A stretch of DNA of 64,000 bases from Desulforamulus ruminis DSM 2154. Lineage in GTDB: Bacteria > Bacillota > Desulfotomaculia > Desulfotomaculales > Desulfotomaculaceae. The notes below the pieces were generated by a model that saw only the letters and a program-made list of their open reading frames with translations, was not told the origin of the DNA and searched no databases. The position numbers and the translations under genes were made by a program. Positions 1 to 64,000 of the stretch are shown here, piece by piece. The number at the start of each line of letters is the position of its first letter. The stretch's first letter is position 1. The stretch lies in assembly GCF_000215085.1 (NCBI RefSeq), contig NC_015589.1, positions 2,864,120 through 2,928,119 on the forward strand. The letters run 5' to 3'.

Positions 1-42
1 TCTTCAGAACTTATAGCTGTTAATCCCCATAAAAATAAAAGA

Positions 43-197
43 GAATAGAACACGGGTTTTACGAATTTCCACGGATTCGCACGGATTTTTTAAATCTTAT
101 AATTTAAAATCCGCGCAAATCCATATTATCCGTTCAACCTTGTTCTATTCCTATTACCGCCTGTTCGTTGTGTTATCTGCCTGTTCTGGCCCGCTTT
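43..197 (-). repeat. Palindromic repeat family, copy A
   Basis: Bases 43-150 form a long imperfect palindrome that begins GAATAGAACACGG and ends TTGTTCTATTC, with inner arms built from variants of ACGGATT and AATCCGCG. A conserved side arm follows at 151-197 (it contains CGTTGTGTTATCTGCCTGTTC). The same core and side arm recur near 18.2, 33.7 and 63.8 kb. Here and in copy D the side arm lies to the right; in B and C it lies to the left, so the element has a direction. No coding potential is seen. A small non-autonomous mobile or REP-like element is inferred. Confidence 0.8.
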
Positions 198-227
198 TTA
201 AAGCGCCACTCCCTTAAACTTACGCTT

Positions 228-1355
228 TTATTTTTTTGCTTTTAGTTCTGGGTTTACCGCACAGATCAAACCACCCTGGGCAATGCCCTTAAAACAGGTA
301 TTACAGTAAAGGCATTGATCCGGGGTACTGCCGTCCTTCACTTTATTGGGCCAGTTGGGGTCCACAATAAGGCTGCGTCCCAAGGCCACCAGATCGCAGT
401 CCTTTTCCGCCAGTGCCTTTTCAGCCACCTCCGGGTTGTCTAATTTGCCTACGGCAATGACCGGAATATGAACGGCTTTCTTTACCTGACGAGCGTAACG
501 CAGAAAGGGTCCGTGGGGGTCATTCCTGCCCGGAGCGGAGGTGGCCGGTATGGCTGCCACTCCCACCAGGGCAGGCACTTCTACCTCCAGTGCCGAAACA
601 TGCAGCAGGTCCGCCCCGGCAGCTTCAAAAATCCGGGCCAATTCTATTGCATCGCTGTCGGCCAAACCCTGCTCCCCATACTCTTTGCCATTTAAGCGCA
701 CGCCAATTAGAATTTTGTTTCCCACTTGCTCCCGGATGCCGGTGATGATATCCACCATAATCTTGGCCCGGTTCCGGTTGGAACCGCCGTATTCATCGGT
801 ACACCGGTTCATGATGGGTGACAGAAAAGAACTCAATAGGTAGCCGTGGGCTCCATGCAGTTCAATCCCGTCAAATCCGGCCTGCTGTGCCCGCAAAGCA
901 GCGGCCACAAAATCCTTCACCACCCGGTCAATCCCTTCCCGGGTCAGTTCCTCCACCGGCTCATCCTGGAAGAATGGAATTCCCGAGGGGGATACCGGCC
1001 TTTCACCTAAAAAGGAAGCTCTTCCCCGGGGGCCTGAGTGGGCTAATTGAATAAAGGCAGCCGCCCCGTTAGTTTTAAAAATTCCGGTAATCTCCTTTAA
1101 GAAAGTAACAGACTCCTCCGTATAAATTTCCATGGATTGAGAGGTCAATTTGCCTCTGGGGTTTACCACCCCCGGTTCCATAATCACGGTACCTACGCCC
1201 CCTGCCGCCCGCTGCCGGTAATAATCTACCAATTTAGGGGTCACTTCGCCTTTTGGGGTGGCAAAGCTGGTGGTGGTTGGTGGAAAGACCATTCTGTTTT
1301 TTAGTTCTTTACCGCCTAACTGAAAAGGACTAAAAAGAAGGTTCAATTTTTTCAC
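228..1355 (-). CDS. NADH:flavin oxidoreductase, old yellow enzyme family
   Basis: This 375-residue protein is a single-domain FMN TIM barrel of the old yellow enzyme family. It opens with the family pattern LFSPFQLGGKELKNRMVFPP, carries HSGPRGR and the substrate-anion pair in ELHGAHGYLLSSFLSP, and has the FMN phosphate-binding end VALGRSLIVDPNWPNK. The C-terminus holds a Cys cluster (CLYCNTCFKG), as in the 2,4-dienoyl-CoA reductase branch that binds an Fe-S cluster, but the protein stops before the second flavin domain of those enzymes. It probably reduces activated C=C bonds; the substrate is unknown. It is divergent from an HxlR regulator, whose apparent operator overlaps its -35 element, so redox or electrophile control is likely. 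Confidence 0.9.
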   Translation of the reverse strand: MKKLNLLFSPFQLGGKELKNRMVFPPTTTSFATPKGEVTPKLVDYYRQRAAGGVGTVIMEPGVVNPRGKLTSQSMEIYTEESVTFLKEITGIFKTNGAAAFIQLAHSGPRGRASFLGERPVSPSGIPFFQDEPVEELTREGIDRVVKDFVAAALRAQQAGFDGIELHGAHGYLLSSFLSPIMNRCTDEYGGSNRNRAKIMVDIITGIREQVGNKILIGVRLNGKEYGEQGLADSDAIELARIFEAAGADLLHVSALEVEVPALVGVAAIPATSAPGRNDPHGPFLRYARQVKKAVHIPVIAVGKLDNPEVAEKALAEKDCDLVALGRSLIVDPNWPNKVKDGSTPDQCLYCNTCFKGIAQGGLICAVNPELKAKK

Positions 1356-1432
1356 TCCCGTCTTTTTTCTTGAGGAACCATGCGTGATGCCCAGGCATTT
1401 CCCCGGTGCAAAACTTATTAATCTGTGCTATT

Positions 1433-1461
1433 ATAATATTCAGTATATAGGAATCTGTAAA
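1433..1461 (-). promoter_or_regulatory. Promoter of the old yellow enzyme gene
   Basis: On the minus strand a -35 TTTACA (1461-1456) is followed after exactly 17 bases by a -10 TATTAT (1438-1433). It faces the flavin oxidoreductase gene and overlaps the left arm of an inverted repeat, which suggests repression by the neighbouring HxlR protein. Confidence 0.55.
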
Positions 1462-1493
1462 GTATGTACTTTTTTGTTTTATACATACCTTTT
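1459..1493. promoter_or_regulatory. Inverted-repeat operator, probable HxlR site
   Basis: AAAGTATGTAC and GTATACATACCTTT-like arms (around 1459-1469 and 1482-1493) flank a T-rich centre. The site lies between the divergent oxidoreductase and hxlR genes, and the left arm overlaps the -35 of the former. HxlR-family dimers bind such inverted repeats in divergent promoters; binding here is inferred. Confidence 0.5.
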
Positions 1494-1535
1494 AGAAACT
1501 AAGTATGATTTTTTAAATTAATGGAGGTTGGCACA

Positions 1536-1892
1536 ATGATTCAATTTCAAAACAAAGAGTATCGCTGTTCCATGGAAGTGACCCTTGAACTGATCGGGGG
1601 CAAATGGAAGGCGCTGATTCTGTGGCATTTAGATAATAACCGGATCATGCGGTATAGTGAACTAAAACGCCTACACCCCAAACTGACACAAAAGATGCTG
1701 ACGCAGCAACTGCGGGAGTTGGAAAGGGACGGGCTCATTAACCGCAAGGTCTATGCCCAGGTTCCCCCCAAGGTGGAATATTCCCTTACCCCCTGGGGCG
1801 AAAAATTAAAGCCGGTGTTAAGCGCCATGTGTCAATGGGGAAATCAATATCTGAAAGGTCAGGGCTTGCATAAAGAACCGCCCCAGGAGTAA
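1536..1892 (+). CDS. HxlR-family winged-helix transcriptional regulator
   Basis: A 118-residue regulator with the single HxlR domain. The pattern CSMEVTLELIGGKWKALILWHL near the start, the recognition region YSELKRLHPKLTQKMLTQQL and the wing YSLTPWGEKL are diagnostic. The start is placed at the second ATG because GGAGG lies at the right distance before it; an in-frame ATG 15 bases upstream contains that ribosome site. Members of the family often sense electrophiles or redox state through the conserved Cys near the N-terminus, present here (RCSMEV). It is divergent from an old yellow enzyme gene and probably controls it. A terminator follows directly. Confidence 0.9.
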   Translation: MIQFQNKEYRCSMEVTLELIGGKWKALILWHLDNNRIMRYSELKRLHPKLTQKMLTQQLRELERDGLINRKVYAQVPPKVEYSLTPWGEKLKPVLSAMCQWGNQYLKGQGLHKEPPQE

Positions 1893-1911
1893 TCCTCCCG
1901 GAGCGGTTTTT
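1876..1911. terminator. Intrinsic terminator between hxlR and asnS
   Basis: A GC-rich hairpin (AACCGCCCC...GGAGCGGTTTTT) ends in five T on the plus strand and lies between convergent hxlR and asnS, so it probably serves both. Confidence 0.65.
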
Positions 1912-1916
1912 CTTTT

Positions 1917-3236
1917 CTAAGGATATACCCGGTACAACATCCGCGGATAAGGAATGGTTTCCCGGACATGGTCCAGTTTACAAATCCAGGCCACGGTCCG
2001 TTCCAAACCTAAGCCAAAACCCGAGTGAGGCACACTGCCGTAGCGCCGCAAATCAAGGTACCACTCAAAGGCTTCCTTGGGCAGCTTGTGCTCCTCTAAG
2101 CGCTGCTCCAGCAGTTTCAAATCATCCAGGCGCTGGCCGCCGCCAATCATTTCTCCATAACCCTCCGGCGCAATCAAATCTGCTCCCAGTACCACCCTGG
2201 GGTCCTCCGGGTCGGGTTTCATATAGAAAGCTTTAATCTCCGTGGGGAAACGGTGAATGAAAACCGGTGCGTCAAAGCTTTCCGAGATGATGGTTTCATG
2301 AGGGGCGCCAAAGTCATCGCCCCAGGTAAATTCTTCTCCTTTACCTTTAAGCAGTTCCACCGCTTCAGTATAACTTAAACGAGGGAAGGGCAGCTTGACC
2401 GCTTCCAGCTTGCTGATATCCCGGCCCAGAAACTCCAGATCCTTGCGCCGGCGTTCCAGCACCCGCCGGACAATGAAATAAACCATTTCTTCCTGAAGTT
2501 TCATATTGTCTTCGTGGTCAAAAAAAGCGGCTTCAGCCTCAATCATCCAAAATTCCATCAAGTGCCGGCGAGTTTTGGACTTCTCCGCCCGGAAAGTGGG
2601 GCCAAAGCAATACATGCGGCCCACCGCCAGGGCCGAAGCCTCGTTATAAAGCTGGCCGCTCTGGGACAGGTAGGCTTTCTCCCCGTGATAATCCAGTTCA
2701 AATAAAGTGGTGGTTCCTTCACAGGCTGCCGGTGTAATGATGGGGCTATCCACCAGAGTAAAATCATGCTCGTGGAAAAAATCCCGGGCAGCTTGTTCAA
2801 TCTCGGCCCGGATGCGCAAAATGGCCGTTTGCCTGGGGGTCCGCATCCACAGGTGGCGCCGGTCCATCAGAAAATCCACGCCATGTTCTTTGTGCGTAAT
2901 GGGGTATTCCTCCGCCAGGTGAATGATCTCCAGTCCGGTAATGGTTAACTCGTATCCTCCCACGGAGCGGGGCTCCTCCCGGACAATTCCCTTTACCGTT
3001 AATGAGGATTCTTGCGTTATTCCTTTGGCCTTTTCAAAAAGTTCAGGCCCTTCATTCTTGGCCAGAACCCCCTGAACCAGACCGGTTCCGTCCCTTAAAA
3101 TCAGAAATTGAATTTTACCCGAAGATCGCTTGTTGTAAAGCCAGCCCTGAAGGGTTACTTCCTCTCCCACATGTTTTCCCAGGTGCCTAATCAAAGTACC
3201 TTGCAACAATTTCTTCACCTCAAGTCCAAGAATCAC
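1917..3236 (-). CDS. asnS: Asparaginyl-tRNA synthetase
   Basis: The 439-residue protein is a class IIb aminoacyl-tRNA synthetase that charges tRNA-Asn. An N-terminal OB-fold anticodon domain (about residues 15-110, with [24 protein letters not shown] split across it) precedes the catalytic core. Motif 2 is visible in [20 protein letters not shown] and motif 3 in [16 protein letters not shown]. Length fits AsnRS; the absence of an AspRS-type insertion argues against AspS. The start is a GTG just after GGAGAT; a second GTG six codons later is possible. It is read alone, downstream of the activase terminator. Confidence 0.93.
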
Positions 3237-3291
3237 ATCTCCATCTATATTATCATTCCTAAGTATCCAAATCTATACAAATATTGTAATT

Positions 3292-3320
3292 AAAAAGTCA
3301 CCTTCAGAAGGTGACTTTTT
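3292..3320 (-). terminator. Terminator of the dehydratase/activase operon
   Basis: Arms AAAAAGTCACCTT and AAGGTGACTTTTT form a perfect hairpin whose A/T flanks supply the T tract on either strand. It lies five bases after the activase stop codon. Confidence 0.75.
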
Positions 3321-3324
3321 AGAA

Positions 3325-4110
3325 TCACTGCTTATGCCCAGCCAGTTCCCGAGCGTAAAGGGCGGCTCCCAGGGCCCCGGCCACCTGGCTGATCTCCGGC
3401 ACCACCACGGTGCAGCCGGCTTCCAGGGACAGTTGATCTTTGATGTCCTTATTTTTAGCTACGCCGCCGGTAAAAATCACCTGCTCCGCCGGTCCAAAGC
3501 GGCTGGCCATCCCCCAAACCCGTCTGGCCACCGACCGGTGAATCCCGGCAATAATATCCCGCTTATCCGCCCCCTTGGCCAGGAGGCTGATCACTTCCGA
3601 TTCGGCAAAAACCGTACACATGCTGTTAATATCCAGGGGCGTTCTTCCCGAGGCCAGTTCCCCCAGTTCACTGACGTCCACCCCCAGGGCGGCGGCCATA
3701 ACCTGCAGGAACCGCCCGGTTCCCGCCGCACACTTGTCATTCATGGCAAAATCCAGCACCTTGCCCCGATGGTTCATCAAAATCGCCTTGCTGTCTTGAC
3801 CGCCGATGTCGATGACCAACCCGCCCCGGCCCAGCAAATGGTGGGCGCCCCGGGCGTGGCAGTGAATCTCTGTAACCGCCTTGTCGATAAAGCCCAGGGC
3901 GATGCGGCCATAACCGGTTCCGACTTTGCAGTTCACTTCTTCCTCCGGGCAACCCTCTCTCTCCAGCAGTTCCTGATAGGTGCTAAGCCCGGCTTCCCTG
4001 GGGCTCCAGCCGGTGGGGCGCACCAAATACCTGATTTCATCCTCCATCAGCAGAACCACTTTGGTGGAAACCGAGCCCACATCAATACCAGCGGTAATCA
4101 ATGCCATCAC
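3325..4110 (-). CDS. ATP-dependent activator/reductase of 2-hydroxyacyl-CoA-dehydratase-like enzymes
   Basis: This 261-residue protein belongs to the BcrA/BadF/HgdC ASKHA-fold ATPases, which couple ATP hydrolysis to low-potential electron transfer through a [4Fe-4S] cluster held between two subunits. Phosphate-binding loops TAGIDVGSVSTK and IDIGGQDSKA are clear, and the cluster cysteines are C127 in NDKCAAGTGRF and C165 in NSMCTVFAESE. It overlaps the preceding dehydratase-like gene by four bases (stop TGA inside GTGATG), so the two are translationally coupled. The start is GTG or the next ATG. Together they resemble the double-cubane cluster protein and its reductase of Carboxydothermus as well as classical dehydratases. 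Confidence 0.9.
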   Translation of the reverse strand: MMALITAGIDVGSVSTKVVLLMEDEIRYLVRPTGWSPREAGLSTYQELLEREGCPEEEVNCKVGTGYGRIALGFIDKAVTEIHCHARGAHHLLGRGGLVIDIGGQDSKAILMNHRGKVLDFAMNDKCAAGTGRFLQVMAAALGVDVSELGELASGRTPLDINSMCTVFAESEVISLLAKGADKRDIIAGIHRSVARRVWGMASRFGPAEQVIFTGGVAKNKDIKDQLSLEAGCTVVVPEISQVAGALGAALYARELAGHKQ

Positions 4111-5261
4111 TCCTGAATTAATTCCAGGAAGGCCTGAACCCGGACCCTGATTTGCTCTACGTCGGACTCCGAGTAATCGGTCTCCAGATGCAGATAAGGC
4201 AGGTTCAGCTTACCCTGTACATAATCCCGGATAAAAAAGGCCTCCACATTATAGGTATGGCAGGCTTGCCAGGTTAAATCCACAACCCCGTCCACCTGAT
4301 ACTCACTGGCCAACCGACCGATTAAATCCAACCGGCCTTCATTGGGGGCCATACAGGAACAGGGAATATTGAGGTACTTTTCGGCCAGGGCCACCATCAC
4401 ATCCTTGCTTTCGTCCTCATCCACCAGCCGGTCCAGCGCTTTGTAGCCGGAACAATTTTCAAAGGCCACCACCGAAGCGCCGCATTCCTCCAGTAATTTA
4501 ACCACCTTCTCAGAGCCAAAGCCAACGGGACAGCCGGTCAGCAAAATTCTAGGCGCATCCGCTGCAAAGGGGCTGCTGCCCCGGGAGGTTAATTCCTCAA
4601 TTTCTGCAATGAGCTCCTCAACCAGTTTAATCCCGTCTTCCTTGTTAATATTAAAGCCTTTGGTCCAAACCGATACCAGCAGGTCCACGCCGGTAATGGG
4701 GGCGGGCTTGACCTGGGTCACCCGATGCAGACGGCGCAGGGCGTTCCGTTCACGGTTCATCAGTTTAATGGATTCACGAATTTTTTCTTCGGTGATCTCT
4801 ACCCCGAATTTTTCCTCCAGCCAGTTCTTTAACCGATGCATTTCCCGGGTCCAGGCTTCCAGGGCGTCTTCAGCCTGTACACTCTGGGGCAGATTCATGG
4901 TATGCATGGGTTTAATCTTGCTCATCAATTCGTACATCTTTTTCTTGCCGTCACAGGTGGTCTCCGCCACCAGCAAATCTGCGGCTTCAAAATAGGGACA
5001 TTTGCCGGTAACGGCAAAACCGTAGCTGGACTTGATCAACGGACATAGGTTTCTGGGCAGATCCCGTTCAGCCGCCGCCACCGGTTCCTGGCGGGTGCCG
5101 CACAAGGTCACGGAGTGAGCTCCCGCAGCTAAAATCAACTCCTGGGGAGAATAAGTACAGTAGCAGCCAACCACCTTCTCTCCTTTTTGCTTGGCATCCT
5201 GTACAGTAAGAACATTTAGGTTGCGCAGATCATCAAACACTTTCATGGTTTCCGGACGCAT
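4107..5261 (-). CDS. 2-hydroxyacyl-CoA dehydratase-family protein, double-cubane-like
   Basis: A 384-residue protein of the HgdB/FldB/BcrB family. It has a high cysteine content in conserved places: C33 and C35 (VGCYCTYSP), C54, C73 (NLCPLIKSSYG), C88, C103 (TTCDGKKKMYE), and later TGCPVGFGSE, ENCSGYKALD and PCSCMAPNEGR. True dehydratases need two different subunits; here only one such gene is present beside one activase. That two-gene arrangement and the length are what is known for double-cubane [8Fe-9S] proteins, which reduce small molecules such as acetylene. The natural substrate is unknown. A dehydratase with a partner elsewhere remains possible. Confidence 0.8.
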   Translation of the reverse strand: MRPETMKVFDDLRNLNVLTVQDAKQKGEKVVGCYCTYSPQELILAAGAHSVTLCGTRQEPVAAAERDLPRNLCPLIKSSYGFAVTGKCPYFEAADLLVAETTCDGKKKMYELMSKIKPMHTMNLPQSVQAEDALEAWTREMHRLKNWLEEKFGVEITEEKIRESIKLMNRERNALRRLHRVTQVKPAPITGVDLLVSVWTKGFNINKEDGIKLVEELIAEIEELTSRGSSPFAADAPRILLTGCPVGFGSEKVVKLLEECGASVVAFENCSGYKALDRLVDEDESKDVMVALAEKYLNIPCSCMAPNEGRLDLIGRLASEYQVDGVVDLTWQACHTYNVEAFFIRDYVQGKLNLPYLHLETDYSESDVEQIRVRVQAFLELIQE

Positions 5262-5487
5262 GCTTCATTCCTCCAGGTTAATAAATTTGTCTAAAATACT
5301 TTATTTTCACGCCAACTATTAAATACCTTTATATAAATCATTACAATATTTCATAACGCAAAAACAATCTATAACTTTTGGTTTGATGTATTTAAATTTC
5401 CTTATAAAATTAGAGCCCTACGGGAAATTTACGTTACTCCACGCACCCTTCCTCTATGGTATAATTTTCCCAAAGGAGGGTGGTAAA

Positions 5488-5682
5488 ATGTTTGATATCA
5501 TTTGCTACCGTTTAAAGGGTCATCTTAACTATCAGTGCCAGATTGTGCCCTCGGGCCAATCCATCCAGGATGTCGTGGAGGCCTGGCAAAACATTACCGA
5601 TACGCACCGGGTAACCGGCTTCACCACCGAGGCCAAGGCCCGGGAATATGTTGTTGAAAAATATGAAGTGGAACCTAAATAA
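5488..5682 (+). CDS. Small conserved-looking protein, function unknown
   Basis: A 64-residue soluble protein starting MFDIICYRLKG, placed at the ATG after a strong AAAGGAGGG ribosome site; an open frame extends upstream but without a ribosome site. It contains three aromatic-rich beta-like stretches and a C-terminal helix (EAKAREYVVEKYEVE). I do not recognise a family. It stands alone and is followed by a terminator, so it has its own transcript. Confidence 0.7.
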   Translation: MFDIICYRLKGHLNYQCQIVPSGQSIQDVVEAWQNITDTHRVTGFTTEAKAREYVVEKYEVEPK

Positions 5683-5691
5683 TATAAAATA

Positions 5692-5727
5692 ATAAGGGCA
5701 GCCCTCTCATTGAAGGCTGCCCTTTTG
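5692..5727. terminator. Bidirectional terminator
   Basis: AAGGGCAGCC and GGCTGCCCTT form a perfect stem with a short loop, followed by T residues. It separates the small plus-strand gene from the convergent DUF362 gene. Confidence 0.8.
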
Positions 5728-5736
5728 GATCAACGG

Positions 5737-6840
5737 TTAGATTTTTATCAGTTCGTATTTCCGGCTTCCCAGTCCGATGCTCTCAGCGTACTCCAAGCCC
5801 TTGCGCCAATCCACATGGGGCCAGAGGGCGCGGAATTTATCCGAGCCGTGGGGTTGTCCCTCCAGTCTGGATCCCGGCAAACCATGTTCCTGATTGATTA
5901 AATCAACACAGGCCTGATCCAGGGCCACCGGGTCCAGAGAGGCCATAATACCGATATCCCGGACCACCGGGGCGTCGTTCCAGCCGCAGCAGTCGCATTC
6001 CGGTGAAATATTGTTGACAAAAGTGATAAATCCGGCCTTGCCGGGAAAATGTTTCAGCACCCCCAGGGTATATTCGGCGATCTTTTCCTGAATAATATCA
6101 GGTTCCGTTTTAAAGTTTACCGCAATGGCGCCGAAGGGACAGCTAACCGTACATTCGCCACAGCCAATACAGTGTTCTTCCGAGATGAAGGATTTTTTAT
6201 TTTCTCCGGCGGAAATGGCCCCGCCGGGACACCATTTATGGCATTTACTGCAGCCGGTACACTGTTCGGTATTAATGGTGGGGCGGACGTCCGAGTGCAT
6301 CATTTGTTTGCCGCTGCGGGAACCCAAACCCATGCCGATGTTCTTCAGAGCGCCGCCATACCCGGTCAACTCATGACCCTTTAAATGGCTGATGGCAATA
6401 AAGGCATCCGCGTGCAGAACGCCGGAGCCAATCTTCACTTCTTTAAAATGCTTCAAGTTCACTTCCACATTGGTGTATTCCTTGCCTGTCAGTCCATCGG
6501 CAATGATCAGCGGGGCGTTGACTACCGAGTAACCCCAGCCATTTTCAATGGCTGTCTGCAGGTGATCCACCGCATTGGCCCGGCTGCCCACATACAGGGT
6601 GTTGGCGTCCGTTAAAAAAGGATTGCCGCCCTGGTTTTTTACCCGATCCACAATTCGCCGCACAAACTGCGGACGAATATAGGCGGTATTGCCTCTCTCC
6701 CCAAAGTGCACTTTAATGGCCACCAGATCCTTGGGCGCCACAACCTCTTTGATCCCCGACCTTTCAAACAAAACCTGCAGCTTGTTCAGCAGGTTTTGTT
6801 TTACACTGGCCCTGGTATCGGCAAAATAAACCTTAGACAT
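5737..6840 (-). CDS. DUF362-domain 4Fe-4S protein
   Basis: A 367-residue protein with a DUF362 domain interrupted near its middle by a 2x[4Fe-4S] ferredoxin module: CTGCSKCHKWCPGGAI and CIGCGECTVSCPFGAI. The DUF362 signature is seen in VAIKVHFGERGNTAYIRPQFVRRIVD and SHLKGHELTGYGGALKNIGMGLGSRSGK (in parts). The biochemical role of the family is not established; it is common in anaerobes and probably involves electron transfer. A 49-residue gene and a DUF503 gene precede it on the same strand at short distance, so one transcript is likely. Confidence 0.88.
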   Translation of the reverse strand: MSKVYFADTRASVKQNLLNKLQVLFERSGIKEVVAPKDLVAIKVHFGERGNTAYIRPQFVRRIVDRVKNQGGNPFLTDANTLYVGSRANAVDHLQTAIENGWGYSVVNAPLIIADGLTGKEYTNVEVNLKHFKEVKIGSGVLHADAFIAISHLKGHELTGYGGALKNIGMGLGSRSGKQMMHSDVRPTINTEQCTGCSKCHKWCPGGAISAGENKKSFISEEHCIGCGECTVSCPFGAIAVNFKTEPDIIQEKIAEYTLGVLKHFPGKAGFITFVNNISPECDCCGWNDAPVVRDIGIMASLDPVALDQACVDLINQEHGLPGSRLEGQPHGSDKFRALWPHVDWRKGLEYAESIGLGSRKYELIKI

Positions 6841-6854
6841 TCCTTCCTACCTCC

Positions 6855-7004
6855 CTAATCTTCACCCTCGCCAAAAAACACAATGTTGTTTAATTTAAAC
6901 CACCCCAGGGTGTCCAAGGTGTCCGACAACAGATTAAATAAGACCTGCTGCTGCTTTAAGGGCAATTGCTCAATTTCCTTTACCAGCTCTTCAATCCGGG
7001 TCAT
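6855..7004 (-). CDS. Small protein, 49 residues, unknown
   Basis: ATG at 7004 follows GGAGGAAGCCC, an excellent ribosome site. The product begins MTRIEELVKEIEQLPLK and ends FFGEGED; the first half is a helix of alternating charged and leucine residues, resembling the short regulatory helices often seen in small anaerobe proteins. It lies between the DUF503 and DUF362 genes with 11 and 14 base gaps, so it is probably co-transcribed. No function can be assigned. Confidence 0.65.
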   Translation of the reverse strand: MTRIEELVKEIEQLPLKQQQVLFNLLSDTLDTLGWFKLNNIVFFGEGED

Positions 7005-7015
7005 GGGCTTCCTCC

Positions 7016-7297
7016 TTATAAAATTTCCGTCGAATATTGAATCAATTCCGCTCCACCGTTGGATTCAATGGACCTTATGACGGTATCCATCATCTGGTGC
7101 ACATGGTTTGTTTCATTGCTTACCACCGCCACCCCCAGGGTTGCCCGCTGCCAGAGGTCTTGATGGTCTACTTCCGCAATGGAGACGTTAAACCGGCTTC
7201 TTATTCGATCAATAATACTTTTGAGAACCCTTCTTTTGTCTTTGAGGGTATTGGCCTCCCCAATGAAAAGTTCTACCGTCATTAAGCCCACAATCAC
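7016..7297 (-). CDS. DUF503 (YlxP-like) protein
   Basis: A 93-residue protein with the DUF503 signature IVGLMTVELFIGEANTLKDK followed by RRVLKSIIDRIRSRFNVSIAEV. The family (YlxP in Bacillus, often beside translation genes) is linked to ribosome biogenesis but is poorly characterised. I place the start at GTG 7297, nine bases after GAGGAG, because this gives the usual MIVG start of the family; an ATG three codons upstream sits directly on the ribosome site. It heads a small cluster with a 49-residue gene and a DUF362 gene. Confidence 0.8.
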   Translation of the reverse strand: MIVGLMTVELFIGEANTLKDKRRVLKSIIDRIRSRFNVSIAEVDHQDLWQRATLGVAVVSNETNHVHQMMDTVIRSIESNGGAELIQYSTEIL

Positions 7298-7361
7298 GTT
7301 GCCCATCTCCTCTTTGCATGAAATGAAAACATGGGCTCCCCTGGGGGTGCCCATGTTTTGA

Positions 7362-8204
7362 TTAAAATCTCAACTGGCGCAACCGCTGAACCCGTTCTTG
7401 AATCGGCGGGTGAGTGCTGAACAATCTCCCGACGGATCGAGCCGACAACGGATTGGTGATAAACATGTGAGACGCCGCAGGGTTTACCTGCATGGGAATC
7501 TGTTGGGCGGCACGTTCTAGTTTCAGCAGAGCATTGGCCAAACCGTCCGGGCTTCCGGCAATTCTGGCGCCCAATTCATCGGCTCCATATTCCCTGGAAC
7601 GGGAAATGGACAATTGTACGATGGTAGCGGCAATGGGGGCGATGATAGCCAGTACCAGAGCGCCAATCCCGCCGCCTTCTTCATTGTCTCCTCCTCTCAT
7701 ACCGCCAAAGATGGCTCCCCACTGAATCATGTTGGCAATCCAGGTAATGGCCCCGGCAAAAGCTGCGGCGATGGTACTGACCAGAATATCCCGGTTGGCA
7801 ATGTGAGCCAGTTCGTGGGCCAGCACGCCTTCCAGTTCATCCCGGTTGCACAGGTGCAGCAGCCCTTCCGTAACAGCCACTGCGGAATGCTGGGGATTAC
7901 GTCCGGTGGCAAAGGCATTGGGCTGCTGGGATGGGGTAATATACACCTTAGGCATCGGCAGTCTGGCCCGTTTGGCCAGATTGCGGATAATGGCATAGAG
8001 CTCAGGGGCCTCCTGCTCGGAAACCGGCTGGGAACGAGTCATAGCGATGGCCATTTTATCACTATAAAAATAGCTGAATAGATTCATGGCCAAAGAAATG
8101 AACAGAAAAATGGTTGCTCCCCGGGGACCGCCGTAGGCGCCGCCCAGAACAATCAGAATCACACTTAAAATACCCATTAAAGTAATGGCCTTAAGATTGT
8201 TCAT
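7362..8204 (-). CDS. htpX: HtpX-type membrane zinc metalloprotease
   Basis: The 280-residue protein has two N-terminal membrane segments (about 7-22 and 30-47), then the M48 zinc site H130-E131-L-A-H134 in VLAHELAHIANRD, two more hydrophobic stretches after it, and the third ligand region in SREYGADELGA. HtpX degrades damaged membrane proteins. GGAGGG precedes the ATG. The unusual point is its leader: a yybP-ykoY manganese riboswitch, promoter and terminator lie 150 bases upstream on the same strand with no gene between, so htpX appears to be manganese-regulated in this organism. Confidence 0.93.
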   Translation of the reverse strand: MNNLKAITLMGILSVILIVLGGAYGGPRGATIFLFISLAMNLFSYFYSDKMAIAMTRSQPVSEQEAPELYAIIRNLAKRARLPMPKVYITPSQQPNAFATGRNPQHSAVAVTEGLLHLCNRDELEGVLAHELAHIANRDILVSTIAAAFAGAITWIANMIQWGAIFGGMRGGDNEEGGGIGALVLAIIAPIAATIVQLSISRSREYGADELGARIAGSPDGLANALLKLERAAQQIPMQVNPAASHMFITNPLSARSVGRLFSTHPPIQERVQRLRQLRF

Positions 8205-8356
8205 GCCGATTCATTCCCTCCTTTTTAATGTGCTTTATTTAGAAATTTGTATTCTAAATACATTTTAATAATCCTGCCTTAATTTTTCATTAAAATATTC
8301 TTAATCTTTAGTATGACCTTTCACCTCCTAAATATCGTTTTAGTCGGCAAAAATTA
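8205..8356 (-). other. htpX leader downstream of the riboswitch, with an orphan ribosome site
   Basis: Between the riboswitch terminator and htpX lie 150 AT-rich bases. A perfect AGGAGGTG (8329-8322) is present but is followed by no ordinary start codon, only a 12-codon frame beginning ATA at 8314 and ending at 8279. It may be the remnant of a gene once driven by the riboswitch. htpX has its own GGAGGG. Confidence 0.4.
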
Positions 8357-8405
8357 AAGACCTTTAACACAAGACTCTAAGCCAGAGCATTGTGTTAAAG
8401 GTCTT
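8357..8405 (-). terminator. Riboswitch expression-platform terminator
   Basis: Sixteen-base perfect arms (8390-8405 and 8357-8372) begin AAGACCTTTAACACAA on the minus strand and are followed by TAATTTTTG. The first arm contains the 3' half of the riboswitch P1 stem, so terminator and folded aptamer exclude each other. Confidence 0.85.
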
Positions 8406-8490
8406 ACCGTTGGAATATCCCATAACGATGCCAGGTGTAGTGTACAACACCGTGCTGTTGACCTCGTTAAGCCGGCTACTCCCCTTTAAC
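8394..8490 (-). ncRNA. yybP-ykoY manganese riboswitch
   Basis: On the minus strand the conserved AAAGGGGAGTAGC near the 5' end and TAAGACCTTT at the 3' end are the two hallmark segments of this class. P1 is a perfect eight-pair helix (GTTAAAGG 8490-8483 with CCTTTAAC 8401-8394). The 3' strand of P1 is also the first arm of a terminator. In known members Mn2+ stabilises the aptamer, which here would free the terminator arm pairing and turn expression on. The next gene is htpX, not a typical Mn2+ exporter. Confidence 0.85.
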
Positions 8491-8497
8491 TAATTAA

Positions 8498-8526
8498 AAT
8501 ATATCGAAAGTTTATAATTTTGTCAA
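8498..8526 (-). promoter_or_regulatory. Sigma-A promoter of the riboswitch-htpX transcript
   Basis: TTGACA (8526-8521), a 17-base spacer and TATATT (8503-8498) place the transcription start within a base or two of the first aptamer base. The -35 lies in the last codons of the upstream thioesterase gene. Confidence 0.8.
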
Positions 8527-8934
8527 TGGGCGCGGGTTGGAGAGGCGATAGACCTGGCCTTGGGCGGTTGCTACAAGCTCGTTCTGTTCGTTCCGGATCT
8601 CCATCCGATAGAGACCGGTTTTCCGGGTGGTATTTTCCTCCAGGGCTACTGCGGTTAAAACCTCCCCCTCCACAGAGGCCTTTAAAAAAGAAATATATAC
8701 ATTTAGTGAAAGGGCGGGCACCCCCGTTGAATTGCTGGCCGCGGCAAAAACCACATCGGCCAGACTGAAAAGGGAGCCTCCATGGGTTACGCCCAAACCG
8801 TTCAGCAGTTCTTTTTTTACCCGCATAACCCCCCGGGCATACCCCGGCCTTACTTCCACCAAGTTGATGCCCAGGTAATTGGCCAGTTCATCCTTTTCCT
8901 GAAAATGATTCATGAAATCTTTCATTTGATCCAT
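8512..8934 (-). CDS. PaaI-like hotdog-fold thioesterase
   Basis: A 140-residue acyl-CoA thioesterase of the PaaI/YbgC-like hotdog family. The signature LNGLGVTHGGSLFSLADVVFAAASNSTG holds the conserved Gly-Gly and the helix Asp that takes part in thioester hydrolysis. The N-terminal LGINLVEVRPGYARGVMRV is typical. It is a single gene; the substrate is unknown, possibly an aromatic or short acyl-CoA. Its last codons contain the -35 element of the downstream htpX riboswitch promoter, and no separate terminator lies between, so some readthrough into the riboswitch is possible. Confidence 0.85.
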   Translation of the reverse strand: MDQMKDFMNHFQEKDELANYLGINLVEVRPGYARGVMRVKKELLNGLGVTHGGSLFSLADVVFAAASNSTGVPALSLNVYISFLKASVEGEVLTAVALEENTTRKTGLYRMEIRNEQNELVATAQGQVYRLSNPRPLTKL

Positions 8935-9008
8935 TTTAAAGATTCCTCTCCGTCATTAAGCATCCTAAGAATAGCTTTCTCCATAAAAAGCTTAAAATCC
9001 TCTTATTT

Positions 9009-10259
9009 CTAAATGGCTTTTGCCTTGCGGGAACGCCAGCCTTTGGCCAGTACCATGGTCGCCAGCAGGGCCAGCAGCCCGCCGCAGGTAAAAGCGGCTG
9101 ACGGACCAAACCACCGTGCCACCGCCCCGGCGAACATTCCTCCCAGGGAGGACAAGCCGATAAAGGACAGCGAATAAACGCCCATCACCCTTCCCCGCAG
9201 ACAATCCGGAACCTGCATCTGAATCAGGCTGTTGACCGAGGCGGAGAGACTGACCATACTCCAGCCGGAACCTACCAGGAGCAGCGCCGACGGCCAATAC
9301 AACTGCATCTGCCCCAGCAGCAGTTGAAAAACAATGATTCCGGCAGCCCCTCCCCAGAGAAATTTAACCTGGTGCTTTCTGCGGCCAAAAACAATTAAAC
9401 ATAAAGCTCCGGCCAGAGAACCCAATCCCAGGGAAGAAACCAGCAGGCCAAATCCATCCGGCCCCTGATGCAGCACATTTTTAGCAAAAACCGGTATCAA
9501 GACGCCAAAATTTAAGGCGGAAATACTCAGGGAGGCCAGCAAAGCCATGGGGATCCGCACCTCCGGCGTACTCCAGATGTAAACCAGGCCGTCCTTGATT
9601 TGTCCGAGCATATCTTTCCTTTCCGCCGCCGGACTCCCGGGAACCCCTTTCATGGCCAGCAGGCCAAGAATAACAAACAGGAAGCTGACGGCATTCAACA
9701 GGAAACAGGTGGTGGCGCTGAGATAAGCCAGTACAATTCCCCCCAGGGCCGGTCCCACCACCCGGGCCGTATTAAACATCGTGGAATTAAGGGCAATGGC
9801 ATTGGTCAAATCCTCCCGGCCCACCATTTGTACCAAAAAGGACTGCCGGGCAGGAATATCCAAAGCTTGAAATAATCCCATCAGAGCGCTCAGCAAAACA
9901 ATATGCCAGTACTGGAGCAGCCCGGTAAAACTTAATGCGGTTAAAATAACGGCCAGCAGCATAAACATCATCTGTGTAATAATAATCAAGGGTCTTCTGG
10001 GCACCCGGTCGGCAATGACCCCTGCAAACAAAGAAAAGGCCAGATTCGGTACAAACTGAACAAAAGTGACCAGCCCTAGGAGAAAAGCGGAATTGGTTAA
10101 TTCCAGAACCACCCAGGATAAAGCCATATTCTGCATCCAAAAGCCGATTAAGGAAATCATTTGACCGCAATAAAATAACCGAAAATTTCGGTGTCTTAAG
10201 GCCGCCCAGAAAGGCGCCCGGATCATTCCCTGGATAAAATCCGTCACCTGGAAAACCAC
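9009..10259 (-). CDS. MFS transporter, EntS-like
   Basis: A 416-residue membrane protein with twelve predicted segments. The amphipathic start PFWAALRHRNFRLFYCGQMISLIGFWMQ and the loop FAGVIADRVPRRPLII are characteristic of the EntS/MFS-3 branch, which includes enterobactin and drug exporters. The substrate cannot be deduced. The start is a GTG with a weak ribosome site; an ATG eleven codons in is an alternative. It stands between a thioesterase gene and the fakA-degV pair, all on the minus strand, but a terminator separates it from degV. Confidence 0.85.
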   Translation of the reverse strand: MVFQVTDFIQGMIRAPFWAALRHRNFRLFYCGQMISLIGFWMQNMALSWVVLELTNSAFLLGLVTFVQFVPNLAFSLFAGVIADRVPRRPLIIITQMMFMLLAVILTALSFTGLLQYWHIVLLSALMGLFQALDIPARQSFLVQMVGREDLTNAIALNSTMFNTARVVGPALGGIVLAYLSATTCFLLNAVSFLFVILGLLAMKGVPGSPAAERKDMLGQIKDGLVYIWSTPEVRIPMALLASLSISALNFGVLIPVFAKNVLHQGPDGFGLLVSSLGLGSLAGALCLIVFGRRKHQVKFLWGGAAGIIVFQLLLGQMQLYWPSALLLVGSGWSMVSLSASVNSLIQMQVPDCLRGRVMGVYSLSFIGLSSLGGMFAGAVARWFGPSAAFTCGGLLALLATMVLAKGWRSRKAKAI

Positions 10260-10312
10260 CCTTTACGAAAGAATACCCGCTTCGCCATGATATAAAATCC
10301 TAGAGCGGAAAA

Positions 10313-10338
10313 ACAAACAGCCTTGTTTAAAGGCTGTT
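10313..10338 (-). terminator. Terminator after degV
   Basis: AAACAGCC and GGCTGTTT arms enclose a TTTAAA-type loop and are followed on the minus strand by TTGTTTTTCC. It lies just after the degV stop codon. Confidence 0.75.
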
Positions 10339-10346
10339 TCCTGCAT

Positions 10347-11183
10347 TTATATTGTATAGTAAACGATTCCGCAGGCTCCTATTCCCACATGGTTGCCGAT
10401 GACCGGGCCAATGTCTCCCAGGTAAGTCTGCCGGCAGTGAAGCCGGTTGCTGATCTTCTGGTAAAGAGCCTCCCGTCCGGCAGGGTCCCCGCCGGACAAA
10501 ACCGTGCATACAATTTCAGCGCCCCCGGTGTCCTGCTCCACAATCTGAACCAGGCGCTCAATTCCCTTTTGTTTACCCCTTACCTTCTCATAAGGGTGAA
10601 CCGTTCCATCTTTGACACCCAATAGGGGCTTTATATTCAGCAGAGTGCCAAGAAAAGCCTGAGCCTTGCCAATTCTGCCCCCGCGCTCCAGATGGTCCAA
10701 GGAGTCAACCAAAAAGAAAAACCTCATTTTGGCAATTAAATGATGTAAAAGCCCCTTAATTTCACCCTTGGTTTTTCCTTCAGCCGCAGCCCTGGCGGCA
10801 GCCATGACCATCATGCCGATTCCCCAGGTAGCCGATCGGGTGTCGATTACTTCAACATCGCCCTCAACCATATTTTGGGCCAGACAGGCCGACTGATACG
10901 TCCCGCTCATCTGGCTGGATAAGGTTAAACAAAGCACCTGAGAACCGTTGGAGGTTAACTTCTGAAAAACCTCCGCAAACTCGCCGGGGGCAGGCTGAGA
11001 CGTTGTAGACATCTCGCCCCGGGCGATTCTGGCGTAAAACTCTTCGATATTCATATCAATGCTATCCCGAAAAATTTCCTGGCCAAATACCACTTTTAAG
11101 GGAACCTTGGTAATTCCATATTGTTGGTATATTTCCTCCGGCAAATCGGCCGTACTGTCTGTTACAATCCGTATTGGCGGCAT
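10347..11183 (-). CDS. DegV-family fatty-acid binding protein (FakB type)
   Basis: The 278-residue protein has the two-domain DegV fold that encloses a fatty acid. It starts PIRIVTDSTADLPEEIYQQYGI and contains the conserved TSQPAPGEF and LTLSSQMSGTYQSA loops that bind the carboxylate. In Firmicutes such proteins (FakB) present the fatty acid to FakA for phosphorylation, so exogenous fatty acids enter phospholipids. The gene lies 20 bases after fakA on the same strand, which supports this role directly. A terminator follows. Confidence 0.9.
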   Translation of the reverse strand: MPPIRIVTDSTADLPEEIYQQYGITKVPLKVVFGQEIFRDSIDMNIEEFYARIARGEMSTTSQPAPGEFAEVFQKLTSNGSQVLCLTLSSQMSGTYQSACLAQNMVEGDVEVIDTRSATWGIGMMVMAAARAAAEGKTKGEIKGLLHHLIAKMRFFFLVDSLDHLERGGRIGKAQAFLGTLLNIKPLLGVKDGTVHPYEKVRGKQKGIERLVQIVEQDTGGAEIVCTVLSGGDPAGREALYQKISNRLHCRQTYLGDIGPVIGNHVGIGACGIVYYTI

Positions 11184-11203
11184 TTCCTCACCTGCTTTGC
11201 AAG

Positions 11204-12823
11204 TTACTCGACAGATAGAATAAAATGGTATAAGGGCTGTCCCCCATAATGGAGCTCAAATTCAATCTCGGGGAAGCTCTTTCTTAACCCCTCCACAATC
11301 TTTTCCGCCTGTTCTCCTATATCGGCACCATAATACAAGGTGACGAGGGAGTGTTCTTCCGTAAGCATTTTAGCCAGCATCTCCTGAATAACCTGCTCCG
11401 GTTCATTTCCCACCGCCACAATGGCCCCCTCGGCAATGCCGATCAGGTCGCCCTGCTGAATCTTTATGCCGCTGGATGTCGTTTCCCTAACCGCCCTGGT
11501 TACCTCTCCGGTCAGTACCGCCTGAGCGGCCTCGGTCATCTGCCGGTAATTATGCTCAAGATCTCTTTCCGCGTTAAAGGATAATAGGGCGCTTAGCCCC
11601 TGAGGAATGGTGCGGGTGGCTATCACTTTAACCTCCCGGTCCTTCACTAAAGCGGCCGCCTGTTCCGCCGCCATTACAATATTTTTATTATTCGGCAGGA
11701 TCAGGATGCTGCGGGCCGCTACTCCTTGCATGGCCCGGAGGATTTCCTCGGTACTGGGATTCATGGTCTGACCCCCAACCACCACCGCATCCGCTCCTAA
11801 ACTATACATTATATCTACAATCCCCTCACCGCTGCCCACACTGATGATGCCCATTTCCTTCTCGGGGGCGGGATCATTATTAAACTGTTGGTTTTGTTCT
11901 TTCATGTTATGGATGGCTATTTGATCCAGGGAACCGTAATTTAAACAGCTTTCCAGCACCAATCCGGGATGATTGGAGTGGATATGGACCTTAGCCACCT
12001 CACCGGAACCCACAACCATCAGGCAGTCTCCATAAGGAACCAGCTCATGGCGCAGGGTCTCCAGGGGAATGGCGGATCCTTTCACTAAAAATTCGGTACA
12101 GTAGGTATAATGTATTTCCGCATCAATTTCTTTTGACATCCGGCTGCCCTGGGAAATTTTATTTTCCTGATAGGCCGCAAAGTTCTTTAACAAGCCGATA
12201 TCTTCAGCCTGTTTTAAGGCGTGTAAAATGCCCTCCAAAATGACGACATATCCCCTGCCTCCGGCATCCACCACCCCGGCTTCCTTAAGCACAGGCAGCA
12301 GTTGCGGCGTTTCCCGCAGAGCCATCCTTGCTTCCCTAAGGGTTATAATCATCACTCTAAGCAGGTCATAGTTTTTCTGGATAGCGCTTCTGGCAGCCTT
12401 GGCACTTCTGCGCATAACCGTTAAAATCGTGCCTTCAACGGGGTTCATGACCGCCTGATAGGCCAGGTCGGCCCCCTCTTCCAAAGCCCTTACCACCTCA
12501 AGGGCATTGGCCCGTTCCTTTCCTGCCAGGGCCTTGGCAAAACCACGGACCAGTTGCGACAGGATGACACCGGAATTTCCTCTCGCTCCCATTAAGCAGG
12601 CCTGAGCCGCCGCTTCGGCAATTTCACCAATATGTACAGACTCCATATCCTGTATTTCTTTGGCTGCCGCAAGCAGTGTCAAATACATGTTATTCCCCGT
12701 ATCCCCGTCAGGAACAGGAAACACATTCAGCGCATCGATCTCCGCCTTATGTTGGGCCAGCAGCAGAGTCCCACCCAGAATCATCCTTTTTAAGCCTTGT
12801 CCGTCAAAAGTATATAAACTCAC
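11204..12823 (-). CDS. fakA: Fatty acid kinase catalytic subunit FakA (DAK2/YloV)
   Basis: A 539-residue protein with an N-terminal DAK2 (DhaL-like) kinase domain, about residues 1-200. The metal/ATP site is seen in NVFPVPDGDTGNNMYLT, and LMGARGNSGVILSQLVRGF is the second signature. The middle and C-terminal domains (about 230-539) bind the partner FakB. It phosphorylates fatty acids held by DegV-family FakB; the partner gene follows immediately. In most Firmicutes the gene follows the small Asp23 gene and rpmB; that context is absent here. GAGG precedes the ATG. Confidence 0.92.
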   Translation of the reverse strand: MSLYTFDGQGLKRMILGGTLLLAQHKAEIDALNVFPVPDGDTGNNMYLTLLAAAKEIQDMESVHIGEIAEAAAQACLMGARGNSGVILSQLVRGFAKALAGKERANALEVVRALEEGADLAYQAVMNPVEGTILTVMRRSAKAARSAIQKNYDLLRVMIITLREARMALRETPQLLPVLKEAGVVDAGGRGYVVILEGILHALKQAEDIGLLKNFAAYQENKISQGSRMSKEIDAEIHYTYCTEFLVKGSAIPLETLRHELVPYGDCLMVVGSGEVAKVHIHSNHPGLVLESCLNYGSLDQIAIHNMKEQNQQFNNDPAPEKEMGIISVGSGEGIVDIMYSLGADAVVVGGQTMNPSTEEILRAMQGVAARSILILPNNKNIVMAAEQAAALVKDREVKVIATRTIPQGLSALLSFNAERDLEHNYRQMTEAAQAVLTGEVTRAVRETTSSGIKIQQGDLIGIAEGAIVAVGNEPEQVIQEMLAKMLTEEHSLVTLYYGADIGEQAEKIVEGLRKSFPEIEFELHYGGQPLYHFILSVE

Positions 12824-13080
12824 GATGTCCTCCTAAAGATACGATAAAAAACACCAACTTATTATTTTCTATCTCTGTTTTAACTTTCCTTCTAAAAAAT
12901 TGCCCTAAAAGTAAGGAAATCGTAAAATAAATCAAGCTGGCTCATTTTTTCTTTTATTATGGATTTTTCGTTCTATCCACCGGTTTCTAATTTTTAACAA
13001 TTTATTAATAAAGGAAAGCTTTTATTCATGTCGAAAATCTATTACCAAATATTAGTTGTTCATGGATAGGAGGTCTTGGT

Positions 13081-13818
13081 TTGAGACAAAAAATTGCCCT
13101 TTTAATATTTGCCGTCTTATTCTCCATTGGTTTGTCCGGTTGCGATAATGCTCCTTCCCAACCGGAATCGTCACAAAACACCCCTGGCATCACGGAGCCC
13201 GGCAAGGCCGCAACACCGGGGGCACCGGAAACCCCCACCGCAAATCCCGGAGAAGTGAAAACCCCCGCCACCACACCGGATCCGGTGTCCGCAGACTCCA
13301 CCGCCGTTGAAGCGCCTGCGTCCCCCAACAGCGGCAGCGGTTCCGCTCCCCAGGAACCTAAAACGCCCGGTCAGCCGACACTTCCTAAAGGACCGATTTC
13401 TCTAAATGAGGGGGATACCCTGCCGGAATTTGTTCTGCCCACCCTGGCAGGGGGCAGCGTTACCGCTTCTTCCATGGTTACTCAACATAAACTAACCATG
13501 ATTAACTTCTGGGCCACTACCTGCGGGTACTGCATCGGGGAACTGCCGGTGCTGGAGGAATTAAACAAAAAATATAAAAGTAAAAAGGTTGCCGTCATTG
13601 GCGTGCTGCTGGATCCATCCCGGGAGAAACAAGCCCGGGAAATCCTCAAGGAAGAAGGGTCCACCTTCCCTCAACTGAAGGATGACGGAAGCTTTGCTCG
13701 GCACATTTTTGGCGTACCCCAGGCCATCATAGTCGATAGCTCGGGCCGCATCCTGGAAGTGGTGGTGGGCGCCCGTTCCCTGGAACAATTTTCGGATATT
13801 ATTGAAAAGCATCTCTAA
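13081..13818 (+). CDS. TlpA-like thioredoxin-fold lipoprotein
   Basis: A 245-residue lipoprotein read from a TTG after TAGGAGG. A signal peptide ends at lipobox LSGC with C21. A Pro/Thr/Ala-rich linker covers about residues 22-105, an unusually long spacer that would hold the domain away from the membrane through the wall. The thioredoxin domain (about 110-245) has redox pair C148-G-Y-C151 in FWATTCGYCIGELP and the cis-Pro region FGVPQAIIVD. Such proteins reduce or transfer disulfides outside the membrane, often in cytochrome c or spore maturation. No such genes are adjacent. A terminator follows. Confidence 0.88.
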   Translation: MRQKIALLIFAVLFSIGLSGCDNAPSQPESSQNTPGITEPGKAATPGAPETPTANPGEVKTPATTPDPVSADSTAVEAPASPNSGSGSAPQEPKTPGQPTLPKGPISLNEGDTLPEFVLPTLAGGSVTASSMVTQHKLTMINFWATTCGYCIGELPVLEELNKKYKSKKVAVIGVLLDPSREKQAREILKEEGSTFPQLKDDGSFARHIFGVPQAIIVDSSGRILEVVVGARSLEQFSDIIEKHL

Positions 13819-13856
13819 GCCTAAAAAGTTAACCCAAAACAGTCACAGAAACCCAG

Positions 13857-13904
13857 CAAAAGCCCTCCTATGGTAGAGTAAAATAACCCGTAGGAGGGCT
13901 TTTG
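13857..13904 (+). terminator. Terminator after the TlpA-like gene
   Basis: AAAAGCCCTCCTA and TAGGAGGGCTTTT are perfect 13-base arms around a 20-base loop. Confidence 0.75.
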
Positions 13905-14062
13905 ACGAGTAAAAGAGAAACAAGCAAAATCCATTTATCGGTATTAAAATTATAAAAATATTAATTTATTTAATTAAATAACATATAAAAATTAATTATT
14001 TTAATTTTTATATTGATATTTGTTTTTAACCATGTTATGTTATAAACGTAAATATTAGAGAG

Positions 14063-14455
14063 GTGATCGTTATTAGCCATAAAATGTTAACCCTCTGCCC
14101 CGTCTGCAGCCATCGCCTGACTATCACCAAGCTGGCTTGCGATCACTGCCAGACCAAAATTGAAGGGGAATTCTCTCCATGCAAATTTTGCCGCCTGCCA
14201 AATGATCAGCTTCAATTCCTTGAAGCCTTTCTTAAATGCCGTGGCAATATAAAAGATGTGGAAAAAGAATTGGGAATTTCCTATCCAACCGTGCGCAACC
14301 GCCTTGACGGGCTTCTCCAGGCACTGGGATACCAAGTGGATAAAGAAGAAAACCGGCAGGAAAACTTAAGTCGCCAGGAGATTGTAAGGGCCTTAGAAAA
14401 AGGGGAAATTACCCCCGAACAGGCAACCCAGCAACTGCGCAAGATGAAAAGATAA
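14063..14455 (+). CDS. DUF2089 zinc-ribbon regulator-like protein
   Basis: A protein of up to 130 residues with an N-terminal zinc ribbon (CPVCSHRL, CDHCQTKI, CKFCRLP) and a helix-turn-helix (CRGNIKDVEKELGISYPTVRNRLD), the DUF2089 arrangement. The start is uncertain: AGAGGTGATC is a perfect ribosome site that overlaps the GTG at 14063, and the next ATG is at 14084. It heads an operon with a YvlB-N-like protein, a 91-residue protein and a YvlD-type membrane protein, so it is probably its transcriptional regulator; comparable operons in Bacillus respond to envelope stress. Confidence 0.82.
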   Translation: MIVISHKMLTLCPVCSHRLTITKLACDHCQTKIEGEFSPCKFCRLPNDQLQFLEAFLKCRGNIKDVEKELGISYPTVRNRLDGLLQALGYQVDKEENRQENLSRQEIVRALEKGEITPEQATQQLRKMKR

Positions 14456-14474
14456 AGGATTGGGAGGCTGTTTC

Positions 14475-14891
14475 ATGAGCGATGAAAAAATTAAAATTTT
14501 AGAAATGATTCAAGAAGGTAAGCTTACTGCTGCCGAAGGTCTGGAATTATTAAATGCACTGGGAGACTTAAAGGATCAATGCGTTGAAAATTCCACCAAC
14601 ACCAACCGCTTTTTACGCATTCGTGTCACCAATGGTCATCACAACAAAGTAAATGTCAATGTTCCATTGAAACTACTGAAGATTGCAACCAAATTTGCCG
14701 GGGTCGGCATGAAGTTCATTCCCGAAGAAGCGCATCAAGAAATGAAGAAAAAGGGGATTGATTTATCTGACTTTGACTTTGATGAACTGCTGCATCTGAT
14801 TGACCAGGGCTTAGTGGATGGAAAACTGGTTGACGTGGACGCCGACGATCCCAAGGAAGGGCCCACCAAGGTGGAAATCTATGTGGACTAA
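14475..14891 (+). CDS. SHOCT/YvlB-N-like domain protein
   Basis: A 138-residue protein starting MSDEKIKILEMIQEGKLTAA. This N-terminal helix pair is the short YvlB/LiaX-like N domain that also ends the preceding DUF2089 protein (EKGEITPEQATQQL is similar). The remainder is acidic and soluble, without the DUF4097 beta domain of full YvlB. GGGAGG lies before the ATG; an in-frame TTG sits 15 bases upstream. It overlaps the next gene (ATG inside its last codons), so translation is coupled. Role: probably an envelope-stress accessory; exact function unknown. Confidence 0.75.
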   Translation: MSDEKIKILEMIQEGKLTAAEGLELLNALGDLKDQCVENSTNTNRFLRIRVTNGHHNKVNVNVPLKLLKIATKFAGVGMKFIPEEAHQEMKKKGIDLSDFDFDELLHLIDQGLVDGKLVDVDADDPKEGPTKVEIYVD

Positions 14892-15156
14892 AGGACGCAC
14901 GCATTTCATGCTACTGGGAGTTCGCCACCGGTCTTTTCGCTTTATTCTGCCGGTCCCGCTTTTCGTCTTTTATGATTTACTCTGGTCCCTAAACGATTTG
15001 GTTGAACTAGGAACCCGGGCCTTTCCCCGCCAGAAACTACCCAGTATCATCATGAGGTCCCTGATGAATATACTGCAGGAATTACGCCAGATAGGCCCGT
15101 GGCAACTGATGGCAGTCTCCTTTGGTGACAGCCGAATCTCCATTGACTTTAAATAA
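14881..15156 (+). CDS. 91-residue protein of the yvl-like operon, unknown
   Basis: ATG 14881 overlaps the stop region of the preceding gene, and the frame stays open to 15156. The product (MWTKGRTHFMLLGVRHRSFR at the start) is basic with one moderately hydrophobic stretch (FILPVPLFVFYDLLWSL, about 20-37) and ends ISIDFK. Its position, tightly packed between two recognisable yvl-type genes, supports a real gene. I do not recognise a family; it resembles a truncated or divergent membrane-associated accessory. Confidence 0.6.
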   Translation: MWTKGRTHFMLLGVRHRSFRFILPVPLFVFYDLLWSLNDLVELGTRAFPRQKLPSIIMRSLMNILQELRQIGPWQLMAVSFGDSRISIDFK

Positions 15157-15171
15157 TGAGCCGAGGTCATC

Positions 15172-15519
15172 ATGTTAAATTTTATGATAAAATGTTTTAT
15201 CAATATGATTGGCATTTACATCGCCACGCTGCTCTTTCCTGCCATTTTTATTTCCGGGCTGGAGGGGGTTTTTTGGGCAGGCTTCCTCCTTGGGCTGTTA
15301 AACCTGTTTCTCCGTCCCCTGCTCCTGCTGATTTCATTGCCCATTAACCTTGTTACCCTAGGTTTATTTACCCTGATCATCAATGCTTTTCTTGTGGTAT
15401 TGACCGATTTCTTTGTAAGAGGTCTTACCCTGCCGACTTTCTCCCTGGCCTTTGCCACCGCCTTTATCACTACTCTATTGCATATGCTTTCCAGCCCTAT
15501 ACTACGAAAATATTCATAA
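15172..15519 (+). CDS. YvlD/phage-holin-4-like membrane protein
   Basis: A 115-residue protein with four hydrophobic segments in the order typical of the YvlD (PF04020) family, with the central motif LLGLLNLFLRPLLLLISLPI followed by NLVTLGLFTLIINAFLV. Despite the domain name these are chromosomal envelope proteins, not phage lysis holins. It ends the four-gene operon that begins with DUF2089 at 14063. The function in membrane stress is suggested by the family only. Confidence 0.85.
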   Translation: MLNFMIKCFINMIGIYIATLLFPAIFISGLEGVFWAGFLLGLLNLFLRPLLLLISLPINLVTLGLFTLIINAFLVVLTDFFVRGLTLPTFSLAFATAFITTLLHMLSSPILRKYS

Positions 15520-15573
15520 CCCTACCGCTGGGTAAACCCTTTTAAGGGTACAAAATCATGACCACCCGCTCAG

Positions 15574-15700
15574 TGAACTGCACCCCAAATGTTAGACATT
15601 TAATTAAGCAGCTTGTGAGGACTGAATTCTGTATTGTACAGGGCTCAGTCCTTTTTATTTGGCGTTATCTTTTTCTCCCCCAAAATCCTCCCCATGCACT
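15574..15700. mobile_element. Possible end of an IS3-type element (remnant)
   Basis: The stretch starting TGAACTGCACCCCAAATG TTAGACA at 15574 resembles IS3-family terminal repeats. It is followed by a hairpin (GGACTGA...TCAGTCC) with a T tract. No transposase frame is present and the opposite end is not seen. It separates the yvl-like operon from a convergent regulator gene. Low confidence, from memory of such ends. Confidence 0.3.
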
Positions 15701-15721
15701 TCCCACGGTGAGGTATCGTCC

Positions 15722-16336
15722 TCATACCCTACGCTTTGCTCTTGCAATGACTAGGTCAACACCCAGACATACTGCAATATAAATCACCCAAAATACGGGG
15801 AACGCAATGATAGGGGAAACAATTAATGGATATGGTGCGATCATGCCTGTAAGCAAAACATTGTAGATAAATGAAAGCGGAATAAATGACAACAACCAAA
15901 TATTGATTGACCCAAAGTAGTATTTTGCATTTTTCTTTGTACTTTCCGAAGAATTGAGAATCCCGATGCCAAATACCATACAACCAAGTGCCATAAAAAT
16001 CAGCCCAATCACAAGAGCCATCGGCACTTGTTCTTCATACCAAACTGCGGCAGATACGACCAAGCCGATAAAATTAAGCACGGTAGCCACTATGACAAAT
16101 ATACCAGCATTGGCTTTTTTCTCTGTCTGTTCGGACTGCTCAATGCCTTTGAGAATATAGTCAGTCGTAACCCCAAAGTAATCGCTCATGATAATGACTT
16201 TGTCTAAATCGGGAATGCTCTGTTCGCTCTCCCATTTTGAAACAGCCTGACGTGATACGCCTACCTTGCCTGCAAGTTCTTCCTGGGAAATGCCTTTCGC
16301 TTTTCTTAAGTTTTGAATTCTGTCTGAAATATTCAT
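15722..16336 (-). CDS. XRE-type regulator with C-terminal membrane domain
   Basis: A 204-residue protein. Residues 1-60 are an XRE helix-turn-helix: IQNLRKAKGISQEELAGKVG then VSRQAVSKWESEQSIPDLDK. After a short linker come four or five membrane segments (from about 75). This architecture is common in Firmicutes membrane-tethered regulators, whose ligand is unknown. The start at 16336 follows AAGGAAGGG; an upstream extension of the frame has no ribosome site. It is a single gene next to a possible insertion remnant, and its base composition is a little AT-richer than its neighbours, so acquisition by transfer is possible. Confidence 0.8.
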   Translation of the reverse strand: MNISDRIQNLRKAKGISQEELAGKVGVSRQAVSKWESEQSIPDLDKVIIMSDYFGVTTDYILKGIEQSEQTEKKANAGIFVIVATVLNFIGLVVSAAVWYEEQVPMALVIGLIFMALGCMVFGIGILNSSESTKKNAKYYFGSINIWLLSFIPLSFIYNVLLTGMIAPYPLIVSPIIAFPVFWVIYIAVCLGVDLVIARAKRRV

Positions 16337-16799
16337 TGTGTAACACCCTTCCTTTGATAATTTCATAATAACAAAAAGTGTGGTTGCATTGCTACCAGCC
16401 ACACTTAGAGATATGTCAACTGCCAGTTGCAGTTGTGTTATAATGCGGAGATTATTATAAATAATTAGTATTTAAACTATTGTTAAAAATAATTCCAATA
16501 ATTTTGAAGTAGTACAAAAAGAATGGCTAAAACACTATATATTCATAAAAATGGTAAAATCAATGCCAAAAGCTATGGAGCTGCTAACAAAGATCTTTCT
16601 GTATCCATTTTGGATGCTACCTCCTTTGTTTTAGTGCGGCTGGCGAAACCTGCACTATTCTATCAATTGGAGGTAGTTTTTTCTACTCATCGCTAAAGCT
16701 TCTTGGAACCACCTGCGGCAGGCGGTTTTTCTTTCTATATACAATAAAGACCGGCCAAATTGCTTCCAGGCCGGTCTTTTCTATTCTACCGGGATGATT
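16337..16799. other. Gene-poor interval upstream of the XRE gene
   Basis: No convincing gene. Around 16418-16437 an inverted repeat CAACTG...CAGTTG lies just before a TATAAT, resembling an operator and promoter, probably autoregulated by the XRE protein or directing a lost gene to the right. A 57-codon plus frame (16523-16696) lacks a ribosome site. The rest is AT-rich. Confidence 0.4.
16747..16783 (-). terminator. Bidirectional terminator after the SPFH/Arc pair
   Basis: AAAGACCGGCC and GGCCGGTCTTT form a perfect stem around a 13-base loop, with T tracts on both sides, 17 bases after the Arc-like gene. Confidence 0.85.
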
Positions 16800-17006
16800 C
16801 TATCCTTCTTTATTGGTTTCTGAAGCCCGGGAAGCTTTCATTTCCTCCTTTGACAGCCGTCCGGCTCTGCGGACCGCATCCCGTAATAAAAATTCCATGT
16901 GAGCGTTAACACTTCTTAACTCATCTGCGGACCACTTTTCAAGTATTTCGTACAGCTTGGGGTCAATGCGCAGGGCAAAACTCTTTTTGGGCGCCACCAG
17001 CATCAC
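16800..17006 (-). CDS. Arc-like ribbon-helix-helix DNA-binding protein
   Basis: A 68-residue protein with a ribbon-helix-helix fold: beta strand [20 protein letters not shown] and helix [18 protein letters not shown]. It follows the SPFH gene with a three-base gap. This pairing of an SPFH protein and a small Arc-family protein is a conserved neighbourhood in many bacteria, but its meaning is unknown. The small protein may autoregulate the pair. The start could be either of two adjacent ATG codons. Confidence 0.82.
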
Positions 17007-17009
17007 CTT

Positions 17010-17852
17010 CTAATAAAGGCTTCCAGCATTAATCACTGGCTGTGCAGGTTTTTCGGAAACAATGGCTACCATTAAATTATTAATCATGGTCACTTTACGC
17101 TCATCATCCAGTTCCACAATGCCTTCCTTCTGCAATTTTTCAATGGCCATTTGAGCCATGCCAACGGCACCTTCCACAATCTTTTTCCTGGCCGCCAGGA
17201 TGGCCGATGCCTGCTGGCGCTGAAGCATGGCGCTGGCAATCTCCGTGGCGTAAGCAAGATGAGTCAGCCGGGCCTCAATAACCTCAACCCCGGCCCCTTC
17301 CAGTCGCGTCTGCAGCTCACTGCCGAGTTCGGAGGCAATCTCCTCGGTATTTCCTCTCAAGGAATAACCCGTTTCTTCAAAGTTATCGTAGGGATATTTG
17401 GTTGCTACGTGACGTAGTGCGGTTTCGCTTTGAATCTCTACAAATTGTTCATAATTGTCCACATCAAACAAAGCCCTGGCGGAATCCACAACCTTAAATA
17501 CAATCACCGCGGCAATTTCAATGGGATTGCCCTCTACATCATTGACCTTTAACCGGGCGCTGTTAAAATTGCGGACCCTTAAAGAAACTTTCTTATTGTT
17601 GGAAAAGGGAATGGTAAGCCAGATACCGCTTTCCCGAATACTGCCCATATAGCGGCCAAAAAAGGTGATTACTTTGGCTTGATTCGGCTGAACAATCAGC
17701 ATTCCACTGGATAGGATGATCATTATAAAAATAGCGACGGAGCCATAAAAGAACATTCCTTGAACAAAAAAGAAAATGGATACCGCAATTAAAACCAAAA
17801 GGAGCAATAGAGCCAGAAAACCATTCATTTTCCACGCTTGATTTTCAGTCAT
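17010..17852 (-). CDS. SPFH-domain (stomatin/prohibitin-like) membrane protein
   Basis: A 280-residue protein with two hydrophobic segments near the N-terminus (about 10-30 and 33-52) and an SPFH/band-7 domain (about 55-215): IVQPNQAKVITFFGRYMGS, and FEETGYSLRGNTEEIASELGSEL. The coiled C-terminal helix (ATEIASAMLQRQQASAILAARK) mediates oligomerisation in the family. SPFH proteins organise membrane microdomains or cap membrane proteases. It is co-transcribed with an Arc-like regulator. AGGTTAAGGC-type ribosome site precedes the ATG. Confidence 0.9.
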   Translation of the reverse strand: MTENQAWKMNGFLALLLLLVLIAVSIFFFVQGMFFYGSVAIFIMIILSSGMLIVQPNQAKVITFFGRYMGSIRESGIWLTIPFSNNKKVSLRVRNFNSARLKVNDVEGNPIEIAAVIVFKVVDSARALFDVDNYEQFVEIQSETALRHVATKYPYDNFEETGYSLRGNTEEIASELGSELQTRLEGAGVEVIEARLTHLAYATEIASAMLQRQQASAILAARKKIVEGAVGMAQMAIEKLQKEGIVELDDERKVTMINNLMVAIVSEKPAQPVINAGSLY

Positions 17853-17984
17853 GCCTTAACCTCCCACAATATATTTTTTATATTAATATGATATCATTAT
17901 TATATCGTTTGTCAAGATCAATGCCATTGAATGTTTTTCCTCCCCCCGGCACATGATAGAAAAAAAGAGGAAGGACTGAAAGGA

Positions 17985-18146
17985 TTGAAACAATTTATTT
18001 TAAAAATGAAAGGTCCGGACGGGGCCACCAGGGAAACCATTCCCCTTTCTTTGGAATATTTACAGGAAATCATCAGACCCTTTCCGGTGGAAAGTACCTT
18101 TTGGCTGGAAGATTCCCAGGAACATAAAAAGGAGCCAAAAGAATAA
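17985..18146 (+). CDS. Small charged protein, 53 residues, unknown
   Basis: Read from TTG 17985 after GAGGAAGGACTGAAAGGA, giving LKQFILKMKGPDGATRETIP and a charged end. A longer frame begins at 17931 but has no ribosome site. The beta-strand-like pattern suggests a small folded protein. No family is recognised. A palindromic repeat follows. Confidence 0.5.
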   Translation: MKQFILKMKGPDGATRETIPLSLEYLQEIIRPFPVESTFWLEDSQEHKKEPKE

Positions 18147-18189
18147 TTCCTTCCCCAATGGATAGTTAAAGGGAATCAAAACTACTTTA

Positions 18190-18341
18190 AAAAGAACACC
18201 AAAGAACAGACCGATTACACGAACAAACACCCGGTTAAAAATAGAACACGGATTTAACGAATTTCCATGGATTCACACGGATTTAATAATTTATATAAAA
18301 TCCGCGCAAAATCCTTATGATCCGTTAAATCCGTGTTCTAT
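18190..18341 (+). repeat. Palindromic repeat family, copy B
   Basis: Core 18239-18341 opens AATAGAACACGGATTTAACG and closes CCGTTAAATCCGTGTTCTAT, a near-perfect palindrome. The side arm lies to the left (18190-18238, with AAAGAACAGACCGATTACAC). It is the same family as 43-197, 33686-33836 and 63778-63908, with the side arm in the opposite orientation to copies A and D. Confidence 0.85.
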
Positions 18342-18413
18342 CCTTTTAGTAGTTACCTTTTTCTCCTTTTACAGTCTTATAGGTAAATAGTCTATAAGAA
18401 GGAGCGGACAAAA

Positions 18414-19352
18414 ATGAAAAAATTACTACTCCCTTTCATCCTGGTTTTGTTGCTGTCGCTACCCAGCCTTTGTTTTGCCGATACACAACCTTTTAAGGAT
18501 GTTGACGGCCACTGGTCAGATAAAGAAATCCAATTGGCCTATAAAAATGGAATCATGCAAGGAGTTGCCGCGGATTTATTTAATCCCGAAGGAAAGCTAA
18601 CTAGGGCGGAACTGGCAGTATGCCTTGACCGGATTTTTGATTTTAACTTCGATAACCTTCGTTTTATTAAAGCCCCTTCCCCTGCTGATTATTTTGACGA
18701 TGTGGAAGAAAACCAATATTATAGTCAAAGCGTTATGGAACTTGGATTTTTTAATGTTTTTGATATTCCAGACCGGAAGTTTAAACCTGATGAAGAAGTT
18801 GCCCGAATTGAAGTGGCTCAGACCATTGCCAAGTGTTTCGAAGTGAAAAACCTGAATGTAGTAACCATACAAATGTGGCCCCAATTTAATGATATTGAGA
18901 CAACCCCCGATTTAGCCTTTATTCATAACACCGGAATCATGAAAGGCCGCGGAGAAGGCGGTTTTGCCCCCAAGGCCAAAATTACCCGGGCTGAATTTGC
19001 CGCAGTTCTGAATAGAACCATGAGCACCATAAAACTTGCTCTGCCAAATGAAAATGAAGTATCGGAACCAACGGTGCAAATAGACATTCGCGGAGAAGTC
19101 AAGAGTGTTGTTAAAGATGGAGATAAAATTTCCTCCATCTATGTGGAGGGCGTTCTAACGGAGGATACCCGTTATGATAAAGCGACCATTCGGATTACGG
19201 ATGATACGGCCATTGCCACCTGTGTCAAGGGTGCCGATTTACCGGTCCAGGATATTCATCAAGGTTCTATAGTCGAAGTGACATTCACCGGTCCGGTAGC
19301 GGAGTCCTATCCTGTTCAGGCCACGGCTAAGTTACTAAGAATTATTGAATAG
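18414..19352 (+). CDS. SLH-domain secreted protein
   Basis: A 312-residue exported protein. The signal peptide ends near LCFADTQ. Three S-layer homology repeats follow: FKDVDGHWSDKEIQLAYKNG, then YFDDVEENQYYSQSVMELGF and FNDIETTPDLAFIHNTGIMKGRG; each ends in a TRAE or ARIE motif (LTRAELA, VARIEVA, ITRAEFA). The C-terminal 90 residues form an OB-like beta domain (VQIDIRGEVKSVVKDGDKIS). SLH repeats anchor proteins to pyruvylated wall polymers. AGAAGGAG precedes the ATG. It is a single gene, and what the C-terminal domain does is unknown. Confidence 0.88.
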   Translation: MKKLLLPFILVLLLSLPSLCFADTQPFKDVDGHWSDKEIQLAYKNGIMQGVAADLFNPEGKLTRAELAVCLDRIFDFNFDNLRFIKAPSPADYFDDVEENQYYSQSVMELGFFNVFDIPDRKFKPDEEVARIEVAQTIAKCFEVKNLNVVTIQMWPQFNDIETTPDLAFIHNTGIMKGRGEGGFAPKAKITRAEFAAVLNRTMSTIKLALPNENEVSEPTVQIDIRGEVKSVVKDGDKISSIYVEGVLTEDTRYDKATIRITDDTAIATCVKGADLPVQDIHQGSIVEVTFTGPVAESYPVQATAKLLRIIE

Positions 19353-19378
19353 AATAATAAATATGTTAAAAAGTCAAC

Positions 19379-19425
19379 TAAACACGAACCGGGATTAGCC
19401 AATACCATCCTCGGTTTCGTGTTTA
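19379..19425. terminator. Bidirectional terminator
   Basis: AAACACGAACCG and CGGTTTCGTGTTT arms form a long stem between the convergent SLH and PepSY-type genes. Confidence 0.7.
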
Positions 19426-19426
19426 T

Positions 19427-19831
19427 TCATTTCCAGTATTTTTTTCTCCTCTGCTTACTCTGGGCCCTTAAAGTCCTTACCGATAATATAATTCCAGTGA
19501 TTGTAAGTATAATCATCCCGATGGCCACTACGTCAAGTAGTATCGAAACATCTGTATTGCCTATTCTACCTGCATGGAGATTTTTAACTACATGCATTAA
19601 GTTATTGTTTCCCTGACCTCCCTGTGAGAAATGTTGCCCTTCCCCGGGTTCCCCTATTTTTGAACTATCCTCCGGATTTAATTGCCCCGCCTGGTTCCGG
19701 TGTTCTATTGACGGTTTGTTTACACCCATAAGCCACGGTTCTGTCATTAGTAAACCTGTGACCGCTTCAATTAGTATTAAAACAGAGGTAATCAAACCAA
19801 TCCACAAATGTAATTGACGATTAATTCTCAC
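19427..19831 (-). CDS. PepSY-associated transmembrane protein
   Basis: A 134-residue protein with two membrane segments: IGLITSVLILIEAVTGLLM near the N-terminus and LLDVVAIGMIILTITGIILS near the C-terminus, joined by a 60-residue outside loop containing NLHAGRIG. The pattern RQLHLWIGLITS plus KNLHAGR is that of PepSY-associated TM proteins, whose histidines may bind metal or haem. It is shorter than the full PepSY permeases. It is a single gene with a terminator shared with the SLH gene; function unknown. Confidence 0.75.
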   Translation of the reverse strand: MRINRQLHLWIGLITSVLILIEAVTGLLMTEPWLMGVNKPSIEHRNQAGQLNPEDSSKIGEPGEGQHFSQGGQGNNNLMHVVKNLHAGRIGNTDVSILLDVVAIGMIILTITGIILSVRTLRAQSKQRRKKYWK

Positions 19832-20178
19832 CTTTTTCCTCCTGAAAATCTATGAAATTTTAACCTTAAAGGCCTTAATTCATAATAGATACTATCAAAA
19901 AATTGCAAATATAGTACGCCGTGGCCAAATCATTAGAGGGAGATCTCTGTTATGTGATTTTTGTTAATTTCCTTTTATAAAAGATTATAACTTAAGAAGC
20001 TGAAGATATTCTGAATGCCCCTTTAATGAATCCTGAAAAGTTCTCTTATATTTATCCCCATTGATTAACTACTCGTCAAATACCAACTCTTTTCCTTAAA
20101 AACTTTAGCATAATAAGCTTTAATATAAGGAATATTTATAATTGCTGCAGATAGAAAAATCAAGCGGGAGTAAATTAT
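19832..20178. other. Intergenic, no gene seen
   Basis: About 350 AT-rich bases between divergent genes. It must hold two promoters, but no clear -35/-10 pair can be picked. A TATAAT-like element at about 20130-20142 may serve the FAD oxidoreductase. Confidence 0.4.
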
Positions 20179-21270
20179 ATGAAGATAGCGATCATCGGAG
20201 CAGGGCTGAGCGGGTTGGCCTGCGCCCTGGAGTGCGAAAGATTGGGAGTCATTCCGGACGTATTTGAGCGGGATGAATCCGTTGGCTGGCCCTGGTATTG
20301 TATCGTTCATTGGCTGAATGTCCTACATAAAGATAAAGGCGATATCCGCAACTTTTTGAGGGAAAAATATAACATTGATATCAAACCCATTAACAGATGC
20401 GATGAGTTAATCATGAAGGCTCCTGAAACAGAAACAACCATCACCGGTAAATTAGGCTATATTATCCGACGCGGTAAGCACACGGATTCCATAGAAAATC
20501 AGTTATTTCGCTCCTTAAGACGAACCCCTGTGCATTTTAACCGGCCTGCCGATTATAAAGAACTCTCTAAAAAATATGATTATGTGGTCATCGCCAACGG
20601 AAAAGACACAGTGCCGAAGGAACTAGGTGTATGGACGGATTATGGAATGGTCCATCTCAGGGGGGGCCTAGCCTACGGAGCCTTTAAGCCCAGCGGCACC
20701 ACCATTTATTTTAATAAAAAATATGCCGGAAGAGGGTTTGCGCGTCTGGGACCGATCAACACAACCCAAGCCATTGTGGGTATGTGCCAAATCGGAGATA
20801 GCGAGTATGAAATCGATACTTTGTATAAGGACTTTTTAGAATTTGAAGGACTGGAAGATCTTGAGTTCGGTTACAAATTCTCTATCCCCATGTGGTCCAC
20901 AGGCAAGGCCAGTCAATTCAAAATTGATAACATCCTGCTGGCGGGGCGTTCAGCCGGATTAACGGAAAGATTATTAGGGACAGGCGCGGTGGAGGCCTTG
21001 ATCAGCGGTGTTTTGGCAGCCCGTTCAATGATCAAGGGTAAAGATTATAACGCTCTGATCAAGCCCCTACAGGATCACGTGGAAAACATATCGGCTTTCC
21101 GCAAACCCTTCGAGACTTTAAGCAATGACGGCCTAAACCGGTTGGTGGCAGCCATCGATACCCCGGGCATAAAACAATTAATCTATAATACCAATATAAA
21201 CTTCTCAGATCTTGCAGGTCCTATCCAACAACAAGTCAATAAGATTACCTCCCTGCTGAAAGAACAATAA
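20179..21270 (+). CDS. FAD-dependent oxidoreductase, geranylgeranyl-reductase-like, paralog 1
   Basis: A 363-residue flavoprotein starting with a dinucleotide-binding fold IIGAGLSGLACALECERLG and ending its FAD domain with ILLAGRSAGLTERLLGTGAVEA. It matches the general layout of geranylgeranyl reductase/halogenase-like flavoproteins. A second gene at 38164-39249 is clearly related along its whole length, including the segment LGYIIRRGKHTDSIENQLF and the C-terminal LIYNTNINF; the two are not adjacent, so this is an old duplication or separate acquisition. Substrate unknown; it is a single gene with its own terminator. Confidence 0.82.
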   Translation: MKIAIIGAGLSGLACALECERLGVIPDVFERDESVGWPWYCIVHWLNVLHKDKGDIRNFLREKYNIDIKPINRCDELIMKAPETETTITGKLGYIIRRGKHTDSIENQLFRSLRRTPVHFNRPADYKELSKKYDYVVIANGKDTVPKELGVWTDYGMVHLRGGLAYGAFKPSGTTIYFNKKYAGRGFARLGPINTTQAIVGMCQIGDSEYEIDTLYKDFLEFEGLEDLEFGYKFSIPMWSTGKASQFKIDNILLAGRSAGLTERLLGTGAVEALISGVLAARSMIKGKDYNALIKPLQDHVENISAFRKPFETLSNDGLNRLVAAIDTPGIKQLIYNTNINFSDLAGPIQQQVNKITSLLKEQ

Positions 21271-21271
21271 C

Positions 21272-21302
21272 AAACCCCACTGCCTAAGGTAATGGGGTTA
21301 AT
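21272..21302. terminator. Terminator after FAD oxidoreductase 1
   Basis: AACCCCACTGCC and GGTAATGGGGTT arms make an imperfect hairpin between convergent genes. Confidence 0.55.
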
Positions 21303-21309
21303 GACTTGT

Positions 21310-21792
21310 CTATAGAAAGTATATCAACTCTCCCCGGATGTTTTCTCCAACCGCAAGTAAGCCGTAAGAGTACATGGCCTGTCTTCTTTTATCAGTAGGA
21401 GAGCCAGGGTTAAACATTAATACATCCTGACGTCTTTGACAGTACGGTATATGGCTATGTCCAAACACAATGCAATCTACATCAGAAAACGCATTGAAGG
21501 CTCTTTCTACCGTTTTCCCTGTTTTCCCATGACCATGAAATACTCCAATTTTACGCCCCCCAACCTCCAAAACTTTTTTATAGCCTAATGCTTCTACTAC
21601 AGCAGGCGGGTCGATATTTCCTGCAATTGCGCTAACTGTGGCTATTTCAGATAATTGATCCAATACCCATAGTTCCGTCAAATCCCCCGCATGAATGATC
21701 ATGTCCACCTTTTCAAGGCCCTGCAGCAGCATTTTAGGAAGTTCTTTGCCCTTTCGCGGCATATGTGTATCCGCTACCACTCCAATAAGCAT
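21310..21792 (-). CDS. YfcE/MJ0936-type metallophosphoesterase
   Basis: A 160-residue single-domain phosphodiesterase. Metal ligands are visible in order: GVVADTHMP (D, H), DMIIHAGDLTE (D), AGNIDP (N), FHGHGKT (H) and FGHSHIP (H, H). The family includes broad phosphodiesterases of unknown physiological substrate. A weak ribosome site precedes the ATG. It is a single gene between the FAD oxidoreductase and the rRNA operon terminator. Confidence 0.9.
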   Translation of the reverse strand: MLIGVVADTHMPRKGKELPKMLLQGLEKVDMIIHAGDLTELWVLDQLSEIATVSAIAGNIDPPAVVEALGYKKVLEVGGRKIGVFHGHGKTGKTVERAFNAFSDVDCIVFGHSHIPYCQRRQDVLMFNPGSPTDKRRQAMYSYGLLAVGENIRGELIYFL

Positions 21793-21998
21793 TTGCTCAC
21801 TCCATACTTTAACTTATTTCGTAATATAAATTATGGTTATGTTTTTATTGAAGTTTGTCCAATGCCAATGGCGCCACTACTTCCTTTGGCTTTAGCTATA
21901 ATGCGCTGCGCAGGAGATCTCTAATCAGATTAAAGTATATCCGCCCTTAAATTGTAATATCTACTACTCTACATAAGCTAGTAATAAAGCAACCAAAA

Positions 21999-22033
21999 GC
22001 CTTACAGTTATTACAACTGTAAGGCTTTTTAAA
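21999..22033 (-). terminator. Terminator of the rRNA operon
   Basis: AAAAGCCTTACAGTT and AACTGTAAGGCTTTT arms are perfect and lie just after the 5S gene on the minus strand. Confidence 0.85.
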
Positions 22034-22038
22034 ATTAA

Positions 22039-22155
22039 TCTGGCGACGACCTACTCTCCCAGGGGCGTGAGCCCCAAGTACCATCGGCCCTGGAGGACTT
22101 AACTGCTGTGTTCGGGATGGGAACAGGTGTATCCCCTCCGGTATCGTCACCAGAA
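22039..22155 (-). rRNA. rrf: 5S ribosomal RNA
   Basis: About 117 bases read on the minus strand. The 5' and 3' ends (TCTGGTGACGA...TCGTCGCCAGA) pair, and the internal conserved CCGAACACAGCAGTTAAG region is present. It closes the 16S-23S-5S operon; ends are approximate. Confidence 0.95.
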
Positions 22156-22174
22156 ACCTATTGACTTATTCATT

Positions 22175-22193
22175 CCCTGAAAACTAAACAGCG
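22175..22193 (-). promoter_or_regulatory. 23S processing stem, 3' strand
   Basis: On the minus strand GCTGTTTAGTTTTCAGG pairs with CCTTGAAAACTAAACAGC at 25215-25235 ahead of 23S. Flanking strands of this kind form the long helix cut by RNase III in precursor rRNA. Confidence 0.7.
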
Positions 22194-22213
22194 CTTTTCG
22201 TAAAGGTCGTTTC

Positions 22214-27048
<4,835 letters not shown>

Positions 27049-27331
27049 AAATATCCTAAAATATTTTCAAGAGTTGATTTGCTCTTGTGTTCTGAATTAC
27101 TCGCTAGCGTTTTCACGCTTTGACGAGGATTGTTTTTTGGTCCGCCTAGTCTCGGGTTCTCACCCGACTTTGGCTTCCCATCTTTTCATCCATCATCGTT
27201 CTGTTTAGTTTTCAAAGACCAGCTTCGACCTTTGATCTGCTTCGCTTGACTTGTCACGCTCGCATCTGAAAGGTCTCTTATTAGCTTTTTTGGCTTGTCC
27301 TTTTGTTCACCGCTCAGCGGCGACATTTGTT

Positions 27332-27360
27332 ATCTTACCACAGCCAAAATCACTTTGCAA
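27332..27360 (-). promoter_or_regulatory. rRNA promoter P2
   Basis: TTGCAA (27360-27355), 17 bases, TAAGAT (27337-27332) on the minus strand, nearest to the 16S gene. Confidence 0.65.
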
Positions 27361-27415
27361 TAGTTATTTTTTTGTTTTATTACCAACTTCTTAACAACTA
27401 CCGCGAACGTTTTTA

Positions 27416-27444
27416 ATATTACCATAACATTCGACAAGGGTCAA
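27416..27444 (-). promoter_or_regulatory. rRNA promoter P1
   Basis: TTGACC (27444-27439), 17 bases, TAATAT (27421-27416), 84 bases upstream of P2. Tandem promoters are usual for rRNA operons. Confidence 0.65.
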
Positions 27445-27494
27445 GCTGCTTCGGGCATAAAAGTTAATAAATATAATACTGAATACAAAAAACT

Positions 27495-28748
27495 TTATAA
27501 TTGACTCATCACCCGGTCCGCCCAAACGGTACTAATCTCCACTTTGATGTGAATGCCTGTTTCGCCATACTCTTCCGTCAAGACCTTTCCTTTTTCATGC
27601 AGCAATGAAATCAGGCTTGTTTTGGCATAGGGAAGCGTCAATTCAATAATGGAGTATCTTTCCTTTAATACCTCGGTGATCTTTGCTAAAAGCTGTTGAA
27701 TATCCTGCCCGGAAAGAGCGGATATAGCCACAGCCGGATGGCCGGTGATAGGCAGGGACCGGGAATCCTTTACCAGATCCATCTTATTATAAACCATGAT
27801 CACCGGTTTATGGCTTGCCTTCAGGGATTCCAAAACCCCATCCACCGCACGAATCTGTTCTTCACAATAGGGGTGAGAAACATCCACCACATGCAGCAGC
27901 AGATCCGCTTCCTGAACTTCCTCCAGAGTGGCCCGGAAGGCAGCCACCAGATGATGAGGCAGGTTTTGAATAAAGCCCACGGTATCCGTTAACAAGATGA
28001 TATCGTTATTCGGAAGCACCACCCGTCTGGTTGTCGGATCCAGGGTGGCAAAAAGTTTGTCTTCCACCAGAACCTCCGCCCCGGTCAGGGTGCGCAGCAG
28101 GGTGCTTTTGCCGGCATTGGTGTACCCCACCAAACTAACCAGAGGCAAGGGTTCCACTTTCCGATCCTGTCTTAACAAGGCCCTGTGCCGCTGCACCTCT
28201 TTTAACTCCTGTTCCAGGTCGGAAATGCGTTTGCGGATTCTCCGCCGGTCTGTTTCCAGCTTGGTTTCACCGGGGCCTCGGGTTCCGATTCCTCCGCCCA
28301 GTCTGGATAACTGGTTTCCCTGTCCTGTAAGGCGTGGCAGCAGATACTTAAGCTGAGCCAGTTCAACCTGCAGCTTCCCTTCCTTGGTTTGGGCCCGCCG
28401 GGCAAAAATATCCAGAATTAGCTGAGTGCGGTCAATCACCTTATGTCCAATTCTTTCTTCCAGATTTCTGGCCTGAGCCGGGGAAAGTTCACGGTCGAAG
28501 ATAATCAGATTCGCCCCTACTTCCTGGCAGTAGTCTGCCAGTTCCTCTACTTTGCCCCTTCCGATAAAGGTGGCTGTATCCGGCCGCTGGCGATTTTGAA
28601 CAAACCGGCCCGACACCGTCGCCCCGGCCGTGTCCACCAGACTCACCAGTTCCTCCAGAGATTCGGTTAACTGTCCGTCTTCCTCCCCGGCCAGTTTAAC
28701 TCCCACAATCACCGCCTGCTCATCCAAAACCACTGCAATCTCGTGCAA
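27495..28748 (-). CDS. hflX: Ribosome-associated GTPase HflX
   Basis: A 417-residue GTPase. The N-terminal nucleotide-binding domain (about 1-160) includes [20 protein letters not shown] and the Gly-rich [19 protein letters not shown]. The G domain has G1 [10 protein letters not shown]3 DTVGFIQ and G4 NKMDL. HflX splits stalled 70S ribosomes and rescues them after heat stress in other bacteria. It lies directly downstream in orientation and far from hfq, and no operon partner is seen; its stop is just before the rRNA promoters. Confidence 0.94.
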
Positions 28749-28899
28749 ATAAAACGCCCCTTAAATTCATTTCTGCCAGGATTATATTCGACAATTCCTT
28801 TTTTGGCAACTGGAAGAACACTCTTGCATATTTCCGTCATAGGTCCACTTCCCGGCTAATAGTCATTAATAAAAGTCTATTATTAGGGAGGGATCTTTT

Positions 28900-29835
28900 A
28901 CGCTCTTTAAAAAGAATATTTTCCCACTGTGGACCATAGCCCTTTGTTTCGCTATGTCCTTCTTGTTTTATCCCGGGAATGCCTTTGCTGAAGAAAGAAA
29001 AATTATCATTAACAAAAAAAACAATCAATTGGGTTTTTACCAAAACGATATGCTGACAAAAGTATTCCCAATAGCCACCGGACGTCAGAGAAGCTTCACT
29101 CCGGAAGGAAACTTTCAAGTGGTCAACAAACAAGTGAATCCGCCCTATTATAAAAAGAACATTCCCGGCGGCAGTCCTTGGAACCCCCTCGGTCCCCGCT
29201 GGCTTGGTCTCAGCGCTCCGGGCGGGGCTTATGGAATTCATGGTAACAGTAATCCCGCATCCATCGGAACCTATGCCTCCGATGGCTGTATTCGGTTAAG
29301 AAACGAAGACATCCTGTGGCTCTTTGATCAGGTTACAGTGGGAACCCCGGTTTCAATTGTCTGGCAGGATGTAGGTTTTGAACAGTATCTCGTTGACAAT
29401 ACACCGGTAAAGGTATATTTTAATAACCAAGAACTGCCCCCGGAATTTAGGACCTTTTCTCACCAAGACAAACCTTTTATTCCTCTAAAACAATTATGCA
29501 GTTTGATGAGTTATCAAATTAATTGGAACAGCCAGGCCAACAGCATCGACATCAGCACACCGGCTGCCCAAATATGCTTCAATCCTGACAGCAAGACTCT
29601 GCTCATCAACGATCAGCCCATTGAACTGGCAGATCCACCCTTGATTATGGATGGTATTAGTTATGTTACCCAATCCACCATGGAAACCTTCTTTCCGGTG
29701 GAGGTAAATTGGCAAGCTGCAACCCGCCAGTTATACCTTACCACCAAACCCGAAATGATAGAGGAAATTCAGAAACCCCAATTGGTAAGCAGCATCAACC
29801 CGCAATTCTGGCAGGACGCAGACTGGCTCCCCTGA
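28900..29835 (+). CDS. L,D-transpeptidase with stalk-like C-terminal domain; apparent non-ATG start
   Basis: The YkuD catalytic motif is complete: GIHGNSNP... and YASDGCIRLRNED, with His and Cys of the active site. The C-terminal 115 residues form a copper-amine-oxidase-N-like beta domain (RTFSHQDKPFIPLKQLCSLM). The enzyme crosslinks peptidoglycan stems outside the membrane. The first ATG (28954) would cut the signal peptide to twelve residues. The reading frame upstream to ACG 28900 supplies FKKNIFPLWTIALCFAMSF, a full signal, right behind GGGAGGGATC. So the natural start seems to be a mutated ATG (ACG), or a rare codon. A lower product level or a sequencing error is possible. Confidence 0.82.
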   Translation, partial: TLFKKNIFPLWTIALCFAMSFLFYPGNAFAEERKIIINKKNNQLGFYQNDMLTKVFPIATGRQRSFTPEGNFQVVNKQVNPPYYKKNIPGGSPWNPLGPRWLGLSAPGGAYGIHGNSNPASIGTYASDGCIRLRNEDILWLFDQVTVGTPVSIVWQDVGFEQYLVDNTPVKVYFNNQELPPEFRTFSHQDKPFIPLKQLCSLMSYQINWNSQANSIDISTPAAQICFNPDSKTLLINDQPIELADPPLIMDGISYVTQSTMETFFPVEVNWQAATRQLYLTTKPEMIEEIQKPQLVSSINPQFWQDADWLP

Positions 29836-29931
29836 TTCTGGAAAATCAGGCCAACAAATTGTTCTTTAGCAGGATTCCTACCCCTAAGAACCGAAAATTT
29901 ATAAATTATTTTACTTAGGAGTGGTTTTATT

Positions 29932-30954
29932 ATGGATTTAAAAGTGATTCGAGCACAGGCCAAGGAACAACTCAAGGGTTACTGTCGGGTGTGCCCTGTT
30001 TGTGACGGTCGTGCCTGTTCCGGCGAGGTTCCCGGCATGGGTGGAACCGGCAGCGGAATTGGTTTCCGTAACAATTTAAAGGCTTTGGAAGCTTATCAAT
30101 TAAATATGCGTACCCTTCACGGGGCTAAAAATCCCAGCATTGAGACCGAACTATTTGGCGTTCCGTTAGCCAGCCCCATTATGGCCGCTCCCATGACCGG
30201 TACTCCTTATAACATGGGCGGTGCCATCAGCGAGCGGGATTTCATTGGTATGATCGTTTCCGGCAGCAAGCAGGCCGGCACACTGGGTTGGACCGGCGAC
30301 GGCGCCGACCCGGCCATGTATGCTTCCGGCCTGGAAGCCATTGCCGCGGAACAGGGGCACGGCATTCCCATTATTAAACCCCGGGACCAGGAAGTGATTA
30401 AAGAGCTCATCCACCGGGCGGAAGCCACCGGAGTAAAGGCAGTGGGTGTGGATATTGACGGGGCCGGCCTGGTCACCATGGCCCTTAAAGGTCAGCCCGT
30501 AGGCCCCAAAACCCTGGATGAGTTGAAAGAAATCATTCATTCAACAAAACTCCCCTTTATCCTCAAAGGCATCATGACGGTGGACGAAGCGGAAGCAGCG
30601 GTGGCTGCCGGAGCCAGTGCCATTGTGGTCTCCAATCACGGAGGCCGGATATTGGATAGCACTCCCGGCGCCGCAGAGGTACTGCCTGCCATCGCCGCCG
30701 CGGTAAAAGGTAAAATTGCCGTTCTGGCCGACGGTGGAGTGCGAAGCGGCACCGACGTGCTGAAGCTTCTGGCTCTGGGTGCCGATGGGGTTCTGGTGGG
30801 CAGACCCCTGGTGGTAGGCGCCTTTGGCGGAGGTGCTGAGGGAGTTAAAGGTTTACTGGAAAAAATGGCTGCGGAATTAAAGCAGGCCATGATTCTCACC
30901 GGCTGTAATTCCATTAAAGAGATTCATGCCGGGGTTATTTATAAACCGGAATAA
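29932..30954 (+). CDS. FMN-dependent alpha-hydroxy-acid oxidizing protein
   Basis: A 340-residue FMN TIM-barrel protein of the lactate oxidase/glycolate oxidase family. The catalytic His is in IVVSNHGGRILD, the FMN phosphate site is in ADGGVRSGTDVLKLLALGADGVLVGRPL (in parts), and Lys of ILKGIMTVDEA binds the flavin. An unusual N-terminal motif has four Cys (YCRVCPVCDGRACSG), possibly a metal or Fe-S site; this occurs in anaerobe members. The oxidised substrate and electron acceptor are unknown; oxygen is unlikely. AGGAGT precedes the ATG. A strong terminator follows. Confidence 0.88.
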   Translation: MDLKVIRAQAKEQLKGYCRVCPVCDGRACSGEVPGMGGTGSGIGFRNNLKALEAYQLNMRTLHGAKNPSIETELFGVPLASPIMAAPMTGTPYNMGGAISERDFIGMIVSGSKQAGTLGWTGDGADPAMYASGLEAIAAEQGHGIPIIKPRDQEVIKELIHRAEATGVKAVGVDIDGAGLVTMALKGQPVGPKTLDELKEIIHSTKLPFILKGIMTVDEAEAAVAAGASAIVVSNHGGRILDSTPGAAEVLPAIAAAVKGKIAVLADGGVRSGTDVLKLLALGADGVLVGRPLVVGAFGGGAEGVKGLLEKMAAELKQAMILTGCNSIKEIHAGVIYKPE

Positions 30955-30959
30955 AAATG

Positions 30960-31001
30960 AAACCCCGCCCCGGGACACAGACCCGTTGGGCGGGGTTTGG
31001 T
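30960..31001 (+). terminator. Terminator after hydroxy-acid oxidase
   Basis: AAACCCCGCCC and GGGCGGGGTTT arms around a loop, followed by GGTTTT; also faces the convergent CBS-ACT gene. Confidence 0.85.
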
Positions 31002-31008
31002 TTTAGAG

Positions 31009-31641
31009 TTAGCTTACGGAAAGAACCGGAATTCCTCTTGCTTCCAATTCTTTTACCAATTGATCAGGCTCCACGGTATTGACCCTCACAACAATATGAA
31101 GGGTATCATGATCCTTTCTGTGAACCACAAAGCCGCGGATATTGATGTTCATATCCCGGATAATATCCGTTAGCTCCGCCAGAGCCCCTACCCGGTCGTG
31201 AGTCTGCAGCACCAGCCGGGTGCCTGCTTTTCTTAGGCCAAAGAATTCAATAAAGGCGTCAAAAATATCTGTTTGAGTGATAATGCCGGCCAGTTCCTCT
31301 GCTTCCATAACCAGCAGGCAGTTTGCTTTATTCTCCCTCATAATGAGTGCCGCTTCTTCAATGGTGGTTTCAGGTGAGACGGTAATGGGGTCCTTCACCA
31401 TCACTTCACTTACAACCATTTTAGATAGAAGATAATTCATTTCAAAAACGCTAAGGGTGGTGGCCGGGGAAGGGGTAACGGTCAGCAGTTCTCGTTCCGT
31501 AACCAAGCCTACCAGATGACCCTTATCCGTTACAGGAAGTTGACGAATTTTAAGTCTTTTCATTTTTTCCAATGCTTCCAAAATTGGCGTGCTCTTGGGA
31601 ATGGTAACGGGGGAAGTAATCATAACATCTTTAACGAACAT
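31009..31641 (-). CDS. CBS-ACT domain protein (AcuB-like)
   Basis: A 210-residue protein with two CBS repeats (about 1-55 and 72-130: MITSPVTIPKSTPILEALEKM and MVKDPITVSPETTIEEAALI) that usually bind adenine nucleotides, and a C-terminal ACT domain (about 137-210, GTRLVLQTHDRVGALAELTD) that usually binds an amino acid. It is probably a sensor of energy or amino acid state; no partner is next to it. The start follows AGGAGG. Often annotated acuB; the acetoin link is not supported here. Confidence 0.88.
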   Translation of the reverse strand: MFVKDVMITSPVTIPKSTPILEALEKMKRLKIRQLPVTDKGHLVGLVTERELLTVTPSPATTLSVFEMNYLLSKMVVSEVMVKDPITVSPETTIEEAALIMRENKANCLLVMEAEELAGIITQTDIFDAFIEFFGLRKAGTRLVLQTHDRVGALAELTDIIRDMNINIRGFVVHRKDHDTLHIVVRVNTVEPDQLVKELEARGIPVLSVS

Positions 31642-31755
31642 TTTGTCAAACCTCCTTTTTCAAGGACAAATGCACGTTCTTGCCCTTATTACCATCAATT
31701 GTAATCGAAACCCCGAACAGGAGCAAGAGAATTTTTTCTCAATTTATAATGAAAA

Positions 31756-32409
31756 TTACGTCGGTGACGAATAATTGGACAGGTGTTTTAGATATTCCCA
31801 ATAGGTTAGAGGAGAACCCTCAAATTTTATATCTGCATCCACTATTTCCGCGATAAACAGGGTATGACTATCCAGATCTGTCGTAAGGGTATGATTTACC
31901 CGGCAATCAAAATAACCCAGGCAGCCTTCAATGATGGGGCTCCCGGTTTTTCCGGACCTTTGGGAATAGGCTTCAAACTTATTGATCTGCCGGCCGGAAT
32001 TTCTCCCAAAGTGATGGGCCATGGCTCCTTGGTTTTTGTTTAATAATGAAATGGATAAAACCCCGCTGACCTTGATATAATCGTGAGTAAAATTATTTTT
32101 ATTTACTGCCACCGCAACCCGGGCAGGCCCATAAGTCACCTGGGTTACACTGCTGCAGCACATGGCATTGGCTCTGCCGTCCTGAACGGATCCCACTAAA
32201 TATAAAAGATTATTTAACCCGGGCAGGCCAATGGAATTTTGCCCGTCGGGAGTAGCCGCCGGGGAATTCTCCGGCGGTACCAGAATGTGCCGGTTGGTCT
32301 CGCTAGAACAATTTGGGCAATGGAAAGGCGGGTTTTTGCCGTGAAATTTTTGTCCGCAGACCGTACATTGCCAGACATAAACAGGATAATATTTATAAGT
32401 CAATGCCAT
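31756..32409 (-). CDS. Rubredoxin-type domain fused to flavin reductase domain
   Basis: A 217-residue protein. Residues 10-35 form a rubrerythrin-type rubredoxin knuckle with C15, C18, C31 and C34 (VWQCTVCGQKF, FHCPNCSS). From about 60 an FMN-binding flavin reductase-like split barrel begins (LPGLNNLLYLVGSVQDGRAN, then MCCSSVTQVTYGPARVAVAV). In Hrb of Moorella the order is reversed, flavin reductase first and rubredoxin last. The role is probably electron transfer from NAD(P)H through FMN to the iron centre and then to an oxygen- or NO-reducing flavodiiron protein. No such gene is nearby. Confidence 0.82.
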   Translation of the reverse strand: MALTYKYYPVYVWQCTVCGQKFHGKNPPFHCPNCSSETNRHILVPPENSPAATPDGQNSIGLPGLNNLLYLVGSVQDGRANAMCCSSVTQVTYGPARVAVAVNKNNFTHDYIKVSGVLSISLLNKNQGAMAHHFGRNSGRQINKFEAYSQRSGKTGSPIIEGCLGYFDCRVNHTLTTDLDSHTLFIAEIVDADIKFEGSPLTYWEYLKHLSNYSSPT

Positions 32410-32433
32410 CCTCTCCTCTATATTTAAGGATGC

Positions 32434-32462
32434 AAAAAAAATCCCCGGGCTATTCCCGAGGA
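32434..32462 (-). terminator. Terminator after the methyltransferase gene
   Basis: CCTCGGG and CCCGGGG arms with a short loop, followed on the minus strand by eight T. Confidence 0.7.
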
Positions 32463-32475
32463 AGCCGATTTATTT

Positions 32476-33210
32476 TTATGGAGAACTTTCTTTTTTTCTG
32501 GCCAATATCAATTGGGAAACCCCAATGGGCAGGTTCACATAATCCATTAATACCGCTTCCAGCTTCATCACAGCATAAAAAAAGAGATTTAACCTTCCGC
32601 AACCAAACTGAAAATCTGTTTTTCCCCCGAATGCCGGGAGCATTCTACCCAGTTTTCGGACCAACCATACCGGCGGCAAAAGAAAAAAATTAAAATAAGT
32701 GCTTCTTTCCACCTGAAAGCCGGCGGACTGCAAAATCTGCTGTAGTTCACCGGAATCGTATCTTCTATAATGTTGGTTTAATTCGTCATGTCTGCCCCAA
32801 AGCCAGGAAAATGAGGGCACCGTGATCAGCAGCAGCCCCCCGGGCCGAAGCACTCTTTTTAGTTCTTCCAGAGCCTTTTGGTCATTCTCCAGATGTTCCA
32901 AAACATCCAAACACAACACTAAATCAAAGCTTTGATCCTCAAAGGAAAGCCTGGTGACCGACTCCCGGCGAGCCATCAACCCAATTTTCTTACAATGTTC
33001 TACCATTTCTGGCGATATGTCGATACCCATCACAGAACCATATTTCTCCAAAAAAACCATGTTTCCACCAGCTCCACAGCCGGCGTCCAATATTTTCATG
33101 TCAGGAGAAAGGTATAAATTTAATAATTTGGAAATTATTTCACGTCTGCCCTTATACCACCAGTGATTACATTCCATTTTAACCATATTTAGGTAAACAA
33201 TTTCTTCCAT
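32476..33210 (-). CDS. Class I SAM-dependent methyltransferase
   Basis: A 244-residue methyltransferase with motif I DAGCGAGGNMVFLEKYG, the acidic ribose contact VMGIDISPEM, and LVLCLDVLEHLENDQKALEE as motifs II-III. The C-terminus has two hydrophobic stretches (YFNFFLLPPVWLVRKLG and another) that suggest membrane association, as in some cell-wall glycan or quinone methyltransferases. The substrate is unknown. It is a single gene followed by a terminator. Confidence 0.85.
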   Translation of the reverse strand: MEEIVYLNMVKMECNHWWYKGRREIISKLLNLYLSPDMKILDAGCGAGGNMVFLEKYGSVMGIDISPEMVEHCKKIGLMARRESVTRLSFEDQSFDLVLCLDVLEHLENDQKALEELKRVLRPGGLLLITVPSFSWLWGRHDELNQHYRRYDSGELQQILQSAGFQVERSTYFNFFLLPPVWLVRKLGRMLPAFGGKTDFQFGCGRLNLFFYAVMKLEAVLMDYVNLPIGVSQLILARKKESSP

Positions 33211-33381
33211 AAAATCAGTTTGCCAAAATAAAAACCATTTTATTCTTTCTTTGCCTTTTTTCTCCGGGAGTTAACTGTCGAATGGTTTTCTCATATCGAC
33301 ATTACAACAGCAATTCTCCAAAGGGATCCCCCGGCTGTACGGGGAATGTTTTATCATCACTAGAAATTGGAGGCGTGTACA

Positions 33382-33591
33382 TTGAATAAAAATATTGAAA
33401 AGCATATGGAAAAAATCTCCCAAGAGCAGGTGCTTCATCTCTCTAACTTCCAGGAAATTAACATTGTCAGCAATAAGCAAACCATTACCCAAATAAAGAA
33501 GTTATCCCAGCAAAGCGGTCTGCCGGTATCCAGAGTTATCGAAGCCATTATCCGGGCGGGCCTGGAAGACCTTCCGGTGGCGGTCAGCTAA
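33382..33591 (+). CDS. Small ribbon-helix-helix-like protein
   Basis: A 69-residue protein starting at TTG 33382, eight bases after GGAGG; a TTG five codons upstream overlaps that site. The C-terminal half (IVSNKQTITQIKKLSQQSGL then PVSRVIEAIIRAGLEDL) fits a ribbon-helix-helix DNA-binding fold. An antitoxin or small regulator is possible, but no toxin gene is adjacent. Confidence 0.6.
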   Translation: MNKNIEKHMEKISQEQVLHLSNFQEINIVSNKQTITQIKKLSQQSGLPVSRVIEAIIRAGLEDLPVAVS

Positions 33592-33685
33592 GAGCAGTCC
33601 ACAGCTTTGCTTTTCATATTGCACCTAACAATTTATGTCTGCCCAAAGAATAAAGAAGGGAGTGACGACAAAACTATTTTTTATA

Positions 33686-33836
33686 AGCAGGCCAAAGAAC
33701 AGACAGATACCTAACGAACAACCGCCAATAAGAATAGAACACGGAGTGAACGAATGATACAGATACTCGCGGATTTTAAATTAAGATTAAAAAATCCGTG
33801 AGAATCAGTGGAAATCCGCAAAATCCGTGTTCTATT
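33686..33836 (+). repeat. Palindromic repeat family, copy C
   Basis: Core 33732-33836 starts GAATAGAACACGGAGTGAAC and ends TCCGTGTTCTATT; side arm 33686-33731 on the left (with CAAAGAACAGACAGATACC). Same family and orientation as copy B. The inner part is more divergent (extra GATACAGATA segment). Confidence 0.8.
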
Positions 33837-33859
33837 ATTTTTCAAAAAGAAGGGCCCGC

Positions 33860-33889
33860 GCAAAAAGAACCTTTCCAGGTTCTTTTTGC
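33860..33889 (-). terminator. Terminator after sdaAA
   Basis: GCAAAAAGAACCT and AGGTTCTTTTTGC arms are a perfect 13-base stem with a four-base loop, ten bases after the sdaAA stop codon. Confidence 0.75.
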
Positions 33890-33899
33890 ATCAGCCCCT

Positions 33900-34799
33900 T
33901 CAGTCTTTATGACCGGAATTAATTTTCTGATCCAAAGCTTTGCCGGTTGGCGTTGTAGCCAGTCCAGCCAAAGAAGTTTCCCGTAAACAGGAAGGCAACA
34001 GGGTGCCAATTTTATACATGGCCTCAATGACCTCATCACAGGGTATCACACTGGTAATACCCGCCAGAGCCATATCCGCAGCTACCACCGCCACCGCGGC
34101 GCCCATGGAGTTTCTTTTTACACAGGGCACCTCCACCAATCCGGCCACCGGATCACAAACCAAACCCAGCAGGTTTTTAAGGGCCATGGCCGCTCCGTGG
34201 GCACACTGGGCCGGAGTCCCTCCGGCCAGTTCCACCATGGCTGAAGCAGCCATGGCCGAAGCAGCGCCAACTTCCGCCTGGCAGCCTCCGGCGGCTCCCG
34301 ATATGGTGGCATTATTGGCAATCACAAAGCCGATGCCGCCGGCGTTAAACAAAGCGTACACCAATTTTTCCCTGGAACTGCCCAGCTTTTTACCGGTGGC
34401 CAGCAGGCATCCGGGCAATACGCCGCTGGAACCTGCCGTGGGCGTGGCTACCACCAGCCCCATGGAGGCATTTACTTCAGAGGTGGCCAAAGCAAAATTT
34501 ACCGCATCCAAAATGGCCCCCTGGGACAAACTTTTACCTCTGTCGGCATATTGTTTCAACCGTTGGGCATCTCCGCCGGTTAAGCCGCTTCTGGAATAGA
34601 CCGCTTCCTTCATACCCCTTTCCACAGCCTGTTCCATCACGCTAAGACTCTTTTCCATGATGGCGTAAACGTCTTCCCTGGAACGCCCGGAGGAAAGGAC
34701 CTCTTGTTCCAGGGCCACCTCTCCCAGGGTGATTCCCTGTTCTTCTGCCAACTGCACAAACTCGGCTACCGAATGATACTTCAATGTCTGTCCCTCCAA
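33900..34799 (-). CDS. sdaAA: L-serine dehydratase, alpha subunit
   Basis: A 299-residue subunit of the two-chain Fe-S L-serine ammonia-lyase. Conserved cysteines for the oxygen-sensitive [4Fe-4S] cluster appear in VATPTAGSSGVLPGCLLATG, GCQAEVGAASAMAAS and CDPVAGLVEVPCVKRNS (with NIPC-type spacing). It converts L-serine to pyruvate and ammonia. The gene follows sdaAB with a three-base gap. A terminator follows. Confidence 0.93.
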   Translation of the reverse strand: MEGQTLKYHSVAEFVQLAEEQGITLGEVALEQEVLSSGRSREDVYAIMEKSLSVMEQAVERGMKEAVYSRSGLTGGDAQRLKQYADRGKSLSQGAILDAVNFALATSEVNASMGLVVATPTAGSSGVLPGCLLATGKKLGSSREKLVYALFNAGGIGFVIANNATISGAAGGCQAEVGAASAMAASAMVELAGGTPAQCAHGAAMALKNLLGLVCDPVAGLVEVPCVKRNSMGAAVAVVAADMALAGITSVIPCDEVIEAMYKIGTLLPSCLRETSLAGLATTPTGKALDQKINSGHKD

Positions 34800-34802
34800 A
34801 TA

Positions 34803-35465
34803 TTAAGGTCTGAGAATGGCCACTTTGTATACGTGAGATATTTTTTCAACGTCCTCAATATGCTCCGCCGTTAATTCCTGATCGGTTTCAATGACCATTA
34901 AGGCCTCATCCCCTTTAGAGCGTCTTGCTACCTCCATATGGCCGATATTGATTTCGTTGCGGGCCAATACCTGGGCTACCTGGGCAATGACCCCGTAACG
35001 GTCCTGATGAAAAACCAGCAGGGTGGGACTCTCACCGCTTAAAGAAATTTTAAATCCATTCATCTCGGTAATGGATATTTTACCACCCCCCAGAGAAACA
35101 CCCATGATCTCAAGGGTTCCCCGCTCGTCGCTAAGTTTAATCCTGGCTGTATTGGGGTGGTCCAGTGCCTCCTCAACAATCTTCAGTTCTACCTTTACCC
35201 CTTTTTCCCGAACCATATTCAAGGAATGAACAATACCCTGATCGTCAGGAGACAAGTTCAGTATACCACCCACGATGGCAATATCCGTCCCGTGCCCGCG
35301 ATAGGTTTGAGCAAAGGAACCATATAGCGTGATTTCCGCCCGGGTGGGTTGCCGGCCAAAGATCCCCCTGGCAGTTTTTCCTATGCGGGCCGCACCCGCC
35401 GTATGAGAACTGGATGGGCCCACCATAATCGGACCAATAATATCAAAGATGGTGTTATAGCGCAT
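34803..35465 (-). CDS. sdaAB: L-serine dehydratase, beta subunit
   Basis: A 220-residue partner with the serine dehydratase beta domain (IGPIMVGPSSSHTAGAARIG with the HTAGA signature) and a C-terminal ACT domain (about 148-220, LLVFHQDRYGVIAQVAQVLA) that may sense serine. It is the first gene of the sdaAB-sdaAA operon, the order usual in Gram-positive bacteria. Start after GGGAG. Confidence 0.92.
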   Translation of the reverse strand: MRYNTIFDIIGPIMVGPSSSHTAGAARIGKTARGIFGRQPTRAEITLYGSFAQTYRGHGTDIAIVGGILNLSPDDQGIVHSLNMVREKGVKVELKIVEEALDHPNTARIKLSDERGTLEIMGVSLGGGKISITEMNGFKISLSGESPTLLVFHQDRYGVIAQVAQVLARNEINIGHMEVARRSKGDEALMVIETDQELTAEHIEDVEKISHVYKVAILRP

Positions 35466-35656
35466 GGTAATCTCCCTTTTGCATTGTTTTTCGCGTTCAT
35501 CTTACCATTATGAAAATTAGAAAACAACCCCGGTTAAACAGACAAAAATTTCTGAATAGTATCTATCTTGAAACTATTATTATTTACTCTCCGATAAAAT
35601 AATGATATTCTTAATACACTAATGATTTATAATTCTTGGTAAGCGAGGTGCTTTTT

Positions 35657-36133
35657 ATGGAAGAACCGCTCGTCCAACAAGCCGAACAACTGAAGGATTT
35701 GATCCGTACGCTGAATCGAAAATTTCGTCAATATATGCTGTCTCAAACCAATGGCTGTGGTTTTACGGTTCCCCAACTTCATTTAATGCAGGAATTATTT
35801 CAAAACCCGGGCATAACCCTTGGGGATTTAAGCATACGATTGGGTCTGGCCAAAAGCACGGTCTCAGGCATCGTGGACCGGTTGGAGAAGCAGGGCAAAG
35901 TGGTGCGCAGGCGTAACGAAAATGATCGCAGGGTGGTTCACATCGACCTCTTACCTCAGGTGATGGAATTCGGCCATACCCTTTCCCTAATGCGCACCAA
36001 CTATCTGGCCGGTCTTCTGGCAAATATGCAGGAAAGAGACATTCAAGGACTTTTAACCGGCTTGGAAAAACTGAATCAGTTAATGATCCAGGAAACCGAT
36101 GGCCCCGGCGCGGCGGTTCATGATTTGGATTAA
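35657..36133 (+). CDS. MarR-family transcriptional regulator
   Basis: A 158-residue winged-helix protein: recognition region LGDLSIRLGLAKSTVSGIVD and wing VVRRRNENDRRVVHIDL. The start is placed at 35657 after GCGAGGTG; the longer frame start at 35636 has no ribosome site. The C-terminal helix forms the dimer. Its target is unknown; it is a single gene with its own terminator, beside sdaAB in divergent orientation, which could be a target. Confidence 0.88.
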   Translation: MEEPLVQQAEQLKDLIRTLNRKFRQYMLSQTNGCGFTVPQLHLMQELFQNPGITLGDLSIRLGLAKSTVSGIVDRLEKQGKVVRRRNENDRRVVHIDLLPQVMEFGHTLSLMRTNYLAGLLANMQERDIQGLLTGLEKLNQLMIQETDGPGAAVHDLD

Positions 36134-36159
36134 ACCTGACGTTCCGCTTCCAGACTAAC

Positions 36160-36193
36160 AGGAAAGGTGTTGACATGGCGCCAACACCTTTTC
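36160..36193 (+). terminator. Terminator after marR
   Basis: AAAGGTGTTG and CAACACCTTTT arms with a nine-base loop; T tract on the plus strand. Confidence 0.8.
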
Positions 36194-36196
36194 TTG

Positions 36197-36826
36197 TTAT
36201 TTTTGAAATTTTATTGAGACCTTCGGTCCCGCTGAATCTCCCTTTTCCCGTTCTACGTTCTTTACTGAAGGATATAAAAACAACTTGTTTTGACCGCCAA
36301 GAATCGGCTCATCCGGATGTCCCTTTTCCTCGTCCTCGATACTCTCCTCGTTTTCAACGGGATCGTTGCTAACTTTACTTTCATCAATGGGCAAAATCGT
36401 ATAGCCGCCCTGGAAGGGGAACCCTTCAGCAGGAGATTTTTCTACAGGAGGCTCCCAACTACCGAATCCTCCCATCCATTCATTCCCTGTTTCCTGAACC
36501 AACTCTTCATCGGAATCCATTTCTACCTGTGGCTGAACAACATCCCCCTGGTCCCCTATATCATAAGGTGAGTCAAACTCCATTTCCTGCCCTTCCATTT
36601 CGCCTGCATAGCCCTGCTCCATCTGATCAGTGTTGTTCCACGGGTATTCCGCCACTTCACCATCCGCTAAACCAACAGCATATTTTTTCTCGGCTGCTGG
36701 CTTCACATCCTTCGACGATCCATTGTTTTCCGAATACTGGTGCCCTTGTAAACTCCCCTTCTGACCTAGGTATAGGAGAATGAAAATCAAAAACAAAGTC
36801 ATTCCACCAGAACCGGAACCGAACAT
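36197..36826 (-). CDS. Acidic membrane-anchored protein, unknown
   Basis: A 209-residue protein from ATG 36826, just after AGGTGATC. One hydrophobic segment near the start (TLFLIFILLYLGQ) anchors a low-complexity acidic remainder rich in Glu, Gly and Pro. The end is more ordered (GQNKLFLYPSVKNVERE). I do not recognise the family; similar acidic anchored proteins occur in spore-forming clostridia. Length and lack of repeats argue against an S-layer role. Confidence 0.6.
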   Translation of the reverse strand: MFGSGSGGMTLFLIFILLYLGQKGSLQGHQYSENNGSSKDVKPAAEKKYAVGLADGEVAEYPWNNTDQMEQGYAGEMEGQEMEFDSPYDIGDQGDVVQPQVEMDSDEELVQETGNEWMGGFGSWEPPVEKSPAEGFPFQGGYTILPIDESKVSNDPVENEESIEDEEKGHPDEPILGGQNKLFLYPSVKNVEREKGDSAGPKVSIKFQK

Positions 36827-37033
36827 ACGATCACCTGCCACCAGCACAACCCCTTTCCATCCTTATGGGAAAATCAACCTATTATATAGTACGGTGAATA
36901 GCTTTAAATGTTACAAAAGATAACCGGGAATGGTAAAGTATCCCCCGATTTATCCTGTCCGTAATTTGCTTCCCGTAACATGCATAAGATGATGGGCCCG
37001 GGGGAATAGTAGGGAGGTTTAGAAGGGAGAAAA

Positions 37034-37132
37034 ATGATGAGTCTATGGCTTTTCACCTTACTTTCCTCGATCCTGGGGCTGGCTACCTCCCTTTGGTTTC
37101 TGTTGGTATCCCGTCTGGATAGGAGGCAGTAA
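37034..37132 (+). CDS. 32-residue membrane peptide
   Basis: ATG ATG at 37034 follows GAAGGGAG; the product SLWLFTLLSSILGLATSLWF plus LLVSRLDRRQ is one membrane helix with a basic end. Its stop overlaps the ATG of the next gene (TAATG), so the two are coupled. A real small membrane peptide partnering the CBO0543-like protein is likely. Confidence 0.6.
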   Translation: MMSLWLFTLLSSILGLATSLWFLLVSRLDRRQ

Positions 37133-37602
37133 TGACTTATTGGGTAATGTTTGTCCTGGCAAGCTGGCTTGCGGTTTTGCTCCTGCTCCGCTTCCAGGGG
37201 ATCAAAGAATACTGGCCCGCTGCTCTGATCTCGGCCCTGGTGGTCTATATGGTGGACATGACAGGAACGGAACTGGGCGCCTACCGCTTTACGCAGGCTT
37301 TTCTGCTAAACGGGGTTCCTGTGATTTATTTAGGGACAGTGGCAGCCTTGGGCCTAATTTATATGCGTTTCTATCCCCGTAGGCATTGGGAGCAACTGGT
37401 TTATGTTTTTGTTATCGCCGGCCTGTTTCTTTTTATGGAATATCTTATGATGAAAGTGGGAAACTTTCATCATAAAAATTGGAATTTCTCGAATAGTTAT
37501 GTCCTGGACCTTTTTGGTTTAATGATCATTTCCTGGCTGTCAACCCGTGTGAAAGTTCAGGAACCCCTGGAACGGCGGCTAAGAAAAAGAGCTAAAATCT
37601 AG
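37132..37602 (+). CDS. CBO0543-family membrane protein
   Basis: A 156-residue protein with five membrane segments and the family pattern YWPAALISALVVYMVD followed by TELGAYRF and GVPVIYLGTVAALGLIYMRF. The family is common in spore-forming Firmicutes and has no known function. It is coupled to a 32-residue membrane peptide just upstream. The stop overlaps the convergent ferritin-like gene by four bases. Confidence 0.78.
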   Translation: MTYWVMFVLASWLAVLLLLRFQGIKEYWPAALISALVVYMVDMTGTELGAYRFTQAFLLNGVPVIYLGTVAALGLIYMRFYPRRHWEQLVYVFVIAGLFLFMEYLMMKVGNFHHKNWNFSNSYVLDLFGLMIISWLSTRVKVQEPLERRLRKRAKI

Positions 37603-37823
37603 CTCTTTAATTTGGCTAATATTCTGGTTACCGTAAAGGGTTTATTTTTAATGGCCTCCATTTCTTTCTGCAAAATTTCAATATGCCTCATTTCCTCGTC
37701 TCTCAGTTTAAGCATTAATTGCAGGGCTGAAGGATTACGAATTTCAATGGCAGCGTCGTTGTAAAACTTCTGGCTGCTAATTTTATCCCGCAGGGCATCC
37801 TGAAGGAATTCCAGGCTATCCAT
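37599..37823 (-). CDS. Half-size ferritin-like protein 2
   Basis: A 74-residue protein made of two helices: MDSLEFLQDALRDKISSQKF and LMLKLRDEEMRHIEILQKEM. The DEExRH pattern is the second-helix iron site of rubrerythrin-like ferritins. A complete four-helix ferritin fold would need a dimer, as in two-helix encapsulated ferritins. It lacks a clear Glu in helix 1, so the iron site may be incomplete. It lies nine bases after a second gene of the same type. Confidence 0.65.
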   Translation of the reverse strand: MDSLEFLQDALRDKISSQKFYNDAAIEIRNPSALQLMLKLRDEEMRHIEILQKEMEAIKNKPFTVTRILAKLKS

Positions 37824-37832
37824 AACCGCCTC

Positions 37833-38039
37833 CTATTTAATATCTAAATTGTACATTTCCTGCTGCAGTTCGGCTATATGGCTCTGGGCTGTATGCTCAA
37901 ATACTTTAAATATTTTGATCAGTCTTTTATCCTTTACGGTACCGGCCAAAAAAGCATATTTCGCCTTCTGCTGAACCTCCTGATCAAAGGCCCTTTTAAG
38001 AATATTGTTTAGAATATCCTTTTGCGTTAATTTAGGCAA
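37833..38039 (-). CDS. Half-size ferritin-like protein 1
   Basis: A 68-residue protein with two helices: ILKRAFDQEVQQKAKYAFLAG and LIKIFKVFEHTAQSHIAELQ. QE in helix 1 and ExxAQSH in helix 2 match half of a rubrerythrin-like diiron site. It precedes a similar 74-residue gene. The two may form a heteromeric four-helix bundle. GGAGGTGATC precedes the start. Confidence 0.65.
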   Translation of the reverse strand: MPKLTQKDILNNILKRAFDQEVQQKAKYAFLAGTVKDKRLIKIFKVFEHTAQSHIAELQQEMYNLDIK

Positions 38040-38163
38040 CCGATCACCTCCTGATTCCTTTTTAAAATATCAGATCCTAAGATCATTATTTCATAGGCAT
38101 ATTATTTTTATCCCGAAGGAAAATATCAATGATGGATTCCATACCAGGGAAAGGAGGTAAAAG

Positions 38164-39249
38164 ATGGACGGTGTCGCCATTATCGGAGCAGGAATTGCCG
38201 GTCTTTCCTGTGCCGTTGAACTGGAACGAAAGGGAATCAGGCCGGTTATTTTCGAACAAAAACACCAGGTGGGAAGCCCCTTTACCTTTGCACCCTTGTT
38301 ATTAAATTTTATGGTTCCTCCCATGGGGGACCCGGCGGAAAAATTAAAACAGGAATACCAATTGGCACTGAAAACTCTGGCTCCCTTGAAAAGCCTTATG
38401 ATAAAAGGACCCAACGCTAAGTATGCCATTAAGGGCCGGCTAGGTCATATTTTATTGCGGGGTCAAGGGCAGCAGACCATTGAGTCTCAACTGTCCGGGA
38501 TGCTAAAGACTCCTGTCCGGTTTCAAAATTATGTCAAGCCGGAAGAACTCCTAAAGGATTTTAATTATCTGGTGGTGGCGGACGGGACCAACCGTTGGGC
38601 CAAAAAGCTTCATATTTGGCAAAGTGCTTTTCAGGGCTGGGTCCGGGGAGCTACCATTCTGGGTAAATTTAATCCCTTCCGGGCCGGTGTGTGGGTTAAC
38701 ACGGATTACTGCAAAGGAGGCCTGGCTTATCTGGCTCCCATGAGTTCCCAAAAGGCTTCTCTTGTTTTAATCGTTCCCAATATCCAGCCGGCGCAGTTGA
38801 ACTCTCTTTGGCAAAAATTTTTAAAAGAAGAAAATATCCGGGGAGAACTGGTGGAATTATGGGATGTGGATTATGAAACCGGTTTGCTTCACACCCACCG
38901 GGTGGGCAATACATTTTTCACCGGGAACAGCGGAGGCTTTGTCAGCAGTTGGTTCGGTTCGGGAGTTTTCACCTCCATCATCAGCGGAATCCAGGCCGCC
39001 CGAAGTATTGCCGGTAATGCCGACTATGAAAAAAACATGGGCCCATATTCTCATTTACTGCTGAGGCATACCCGGTTCCAAAAATTTTGGCATCGTCTGG
39101 ATAACCGGGGCATTGACCGGATGCTTCGCTTGATCTTTACTCCACCCCTCAAACAAATTTTCTTTCACAGCAACCTGAATTTATTGAGGGTCACCGACCC
39201 TCTGTTTCAGCATCTGCTAAAGGGAACCAAGGACCCAATCCAGCCCTAA
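38164..39249 (+). CDS. FAD-dependent oxidoreductase, geranylgeranyl-reductase-like, paralog 2
   Basis: A 361-residue flavoprotein beginning IIGAGIAGLSCAVELERKGIRP with a GxGxxG dinucleotide fold, and carrying FFTGNSGGFVSSWFGSGVFTS as the FAD-end motif. It is a full-length paralog of the gene at 20179-21270 (shared LGHILLRG...TIESQL segment and NSNLNL-like end). Both stand alone. Ribosome site AAAGGAGG. Substrate unknown, possibly an isoprenoid lipid. Confidence 0.82.
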   Translation: MDGVAIIGAGIAGLSCAVELERKGIRPVIFEQKHQVGSPFTFAPLLLNFMVPPMGDPAEKLKQEYQLALKTLAPLKSLMIKGPNAKYAIKGRLGHILLRGQGQQTIESQLSGMLKTPVRFQNYVKPEELLKDFNYLVVADGTNRWAKKLHIWQSAFQGWVRGATILGKFNPFRAGVWVNTDYCKGGLAYLAPMSSQKASLVLIVPNIQPAQLNSLWQKFLKEENIRGELVELWDVDYETGLLHTHRVGNTFFTGNSGGFVSSWFGSGVFTSIISGIQAARSIAGNADYEKNMGPYSHLLLRHTRFQKFWHRLDNRGIDRMLRLIFTPPLKQIFFHSNLNLLRVTDPLFQHLLKGTKDPIQP

Positions 39250-39253
39250 ACCG

Positions 39254-39462
39254 GTTGCTAGCCTTTGGGGTAATTCTCTCGGGTCCTGTTGCTGGACTTA
39301 TTCTGTTTTTCTCCCAGGTCCTGTATATCTCTACAAGACCCGCAAGCAGTGCTCATAAGGCTAGCAGCAGGACTATAAGCATATCCCTTAAGGCTAAAAC
39401 CAGACCCCAAAGGAATCCCCTTAAGCTAAAATGCCAGAAACCCTCCGTTAGGAGGGTTTCCT
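39254..39462 (+). ncRNA. Structured RNA candidate, possibly 6S RNA
   Basis: About 200 bases with nested pairings: CCTTTGGGGT (39262-39271) with ACCCCAAAGG (39404-39413); GTCCTGTTGCT (39283-39293) with AGCAGCAGGAC (39363-39373), eleven pairs; and an apical hairpin GGTCCTGTA/TACAAGACC (39317-39340). The rod with a large internal bubble resembles 6S RNA, and the AAGGCTAAAAC stretch recalls it. A terminator ends it. No gene of this strand uses the region. Identity as 6S is inference only. Confidence 0.45.
39434..39462 (+). terminator. Terminator of the structured RNA
   Basis: GAAACCCTCC and GGAGGGTTTC arms with a four-base loop, followed by CTTT. Confidence 0.7.
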
Positions 39463-39650
39463 TTAACGAACTGCCGTAAAAATTTTCTCTTCACGAACAG
39501 CCCGGTGATAATAATATGATCATTTATCCAGGATAATATTTATGCCCGGTGCTAGAAATAGATGGAACTGACCATTCAGCATAAACAAACATAAACCTTT
39601 TTTTAGTGGGTCATACTTAAGATCATCATACATTTTCCTGGAGGTGCCCT
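39463..39650. other. Intergenic, no gene seen
   Basis: About 190 AT-rich bases upstream of the nuclease-fold gene. No clear promoter pair is identified. Confidence 0.35.
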
Positions 39651-40790
39651 TTGTCCCTTTATATTTCCGGCCAAAAATTATTTGAATATATGGTAGCTTA
39701 TGTTTTAAGAAACAACGGTTATATTGCGGGAGTACCGCGCCGAAAGCTGGGCGGGCGGGGAACGCAGCATCAAGTAGGTGTCATCGGGGTGGATTTAAAT
39801 AACAGCCCCTTTTGTTTAAATACGGTTTTAATTGTAGCTGCCAGGGGTCCCGGCGAAACCGATGCCGCCGCCGATATGCAGTTGGTGCGCAACCTCAAAG
39901 CCACGCTGTTGGACCTGGAGCAAACCCTGCCTGCCCGGCGGGAACTCATCCGGGACCTGCTGGACAATAACCGGGGAGATTTATTTCACCGCATTTACGG
40001 GGGTAAAAGGGAAAAAGAAACGTTGACCGTCAATTATGTGGGTGGTGTTTTCATTGCCGGGGATTTTTCCCGCCCGGCCTGGGAATATGCCAATGCCCAC
40101 GGCATTTATGTGGTGCATTTGCCGGAAGTCTTCGCCGAAGAGCCTTTGCTGGATTGGCAGCAGAGAATACGCCTGTCCCTGGACCGGGTCATGGCGGCGG
40201 ATAACCGGATCACCCTGCCGGGCCTGGCCAAAAAAACAAAAAAGATCAGCGACTTCAAGGAAATTCTCACCCTCCTCCGGCAGCCCCGGCAGGAAGATTT
40301 AATTCCCGAGCAAAGTCATGATCTTTTCACCATCTTCAACGAGCTGCTCCGTACCGAGGAAATGAGCGCCCTGGCCCGGAGCCTGCGTCAAACCGCCCTC
40401 ACCACCATCAACGGGTATCCGGTGGTGCTGGAATACAATGTAAGTTACAAAGCCCTGGTGGATGCGGCCCTGGCCATTTATGAGCGAAAAATCCGCCGGA
40501 TTAAATCCGTGGCCCCGGCCACCACCTATAAGCCGCTGGACGTGGTCCACCTCAAAATTGATTCCGTAACGCCCACCATGGACCGGCAGGTGCTTAAATT
40601 TTCCTACCGGGCGGACAAAGAAGAAGTCCCCTCCTCCATTGAACATTTGTCCGGTTCGGTATACGTACCCAACTCACTGCTGGATAAACGCTCCATGGAA
40701 AGATTCCGGTTGAAGATGCCCCTAAAAGCCGGCCTCAGCCTGGTGTGCGAATTCCAAAGGAAACCTTCCAGACTGGCTCAAAGCATTTAA
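39651..40790 (+). CDS. PD-(D/E)XK nuclease-fold-like protein with degenerate active site
   Basis: A 379-residue protein from TTG 39651, six bases after GGAGGTG. Residues 8-65 resemble Mrr/restriction-type nucleases: LFEYMVAYVLRNNGYIAGVP, then GGRGTQHQVGVIGVDL and NTVLIVAARG. In active relatives the first part reads HQxD and the second ExK; here Asp is Gly (residue 43) and the Glu-x-Lys site reads AAR (63-65). The remaining 250 residues are unassigned. It may bind DNA without cutting, or be unrelated. Convergent with paaK, with only four bases between. Confidence 0.6.
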   Translation: MSLYISGQKLFEYMVAYVLRNNGYIAGVPRRKLGGRGTQHQVGVIGVDLNNSPFCLNTVLIVAARGPGETDAAADMQLVRNLKATLLDLEQTLPARRELIRDLLDNNRGDLFHRIYGGKREKETLTVNYVGGVFIAGDFSRPAWEYANAHGIYVVHLPEVFAEEPLLDWQQRIRLSLDRVMAADNRITLPGLAKKTKKISDFKEILTLLRQPRQEDLIPEQSHDLFTIFNELLRTEEMSALARSLRQTALTTINGYPVVLEYNVSYKALVDAALAIYERKIRRIKSVAPATTYKPLDVVHLKIDSVTPTMDRQVLKFSYRADKEEVPSSIEHLSGSVYVPNSLLDKRSMERFRLKMPLKAGLSLVCEFQRKPSRLAQSI

Positions 40791-40794
40791 AGGC

Positions 40795-42087
40795 TTATAC
40801 CATATCCTTTTCCCTTAAATCAAATACACGCTTGCTCTTCTTTTCCGACCGGGGCAGCATTCCGCAGGCCACCACTTCCACCTCGGCCTGAATGCCGATG
40901 CGGGTTTTAATATTGCGGCGGCACTCGTCGGCCAAAGTCTTGTAATCGGCGCCCTCCCGGGCTTCCACTTTGATGGCGATGCGATCCTTTCCTTCCTGGC
41001 GGGTCAGCAGAATTTGGTATTCACTGCTGGCCCCCGGGGACAGGCGTAAAACGTGATCAATCTGACCCGGATAAATATTCACGCCTTTTACCTTGACCAT
41101 GTCGTCCGTCCGGCCCAGAACCCGGTCCATCATGGGGAAGGGAGAGCCGCAGGAGCAGGCTTCCAAACGGAGGCGGGTAATGTCGTGGGTGCGATAGCGC
41201 AGCAGGGGCATCCCTTCTTTGGTCAAAGTGGTGATCACCAGCTCGCCCTGTTGGCCCGGCGGCAAGGGTCTCCCGGTCACAGGATCAATAATCTCAAACA
41301 AAAGATGATCGGACCAGAAGTGCAGCCCCTGGTGGCAGGAACAGTCAATGCCGATGCCCGGCCCGTAAATCTCCGTCAGGCCGTAAATATCAAAGGTTTC
41401 AATGCCCAGCATTTCGGTAATGCGCGCGCGCATTTTATCTCCCCAGCGCTCGCTGCCAAATACGCCCCGCCGCAGGGCAACTTTATCCTTCAGACCCCGC
41501 TTCTGAATCTCTTCCGCCAGCAGCAGCCCGTAGGAAGAAGTTCCGATCAACACGGTGGTCTGCAGATCTTCCATTAACTCCAATTGCTTGTCGGTGTTGC
41601 CCGGCCCCGTAGGAATGGTCATGGCGCCCAAGCGCTCCACCCCGGCCTGAAATCCGATGCCGGCGGTCCACAGGCCGTAACCCGGCGTAACCTGAACCCG
41701 GTCCCGGGGGGTAACTCCGGCCATTTTGAGGCACCGGGCCATCATCTCCGCCCAGGTTTCCACATCGGTGGAAGTATAAGGTACAATCACGGGTTTCCCG
41801 GTGGTTCCCGATGAGGAGTGAATGCGCACCACTTCTTCCTCCGGAACAGCCTGCAGTCCCAAAGGATAGCCCGTACGCAGCTCTCCCTTGGTGGTAAACG
41901 GCACGCCGGCCAAATCCTCCACCCTTTGAATATCTCCCGGCTGAATACCGGCCTCATCCAGTTTCCGCCGGTAAAAAGGCGACCGGGCATAGATCCGTTG
42001 GATCATTCTTTGCAGTTTCCCGGACTGGACCTCAAAAAGGAGATCATAGTCAAAGTTTTTGGCTGATGGTTTTAAAAGCACCGACAT
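40795..42087 (-). CDS. paaK: Phenylacetate-CoA ligase-type adenylate-forming enzyme
   Basis: A 430-residue ligase that activates aryl-acetates to CoA esters. The phosphate-binding motif SSSGTTGKPVIVPYTSTD and YGLTEIYGPGIGIDC are clear, and the C-terminal domain contains GRTDDMVKVKGVNIYPGQID. Beside iorAB it fits aryl-acetate formed by indolepyruvate:ferredoxin oxidoreductase or the reverse, conserving energy as aryl-CoA/ATP. It follows iorB with a two-base gap and ends the operon. Confidence 0.92.
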   Translation of the reverse strand: MSVLLKPSAKNFDYDLLFEVQSGKLQRMIQRIYARSPFYRRKLDEAGIQPGDIQRVEDLAGVPFTTKGELRTGYPLGLQAVPEEEVVRIHSSSGTTGKPVIVPYTSTDVETWAEMMARCLKMAGVTPRDRVQVTPGYGLWTAGIGFQAGVERLGAMTIPTGPGNTDKQLELMEDLQTTVLIGTSSYGLLLAEEIQKRGLKDKVALRRGVFGSERWGDKMRARITEMLGIETFDIYGLTEIYGPGIGIDCSCHQGLHFWSDHLLFEIIDPVTGRPLPPGQQGELVITTLTKEGMPLLRYRTHDITRLRLEACSCGSPFPMMDRVLGRTDDMVKVKGVNIYPGQIDHVLRLSPGASSEYQILLTRQEGKDRIAIKVEAREGADYKTLADECRRNIKTRIGIQAEVEVVACGMLPRSEKKSKRVFDLREKDMV

Positions 42088-42089
42088 GC

Positions 42090-42680
42090 TTAAGCACCTC
42101 CCACTGCTTGTTGTCCTAATTCAAAAGCCTTCAGATTTATCTCCCGCAGCCGGGTGGGAATCAGTTCCATGGCCACCTGCTTCAGATGGGCGGCTGCAAA
42201 GGGCAGTACATTCAGCCCGGCCAAGGCTCCCAGCATCACCATATTGGTGGCCTTGGGGGTTCCTGCCTGCCGGGCCAGCGCCGTAGCATGGACCGGCTTT
42301 AACCCGTCGGCCTGTTCCTGCAAATAGGATATCAGTTGGTCCGGGTCATATTGAGACAATCCGAGGCTTACCGATACGGGAAAAATGGTTTCGGTGTTGA
42401 CCACCACCACGCCCCCTTGCTTTAACTTGGGCAACCCCCGCACAGTCTCCGCCAGTTCAAAACCCAGCAGTATGTCCGCCTGGCCGTTGGGAATCAAGGC
42501 TCCGAAGGAGCCGCTGCCCATGCGCACCTGGCTCATCACTACGCCCTCCCGCTGGGCCATGCCGATGGCTTCGGAAGTTCGCACCGACAGACCGTAATCC
42601 ATGGCCGCCCGGGCCAGTATACGGGAGGCCAGAACATTTCCTTGGCCGCCCACCCCGGTAATGACAATGTCCAACCTCAT
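42090..42680 (-). CDS. iorB: Indolepyruvate:ferredoxin oxidoreductase, beta subunit
   Basis: A 196-residue POR-gamma-type subunit: IVITGVGGQGNVLASRILARAA and the motif EAIGMAQREGVVMSQVRMG. It partners IorA in oxidising aryl-pyruvates (from Trp, Phe, Tyr) to aryl-acetyl-CoA with ferredoxin reduction. It overlaps iorA by four bases. Confidence 0.94.
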   Translation of the reverse strand: MRLDIVITGVGGQGNVLASRILARAAMDYGLSVRTSEAIGMAQREGVVMSQVRMGSGSFGALIPNGQADILLGFELAETVRGLPKLKQGGVVVVNTETIFPVSVSLGLSQYDPDQLISYLQEQADGLKPVHATALARQAGTPKATNMVMLGALAGLNVLPFAAAHLKQVAMELIPTRLREINLKAFELGQQAVGGA

Positions 42681-44479
42681 TGAACTTCCCCTCCCTCAAC
42701 AATGGCTTCCGCCGGGCAGATTTGTTTACATAAATCACAGCCGGTACAGGCGGTGCCGATCACCGGCCCCTCCTCTCCCTTGAACAGGGCGGGACAGCCC
42801 AGCTCCTCTAAACAAACCCCGCAGTCCAAGCACTTTTCCCGGTCAATCCTTCTGGATGGGTTTTGCCCTTTTACCAGAGCAATGCATTCCCTTCTCATCA
42901 CCAGTACCGACACACCCTGGAATTCCAGGGCCTCCCGGGCAGCCTGCACAGCCTCGTCATAGGCCAGCGGGTCCACCACTTGAACCAGGCCGGCGCCACA
43001 GGCTTCAGCCAATCGGGCAATCTCCAGGGGCTCTACCCTTTGCCCGGTGGCATTGCGGGTTAATCCCGGATGGCTCTGGTGCCCGGTCATGGCTGTGGTG
43101 CGGTTATCCAAAACCACCACCGTCAGCCTGGCCCCGTTATGCACGGCATTGATTAAGCCGGGAATACCGGTGTGGAAAAAGGTAGAATCTCCCAAAAAGG
43201 CCACCACCCTGCGTTCGGGCTCCACCAGTTGCAGCCCGGTGCCAAGGGTGATGCTGGCGCCCATGCATAAACAGGTATCCACCGCATTCAGAGGAGCCAT
43301 GTTGCCCAGAGTATAACAGCCGATATCCCCGGTAAAAACAGCATCCGTTCCCCTGGCCGCCTGCTTGAAAGCGTAAAAGGAAGCCCGGTGAGGACACCCT
43401 GCGCATAATACCGGCGGACGTACCGGCAGCGGCGGCAATTTTTTCTCCTCTTTACAAGGCAGGTCTATTTCAAAAAAGGCGGCCACCGCTCTTTTTACCT
43501 TATCAACATCCAGTTCACCCTCCCGGGGCACCAGACGGTTGTATTTCCCCCGGAGCACCAGAGGACGGCGGTGCTGCCAGATCATTTTGATCAGTTGATC
43601 TTCCAACACCGGTTCCTGTTCTTCAATTACCAGCACCCGGTCAATGCCATCCAAAAACTGCAGGGTCGAGTGAACCGGCAGCGGGTACGAGGTCCCGATC
43701 TTTAAAACAGGAATATCCAACTGCATTTGCTCAATGACTTCCAAAACATAATTATAAGCCACCCCGGTGGTCACAATACCGCTTCTTCTGGAACCGGGGT
43801 GAATTTTATTAAAGGGACTGTTTTCAAAGATTTTCTGCATTTCATCCTGCTGCTGATTCAGCCAGCGATGTCTCTTGATGGCCAGGCTGGGAAAAATAAC
43901 CCAGCCCGGGTCCTTTTGAAAACCACCGGGTTTCGGCCGCTCCATTTGCTTTTCATCCACTTCCACGTCCTGACATACATGACAGGTCCGGGTGGTAGGA
44001 CGAATAATCACCGGCAGTCCCAGAGACTCGGAAATATCAAAAGCAGCCCGGGTCATGTCCTTAGCCTCCTGGGGCGTGGAGGGATCCAGCACCGGCAGTT
44101 TGGCAAACTGGGCAAACTTCCGGGTATCCTGTTCATTTTGAGAACTATGGGGCCCCGGGTCATCCGCCACAACCAGCACCAGTCCCCCTTTGACCCCGAT
44201 ATAAGCCAGGGTCATCAGGGGATCCGCCGCCACATTAAGACCCACCTGCTTCATGGTCACCATGGCCCGGGCGCCGGCATAAGCGGCTCCCGCCGCCACT
44301 TCCAGGGCCACTTTCTCGTTCACCGACCACTCCGCATGAAAACCACGCTCCCCGGCCATGCCTGCCAGGGTGGTAAAGATCTCCGAGGAAGGGGTTCCGG
44401 GATACCCGGTGACCACCTGAACGCCTGCTTCCAGCGCACCGTAGGCAATGGCTTCGTTGCCCATTAATAACTTTTTCAT
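42677..44479 (-). CDS. iorA: Indolepyruvate:ferredoxin oxidoreductase, alpha subunit
   Basis: A 600-residue thiamine diphosphate enzyme. The N-terminal pyrimidine domain (MKKLLMGNEAIAYGALEAGV and TGYPGTPSSEI), the TPP domain with GDIGCYTLGNMAPLNAVDTC and GDSTFFHTGIPGL, and two C-terminal [4Fe-4S] motifs (CLDCGVCLEELGCP; CTGCDLCKQICPAEAI) are all present. The start at 44479 follows ACGGAGGG; a longer frame lacks a ribosome site. It feeds reduced ferredoxin into anaerobic metabolism. Its gene is followed by iorB and paaK and preceded by the ECF transporter. Confidence 0.95.
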   Translation of the reverse strand: MKKLLMGNEAIAYGALEAGVQVVTGYPGTPSSEIFTTLAGMAGERGFHAEWSVNEKVALEVAAGAAYAGARAMVTMKQVGLNVAADPLMTLAYIGVKGGLVLVVADDPGPHSSQNEQDTRKFAQFAKLPVLDPSTPQEAKDMTRAAFDISESLGLPVIIRPTTRTCHVCQDVEVDEKQMERPKPGGFQKDPGWVIFPSLAIKRHRWLNQQQDEMQKIFENSPFNKIHPGSRRSGIVTTGVAYNYVLEVIEQMQLDIPVLKIGTSYPLPVHSTLQFLDGIDRVLVIEEQEPVLEDQLIKMIWQHRRPLVLRGKYNRLVPREGELDVDKVKRAVAAFFEIDLPCKEEKKLPPLPVRPPVLCAGCPHRASFYAFKQAARGTDAVFTGDIGCYTLGNMAPLNAVDTCLCMGASITLGTGLQLVEPERRVVAFLGDSTFFHTGIPGLINAVHNGARLTVVVLDNRTTAMTGHQSHPGLTRNATGQRVEPLEIARLAEACGAGLVQVVDPLAYDEAVQAAREALEFQGVSVLVMRRECIALVKGQNPSRRIDREKCLDCGVCLEELGCPALFKGEEGPVIGTACTGCDLCKQICPAEAIVEGGEVQ

Positions 44480-44493
44480 TGAAATACCCTCCG

Positions 44494-45288
44494 TTAATAA
44501 CCGGCCGCCCCAAAGCCTTGCAGCCTGAATAAGATTGCCACAACAATCATAACGGCAATGAGAAACATCACCAGCCAATCTATTCTCTCAATACTGGGTT
44601 CCTTTAAGTACGTGCGGACCCCGCTGCCGTAACCTCTTGTTTCCATGGCAATGGCCAGCCGTTCAGCCTTTTTAAGGGAAATTAACACCAGGGGCAGAGC
44701 CACAGCCACATAAGCTTTAAGTTTGCGCAGGGGGTTGCCGGTGTCAATGGGCAATCCCCGGACCTGTTGAGCATAACTGACCTGAACCGCTTCCATCATA
44801 AAGGTGGGAACAAAGCGTAAAGCGGTCATAAACATAAAGACATAATCATAAGGCAGCTTTAATTTTTCCGTAAGGACCAGAATAATGTCCTTAAACTGGG
44901 TGGTGGCCAGAAAGACCAGAAAACTTAAAACCACCGTCATCATTCTCAGAGCCATAGCCACTCCCAGCAGCACCGCTTCCCGGCTCACCGGCAGATGCTG
45001 GCCGGGTAGCAGATAAAACAGTACGTCCTGTCCGTGAAAAAAGAGGACCTGCAGCAATACTAAAACACCGCCAAAAAGGGTCAAGCCTTTAAGGACAAAA
45101 GCCAGATCTTTTAAAACTTTGCCTGCGGCAGCCACCATGACCACCGAAGATAAAAGAGCCAGCAAATAATACACATGGTTAAAAGTCAGAGCCAAAACCA
45201 TTACCCCCAGTGCCCAGGCCAGCTTGCTCAGAGGGTGCAATTGGTGCACCACGGACTCCCGGTATACATATTCAACCACTCGGGCCAT
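44494..45288 (-). CDS. ecfT: ECF transporter transmembrane subunit EcfT
   Basis: A 264-residue membrane protein with five or six segments. The ATPase-coupling motif AIAMETRGYGSGVRT (ARG type) lies before the last segments, and SYAQQVRGLPID is the first coupling helix. It joins two ATPases with the substrate-binding S component. The gene directly follows the second ATPase gene (contiguous). The module is dedicated: the S-component gene heads the operon. Confidence 0.92.
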   Translation of the reverse strand: MARVVEYVYRESVVHQLHPLSKLAWALGVMVLALTFNHVYYLLALLSSVVMVAAAGKVLKDLAFVLKGLTLFGGVLVLLQVLFFHGQDVLFYLLPGQHLPVSREAVLLGVAMALRMMTVVLSFLVFLATTQFKDIILVLTEKLKLPYDYVFMFMTALRFVPTFMMEAVQVSYAQQVRGLPIDTGNPLRKLKAYVAVALPLVLISLKKAERLAIAMETRGYGSGVRTYLKEPSIERIDWLVMFLIAVMIVVAILFRLQGFGAAGY

Positions 45289-46134
45289 TTAATTTCCCTC
45301 CAGTACACGCATGAGATAGTTGTACATCTCGTCTACCGTTAAGATGACTTCGGAACTTGGGGTAATGTTTAAGCTGTTCAAAGCAGCCAACCGGCTGGCC
45401 AGCATCATAATCTGGGGAGGCTCCAGCAAGGTTTGGGCAAGCTGCTCCTGCCGGCTTAAAACCTCCCGGGTGGGACCCTCCAGCAAAATCCTGCCCTGGC
45501 AAAGGACAACCACCCTTTGGGCAAATCCCGCCACCAGGGACATGTCGTGGGTAATAAACAAAATGGTGTGACCGGCCCGGTTCAAGTTCCGGATCAGCTC
45601 CATGATTTGCAGCCGCTCCTGATAATCCTGACCGGTGGTGGGTTCATCCAATACGATGATCGGGGTTTGCAGCGCCAGTACCGAGGCCAGGGCCACCCTC
45701 TGACGCTGCCCCCGGCTGAGACTTTGAGGGTACGCTTCGGCCTGCTGCTCCAGTCCCACTTCCCGGAGAGCCGCCAACACCCGCCGGTTTATCTCACTTT
45801 CCGGCAGGCCCTGGTTGACCAACCCAAAGGCCACTTCTTTTTTTACCGTATCATTAAAGATCTGATGATCGGGGTTTTGAAAAACAAAACCAACCTCCCG
45901 GGATAATTCGGAAATCCGGGCGGTAGATACATCCCTGCCTGCAACGGTTACCTGCCCTGTCTGAGGACGCAGCAGGCCGATTAAATGTTTTACCAGGGTG
46001 GTTTTGCCGGCGCCGTTTTGACCCACCAGCGCCACCATTTCTCCCTGACGGATGTTCAGGTTAATCCCCTTTAAAGCCGGCTGTCCGCTTTCATAACTGT
46101 GAGCAAGCTCCTTGATATCGATCACCGTTGTCAC
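45289..46134 (-). CDS. ecfA2: ECF transporter ATP-binding subunit EcfA2
   Basis: A 281-residue ABC ATPase: Walker A VGQNGAGKTTL, signature LSRGQRQRVALAS, Walker B PIIVLDEPTTG, switch ITHDMSL. It starts at GTG 46134, behind GGAGGGTTGCCTT, and overlaps the first ATPase by four bases (GTGA). A longer frame upstream lies inside the first ATPase gene. Confidence 0.92.
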   Translation of the reverse strand: MTTVIDIKELAHSYESGQPALKGINLNIRQGEMVALVGQNGAGKTTLVKHLIGLLRPQTGQVTVAGRDVSTARISELSREVGFVFQNPDHQIFNDTVKKEVAFGLVNQGLPESEINRRVLAALREVGLEQQAEAYPQSLSRGQRQRVALASVLALQTPIIVLDEPTTGQDYQERLQIMELIRNLNRAGHTILFITHDMSLVAGFAQRVVVLCQGRILLEGPTREVLSRQEQLAQTLLEPPQIMMLASRLAALNSLNITPSSEVILTVDEMYNYLMRVLEGN

Positions 46135-46991
46135 AAGGCAACCCTCCGTTGTTGAGCCAGTAAATCGCAGCAATACTGAAGACCTTCCTCCAACTGAACG
46201 GGTAATTCCCGGGAATGGGCCTTTAATCTCAGGGCCAGCTCCGTAACCTCCGGCAAGCCTACCCCCAGATGCTTCATTTCCTGCCTGCCAAAAACCTCCC
46301 TGGGCTTTCCGCTTAGAACCATTTCCCCTTCTTTTAACAACACCAGCTCTTCACAATAAGCAGCCAGCAGCTCAATTTTCTGTTCCGCCACCACCACCGT
46401 AATGCCATGCTGCAGGTTTAAATGCTTCAATACCTGAAATACTTCCTTGCTGCCCATGGGGTCCAGTTCCGAAGTAGGTTCATCCAGCACCAGCACTTCG
46501 GGCCGCAGGGCCAGGGCCGCGGCAATGGCCAGACGCTGTTTCTGTCCGCCGGATAAGGAGCGGGTGGAACGGGTGCGTAAATGAGCAATTCCCGTCTGAT
46601 TCAAGGCGGTGTGAATGCGCTGTTCCATTTCCTCCGGAGCCACGCCCAAATTTTCCAATCCGAAGGCCAGCTCCTGCTCCACATCCAGGCACACAATCTG
46701 GGCTTCCGGATCGTCAAAGACCGTCCCCACCAGCCGGGAAATTTGAGCGGTGTTCAGGGTCCGGGTATCCAGCCCCTGCAACTGCACGTCGCCGGTTATG
46801 GTCCCTCCCTCGAAATGGGGGATGATGCCGTTGACGGATTTAATAAAAGTGGTTTTTCCTGCCCCGGTGGGACCGGTTAAACCCACAAAGGTTCCCTTTT
46901 TAATTTTTAGATTAATATTTTTCAAGGCCTTTCCCCCGGACCCGGGGTAGCCGTAACTATAACTGCGAAACTCCAAAGCGTATTCTGTCAT
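46131..46991 (-). CDS. ecfA1: ECF transporter ATP-binding subunit EcfA1
   Basis: A 286-residue ABC ATPase with Walker A GPTGAGKTTF, signature LSGGQKQRLAIA, Walker B EVLVLDEPTSELD. It is the first ATPase of the ECF pair and follows the S-component gene with 26 bases between. Both ATPases have the long C-terminal region typical of ECF rather than ABC importers. Confidence 0.92.
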   Translation of the reverse strand: MTEYALEFRSYSYGYPGSGGKALKNINLKIKKGTFVGLTGPTGAGKTTFIKSVNGIIPHFEGGTITGDVQLQGLDTRTLNTAQISRLVGTVFDDPEAQIVCLDVEQELAFGLENLGVAPEEMEQRIHTALNQTGIAHLRTRSTRSLSGGQKQRLAIAAALALRPEVLVLDEPTSELDPMGSKEVFQVLKHLNLQHGITVVVAEQKIELLAAYCEELVLLKEGEMVLSGKPREVFGRQEMKHLGVGLPEVTELALRLKAHSRELPVQLEEGLQYCCDLLAQQRRVAL

Positions 46992-47017
46992 GGTTTTTAT
47001 CCTGTCTCCTTCAGCCC

Positions 47018-47569
47018 TTAGCGGTAAAGAAATTTTTTCACCGGAGCGTAGAGGGCCTGAGCAATAATCATGTTAATCAGGGACACCGGAATCACTACAC
47101 CCACAAAGGCTGCCTGCATGGCCGCCGCCGGCAGGTGCAGGGCATACTGAAAATTTAAGACCACAAACACGCCGCCGCTTACCAGGGTTCCCAGTAGGGT
47201 CGCCAGGGCCGGCTTAAAGGAATAATTTTTTATGGAAAGCTCCGGCAGATAGCAGGCCAGGAAAGCACAGACCAGAGCGCCGGAGGGCTCACTGAAAAGG
47301 TTCAGATAAGGAATAGGGGATTTAGAAAAGATCATACTGACCGCCCCGGCTACAATACCAATTCCCAGAGCGCCGCCGATTTTCGGCTTAATTAATAAAA
47401 TGGCTAAGCAATACATGGCAATAATAAAGTTTGGGGTAATTCCCAGGATATTGGGAGCAAACATCCGCAGCACCGCCCCAATGGCAATTAAAAAGGCGAC
47501 TACGGCAATTTCCTTGGTACGGTTCATTTTGGTCTCTACAACTCTTTGACCAACCACTTCATGACTCAT
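47018..47569 (-). CDS. ECF S component, tryptophan transporter TrpP-like
   Basis: A 183-residue membrane protein with five or six hydrophobic segments. It resembles TrpP of Bacillus (AVVAFLIAIGAVLRMFAPNI, then KPKIGGALGIGIVAGAVSMI and FSEPSGALVCAFLACY). The start is set at the ATG eight bases after GGAG. The upstream leader has eleven GAG/UAG triplets and a terminator, so TRAP attenuation by tryptophan is likely. It delivers substrate to EcfT/A1/A2 encoded next, and the same transcript may continue to iorAB and paaK. Confidence 0.85.
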   Translation of the reverse strand: MSHEVVGQRVVETKMNRTKEIAVVAFLIAIGAVLRMFAPNILGITPNFIIAMYCLAILLIKPKIGGALGIGIVAGAVSMIFSKSPIPYLNLFSEPSGALVCAFLACYLPELSIKNYSFKPALATLLGTLVSGGVFVVLNFQYALHLPAAAMQAAFVGVVIPVSLINMIIAQALYAPVKKFLYR

Positions 47570-47593
47570 GCTCATCTCTCCTCATCTTAAATT

Positions 47594-47620
47594 AAAAAAC
47601 CAGGCTAAGTAAGCCTGGTT
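47594..47620 (-). terminator. Attenuator terminator of the TrpP/ECF operon
   Basis: AACCAGGCT and AGCCTGGTT arms (nine pairs, five-base loop) followed by TTTTTT on the minus strand, ahead of the S-component gene. An alternative helix can pair upstream GAGTTTAGTTGAG with GTTAACTTTAACC, which contains the terminator's 5' edge. Confidence 0.85.
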
Positions 47621-47642
47621 AAAGTTAACGATATGAACAACG

Positions 47643-47723
47643 CTCCATCGCTCTCAACTAAACTCAGCTCATCTCCGCTCAACCTCCTCTATGAAATTGT
47701 CTTTTCTTGACTCATCTCAGCTA
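47643..47723 (-). promoter_or_regulatory. TRAP (MtrB) binding site, eleven GAG/UAG triplets
   Basis: On the minus transcript, triplets occur at (plus coordinates of the complement start) 47721, 47716, 47711, then 47689, 47684, 47678, 47673, 47668, 47663, 47658 and 47653: UAG, GAG, GAG, gap of 19 bases, UAG, GAG x5, UAG, GAG. Spacers are 2 bases (once 3). A further GAG lies at 47643, and two AAG keep the phase inside the gap. TRAP wraps (G/U)AG repeats with this spacing and eleven is the usual count. It overlaps the antiterminator strand. Confidence 0.85.
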
Positions 47724-47754
47724 CTTACAGGAACCCTATGGTTGCCATGGTTAG

Positions 47755-47783
47755 AGTTTATCATACTCCGCCGGACCTGTCAC
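47755..47783 (-). promoter_or_regulatory. Candidate promoter of the TrpP/ECF operon
   Basis: GTGACA (47783-47778), 17 bases, TAAACT (47760-47755). It fits a start just ahead of the first triplet at 47723. The -10 matches only four of six. Confidence 0.4.
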
Positions 47784-47800
47784 CCATTTTTTCAGCAAAA

Positions 47801-48394
47801 CTAACTGAGGGTAACCACTTTGCCGTCGCCGGTCAGATGATCCAGAATCTCCAGCATATTGGTGACCCGCCCCACAGCCAGTTGATCCTTCAATTGGTAG
47901 TAGTCCAGGCAGGTGCCGCAGGCCACCACTTCCGTGCCCCGCTCCCGGAGTTTGCTGATTTGTTCCAGTACCCTGGACTGTTGAATCACCAAACGCACGC
48001 CGGAATTCACCAGCATCAGCATCCGGGGAGCCGATTTTTCCAGCAGACTGTTAAAAAAGCTGACCATTAGCGTCTCACCTAAATCTTCGGCTCCGCTGCC
48101 AAAGGTATTACTGGCAATGAGATACACCATGGGTCCGGTTTCATTCCGGGCTGCCGGGGCTGTCTGAGGCAGTGTGCCTTCTCCCTTGGTTACGGTAATA
48201 TAAAATTCCCCGTTCTTTTCTTCCACCTGCACTCTACAGCCGGCATTTTCCGCAAAACGGGTTACATTCTCCCGGGCCACCGGATTATCTACCAGCACCA
48301 CCAGGCTTCCCTGCTCCAGCTCCTCCAGCGCCCGCTTGGTGTTGATCACCGGCTGGGGGCAGGCCAAGCCGCGGCAATTTATTTCTTTCAACAT
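47801..48394 (-). CDS. yedF: Selenium metabolism protein YedF
   Basis: A 197-residue protein with an N-terminal TusA-like domain (EINCRGLACPQPVINTKRAL, with CPQP) and a C-terminal DsrE-like domain (about 95-197: MVYLIASNTFGSGAEDLGET). It is found only in organisms with selenium use. It follows selD with two bases between, which supports a shared role in selenium supply. Confidence 0.92.
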   Translation of the reverse strand: MLKEINCRGLACPQPVINTKRALEELEQGSLVVLVDNPVARENVTRFAENAGCRVQVEEKNGEFYITVTKGEGTLPQTAPAARNETGPMVYLIASNTFGSGAEDLGETLMVSFFNSLLEKSAPRMLMLVNSGVRLVIQQSRVLEQISKLRERGTEVVACGTCLDYYQLKDQLAVGRVTNMLEILDHLTGDGKVVTLS

Positions 48395-48396
48395 AC

Positions 48397-49443
48397 TTAT
48401 TGGCTCCTTTCCACACGAATCAAATATTCGCCCGGTTCTTCCAATTGTCCCACCACCCGGGCTTCGGTTACGCCGGCCCCGTGCAGCCGTTCAATCAAAA
48501 GAGCCGCCTTTTCCGGAGCAACGGCCATCAACAGCCCGCCGGAGGTCTGGGGATCAAAAAGAATATCCATTTCTTCCCGGCAGACCCCTTCTCCCGTTTC
48601 CACCCCGTCTCCTAAGTGGCTGCGGTTGTTATAGGCTCCGGCGGGAATGATACCCATGCGGGCCAGTTCCCCGGCTCCGGACAATACCGGCACCTCGGCG
48701 GCATAAACCCTCAGGCTTAGGCCGCTGGCCTTCAGCATTTCCGCCGCATGTCCCAGAAAACCAAAACCGGTAATGTCGGTGCAGGCTGAAACGCCCGTTT
48801 CAACCATCACCTCGGCGGCCGCTTTATTTAAAGTTGCCATGGTCTGCAGGGCCCTTGCCATATCCCCTTTTTCCACCAACCCCGCCTTTATTCCGGTATT
48901 GAGGATTCCGGTGCCCAGGGGTTTGGTGAGAATAACCCGGTCCCCGGCTCTGGCCGTGGCGTTGCTGTAAATCCTGCCGGGATGCACCACACCGGTCACC
49001 GCCAGCCCATACTTGGGTTCATCGTCCTGCACACTGTGGCCGCCGGCGATCACCGCCCCGGCTTCCAAAACTTTATCGGCTCCGCCCTTGAGGATTTCCG
49101 CTAAAATACTGGACGGCAGGCAAGAGGGAAAACAAACAATATTTAATGCCAGCAGCGGGGTGCCGCCCATGGCATAGACATCACTGAGGGCATTGGCTGC
49201 TGCGATCTGTCCGAAAAGATAAGGGTCGTCCACCATAGGCGTGAAAAAATCCACGGTTTGGATGGTGGCCAACTGGCTGTTTAAGCGGTACACTGCAGCA
49301 TCGTCAGAGGTTTCCAGTCCAACCAACAGGTTGGGGTCGGTCCCTCTGGGTACTTGCTGAAGAACTTCTGAAAGGACTCCCGGTCCTACTTTAGCGGCTC
49401 ACCCTGCCGCCTTGGTCATGGTTGTCAACCGGTATTCCGTCAA
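48397..49443 (-). CDS. selD: Selenide, water dikinase with in-frame selenocysteine
   Basis: A 348-residue enzyme that makes selenophosphate from selenide and ATP. Residue 15 is UGA (49401-49399) read as selenocysteine in TKAAG-U-AAKVGPGVL, replacing the usual catalytic Cys. ATP-binding and Mg2+ residues follow (SDDAAVYRL, TVDFFTPMVDDPY, GGHSVQDDEPKYGLAV). The start TTG 49443 lies behind GGAGGTGA. Ordinary gene finding would begin it at 49326 and miss the active site. A bSECIS-like hairpin follows the UGA. Confidence 0.92.
49363..49398 (-). promoter_or_regulatory. bSECIS-like hairpin of selD
   Basis: Immediately after the UGA, AGGAC and GTCCT enclose a CGGGA loop about 15 bases downstream, the spacing and loop G of bacterial SECIS elements that bind SelB. 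Flanking bases (AAAGT, TTTC) can extend the stem. Confidence 0.6.
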
Positions 49444-49658
49444 GTCCCTCACCTCCGTTCTTATCCCTGATGATCCTTCGCCAAAATCACTGTACATTCC
49501 TTTATTATAACTATAACATCTGGTTATGATTTGTCAGCTATAAAAAATAGTATCAATTTAATTTTGAAAATCCTGGAAAATAACTGACTTGCGTTCTCAC
49601 ATCCGGGAACGGTATAATGGATTACGGTAATTGATCAAGCAACTTCGAGGTGATCATC

Positions 49659-50462
49659 TTGTCTCAAAGGGCACCCATCGGTGTTTTTGATTCCGGAGTT
49701 GGCGGCTTATCCGTTACCCGGGAAATACGCCGTCTCCTTCCCGGGGAAGACATCCTTTATTACGCTGATTCCGCTTACTGCCCCTATGGCGATAAAGAAC
49801 CCGCAATCATACGCCGGCGGGAGCGGGCCATACTGGATTTTTTACTCTCCCTGGGAGCAAAACTGATTGTCGTTGCCTGCAACACCGCTTCCTCCACCGG
49901 TCTGGAGGAACTGCGCCAAGCCTCTCCGGTTCCCATTGTGGGCATGGAGCCGGCGGTAAAACCGGCGGTAAACGCCACCCGAAACGGTAAAATCGGGGTT
50001 TTGGCTACCGGCGTTACCATTGCCGGTGATCGCTTTGCTTCTCTGGTCAACCGGTACGCCGAAAATACCTGCGTCATCACCCAGCCCTGCCCCGGTCTGG
50101 TGGAGCGGGTGGAAGAGGGAAAAATTAATGATTTGGAAACCCGGAACTTTTTAATGGGTTTCCTGCAACCGATTCTAGACCAGGGGGCAGATACCATTGT
50201 CTTAGGCTGCACCCATTATCCCTTCCTAAGACCGCTAATTGAAGAATTGGCCGGTCCGGAGATCGCGGTTATTGATACCGGCCTGGCCGTAGCCCGGCAG
50301 GTAAGCCGGGTTTTAACTGAAAACAACCTAGCCAGCCAAGAGAACCGGCCAGGTAAAGAACAATTTTACACCAGCGGGGATCAAACCCGGGTGTCCCACG
50401 TGATCCGTTCCCTGTGGCTCACCGACAATGTTTCCGTGGAAAAAATTCCTCTCTCCCCCTAA
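49659..50462 (+). CDS. murI: Glutamate racemase
   Basis: A 267-residue racemase supplying D-glutamate for peptidoglycan. Active-site Cys pair: VVACNTASS and GCTHYPFL. Substrate motif GVFDSGVGGLSV is at the start. The frame opens at GTG 49650, but TTG 49659 is preferred because GAGGTGATC overlaps the first. Its own terminator follows. Confidence 0.94.
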   Translation: MSQRAPIGVFDSGVGGLSVTREIRRLLPGEDILYYADSAYCPYGDKEPAIIRRRERAILDFLLSLGAKLIVVACNTASSTGLEELRQASPVPIVGMEPAVKPAVNATRNGKIGVLATGVTIAGDRFASLVNRYAENTCVITQPCPGLVERVEEGKINDLETRNFLMGFLQPILDQGADTIVLGCTHYPFLRPLIEELAGPEIAVIDTGLAVARQVSRVLTENNLASQENRPGKEQFYTSGDQTRVSHVIRSLWLTDNVSVEKIPLSP

Positions 50463-50869
50463 CACCCCCAGCGCGCCAGGGCCTTTCCTGACGCGTTTTT
50501 TATAGCAATGCATTCCCCTCAACCCGTTCACCCTTCTCTACTTCTGCTCAGTGGTAAAGTCTTTTGATAAAGTCCTAAACTTTTTACCCAACGCAATGTT
50601 TTCAAACCGCTTTCGTCAAATGGCTTGCATCTCGGTTCCTCTGTTTCAGCTTTACCTTTTTCCTGGCTGTCGCCAATCTTTGCTTTTTTCTTCCTGCGTT
50701 ATCCGGCTGCTCATAATCATCCAACGATATCGGTCCAATGGATGATCTCTTGCTCTATCATGCTTTTTTATTTTAATTTTTTTATTAAAGGTTCGCTAAA
50801 GGTAGAGTGTTTATGATGATAAATGTAAAGCATCTGCTTTACTAAAAATTTCTTGGAGGGATTATAACC
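50463..50869. other. Gene-poor interval with terminator
   Basis: About 400 bases. The murI terminator lies at 50470-50503. A 64-codon frame near 50551 lacks a ribosome site. An AT-rich stretch at 50740-50850 probably holds the promoter of the repeat protein; no -35/-10 pair is convincing. Confidence 0.4.
50470..50503 (+). terminator. Terminator after murI
   Basis: GCGCGCCAGG and CCTGACGCG pair with a mismatch, followed by TTTTTT. Confidence 0.75.
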
Positions 50870-51718
50870 ATGAAAAGCAAAATTTTATCAGTAAAAAAAC
50901 AAGTGGGTACTTTTGTTCTTTGCGGAGCCCTTGTTACCGCCATCGGTGTGGGAACGGCCCTGGCAGCAACCCCTGCAACTTGTCTGCAGGTTAAAATGAA
51001 AGACGGCGTCAAAACTTACTCTACCGACGGCGGTAAGACCTGGACCGAAAAGGTTCCCGACGGCATGACGATCAGCGAAAAAGACGGCCAATTCACCCTC
51101 TTGAATGGTACTCCACTAAAAGATGCTGATGGATGGGGCATACTGATCAAAGTGAAAGACGGTGTTAGAACTTTCTCCACCGACGGCGGTGAAACCTGGA
51201 CCGAAAAAGCTCCCGACGGCGTAACCATCAACGAAAAAGACGGTAAATTCACCATTTTGAATGGTACTCCACTAAAAGATGCTGATGGACGGGACATACT
51301 GGTTAAAATGAAAGACGGTGTCAGAACTTTCTCCACCGACGGTGGTGAGACCTGGACCGAAAAAGCTCCCGACGGCGTAACCATCAACGAAAAAGACGGT
51401 AAATTCACCATTTTGAATGGTACTCCACTGAAAGATGCTGATGGACAGAGCATACTGGTTAAAATGAAAGACGGCGTCAGAACTTTCTCCACCGACGGCG
51501 GTGAGACCTGGACCGAAAAGGTTCCCGACGGCATGACGATCAGCGAAAAAGACGGCCAATTCACCCTCTTGAATGGTACTCCACTGAAAGATGCTGATGG
51601 ACAGGGCATACTGGTTAAAATGAAAGACGGCGTCAGAACTTTCTCCACCGACGGTGGTGAGACCTGGACCGAAAAGGCTCCCGATGGCGCAGAGGACACT
51701 GTTACAATAGAGGACTAA
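50870..51718 (+). CDS. Secreted tandem Asp-box repeat protein
   Basis: A 282-residue exported protein. The signal peptide ends near GTALAATPA. From residue 42 a 52-residue unit (KMKDGVRTFSTDGGETWTEK then APDGVTINEKDGKFTILNGT and PLKDADGQSILV) occurs four times plus a 24-residue partial. Each unit has an Asp box (STDGGETW), the turn seen in beta-propeller hydrolases and some wall proteins. Unit DNA is 156 bases and nearly identical, so recent expansion is likely. TTGGAGG precedes the ATG. Next to a two-component system. Confidence 0.85.
   Translation: MKSKILSVKKQVGTFVLCGALVTAIGVGTALAATPATCLQVKMKDGVKTYSTDGGKTWTEKVPDGMTISEKDGQFTLLNGTPLKDADGWGILIKVKDGVRTFSTDGGETWTEKAPDGVTINEKDGKFTILNGTPLKDADGRDILVKMKDGVRTFSTDGGETWTEKAPDGVTINEKDGKFTILNGTPLKDADGQSILVKMKDGVRTFSTDGGETWTEKVPDGMTISEKDGQFTLLNGTPLKDADGQGILVKMKDGVRTFSTDGGETWTEKAPDGAEDTVTIED
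50993..51697 (+). repeat. 156-base tandem repeat, four full units and a partial
   Basis: Units start at 50993, 51149, 51305, 51461 and 51617. Units 2 and 3 are almost identical, as are 1 and 4 (PDGMTISEKDGQFTLLNG variant), which suggests duplication in alternating blocks. Confidence 0.9.
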
Positions 51719-51769
51719 TCCCCGTGAGCTGCAAAGCTGCTCAGACAAAGTAAGAAGGACAGAAAAAAC

Positions 51770-51818
51770 CATAGCATAGAAGCGGGTATCCGCTCCTATG
51801 CTATGGCTATACCTTTTT
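51770..51818 (+). terminator. Terminator after the repeat protein
   Basis: CCATAGCATAG and CTATGCTATGG arms around an inner GCGG/CCGC pair, followed by CTATACCTTTTT. Confidence 0.8.
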
Positions 51819-51852
51819 AATCAGCTTGAATTTGCAGGCAGGGAGGTTGAAA

Positions 51853-52539
51853 ATGCGGGTTTTGATGGTGGAAGATGAAAAGTATATGGCTGAAGCCATT
51901 GCTCAAGTTCTTAAAAAAAATCATTATAGCGTTGATTTGGAATTCGATGGCGAAGCTGGACTGGACTGTGGACTTTCCGGCATTTACGATATCATTATTC
52001 TTGATATCATGCTTCCCAAAATGGATGGCCTAAGTATACTTAAAGAATTACGTCGCAACGGCATTGAAACACCGGTTATTTTGTTAACGGCAAGAGGTGA
52101 AACAGAAGACAAGGTGCGCGGTCTTGACAGCGGAGCTGATGATTATTTAGCCAAGCCTTTCCACACGGACGAGCTTTTAGCCCGTCTACGTGCCTTGGGG
52201 CGTAGAAAAACCGAACTGATCAATGACGGCATCCTTAAATATGGAAATATCCAGTTAAATCCGCATACCCTTCTACTTGGTTGTAAAAACAAAAAGATTA
52301 CGCTAACCTTAAAAGAATCTCAACTATTGGAATTACTAATCAAAAGAAATAGCATGATTATTTCCAAAGAAATCATCATTGAAAAACTATGGGGTTATAA
52401 TACCGATGCCGAAGATAACCGTGTAGAAATCCATGTATCCCTTTTACGAAAAAAGTTAACTCAACTGGAATCTGACGTTTGCATTCGTACCATACGGGGA
52501 GCAGGGTACGTGTTAAAAACTGCAAAAGATGAGGAGTAA
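51853..52539 (+). CDS. OmpR-family response regulator
   Basis: A 228-residue regulator. The receiver has VEDEKYMAEA, phospho-acceptor Asp in IIILDIMLPKMDG, TARGETED and the K of DYLAKPF. The C-terminal winged helix (about 130-228) is of PhoB/OmpR type (ENLWG-like KLWGYNTDAEDNRVEIHVS). The start at 51853 follows GGGAGG. It overlaps the sensor gene nearly end to end. It lies just after the repeat protein, which may be its target. Confidence 0.93.
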   Translation: MRVLMVEDEKYMAEAIAQVLKKNHYSVDLEFDGEAGLDCGLSGIYDIIILDIMLPKMDGLSILKELRRNGIETPVILLTARGETEDKVRGLDSGADDYLAKPFHTDELLARLRALGRRKTELINDGILKYGNIQLNPHTLLLGCKNKKITLTLKESQLLELLIKRNSMIISKEIIIEKLWGYNTDAEDNRVEIHVSLLRKKLTQLESDVCIRTIRGAGYVLKTAKDEE

Positions 52540-52540
52540 A

Positions 52541-53833
52541 ATGTTTACAAGGCTGCGTAACAAATTTCTTATTTTGAATATGTCCATTACTTCGCTGGTG
52601 ATGGTTGCTGCCTTTGCCATTATTTATTTTATTACTTATAGCAACATCCATTCGGAAATTGAAAGCAAATTGAATTCACGATCCGAAACGCAAATCACAA
52701 TACAAGGAAAGACCTTGCCCGGTGCGGAAATAGGAACCAGATCCATTATCCAAAATCTTTCTTTGGACGGTCCTTTTTCATTTAATATTGAGGTAGATTC
52801 CCAGGGCCAGATTTTAAAAATCAACTCTTTTGTTGATATGCCGGCCGAGGCTTATTATAAAGCGGCTGAAACTGCCTGGAACAATCAAAAAAACAATAGC
52901 GCCATCACCTTAGAAGGCAGACAGTGGCGATATGCTTTAAGCCAAATGGGCAAACATGTTATTAGTGGAAACGGACAATCCTTTATCGTAGCGGAAGACA
53001 AATATAAGATTGTTTTTTTAGACGTGACGGAATACAATAAAACTCTGTTTGAACTGCTTACAACCTTAATTTTTGTAGGATTCATCATGCTTTTGGTTAT
53101 TTTTATCATTAGCCGTTTCTTTGCCAACCGGGCCATTAAACCAATCGCCGAAGCATGGGAAAAACAAAAACAATTTGTGGCCGATGCTTCTCACGAATTA
53201 AAAACACCCCTTTCCATTATCAATGCCAATTACGACGCACTTTTGGCCAATCAGGAAGAAACCATTGAAAGTCAAATAAAATGGCTTTCCTATATAAAAG
53301 TCGGAACGGACAGAATGACAGAACTCCTCAACAACCTTTTATCTTTGGCCAAGATAGAGGATGTCAATTTAGAAATACGGAAAATGCCATTTAATATGAG
53401 CAGCGCCATTTATGATGTGATGTCGTCCATGGAAGCCGTAGTGATTGAAAAAGGGATTAAACTCTCCCATTCCATAGAGCCTGATATCATTGTTAAAGGC
53501 GACTTGGAAAAAGTTAAACAGGTTGTGGCGATTTTATTCGATAACGCTGTAAAATATGCAAATGAAAATGGGCAGATTGATCTATCACTAACAAAATCAA
53601 AACGTCAGGTTATCTATTCTATAAAAAATAGTGGGAAAGGCATCGCGAAACAAGATTTGCCCAGAGTTTTTGACCGATTTTATAGAGCAGACCTCTCCAG
53701 AACCCATGAAAACGGCGGTTACGGTTTAGGGTTATCCATCGCCAAAACCATTATAGATCGGTTGGGCGGTGATATACAGGTTACCAGTGTGGAAAATGAA
53801 TACACGACTTTTACTTTCACCCTGGGACTGTAA
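52541..53833 (+). CDS. Sensor histidine kinase
   Basis: A 430-residue membrane kinase. Two membrane segments (about 12-32 and 172-195) bracket an extracellular sensor of ~140 residues. The H-box is FVADASHELKTPLSI, N-box ILFDNAVKYA, and G-box NGGYGLGLSIAK; the histidine is in ASHEL. The start at 52541 follows GAGGAG, two bases after the regulator stop. Ligand unknown. Confidence 0.93.
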   Translation: MFTRLRNKFLILNMSITSLVMVAAFAIIYFITYSNIHSEIESKLNSRSETQITIQGKTLPGAEIGTRSIIQNLSLDGPFSFNIEVDSQGQILKINSFVDMPAEAYYKAAETAWNNQKNNSAITLEGRQWRYALSQMGKHVISGNGQSFIVAEDKYKIVFLDVTEYNKTLFELLTTLIFVGFIMLLVIFIISRFFANRAIKPIAEAWEKQKQFVADASHELKTPLSIINANYDALLANQEETIESQIKWLSYIKVGTDRMTELLNNLLSLAKIEDVNLEIRKMPFNMSSAIYDVMSSMEAVVIEKGIKLSHSIEPDIIVKGDLEKVKQVVAILFDNAVKYANENGQIDLSLTKSKRQVIYSIKNSGKGIAKQDLPRVFDRFYRADLSRTHENGGYGLGLSIAKTIIDRLGGDIQVTSVENEYTTFTFTLGL

Positions 53834-53854
53834 TGGATAAACAATTAATTACCA

Positions 53855-53883
53855 TTGATACACGTATTAACACGTGTTATAAT
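53855..53883 (+). promoter_or_regulatory. Promoter and operator of the decayed hicAB module
   Basis: TTGATA (53855-53860), 17 bases, TATAAT (53878-53883). The spacer is CACGTATTAACACGTGT, a repeated ACGT half-site that HicB-type antitoxins could bind. Confidence 0.6.
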
Positions 53884-53901
53884 AATCAAGAGGTGGGGTG
53901 G

Positions 53902-54079
53902 ATGAAGCGACGAGACCTTGACAAAAAACTAAAAACCGCTGGGTGGGAAATAACAGTAGGCAAAAAACGACATGGCTAAGCACCCAAATAAACCCGGAAT
54001 AAAAATCCCACTCCCAAGACACAAAGAAATCAATGAATACACCGCCAAAGGAATCCTAGAAGCAGCAGGACTTGAATAA
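53902..54079 (+). pseudogene. hicA: hicA toxin, frameshifted
   Basis: The first part reads MKRRDLDKKLKTAGWEITVG, the usual HicA start. The frame then fails: after GGCAAAAAAC the original KHD codons are lost, and the rest is in another frame, MAKHPNKPGIKIPLPRHKEI then NEYTAKGILEAAGLE. A two-base loss (or one-base gain) near 53970 explains it. GGTGG precedes the ATG. The mRNA-interferase active site (GGxxHxxY region) is broken. Confidence 0.85.
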
Positions 54080-54144
54080 GTCCCGCTCTTCGGGAATTAT
54101 AATAAATAATAATATATTCTTGACATTGAAAGGGGGTAAATAAT

Positions 54145-54534
54145 ATAAAATATGTTTACCTTGCTATATTCACTCCTCTACCTTCCGGTGAATATGACGT
54201 CCGCATCCCAGATTTACCCGGATGTATTACTTGCGGTAAGAACCTAGTCGATGCTATAGAAATGGCCGAGGATGCTGCCGCAATGTGGCTATGTGATGCA
54301 GAAGATAGCCAGGAATCAATTCCCTCACCGTCTGAAAAATTAGATACCGCTAAATCCCAATTTGTTAATTTCATTGTTGCGGATACTGATAAATATAGGC
54401 TGGAAAACGATAATCGCGCAGTTAAGAAAACGCTAACCATTCCAAGTTGGCTAAATGCTAAAGCAGAAAAGGCCGGCGTTAATTTTTCTCAAACCCTCCA
54501 AACCGCATTAAAACAGCAACTGGGTGTTGATTAA
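54145..54534 (+). CDS. hicB: HicB-type antitoxin, lacking a normal start codon
   Basis: A 129-residue protein: KYVYLAIFTPLPSGEYDVRI and PDLPGCITCGKN are the degraded RNase-H-like HicB domain, and SWLNAKAEKAGVNFSQTLQT is a ribbon-helix-helix-like end. The natural ATG is replaced by ATA at 54145, eight bases after AGGGGG; the nearest ATG (54151) is out of frame. It may still be translated from ATA or from ATG 54262, which would give a shortened protein. It follows the frameshifted hicA. Confidence 0.7.
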   Translation: MKYVYLAIFTPLPSGEYDVRIPDLPGCITCGKNLVDAIEMAEDAAAMWLCDAEDSQESIPSPSEKLDTAKSQFVNFIVADTDKYRLENDNRAVKKTLTIPSWLNAKAEKAGVNFSQTLQTALKQQLGVD

Positions 54535-54536
54535 AA

Positions 54537-54572
54537 ATGCCTCAACCAAGATCTTGGTTGAGGCATTTTTTA
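54537..54572. terminator. Bidirectional terminator
   Basis: AATGCCTCAACCAAG and CTTGGTTGAGGCATT arms, perfect, with TTTTTT; between hicB and convergent sodA. Confidence 0.88.
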
Positions 54573-54579
54573 CATAGGC

Positions 54580-55179
54580 TTATTTACCCAGACAGGCTGC
54601 CAGGCGCTGGTTTACATCATCCCAGTTAATCAAATTCCACCAGGCTTCCACAAAGGCCGGCCGCTTGTTCTGATATTTTAAGTAATAGGCATGCTCCCAG
54701 AGATCCAGGGCCAACAGAGGCGTAACACCCCATTGGGTCAGATTCTGGTGCTTTTCCGCCGTAAGAATTTCCAGCTTTTTAAAGACCGGATTGTAGCAGA
54801 GCAGGGTCCAGCCGGAACCTTCAACTGCCACCGCAGCCGCAGAGAATTGCTTTTTAAAGGTTTCAAAGCTGCCAAAATATTGGTCAATTTTTTCCGCCAC
54901 CAATCCTGTGGCGGGACCACCGCCCGCGGGCTTCATATTGTCCCAGAACAGGGTATGCAGGATATGTCCGGAACCGTGGAAAGCCAGTTCCCTCTCCCAG
55001 TGTTTAACCAGGGCAAAATCTCCCTTCTCCCTGGCTTCGGCCAGTTTGGCCTCGGCATTATTTAAGCCATCCACATATGCCTTGTGGTGAGCGTCATGAT
55101 GCAGTCTTACGGTTTGCTCATCGTAATGGGGTTCCAGAGCATTGTAATCATAGGGTAAAGCCGGCAGTTCATGTTTCAT
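54580..55179 (-). CDS. sodA: Superoxide dismutase, Mn/Fe family
   Basis: A 199-residue enzyme. Metal ligands are H27 in TVRLHHDAHHKAYVDGLN, a His in HGSGHILHTLFW, and Asp and His in DLWEHAYYLKYQNKRP. Length and KYQNKRP are usual. Mn versus Fe cannot be decided. It protects from superoxide; it is a single gene in this window. AGGAAG precedes the start. Confidence 0.94.
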   Translation of the reverse strand: MKHELPALPYDYNALEPHYDEQTVRLHHDAHHKAYVDGLNNAEAKLAEAREKGDFALVKHWERELAFHGSGHILHTLFWDNMKPAGGGPATGLVAEKIDQYFGSFETFKKQFSAAAVAVEGSGWTLLCYNPVFKKLEILTAEKHQNLTQWGVTPLLALDLWEHAYYLKYQNKRPAFVEAWWNLINWDDVNQRLAACLGK

Positions 55180-55284
55180 GTTTCTTCTTCCTCCATTTCA
55201 AAAAAAAATCGAATCTATAATCTGTATTATAATACACTGTGGCAATTTATTTATTACGCTTTCATTGCATTCTTCTTAACTTTT

Positions 55285-55461
55285 TTAGCAGTCTTCCCGG
55301 AAAGTTTTACAAAAGGCCTCGGCCAAAACCATTACATGATCCATAAATTCCGGGGTAAACATCACGTCTTCCCGAATAAAAAATCTAGGATCTTCCATAT
55401 AAACTGAAACAGGGTGGCGGCCAAATACATGGATAAATTGCTCTGATGACAATATCGTCAC
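55285..55461 (-). CDS. Small protein, 58 residues, unknown
   Basis: GTG 55461 lies seven bases after AGGAGGTG, a perfect ribosome site. The product TILSSEQFIHVFGRHPVSVY...FREDC has aromatic and charged residues and ends in Cys; no family is recognised. It is a single gene next to sodA. Confidence 0.6.
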   Translation of the reverse strand: MTILSSEQFIHVFGRHPVSVYMEDPRFFIREDVMFTPEFMDHVMVLAEAFCKTFREDC

Positions 55462-55638
55462 GTATAACACCTCCTGTAATAGAGCATACCAACCTAAAGT
55501 AAAAATGCAATGAAAATCTAATGATTTAAAGATTAAATTTGCATTACTTGATTTTCCACCACACCCCGGTACTATTTACAGTAGGGGCTTTGTCTGGTTT
55601 AATTATAAACAGATGTTTTTGATTAGGGAGGTAATGGC

Positions 55639-56157
55639 ATGAGTGGAGAAAAATCATCCTGTGGCTGCGGCAGCAGACCGCGTAAAATTTCCAAGGGACT
55701 GCTTACCAGAGTGGCTAATTACATTCGAGATAAATCTATGGACGGCTATTGTGAGAAAAGCGTTGAGCAAATTGCCGATGAAATGGGTCTCCTGCTCCCC
55801 TCCATCCTGGTGGATGCGCTGGAACAATTGGAACAGAAAGGAACCATTCAAGTAAAGGTCCGGGGCCGGGAACTGACAGACCCCAGCACCTTTGTTTATA
55901 TCGGGGACGATGAAGTGACCCGCCTGCTTTCAACCACCGTTCTGCTGGGAAAGGATCTGGAAAGCTCCCTGAAAGACAACCCGCAATTTATGGAGTATAA
56001 GCAAAAAGTGAATGAAATGATCAACATCATGGAGCAGCAAACCCAGGACGTCCAGGAACATCAAGCCTTTAAAAACGGCGTCGTTAAACAGTACGAGGCC
56101 CAGGACGGTGTTTACCACATCATTTCCAAGACCAAGCTGAATATCAGTCTAAAATAA
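55639..56157 (+). CDS. Hypothetical winged-helix-like protein
   Basis: A 172-residue protein. After a Cys-rich start (SSCGCGSRP) a helical winged-helix-like region follows (LLTRVANYIRDKSMDGYCEK then EQIADEMGLLLPSILVDALE). The rest is a coiled helix pair. I do not recognise the family. GGGAGG precedes the ATG and a terminator follows. Possibly a spore-related regulator; this is a guess. Confidence 0.6.
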   Translation: MSGEKSSCGCGSRPRKISKGLLTRVANYIRDKSMDGYCEKSVEQIADEMGLLLPSILVDALEQLEQKGTIQVKVRGRELTDPSTFVYIGDDEVTRLLSTTVLLGKDLESSLKDNPQFMEYKQKVNEMINIMEQQTQDVQEHQAFKNGVVKQYEAQDGVYHIISKTKLNISLK

Positions 56158-56200
56158 GAAAAAACCCCTTGCCGTTCAAAGAACCTGGCAGGGGGTTCCT
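56158..56200 (+). terminator. Terminator
   Basis: AACCCCCTGCC-type arms (AACCCCTTGCC...GGCAGGGGGTT) with some mismatches, between convergent genes. Confidence 0.7.
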
Positions 56201-56215
56201 GCTTACCAATAGGAC

Positions 56216-57427
56216 TTAAAAGTAATCCGAGAAATAAGGCGTTTGCTGTTCAATGGCATCTTCCAGCATGTCAACTGTTTCCGCGCTGCAGGAAAGGCGA
56301 CCGATTTTAAGCAGATAATCCGGCCTTTTATAACCCAGCAGCATGGTTGTCATGGTTTGGATATCTATCTGCGATTTGCTGCTTCCCTCCACACGCGCTA
56401 TCTTGCCTTTGCCATCGGGATGTATGCATATGGCAAAGGTACCCTGATTCCACGGCAGCAGCGGATCGTCAAGCGTAAAAGTCCATCTGCGCTCCCTGTT
56501 GTCAGGCTTAAAGGGGTATTGGCTAATAAATTGCTCCACATCCACAATACGGGCCATGTAATAAGGAGAAATGGTTTCTTTAATATCCGCGTCTTCCAAC
56601 AGAAAAGCCAGCGGCTCATCCGTATGAATATTGCCTACCACCTTTGTAATCATGGAAAAATGGGCGCTGATAAAATTCCACAGCCCGCTGCGGGCTTCCT
56701 CGTTGATAAATATCATATCTTTAATATGAAACACTTCGTTTGAAATCCAGTAAAGCACATACCCGTCGGGCTGTCCGCCTTCGTTGTAGTAAATAGCAGC
56801 GGTCAGATCGTCAAGATCCCACCGCCAATATTCATCCCATGCTAAATCGTTACGCAGCATGGCGCCATGGGTCTGATGGGCAAAACGTTCATAAGCCAGC
56901 TTTAAATTATGATTTTCAATATCAACACGCTCAACCTCTCCGGGCACCGTTTTGATTTTGGGCAGTTGAAAGTCGTTCACTTCAAAAGTGATCTTATCTG
57001 AAATGATTTCCCATCCTTTGCGACGGTAGTACGGGATCGAATAAGGATAAAGATAAGAAATTGACTGTTTTTTCTCCCGCATGTTCGTCAGTGCCTGTTG
57101 CAGCAGCTTGTGCATCAAGCCCTGATTGGAGTATTCCGGAAAAGTTCCTACGCCGGTGAGCCCGCCCATATCATAGGTCTTATTGAATATTCTCACCTGA
57201 AAAGGATAAACCGCCACCTGGGACACCAGTTTTTCTCCGTCAAACCACCCCAAAACATCCGCCTGTTCCAGCACCGGAGATTTGGCAAGAATGATGTCTC
57301 TTTCTTCCCAGCCAATCTTATGTAAATCGTTATCGGTCACCTGAAAAACATACCGCAGCAATTGATTATATTGCTCTAAATGTTCTATGCCGACCTTTTT
57401 CATTTTCAATCTTTTTTTCCGACTCAT
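56216..57427 (-). CDS. Eis-like GNAT N-acetyltransferase
   Basis: A 403-residue protein of the Eis family: GNAT domain 1 (about 1-150, with GVGTFPEYSNQGLMHKLLQQ as the acetyl-CoA loop), GNAT domain 2, and a C-terminal SCP2-like domain. Eis enzymes acetylate amines, including aminoglycosides in mycobacteria, but many are of unknown substrate. The start could be ATG 57427 or the ATG eight codons on; ribosome site weak. Single gene. Confidence 0.85.
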   Translation of the reverse strand: MSRKKRLKMKKVGIEHLEQYNQLLRYVFQVTDNDLHKIGWEERDIILAKSPVLEQADVLGWFDGEKLVSQVAVYPFQVRIFNKTYDMGGLTGVGTFPEYSNQGLMHKLLQQALTNMREKKQSISYLYPYSIPYYRRKGWEIISDKITFEVNDFQLPKIKTVPGEVERVDIENHNLKLAYERFAHQTHGAMLRNDLAWDEYWRWDLDDLTAAIYYNEGGQPDGYVLYWISNEVFHIKDMIFINEEARSGLWNFISAHFSMITKVVGNIHTDEPLAFLLEDADIKETISPYYMARIVDVEQFISQYPFKPDNRERRWTFTLDDPLLPWNQGTFAICIHPDGKGKIARVEGSSKSQIDIQTMTTMLLGYKRPDYLLKIGRLSCSAETVDMLEDAIEQQTPYFSDYF

Positions 57428-57807
57428 AAAAACCCACTTCCACTAAACTGTGTCCCGTTCTTTTTACAAGCATTGGTGAAACCAATATATAAAATAAAAC
57501 ATTTGTTAAATTAACAATATTTTCAAGTTAAGTATAACATAGAATACTATGGTATACCAATATAGTTTTATCTAAAACAGTATTAATACAGATCTTTCAA
57601 TAAGATTATTGTATATATTTTATCAACATTGTACAATTAATTCGCAAATTAATTTAAATAACAGCTAGGTCCATTATATTCCCCATATCCTCACAAACTT
57701 TTTGAGTTCCTTGATTACAGTTTTTCTGGGTTGCTATAATATCTTTACCCAAATGGTAAAACTTCCAAAACCGTATTCTTCTATGCCAATTTTAAAGACA
57801 TTCCCTC
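57428..57807. other. AT-rich interval, no gene
   Basis: About 380 bases, over 70% A+T by eye, between the Eis-like gene and vapC-like gene (both minus). No ribosome site or stable hairpin is visible. It must contain the Eis promoter. Confidence 0.4.
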
Positions 57808-58263
57808 TTATCCGATATCTTTTAGTGAATTAACATATTCCTTTTTACCCTTCAGATTTTGGACCAGCCTTTCATCTGTCGTCCACAGTTCACAAGTCTC
57901 CCCTGTTCGCCACTTTATCTCCTCCGAAACTGCCAAAAATGCTGCATCATATAACGTTGGCAAGTTAAAGTAACGACTAATTTTCCAGGCTCTATCTGCA
58001 ACCGCTTCTTCCTCAAGATAGATTATGCCAGGAAATTGGCGAAAGGCAGACCAAATTTCATCCGCTTCCCGAGGACCTAGTTCGCCCCGCCTAATCTTTT
58101 TCCTGATAATGCTACCTATTTCAGCCCAGGCAAAGGCCGGTAAAACAATCATTTGATTATCTTCAATAATCTTTTGAAATAACACTTTTGCCTTATTACT
58201 ATCATCTTCTTCAATAAAAAGCTTCACGAATACCGAACTATCCAGGCAAATGTATTTACTCAT
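57808..58263 (-). CDS. PIN-domain toxin (VapC-like)
   Basis: A 151-residue PIN RNase. Acidic residues: YICLDSSVFVKLF (D), FAWAEIGSIIRKK (E), LYDAAFLAVSEE (D), and WTTDERLV (D). The start at 58263 overlaps the antitoxin stop (ATGAGTAA), so translation is coupled. The pair forms a type II toxin-antitoxin system with a Phd-type antitoxin, a common mixed pairing. Confidence 0.88.
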   Translation of the reverse strand: MSKYICLDSSVFVKLFIEEDDSNKAKVLFQKIIEDNQMIVLPAFAWAEIGSIIRKKIRRGELGPREADEIWSAFRQFPGIIYLEEEAVADRAWKISRYFNLPTLYDAAFLAVSEEIKWRTGETCELWTTDERLVQNLKGKKEYVNSLKDIG

Positions 58264-58558
58264 AGCGACCAATACCTTCACGGATTTCCCTTATTATAGT
58301 TGTCGAATTCTCCTGTTTGCCTGTTCTCGAAGCTGTCCTCTCCTTTAACTGAAGTAACTTTTCTAAGCTTTTCATTCTGGCTTCTTTAAATTGATCAGCT
58401 TCATTAATATATTGCATTTTTTCATAACTTTCCGCATCGACTAGATAGGCTACCGGTTTTGATCTTTGCAATATTACCACTGGTTTTTTGGTACTGACTA
58501 CTTCCTCAAGCACATTTTTTGCATTTTTTCTCATGTCGGTAATACTTATCATTTTCAC
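58256..58558 (-). CDS. Phd/YefM-type antitoxin
   Basis: A 100-residue protein with the Phd-YefM fold (ISITDMRKNAKNVLEEVVST then KKPVVILQRSKPVAYLVDAE) and a charged, probably disordered, C-terminal tail that would bind the PIN toxin. The start may be GTG 58558 or the ATG two codons on. It precedes the toxin gene. Confidence 0.88.
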   Translation of the reverse strand: MKMISITDMRKNAKNVLEEVVSTKKPVVILQRSKPVAYLVDAESYEKMQYINEADQFKEARMKSLEKLLQLKERTASRTGKQENSTTIIREIREGIGRYE

Positions 58559-58663
58559 AAAATCACATCCAAACGTACTTTTAAAAATATTATGTCGTAA
58601 ATTTTTAAATAAATCAACTATTAATCTATTAAATATGTCCCTTTCATTCCGTTGAGCAAAATC

Positions 58664-58704
58664 AGGGCAGAAAATGGCTTACCGCATTTTCTGCCCTGAT
58701 GGAT
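58664..58704 (-). terminator. Terminator
   Basis: ATCAGGGCAGAAAATG and CATTTTCTGCCCTGAT arms, perfect, after the 58722-59177 gene on the minus strand. Confidence 0.88.
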
Positions 58705-58721
58705 TGCAAGTCCCTAACGGG

Positions 58722-59177
58722 TTATGCCGTTGTTCTTTCCCGGGGCCATTCCGCCGCTGGGTCTCTATCAAATTCAAGGCCGATCAAAGCAATGGAATCA
58801 TCATAAATATCCGGGCTGCATTGTTCCTTGAACCGTAAAATCACCCCGAACATCGGTGATTTTTTATTCATTTCCTGCAATTGCTCCAAAATCTGCCCGG
58901 CCCGATTCCTTAAAAAACGGATGGCAAAGCTAACGCCGTCACAGAAAGTCAGATGGAGCAAATAAGCGTCTTCCTTTTGATGGTACTCCCAGCGGTAGTC
59001 AAACTTCCCTGTGTGGGCGGGAGCAATGCGGTTGTTGGGCTGGATGCATTGATAGGCCTTGGCAAAGTCCGGATGTTCTAAAATGATCCCAACGGTCTCC
59101 TTGGCCTTTCTGGGTTTAATCATGCCGATATTGCCCCCGATGGGTTCAATAATTTTGATCTTTTCTTCGGTGGTCAT
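58722..59177 (-). CDS. Hypothetical protein, 151 residues
   Basis: A soluble protein (MTTEEKIKIIEPIGGNIGMI at the start; RWEYHQKEDAYLLHLTFCDG in the middle) with mixed alpha/beta character and no membrane segment. Family not recognised. GAGG precedes the ATG; its own terminator follows. Divergent from fic. Confidence 0.6.
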   Translation of the reverse strand: MTTEEKIKIIEPIGGNIGMIKPRKAKETVGIILEHPDFAKAYQCIQPNNRIAPAHTGKFDYRWEYHQKEDAYLLHLTFCDGVSFAIRFLRNRAGQILEQLQEMNKKSPMFGVILRFKEQCSPDIYDDSIALIGLEFDRDPAAEWPRERTTA

Positions 59178-59334
59178 CCGAGGTTCCTCCTTACAGGCGT
59201 TTCTAACAGTATTTTGTCCACTGCCATTTATAATACCTATTTAAGCCTAAAAAAACAACCTTTGCCTCCTCCCCTTGTTGGAACGGTATTGTTTATTCCC
59301 GGAAATAATATTTCTTTTAATTATTGTTTTATTA

Positions 59335-59386
59335 CCGAGAATACGGTAAAATTAACCATATATTAATTGCCGAGAATACGTATAAT
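59335..59386 (+). promoter_or_regulatory. Repeated operator and -10 ahead of fic
   Basis: CCGAGAATACG occurs at 59335-59345 and 59370-59380. The first lies in a perfect inverted repeat TTACCG-N6-CGGTAA; the second is directly followed by TATAAT (59381-59386). The -35 is weak. A repressor of unknown identity is inferred. Confidence 0.5.
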
Positions 59387-59441
59387 GTTATAAACTGTCG
59401 GCAATGTGGAATGAGCCATACCTTAATAGAAGGTGCTAATT

Positions 59442-60434
59442 ATGATTGATAATAAAAAGTTATCCCCGGATAGTGCTGCAAGTCCACGTCCGGGCAATAA
59501 ACCGTTTTATATAAAGCCAAATTGCCGGAAATGTGGTGCCGAACTGGTATTGCTAGATACTTTTTGGAACCCGGATAAACCACAAGAAGAAATTTGGCAT
59601 GATGAATTTATTTGCCCAGTATGCGAAGATGGTATCTATATGGATTGGCCGGAGGAATCTGAAATGGAATTTAAAAATATAGAACTATTTGAAAGAATTG
59701 ATAAAAAGAAAAAATTATTAGATGATAGCAGACCGCTCCCTCCCGAAGTAGTTGAAAATCTAAGAGAATATTTGCTGATAGACTGGACTTATAACAGCAA
59801 CGCCATTGAGGGCAATACCTTAACCTTGTTGGAAACCAAGGTTGTACTAGAAGGAATTACAATTGGGGGTAAATCCTTACGTGAACACTTTGAGGTAATT
59901 AACCATAAGGAAGCAGTTCTCTATGTTGAGGAACTGATAGCAAATAAAGAGTCCTTAACAGAGCATGTTATTAAGCAACTCCATTACCTGATATTAAAGA
60001 ATATTCGTGACCGAGATGCCGGAAAATACCGTGAAGTTAATGTATTTATTACCGGCAGTAAACACGTACCCCCGATGAACAGCTTGGTACCGCCGCGTAT
60101 GAGAGAACTTATCGACTGGTTATATTCGGGAGAGGTCAAAGATCTTCATTCTATCGAAAAGGTTGCTAGATTTCATCATGATTTTGTATACATTCATCCT
60201 TTTATTGACGGTAATGGACGTACAGGAAGATTACTTATGAACTTGCTTTTGATGCAAGACGGCTATCCAGTTGCAGTAATAAAAACTGCAAAAAGGCACG
60301 AGTATTATAAAGCTTTAGAAAAAGCAAGTATTGATAATGATTACACAGACATTATCACTTTGATTGCCGAGGAAGTTGAAAATTCCTTAGACCTTTTTAT
60401 TAAAGCATTAGGTATCGGCGAGGATAAGTTATGA
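59442..60434 (+). CDS. Fic-family AMP-transferase with N-terminal zinc ribbon
   Basis: A 330-residue Fic protein. N-terminal zinc ribbon: C28, C31, C58, C61. The inhibitory helix is NSNAIEGNTL (S119-E123-G124 type), a class II auto-inhibited form. The core motif H252-PFIDGNGRTGR-263 is intact. It transfers AMP from ATP to a target. The start at 59442 follows AGAAGGTG. It overlaps a tyrosine recombinase by four bases. Confidence 0.9.
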   Translation: MIDNKKLSPDSAASPRPGNKPFYIKPNCRKCGAELVLLDTFWNPDKPQEEIWHDEFICPVCEDGIYMDWPEESEMEFKNIELFERIDKKKKLLDDSRPLPPEVVENLREYLLIDWTYNSNAIEGNTLTLLETKVVLEGITIGGKSLREHFEVINHKEAVLYVEELIANKESLTEHVIKQLHYLILKNIRDRDAGKYREVNVFITGSKHVPPMNSLVPPRMRELIDWLYSGEVKDLHSIEKVARFHHDFVYIHPFIDGNGRTGRLLMNLLLMQDGYPVAVIKTAKRHEYYKALEKASIDNDYTDIITLIAEEVENSLDLFIKALGIGEDKL

Positions 60435-61282
60435 GAAACGCTTATGTAATATGGCTTAAAAATGAGGGCAAAAGTGATAAGACTATAAATGAATACCCTG
60501 CAATGCTTCAAAAACTGATAAATTGGTTTGAAAATACCGAGGGTGACAGATTTGAGCCAAACAAGATAACAACTTTATCTATTCATGAGTTTATTTCTTT
60601 TTTGGACAAGGTTGAGAAATATGAGCCTGCATATATAAATAAAATACTGGCATCGCTTAAGACTTTTTATAAATATGCCGCTGAGACCGGCCTGGTTATT
60701 TATAACCCCACTATAAAAGTGAAAATGAAAAGAACGATGAAACAGTATGCCGCTCCTAAATGGCTAACTAAAAAGGAAGCCTCCAAATTTTTTCAGGCTA
60801 TAGAGCAAGAAAAAAACATAAAAAGAAAAAGCCGAAACTTGGCAATATGCAGGCTTATGGCCGGAGCCGGTTTAAGAGTTCAGGAAGTATCCGATCTTAA
60901 CACTATTGATGTCTGCATTGAAAAACGCAGGGAGAATGTTACTGTTCGTGGCGGCAAGGGCAGTAAATTTAGAATAATACCTTTGAATAGCGACACGGTT
61001 GAAAGCCTTAAAAATTGGTTTAAATACAGAGAAGATTCTAGTAACAATGAAGCCCTATTTATAAGTGAACGAAATACAAGGATGTCGGATAGGACGATAA
61101 GGCATATGGTTACTAAATATGCTAAGGATGCAGGACTTAAGGATGTTTCACCCCATACTCTAAGGCACACATTTTGTAAGAGCCTTGCAGATCAAGGATT
61201 CAGGCTGGAACGTATTGCCTATCTGGCAGGCCACGAAAGTCTTGAAACTACAAGAAGGTATACACGGCCCGGGGCAAGGTAA
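60431..61282 (+). CDS. Tyrosine recombinase (XerC/D-like)
   Basis: A 283-residue integrase. N-terminal SAM-like domain (about 1-85), catalytic domain with Arg in AGAGLRVQEVSDLN, Lys in RGGKGSKFRIIPL, HTLRHTF, GHESLETT and nucleophile Tyr in RRYTRPG. The start overlaps the fic stop (ATGA), so it is coupled. Its target is unknown; no attachment site or phage gene is seen. Confidence 0.9.
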   Translation: MRNAYVIWLKNEGKSDKTINEYPAMLQKLINWFENTEGDRFEPNKITTLSIHEFISFLDKVEKYEPAYINKILASLKTFYKYAAETGLVIYNPTIKVKMKRTMKQYAAPKWLTKKEASKFFQAIEQEKNIKRKSRNLAICRLMAGAGLRVQEVSDLNTIDVCIEKRRENVTVRGGKGSKFRIIPLNSDTVESLKNWFKYREDSSNNEALFISERNTRMSDRTIRHMVTKYAKDAGLKDVSPHTLRHTFCKSLADQGFRLERIAYLAGHESLETTRRYTRPGAR

Positions 61283-61343
61283 AAAACGGGTACTATTGGC
61301 CTTAGCGCATCGTTAAAATGTTGACCTTACCCTATAACTAAAA

Positions 61344-61371
61344 AGAAACCTCTGCGGAAACAAAGGTTTCT
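61344..61371. terminator. Bidirectional terminator
   Basis: AGAAACCT and AGGTTTCT arms between convergent recombinase and stalk-protein genes. Confidence 0.6.
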
Positions 61372-61385
61372 CTTCCCCCTCTATA

Positions 61386-62564
61386 CTATTGTATGATGAC
61401 CGCCTGGCTTTCCGGCTCCCATCCCGCATAGCGGCCAAAGGCCTCCGCCACATAACGGGCGGGCAGATAGACCCTGCCATCCCGGATCTGCGGGCCGACA
61501 TCCATGGTAACCGGTGTGCCGCGAGTCTCCAACTGGTTGCTGCCCACTGTCAGCACTGCGGTTTGCTCCCCTTTGTTCAGCGTCACCCGCTGGGTCTCTT
61601 CATCCCACTGGATGTCGCTGATGCCCAGAGATTCGGCCAGGTATCTTACGGGTATAAAGGTTCTGCCCTGTTCACTGTAAGGGGCTGCGTCCATTTCAAT
61701 GACCCTCTCCCCTACGGCATAGCTCCTTTGTCCCAGTTTAAAAGTGACCGGGCCGCCCTGGGGAACCGGCGCCTTGGGCGTCAAGCCGCTGATATCCACA
61801 ATCTCCGGATAATAATCCAGGGAGGTTTTTACCACGATGGAGGAATTCCCGGGATCATTTTCATCCATATTATTGGATTTGTGAACCTGCTCCGGGGCCG
61901 GTACCCACCGGACAAAGGATTCGCCGGGTTTTTGCAGGGACACTGCCTCCCAGCGGTTGTTTTTGGTAAACCCTCCGGCTTCATAGGTCATCAAGCTGGT
62001 CACCCGGCGAAAAACCTGCTGCCTGCCTTCTACATTGGCACCCGGCATCTTCATGCGGATGATTTCAAAGCCGGGAATTTCAAATACGACCTCGTCGTCC
62101 TTTTCCACCCGCAGGGTCATGGTCACGGTACTGCCGTCGGGGAAAAGCATGTCGGGGCCCCTTTGATACCAGGGCATGATTCTGAAGTTATGCCATTTTT
62201 CATTGGAGCCATATTCCTCAAAGGCCCCGTGATAATTGGTCCCGGCAAATACAGACCAGCGGTTTGCGGGCAGATCGTAAAGGTCTTTATGCACCCCGAT
62301 CTCCAAACTATTGCCGTTGGCTGTTTCAATTCCCAGATAGTTGTAGGCCGCCCCGGCCTCCTGAATCCCGCTGACATCCTGCCCCTGAGGCAGGACCAGG
62401 GTGGCGGTGACGGCGTTATAGCCAATTTGATTCTCATCCAGCTCGGTCTTTACCCGGTACCCGGGACTAAAAATGGTCTCTCCGGCAAAGCCATAAGGGC
62501 AAGAAAGCAAACCTAATCCCAGGATCAGTCCCGCAATCCCAAGAATTCTTAGCAACCGCTTCAT
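61386..62564 (-). CDS. Secreted protein with copper-amine-oxidase N-like stalk domains
   Basis: A 392-residue exported protein. The signal peptide (MKRLLRILGIAGLILGLGLL) leads to a ~250-residue beta-rich domain of unknown type. The last 120 residues are two copper-amine-oxidase-N-like units (FIPVRYLAESLGI and VYLPARYVAEAFG), usual wall-associated modules in clostridia, no oxidase activity implied. The start at 62564 follows GGAAAGG. Single gene. Confidence 0.82.
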   Translation of the reverse strand: MKRLLRILGIAGLILGLGLLSCPYGFAGETIFSPGYRVKTELDENQIGYNAVTATLVLPQGQDVSGIQEAGAAYNYLGIETANGNSLEIGVHKDLYDLPANRWSVFAGTNYHGAFEEYGSNEKWHNFRIMPWYQRGPDMLFPDGSTVTMTLRVEKDDEVVFEIPGFEIIRMKMPGANVEGRQQVFRRVTSLMTYEAGGFTKNNRWEAVSLQKPGESFVRWVPAPEQVHKSNNMDENDPGNSSIVVKTSLDYYPEIVDISGLTPKAPVPQGGPVTFKLGQRSYAVGERVIEMDAAPYSEQGRTFIPVRYLAESLGISDIQWDEETQRVTLNKGEQTAVLTVGSNQLETRGTPVTMDVGPQIRDGRVYLPARYVAEAFGRYAGWEPESQAVIIQ

Positions 62565-62673
62565 CACCAACAACCTTTCCATAATTAACAAATCTTTCTA
62601 TGGTAAGAAAATTCTATGGAGCAGGGCAAAACTCCTTTTTAACCCACTGCAAAAACGCTTAATCTTCCTTATC

Positions 62674-62702
62674 TTGACAGTCAGTCAAATTTTCTATATA
62701 CT
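62674..62702 (+). promoter_or_regulatory. Promoter of marR-2
   Basis: TTGACA (62674-62679), 17 bases, TATACT (62697-62702). A palindrome TGTCGTGACA directly follows. Confidence 0.75.
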
Positions 62703-62712
62703 TGTCGTGACA
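62703..62712. promoter_or_regulatory. MarR-type palindrome, site 1
   Basis: TGTCGTGACA lies right after the -10 of marR. A near-identical TGTCATGACA lies upstream of the next gene (63181-63190). Both are probable sites for the MarR protein encoded between them. Confidence 0.6.
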
Positions 62713-62738
62713 TATAAACCAACTCAGGGAGTGTATGG

Positions 62739-63158
62739 ATGGATATTAGTAATTCCTTAGGCTTTATCCTCAACAAGACCAACAGCAAGTTAAAAAATGA
62801 ACTGCTGCAGCATTTTAAGCAATATGACGTTACTCCCGAGCAGTGGGGCATTTTAAACCGGCTCTGGGATCAGGAAGGTCTCTCACCCAAGGAATTATCC
62901 GAGTTGAATTATAAGGATTTCCCCAACACCATCCGTATTCTGGAGAAACTTGAAAAAAAGGAACTGATTATTAAGAAAGAAAATCCTTTGGATAAAAGAT
63001 CCTCCTTGATTTTTTTAACGGATAAAGGACGCAGCCTGGAACACATATTGCCCCCCCTGGCCACTCAGATTTTAAAAAGAGCTTTAAAAGGAATTGATAA
63101 GGAAAAAGAACAGGAACTGAAGTTTTTATTAAATAAGATCTACAGTAATTTAGAATAA
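62739..63158 (+). CDS. MarR-family regulator 2
   Basis: A 139-residue winged-helix regulator (LSPKELSELNYKDFPNTIRI then LEKLEKKELI, wing NPLDKRSSLIFLTDKG). It shares a palindrome with the following membrane protein gene and probably controls both. Ribosome site GGGAG. Confidence 0.9.
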   Translation: MDISNSLGFILNKTNSKLKNELLQHFKQYDVTPEQWGILNRLWDQEGLSPKELSELNYKDFPNTIRILEKLEKKELIIKKENPLDKRSSLIFLTDKGRSLEHILPPLATQILKRALKGIDKEKEQELKFLLNKIYSNLE

Positions 63159-63180
63159 CAAATTTTTTTGCTTAATTAGC

Positions 63181-63190
63181 TGTCATGACA
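63181..63190. promoter_or_regulatory. MarR-type palindrome, site 2
   Basis: TGTCATGACA, second copy of the site at 62703, located 32 bases before the membrane protein start. Confidence 0.6.
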
Positions 63191-63221
63191 AGTTCTATTC
63201 AATAAAGGGAGGCTACAGACC

Positions 63222-63773
63222 ATGAAAAAGTTAAGTTTAAAAGGGAAAAACACCCTCAAGGGCCTGCACCTCTTCTTCACCTGTATCTGGGTCGGCGGAG
63301 CCACTTCCCTGGTGCTGCTGAATTTCCTTTCCCACCCGGCTACCGGAGATGAAATTTACGCTACCAACGCAGCCATTAAACTCATTGATGACTTTGTTAT
63401 CATTCCCGGCGCCCTAGGAAGCCTGTTTACGGGATTGCTGCTCTGTTGGCTGACCCACTGGGGATTTTTTAAGTTTAACTGGATCAATGTAAAGTGGGTG
63501 GTGACCATTCTTCAGATCCTGTTCGGCACCTTCGTGCTGGGTCCCTGGGTTAACGGCATGGAAGCCCTGTCCGAGGTAAAACGTTTTTTCGTGCTGCAGG
63601 ACGCCACTTACCTCCACTACAAACAAATGAATCTTTACTTTGGCTTGCTTCAGACACTGGTCCTCATCCTGGTGGTATTTATATCCGTATTTAAACCCTG
63701 GGGCAAACGGGGAAAAGAAAGCGGCAAAAAAGCAGCCGTTGCAAATGAACAGCCCCTTATTTACAAGAAATAA
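63222..63773 (+). CDS. DUF2269-like membrane protein
   Basis: A 183-residue protein with four membrane segments (GLHLFFTCIWVGGATSLVLL, a second at about 60-80, then LQILFGTFVLGPWV and LLQTLVLILVVFISVF). The HLFFTCIWVGGA start recalls DUF2269 proteins. AGGGAGG precedes the ATG. The MarR gene just upstream is a probable regulator. Function unknown. Confidence 0.75.
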   Translation: MKKLSLKGKNTLKGLHLFFTCIWVGGATSLVLLNFLSHPATGDEIYATNAAIKLIDDFVIIPGALGSLFTGLLLCWLTHWGFFKFNWINVKWVVTILQILFGTFVLGPWVNGMEALSEVKRFFVLQDATYLHYKQMNLYFGLLQTLVLILVVFISVFKPWGKRGKESGKKAAVANEQPLIYKK

Positions 63774-63777
63774 AAAA

Positions 63778-63908
63778 GAATAGAACACGGATTATACGGA
63801 TTTACGCGGATTTTAAAATATAAATCATTAATCCGTGCAATCCGAAAAATCCGTGTTCTATTCTAATTGACCGGTTGTTGTGTTATCTTCCTATTCTATA
63901 ACCGCTAT
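63778..63908 (-). repeat. Palindromic repeat family, copy D
   Basis: Core 63778-63863 opens GAATAGAACACGGATTATAC and ends TCCGTGTTCTATTC; side arm at right (63864-63908, with CGGTTGTTGTGTTATC). Shortest and cleanest of the four copies. Confidence 0.85.
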
Positions 63909-63940
63909 TAAAAATTAGTTTTGCCATACTTCCTTTTTAT

Positions 63941-64000
63941 TTAAGCTCGTCCTCGTTTTAAAACAATAATCTTCCCGGGTCCCTGGTGCGCCTCCAGGGA
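63941..64000 (-). CDS. Possible C-terminus of a gene entering the window (partial)
   Basis: A minus-strand frame open from the window edge to a stop at 63941-63943 would encode SLEAHQGPGKIIVLKRGRA. Nothing further can be said; the window ends here. A spurious frame is equally possible. Confidence 0.25.
   Translation of the reverse strand, partial: SLEAHQGPGKIIVLKRGRA

Follow-up and report, generated by a model that had tools for sequence, protein, structure and literature searches.

A putative TRAP attenuator on the operon for an ECF-type tryptophan transporter, IorAB and PaaK in Desulforamulus ruminis

Which regulator governs an operon of Desulforamulus ruminis that links a tryptophan transporter to an indolepyruvate oxidoreductase (IOR) and a CoA ligase, and in which direction would these two enzymes work? 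The operon and its leader lie on the minus strand of the stretch of DNA analysed here (the window, 64,000 nucleotides of strain DSM 2154; contig NC_015589.1, positions 2,864,120 to 2,928,119), and coordinates refer to the window and to its minus strand unless stated otherwise. What is known of TRAP (MtrB), a textbook regulator, comes largely from Bacillus and concerns above all the synthesis and transport of tryptophan. In B. subtilis, the trpEDCFBA leader is a TRAP transcription attenuator, in which eleven GAG/UAG triplets are followed by an intrinsic terminator, and TRAP represses translation at the leaders of trpP (yhaG), trpG and ycbK, where the triplets lie over the Shine-Dalgarno (SD) sequence and the start codon. 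The sequence comparisons presented below indicate, with a probability of about 0.8, that the D. ruminis leader is a TRAP target, which would shut down a tryptophan-supply operon when tryptophan is plentiful.

The first gene of the operon is trpP (47018..47575), encoding the S component of an ECF-type tryptophan transporter (PF17099, 57 bits, E-value 2.7e-15). It is followed by ecfA (46131..46991) for energy-coupling factor ATPase 1 (ABC_tran; TIGR04520/TIGR04521 below the curated cut-off), ecfA' (45289..46173, start codon uncertain) for ATPase 2 (TIGR04521 below the curated cut-off), and ecfT (44494..45288) for the transmembrane component of the CbiQ family (PF02361). The ECF set is thus complete, with the TrpP S component, two ECF ATPases and a T component. 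The alpha subunit of indolepyruvate:ferredoxin oxidoreductase, encoded by iorA (42677..44488, start near 44488), passes the cut-off of TIGR03336 (810 bits versus 650.9), and the adjoining iorB (42090..42680) for the beta subunit matches PF01558 clearly and TIGR03334 with 190 bits versus a cut-off of 205.8. The last gene, paaK (40795..42087), encodes a phenylacetate-type CoA ligase (TIGR02155, 446 bits, below the equivalog cut-off of 646). These profile matches bear out the assignments of an earlier, sequence-only reading of this DNA (ECF tryptophan transporter, IorAB and PaaK). Desulforamulus, Pelotomaculum, many Clostridia and two spirochaete contigs share the gene order trpP-ecfAA'T-iorAB-paaK.

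The genes selD and yedF lie directly upstream of the leader on the same strand. Transcription is predicted to start near position 47748 from a sigma-A type promoter (GTGACA at 47783-47778, a 17-nt spacer and TAAACT at 47760-47755), and a scan of 25 related leaders found this GTGACA-17-TAnnnT layout in nearly all of them. The leader carries an upstream cluster of three triplets (TAG-ct-GAG-at-GAG, 47711..47723), a position that holds two to five triplets in related leaders, and, after a gap of 19 nt, a main array of eight (TAG-ag-GAG-gtt-GAG-cg-GAG-at-GAG-ct-GAG-tt-TAG-tt-GAG, 47653..47691), the putative TRAP-binding array, which is backed by a chance test, a genome-wide scan and conservation. 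Spacers within the clusters measure 2-3 nt. An intrinsic terminator (47594..47620), recognised by sequence, folding and conservation, consists of a 9-bp hairpin at 47620-47598 (AACCAGGCU-UACUU-AGCCUGGUU) and a U run. The eleven GAG/UAG triplets (3 + 8) and the terminator reported before were thus confirmed on the minus strand. Between the two clusters lies the partially conserved box GACAATTTCA (47692..47701). Leaders of the Pelotomaculum type keep it as GACAATTnCATA immediately 5' of the array, and Desulforamulus leaders keep it in part. The split array had been called unusual, yet split arrays are common in related leaders of the same family; the in-phase AAG triplets described in the gap hold for two AAGs, after which the phase is lost. 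An Rfam family search of 47500-47850 returned no match up to an E-value of 5. Several Pelotomaculum-type leaders (L049, L052, L054, L058 and L059) have a strong stem-loop at the 5' end of the predicted transcript, before the array (for example GUGAAAGG-n4-CCUUUCAC), reminiscent of the one in the B. subtilis trp leader; a conserved structure of this kind was not seen in Desulforamulus leaders.

The frequency of such repeats by chance was estimated with a third-order Markov model of the minus strand of the 64-kb window, under which 0.05 positions closing a four-triplet chain are expected per 64 kb. On this strand, the chains of at least four triplets are the eight-triplet chain of the leader and one separate chain of four, located on the SD sequence of trpP. 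Runs of five perfect KAG-N2 repeats are confined to two sites of the 3.97-Mb genome, this leader and the leader of the trp operon (0 in the reversed control); the pattern is strict, requiring five perfect triplets, so weaker TRAP sites may be missed. The trp operon leader lies about 7 kb from mtrB and has the same design as the trpEDCFBA leader of B. subtilis. TRAP control does not founder on a missing regulator, since mtrB is present once in the D. ruminis genome (E-value 1.5e-40). Its product aligns closely and without gaps with solved TRAP structures and retains K37/K56/R58, T25/T30/S53 and F32, the RNA- and tryptophan-contacting residues of Bacillus TRAP. The trpP leader resembles the trpEDCFBA leader in having eleven triplets and a terminator before tryptophan-supply genes in a genome with mtrB. 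It differs in that the array is split 3 + 8 around a conserved box, a clear antiterminator is lacking, an array is added at the ribosome-binding site, and the genes that follow encode a transporter and IOR/PaaK, not tryptophan biosynthesis.

Conservation of the leader was followed through 30 trpP leaders from the order and the phylum, 29 of which carry a chain of at least four triplets. The remaining leader (L047) has three; mtrB was not found in its genome, which is 57% complete. Nearly all relatives have the terminator after the array, and the triplet spacing is kept together with it. No arrays were found at TrpP relatives from Treponema and Eggerthellaceae contigs. In G135, a genome without mtrB, the trpP ortholog (L066) has, in place of an array, a T-box motif whose specifier is of the UGG type, and a T-box motif also precedes the trpP operon in many clostridial contigs. 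In a permissive search, L093 matched RF00230 with an E-value of 3.5e-17 and 78 bits (gathering score 93) and has UGG at the specifier position, while an Rfam search at gathering level over eight loci detected no T-box. Covariance support for the T-box is limited to L093; the other loci rest on the GGTGGNACC motif, and scanning type II iorA loci simply for GGTGGNACC produced matches that were mostly due to chance. With an array in mtrB genomes and a T-box motif in G135 and the clostridial contigs, the same operon thus appears to be governed by one or the other of two unrelated tryptophan sensors, depending on the genome. The Trp T-box leaders (L066 and L093) are like the array leaders in standing before relatives of the same trpP operon and in being tuned to tryptophan shortage, but they sense uncharged tRNA-Trp, use no protein and have an unrelated RNA structure. 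TRAP control of the ECF-TrpP/IorAB/PaaK operon, the central proposal of the sequence-only reading, is strongly supported by the presence of mtrB, the conserved arrays and the array type held in common with the trp operon.

Arrays were also found where trpP is not the neighbouring gene. In eight genomes, an array with a terminator lies directly on iorA, with trpP not adjacent (L208, from the pattern search; L212, L215, L219, L221, L224 and L226, from a scan of type I iorA; and L177). The last of these belongs to G003, in which no trpP was found. In G027, trpP-ecf and iorAB form separate units, and both carry arrays (L048 and L215). In five further genomes (L184, L211, L213, L214 and L220), the array precedes genes for a DctP-DctQ-DctM organic-acid transporter followed by iorAB; the Dct families were checked for L184, and the other four were assigned by the same 3.2-3.4 kb layout. 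DctPQM in this position, ahead of iorAB-paaK, could possibly import indoleacetate or an arylpyruvate. As a control, none of 21 paralogous, type II iorA genes has at least five triplets, and one has four, at its start; the division into type I, the high-scoring group, and type II was drawn from context and HMM score. Of the type I iorA genes examined that have no adjacent trpP, about half are without an array, some of them because the contig ends there. The attenuator would seem to be tied to iorAB-paaK no less than to the transporter. TRAP arrays on the IOR/CoA ligase pair of sulfate reducers and syntrophs, with or without a transporter, would constitute a wider and partly unexpected regulon.

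When tryptophan is plentiful, tryptophan-loaded TRAP would wrap the 3 + 8 triplets and the nascent RNA would end at the terminator, while under tryptophan scarcity the array would stay free and transcription would continue through trpP-ecfAA'T-iorAB-paaK. We lean towards the view that PaaK and IOR run reductively here, converting indole-3-acetate via indoleacetyl-CoA and indolepyruvate into tryptophan, with IOR acting as a reductive carboxylase and a transamination as the last step. The operon would then serve uptake and salvage, which would explain why a tryptophan-repressed switch sits on it. Rumen anaerobes reportedly form tryptophan and phenylalanine from indoleacetate and phenylacetate, as is said to have been found by Allison and co-workers in the 1960s; if the salvage reading is true, this old observation would gain genes and a regulator and become directly testable.

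In the opposite direction, IOR would oxidise indolepyruvate to indoleacetyl-CoA and PaaK would recover ATP, so that TRAP attenuation would make tryptophan repress its own use as fuel. This is the direction for which IOR is named and best known, and the amino acid metabolism of D. ruminis (PMC3569383) speaks for it as well, but we consider it rather unlikely. It would be paradoxical for a substrate to switch off its own breakdown, clostridial contigs have a Trp T-box-type leader in front of these same genes, and TRAP control stays with iorAB-paaK where the tryptophan transporter is lost. Furthermore, D. ruminis contains a second iorAB-paaK cluster (L202, G000:C1:3787000-3798000) with its own aminotransferase and AsnC-type regulator, located beside sulfite-reductase-like genes, and the two sets may therefore be specialised. 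Ahead of the second cluster lies a T-box that scores above gathering (101 bits); its specifier seems to be GCC and not UGG. A further argument against oxidation comes from Methanococcus maripaludis, for which a passage in PMC4162585, citing Porat et al. 2004, describes the use of indolepyruvate oxidoreductase for the synthesis of aromatic amino acids from aryl acids. The likeness to salvage lies in the deployment of this enzyme for synthesis, albeit in an archaeon. To our knowledge, neither TRAP nor a linked tryptophan transporter is part of the M. maripaludis pathway. Salvage thus fits better than oxidation, in view of the gene set and its recurrent pairing with tryptophan sensors, the replacement of the tryptophan transporter by an organic-acid transporter, and the paradox of breakdown repressed by its substrate. 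The former description of the operon as uptake plus oxidation fits poorly with repression by tryptophan.

A second TRAP-type array, GAG-ga-GAG-at-GAG-cat-GAG (47565..47583), covers the SD sequence and the start codon of trpP. It is the longest chain in the window after the leader array and had been overlooked. At least three triplets over the trpP SD sequence are found in six of seven Desulforamulus genomes and in the neighbours L056, L043, L048, L051 and L060, with four triplets in D. ruminis and three to five in its relatives; the trpP start of L050 has a similar array, as judged by eye. Pelotomaculum-type and clostridial trpP leaders have an ordinary AGGAGG, and the SD sequence of the D. 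ruminis trp operon is also ordinary. As in B. subtilis trpP (yhaG), the triplets cover the SD sequence and start of a tryptophan transporter gene, but in comparison with B. subtilis trpP, trpG and ycbK, the D. ruminis site has four triplets, follows a full array with terminator, and concerns a trpP that is embedded in a dedicated ECF operon. Four triplets fall short of the count of about nine for stable binding in B. subtilis. By itself, the SD array would bind TRAP weakly and is therefore likely to be assisted by the leader array; with its 11 sites, one ring could accommodate the eight leader triplets together with three at the trpP start. Where transcription reads through, TRAP would cover the GAG repeats over the trpP SD sequence, perhaps with the same 11-site ring, and block translation. 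The second array in the Desulforamulus group thus suggests translational repression in addition to attenuation, and both modes are likely to operate in Desulforamulus and its close relatives, where a single transcript would carry both an attenuator and an array at the ribosome site. The previous claim of attenuation rather than translation is supported by the array with its terminator; it is incomplete in that the second array covers the SD sequence and start of trpP.

Conversely, TRAP could act mainly on translation, with the hairpin being merely the terminator of selD-yedF. The proximity of these genes on the same strand, the overlap of the SD array with the trpP start and the absence of a significant antiterminator would agree with this, but we regard it as improbable: the hairpin is separated from yedF by a conserved promoter, array and terminator persist without selD-yedF upstream and also directly before iorA, and Pelotomaculum-type leaders combine array and terminator with a plain SD sequence. 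A role of the hairpin as selD-yedF terminator was rejected, since relatives without selD-yedF keep the hairpin.

The helix proposed earlier between the triplet zone and the 5' edge of the terminator found no statistical support. Pairing of the array with the 5' arm of the terminator is possible (GGUU-AACC); in D. ruminis it does not exceed that of shuffled sequences (93/300), across 26 related leaders the mean of the shuffle test is 0.27 versus 0.34 for the null, and RNAalifold gave no consensus for the competing helix on two sub-alignments. The leader of the D. ruminis trp operon did better in the same test and shows an antiterminator, ranking 5/100. For the unbound trpP leader, folding predicts an advantage of about 10 kcal/mol for the terminator, and candidate explanations for the escape of free leader RNA are co-transcriptional kinetics or a ribosome site within the array.

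Such a site may be provided by an SD-like GGAGG (47687-47683) followed by AUG-AGC-UGA (47672-47664), together a possible minimal reading frame inside the array (47664..47687). Most leaders of the order have an SD-like motif followed by an ATG within the array, as compared with 0/5 trp leaders, and the succession of the GACAATTnCATA box, GGAGGTGAG and AUG-AGC-UGA likewise occurs in most leaders of the order and is absent from the five trp leaders. The in-array ribosome site may compete with TRAP, or else be a by-product of the repeat. A layered device on a reverse-running salvage operon, in which the same 11-site ring bridges attenuator and SD site over the terminator hairpin and the two-codon frame mediates competition between ribosome and TRAP, is a tentative extension that we think doubtful. 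That the GAG repeats have a role other than TRAP binding, as a purine-rich ribosome standby site, as a CsrA-like GGA-binding site or by chance, is very improbable in spite of the in-array GGAGG and AUG-AGC-UGA, given the even spacers of 2-3 nt between triplets of both kinds (GAG and UAG), the co-occurrence of arrays with mtrB, the array type common to the trp operon and the Trp T-box-type leader where mtrB is absent.

Similar arrays were encountered before other transporter genes. An amino acid permease gene (PF00324) is preceded by two tandem array-plus-terminator units and a triplet cluster at the SD sequence in three genomes (L178 in G001, L179 in G005 and L181 in G002), and by one copy of the unit in G003 (L182). 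These permease leaders of Desulforamulus relatives would represent tandem TRAP attenuators, and they repeat within the genus the triplets at the SD sequence seen at trpP; at the permease paralogs of D. ruminis, tandem arrays were looked for and not found. A triplet array with terminator also precedes a cytosine/purine-type permease gene (PF02133) in L188 (G028:C47), a possible further TRAP target, and a similar array is present at G051:C2:47324.

Two observations concern the neighbourhood of the leader. In selD (48397-49420), an in-frame TGA lies within MTKAAG-U-AAKVGPG, upstream of the TTG start called for the open reading frame, and selD thus looks like a selenoprotein gene itself. On the plus strand, positions 50870-51718 encode a secreted-looking protein of near-identical repeats (KDGVRTFSTDGGETWTEKAPDG...), which adjoins genes for a response regulator and a histidine kinase.
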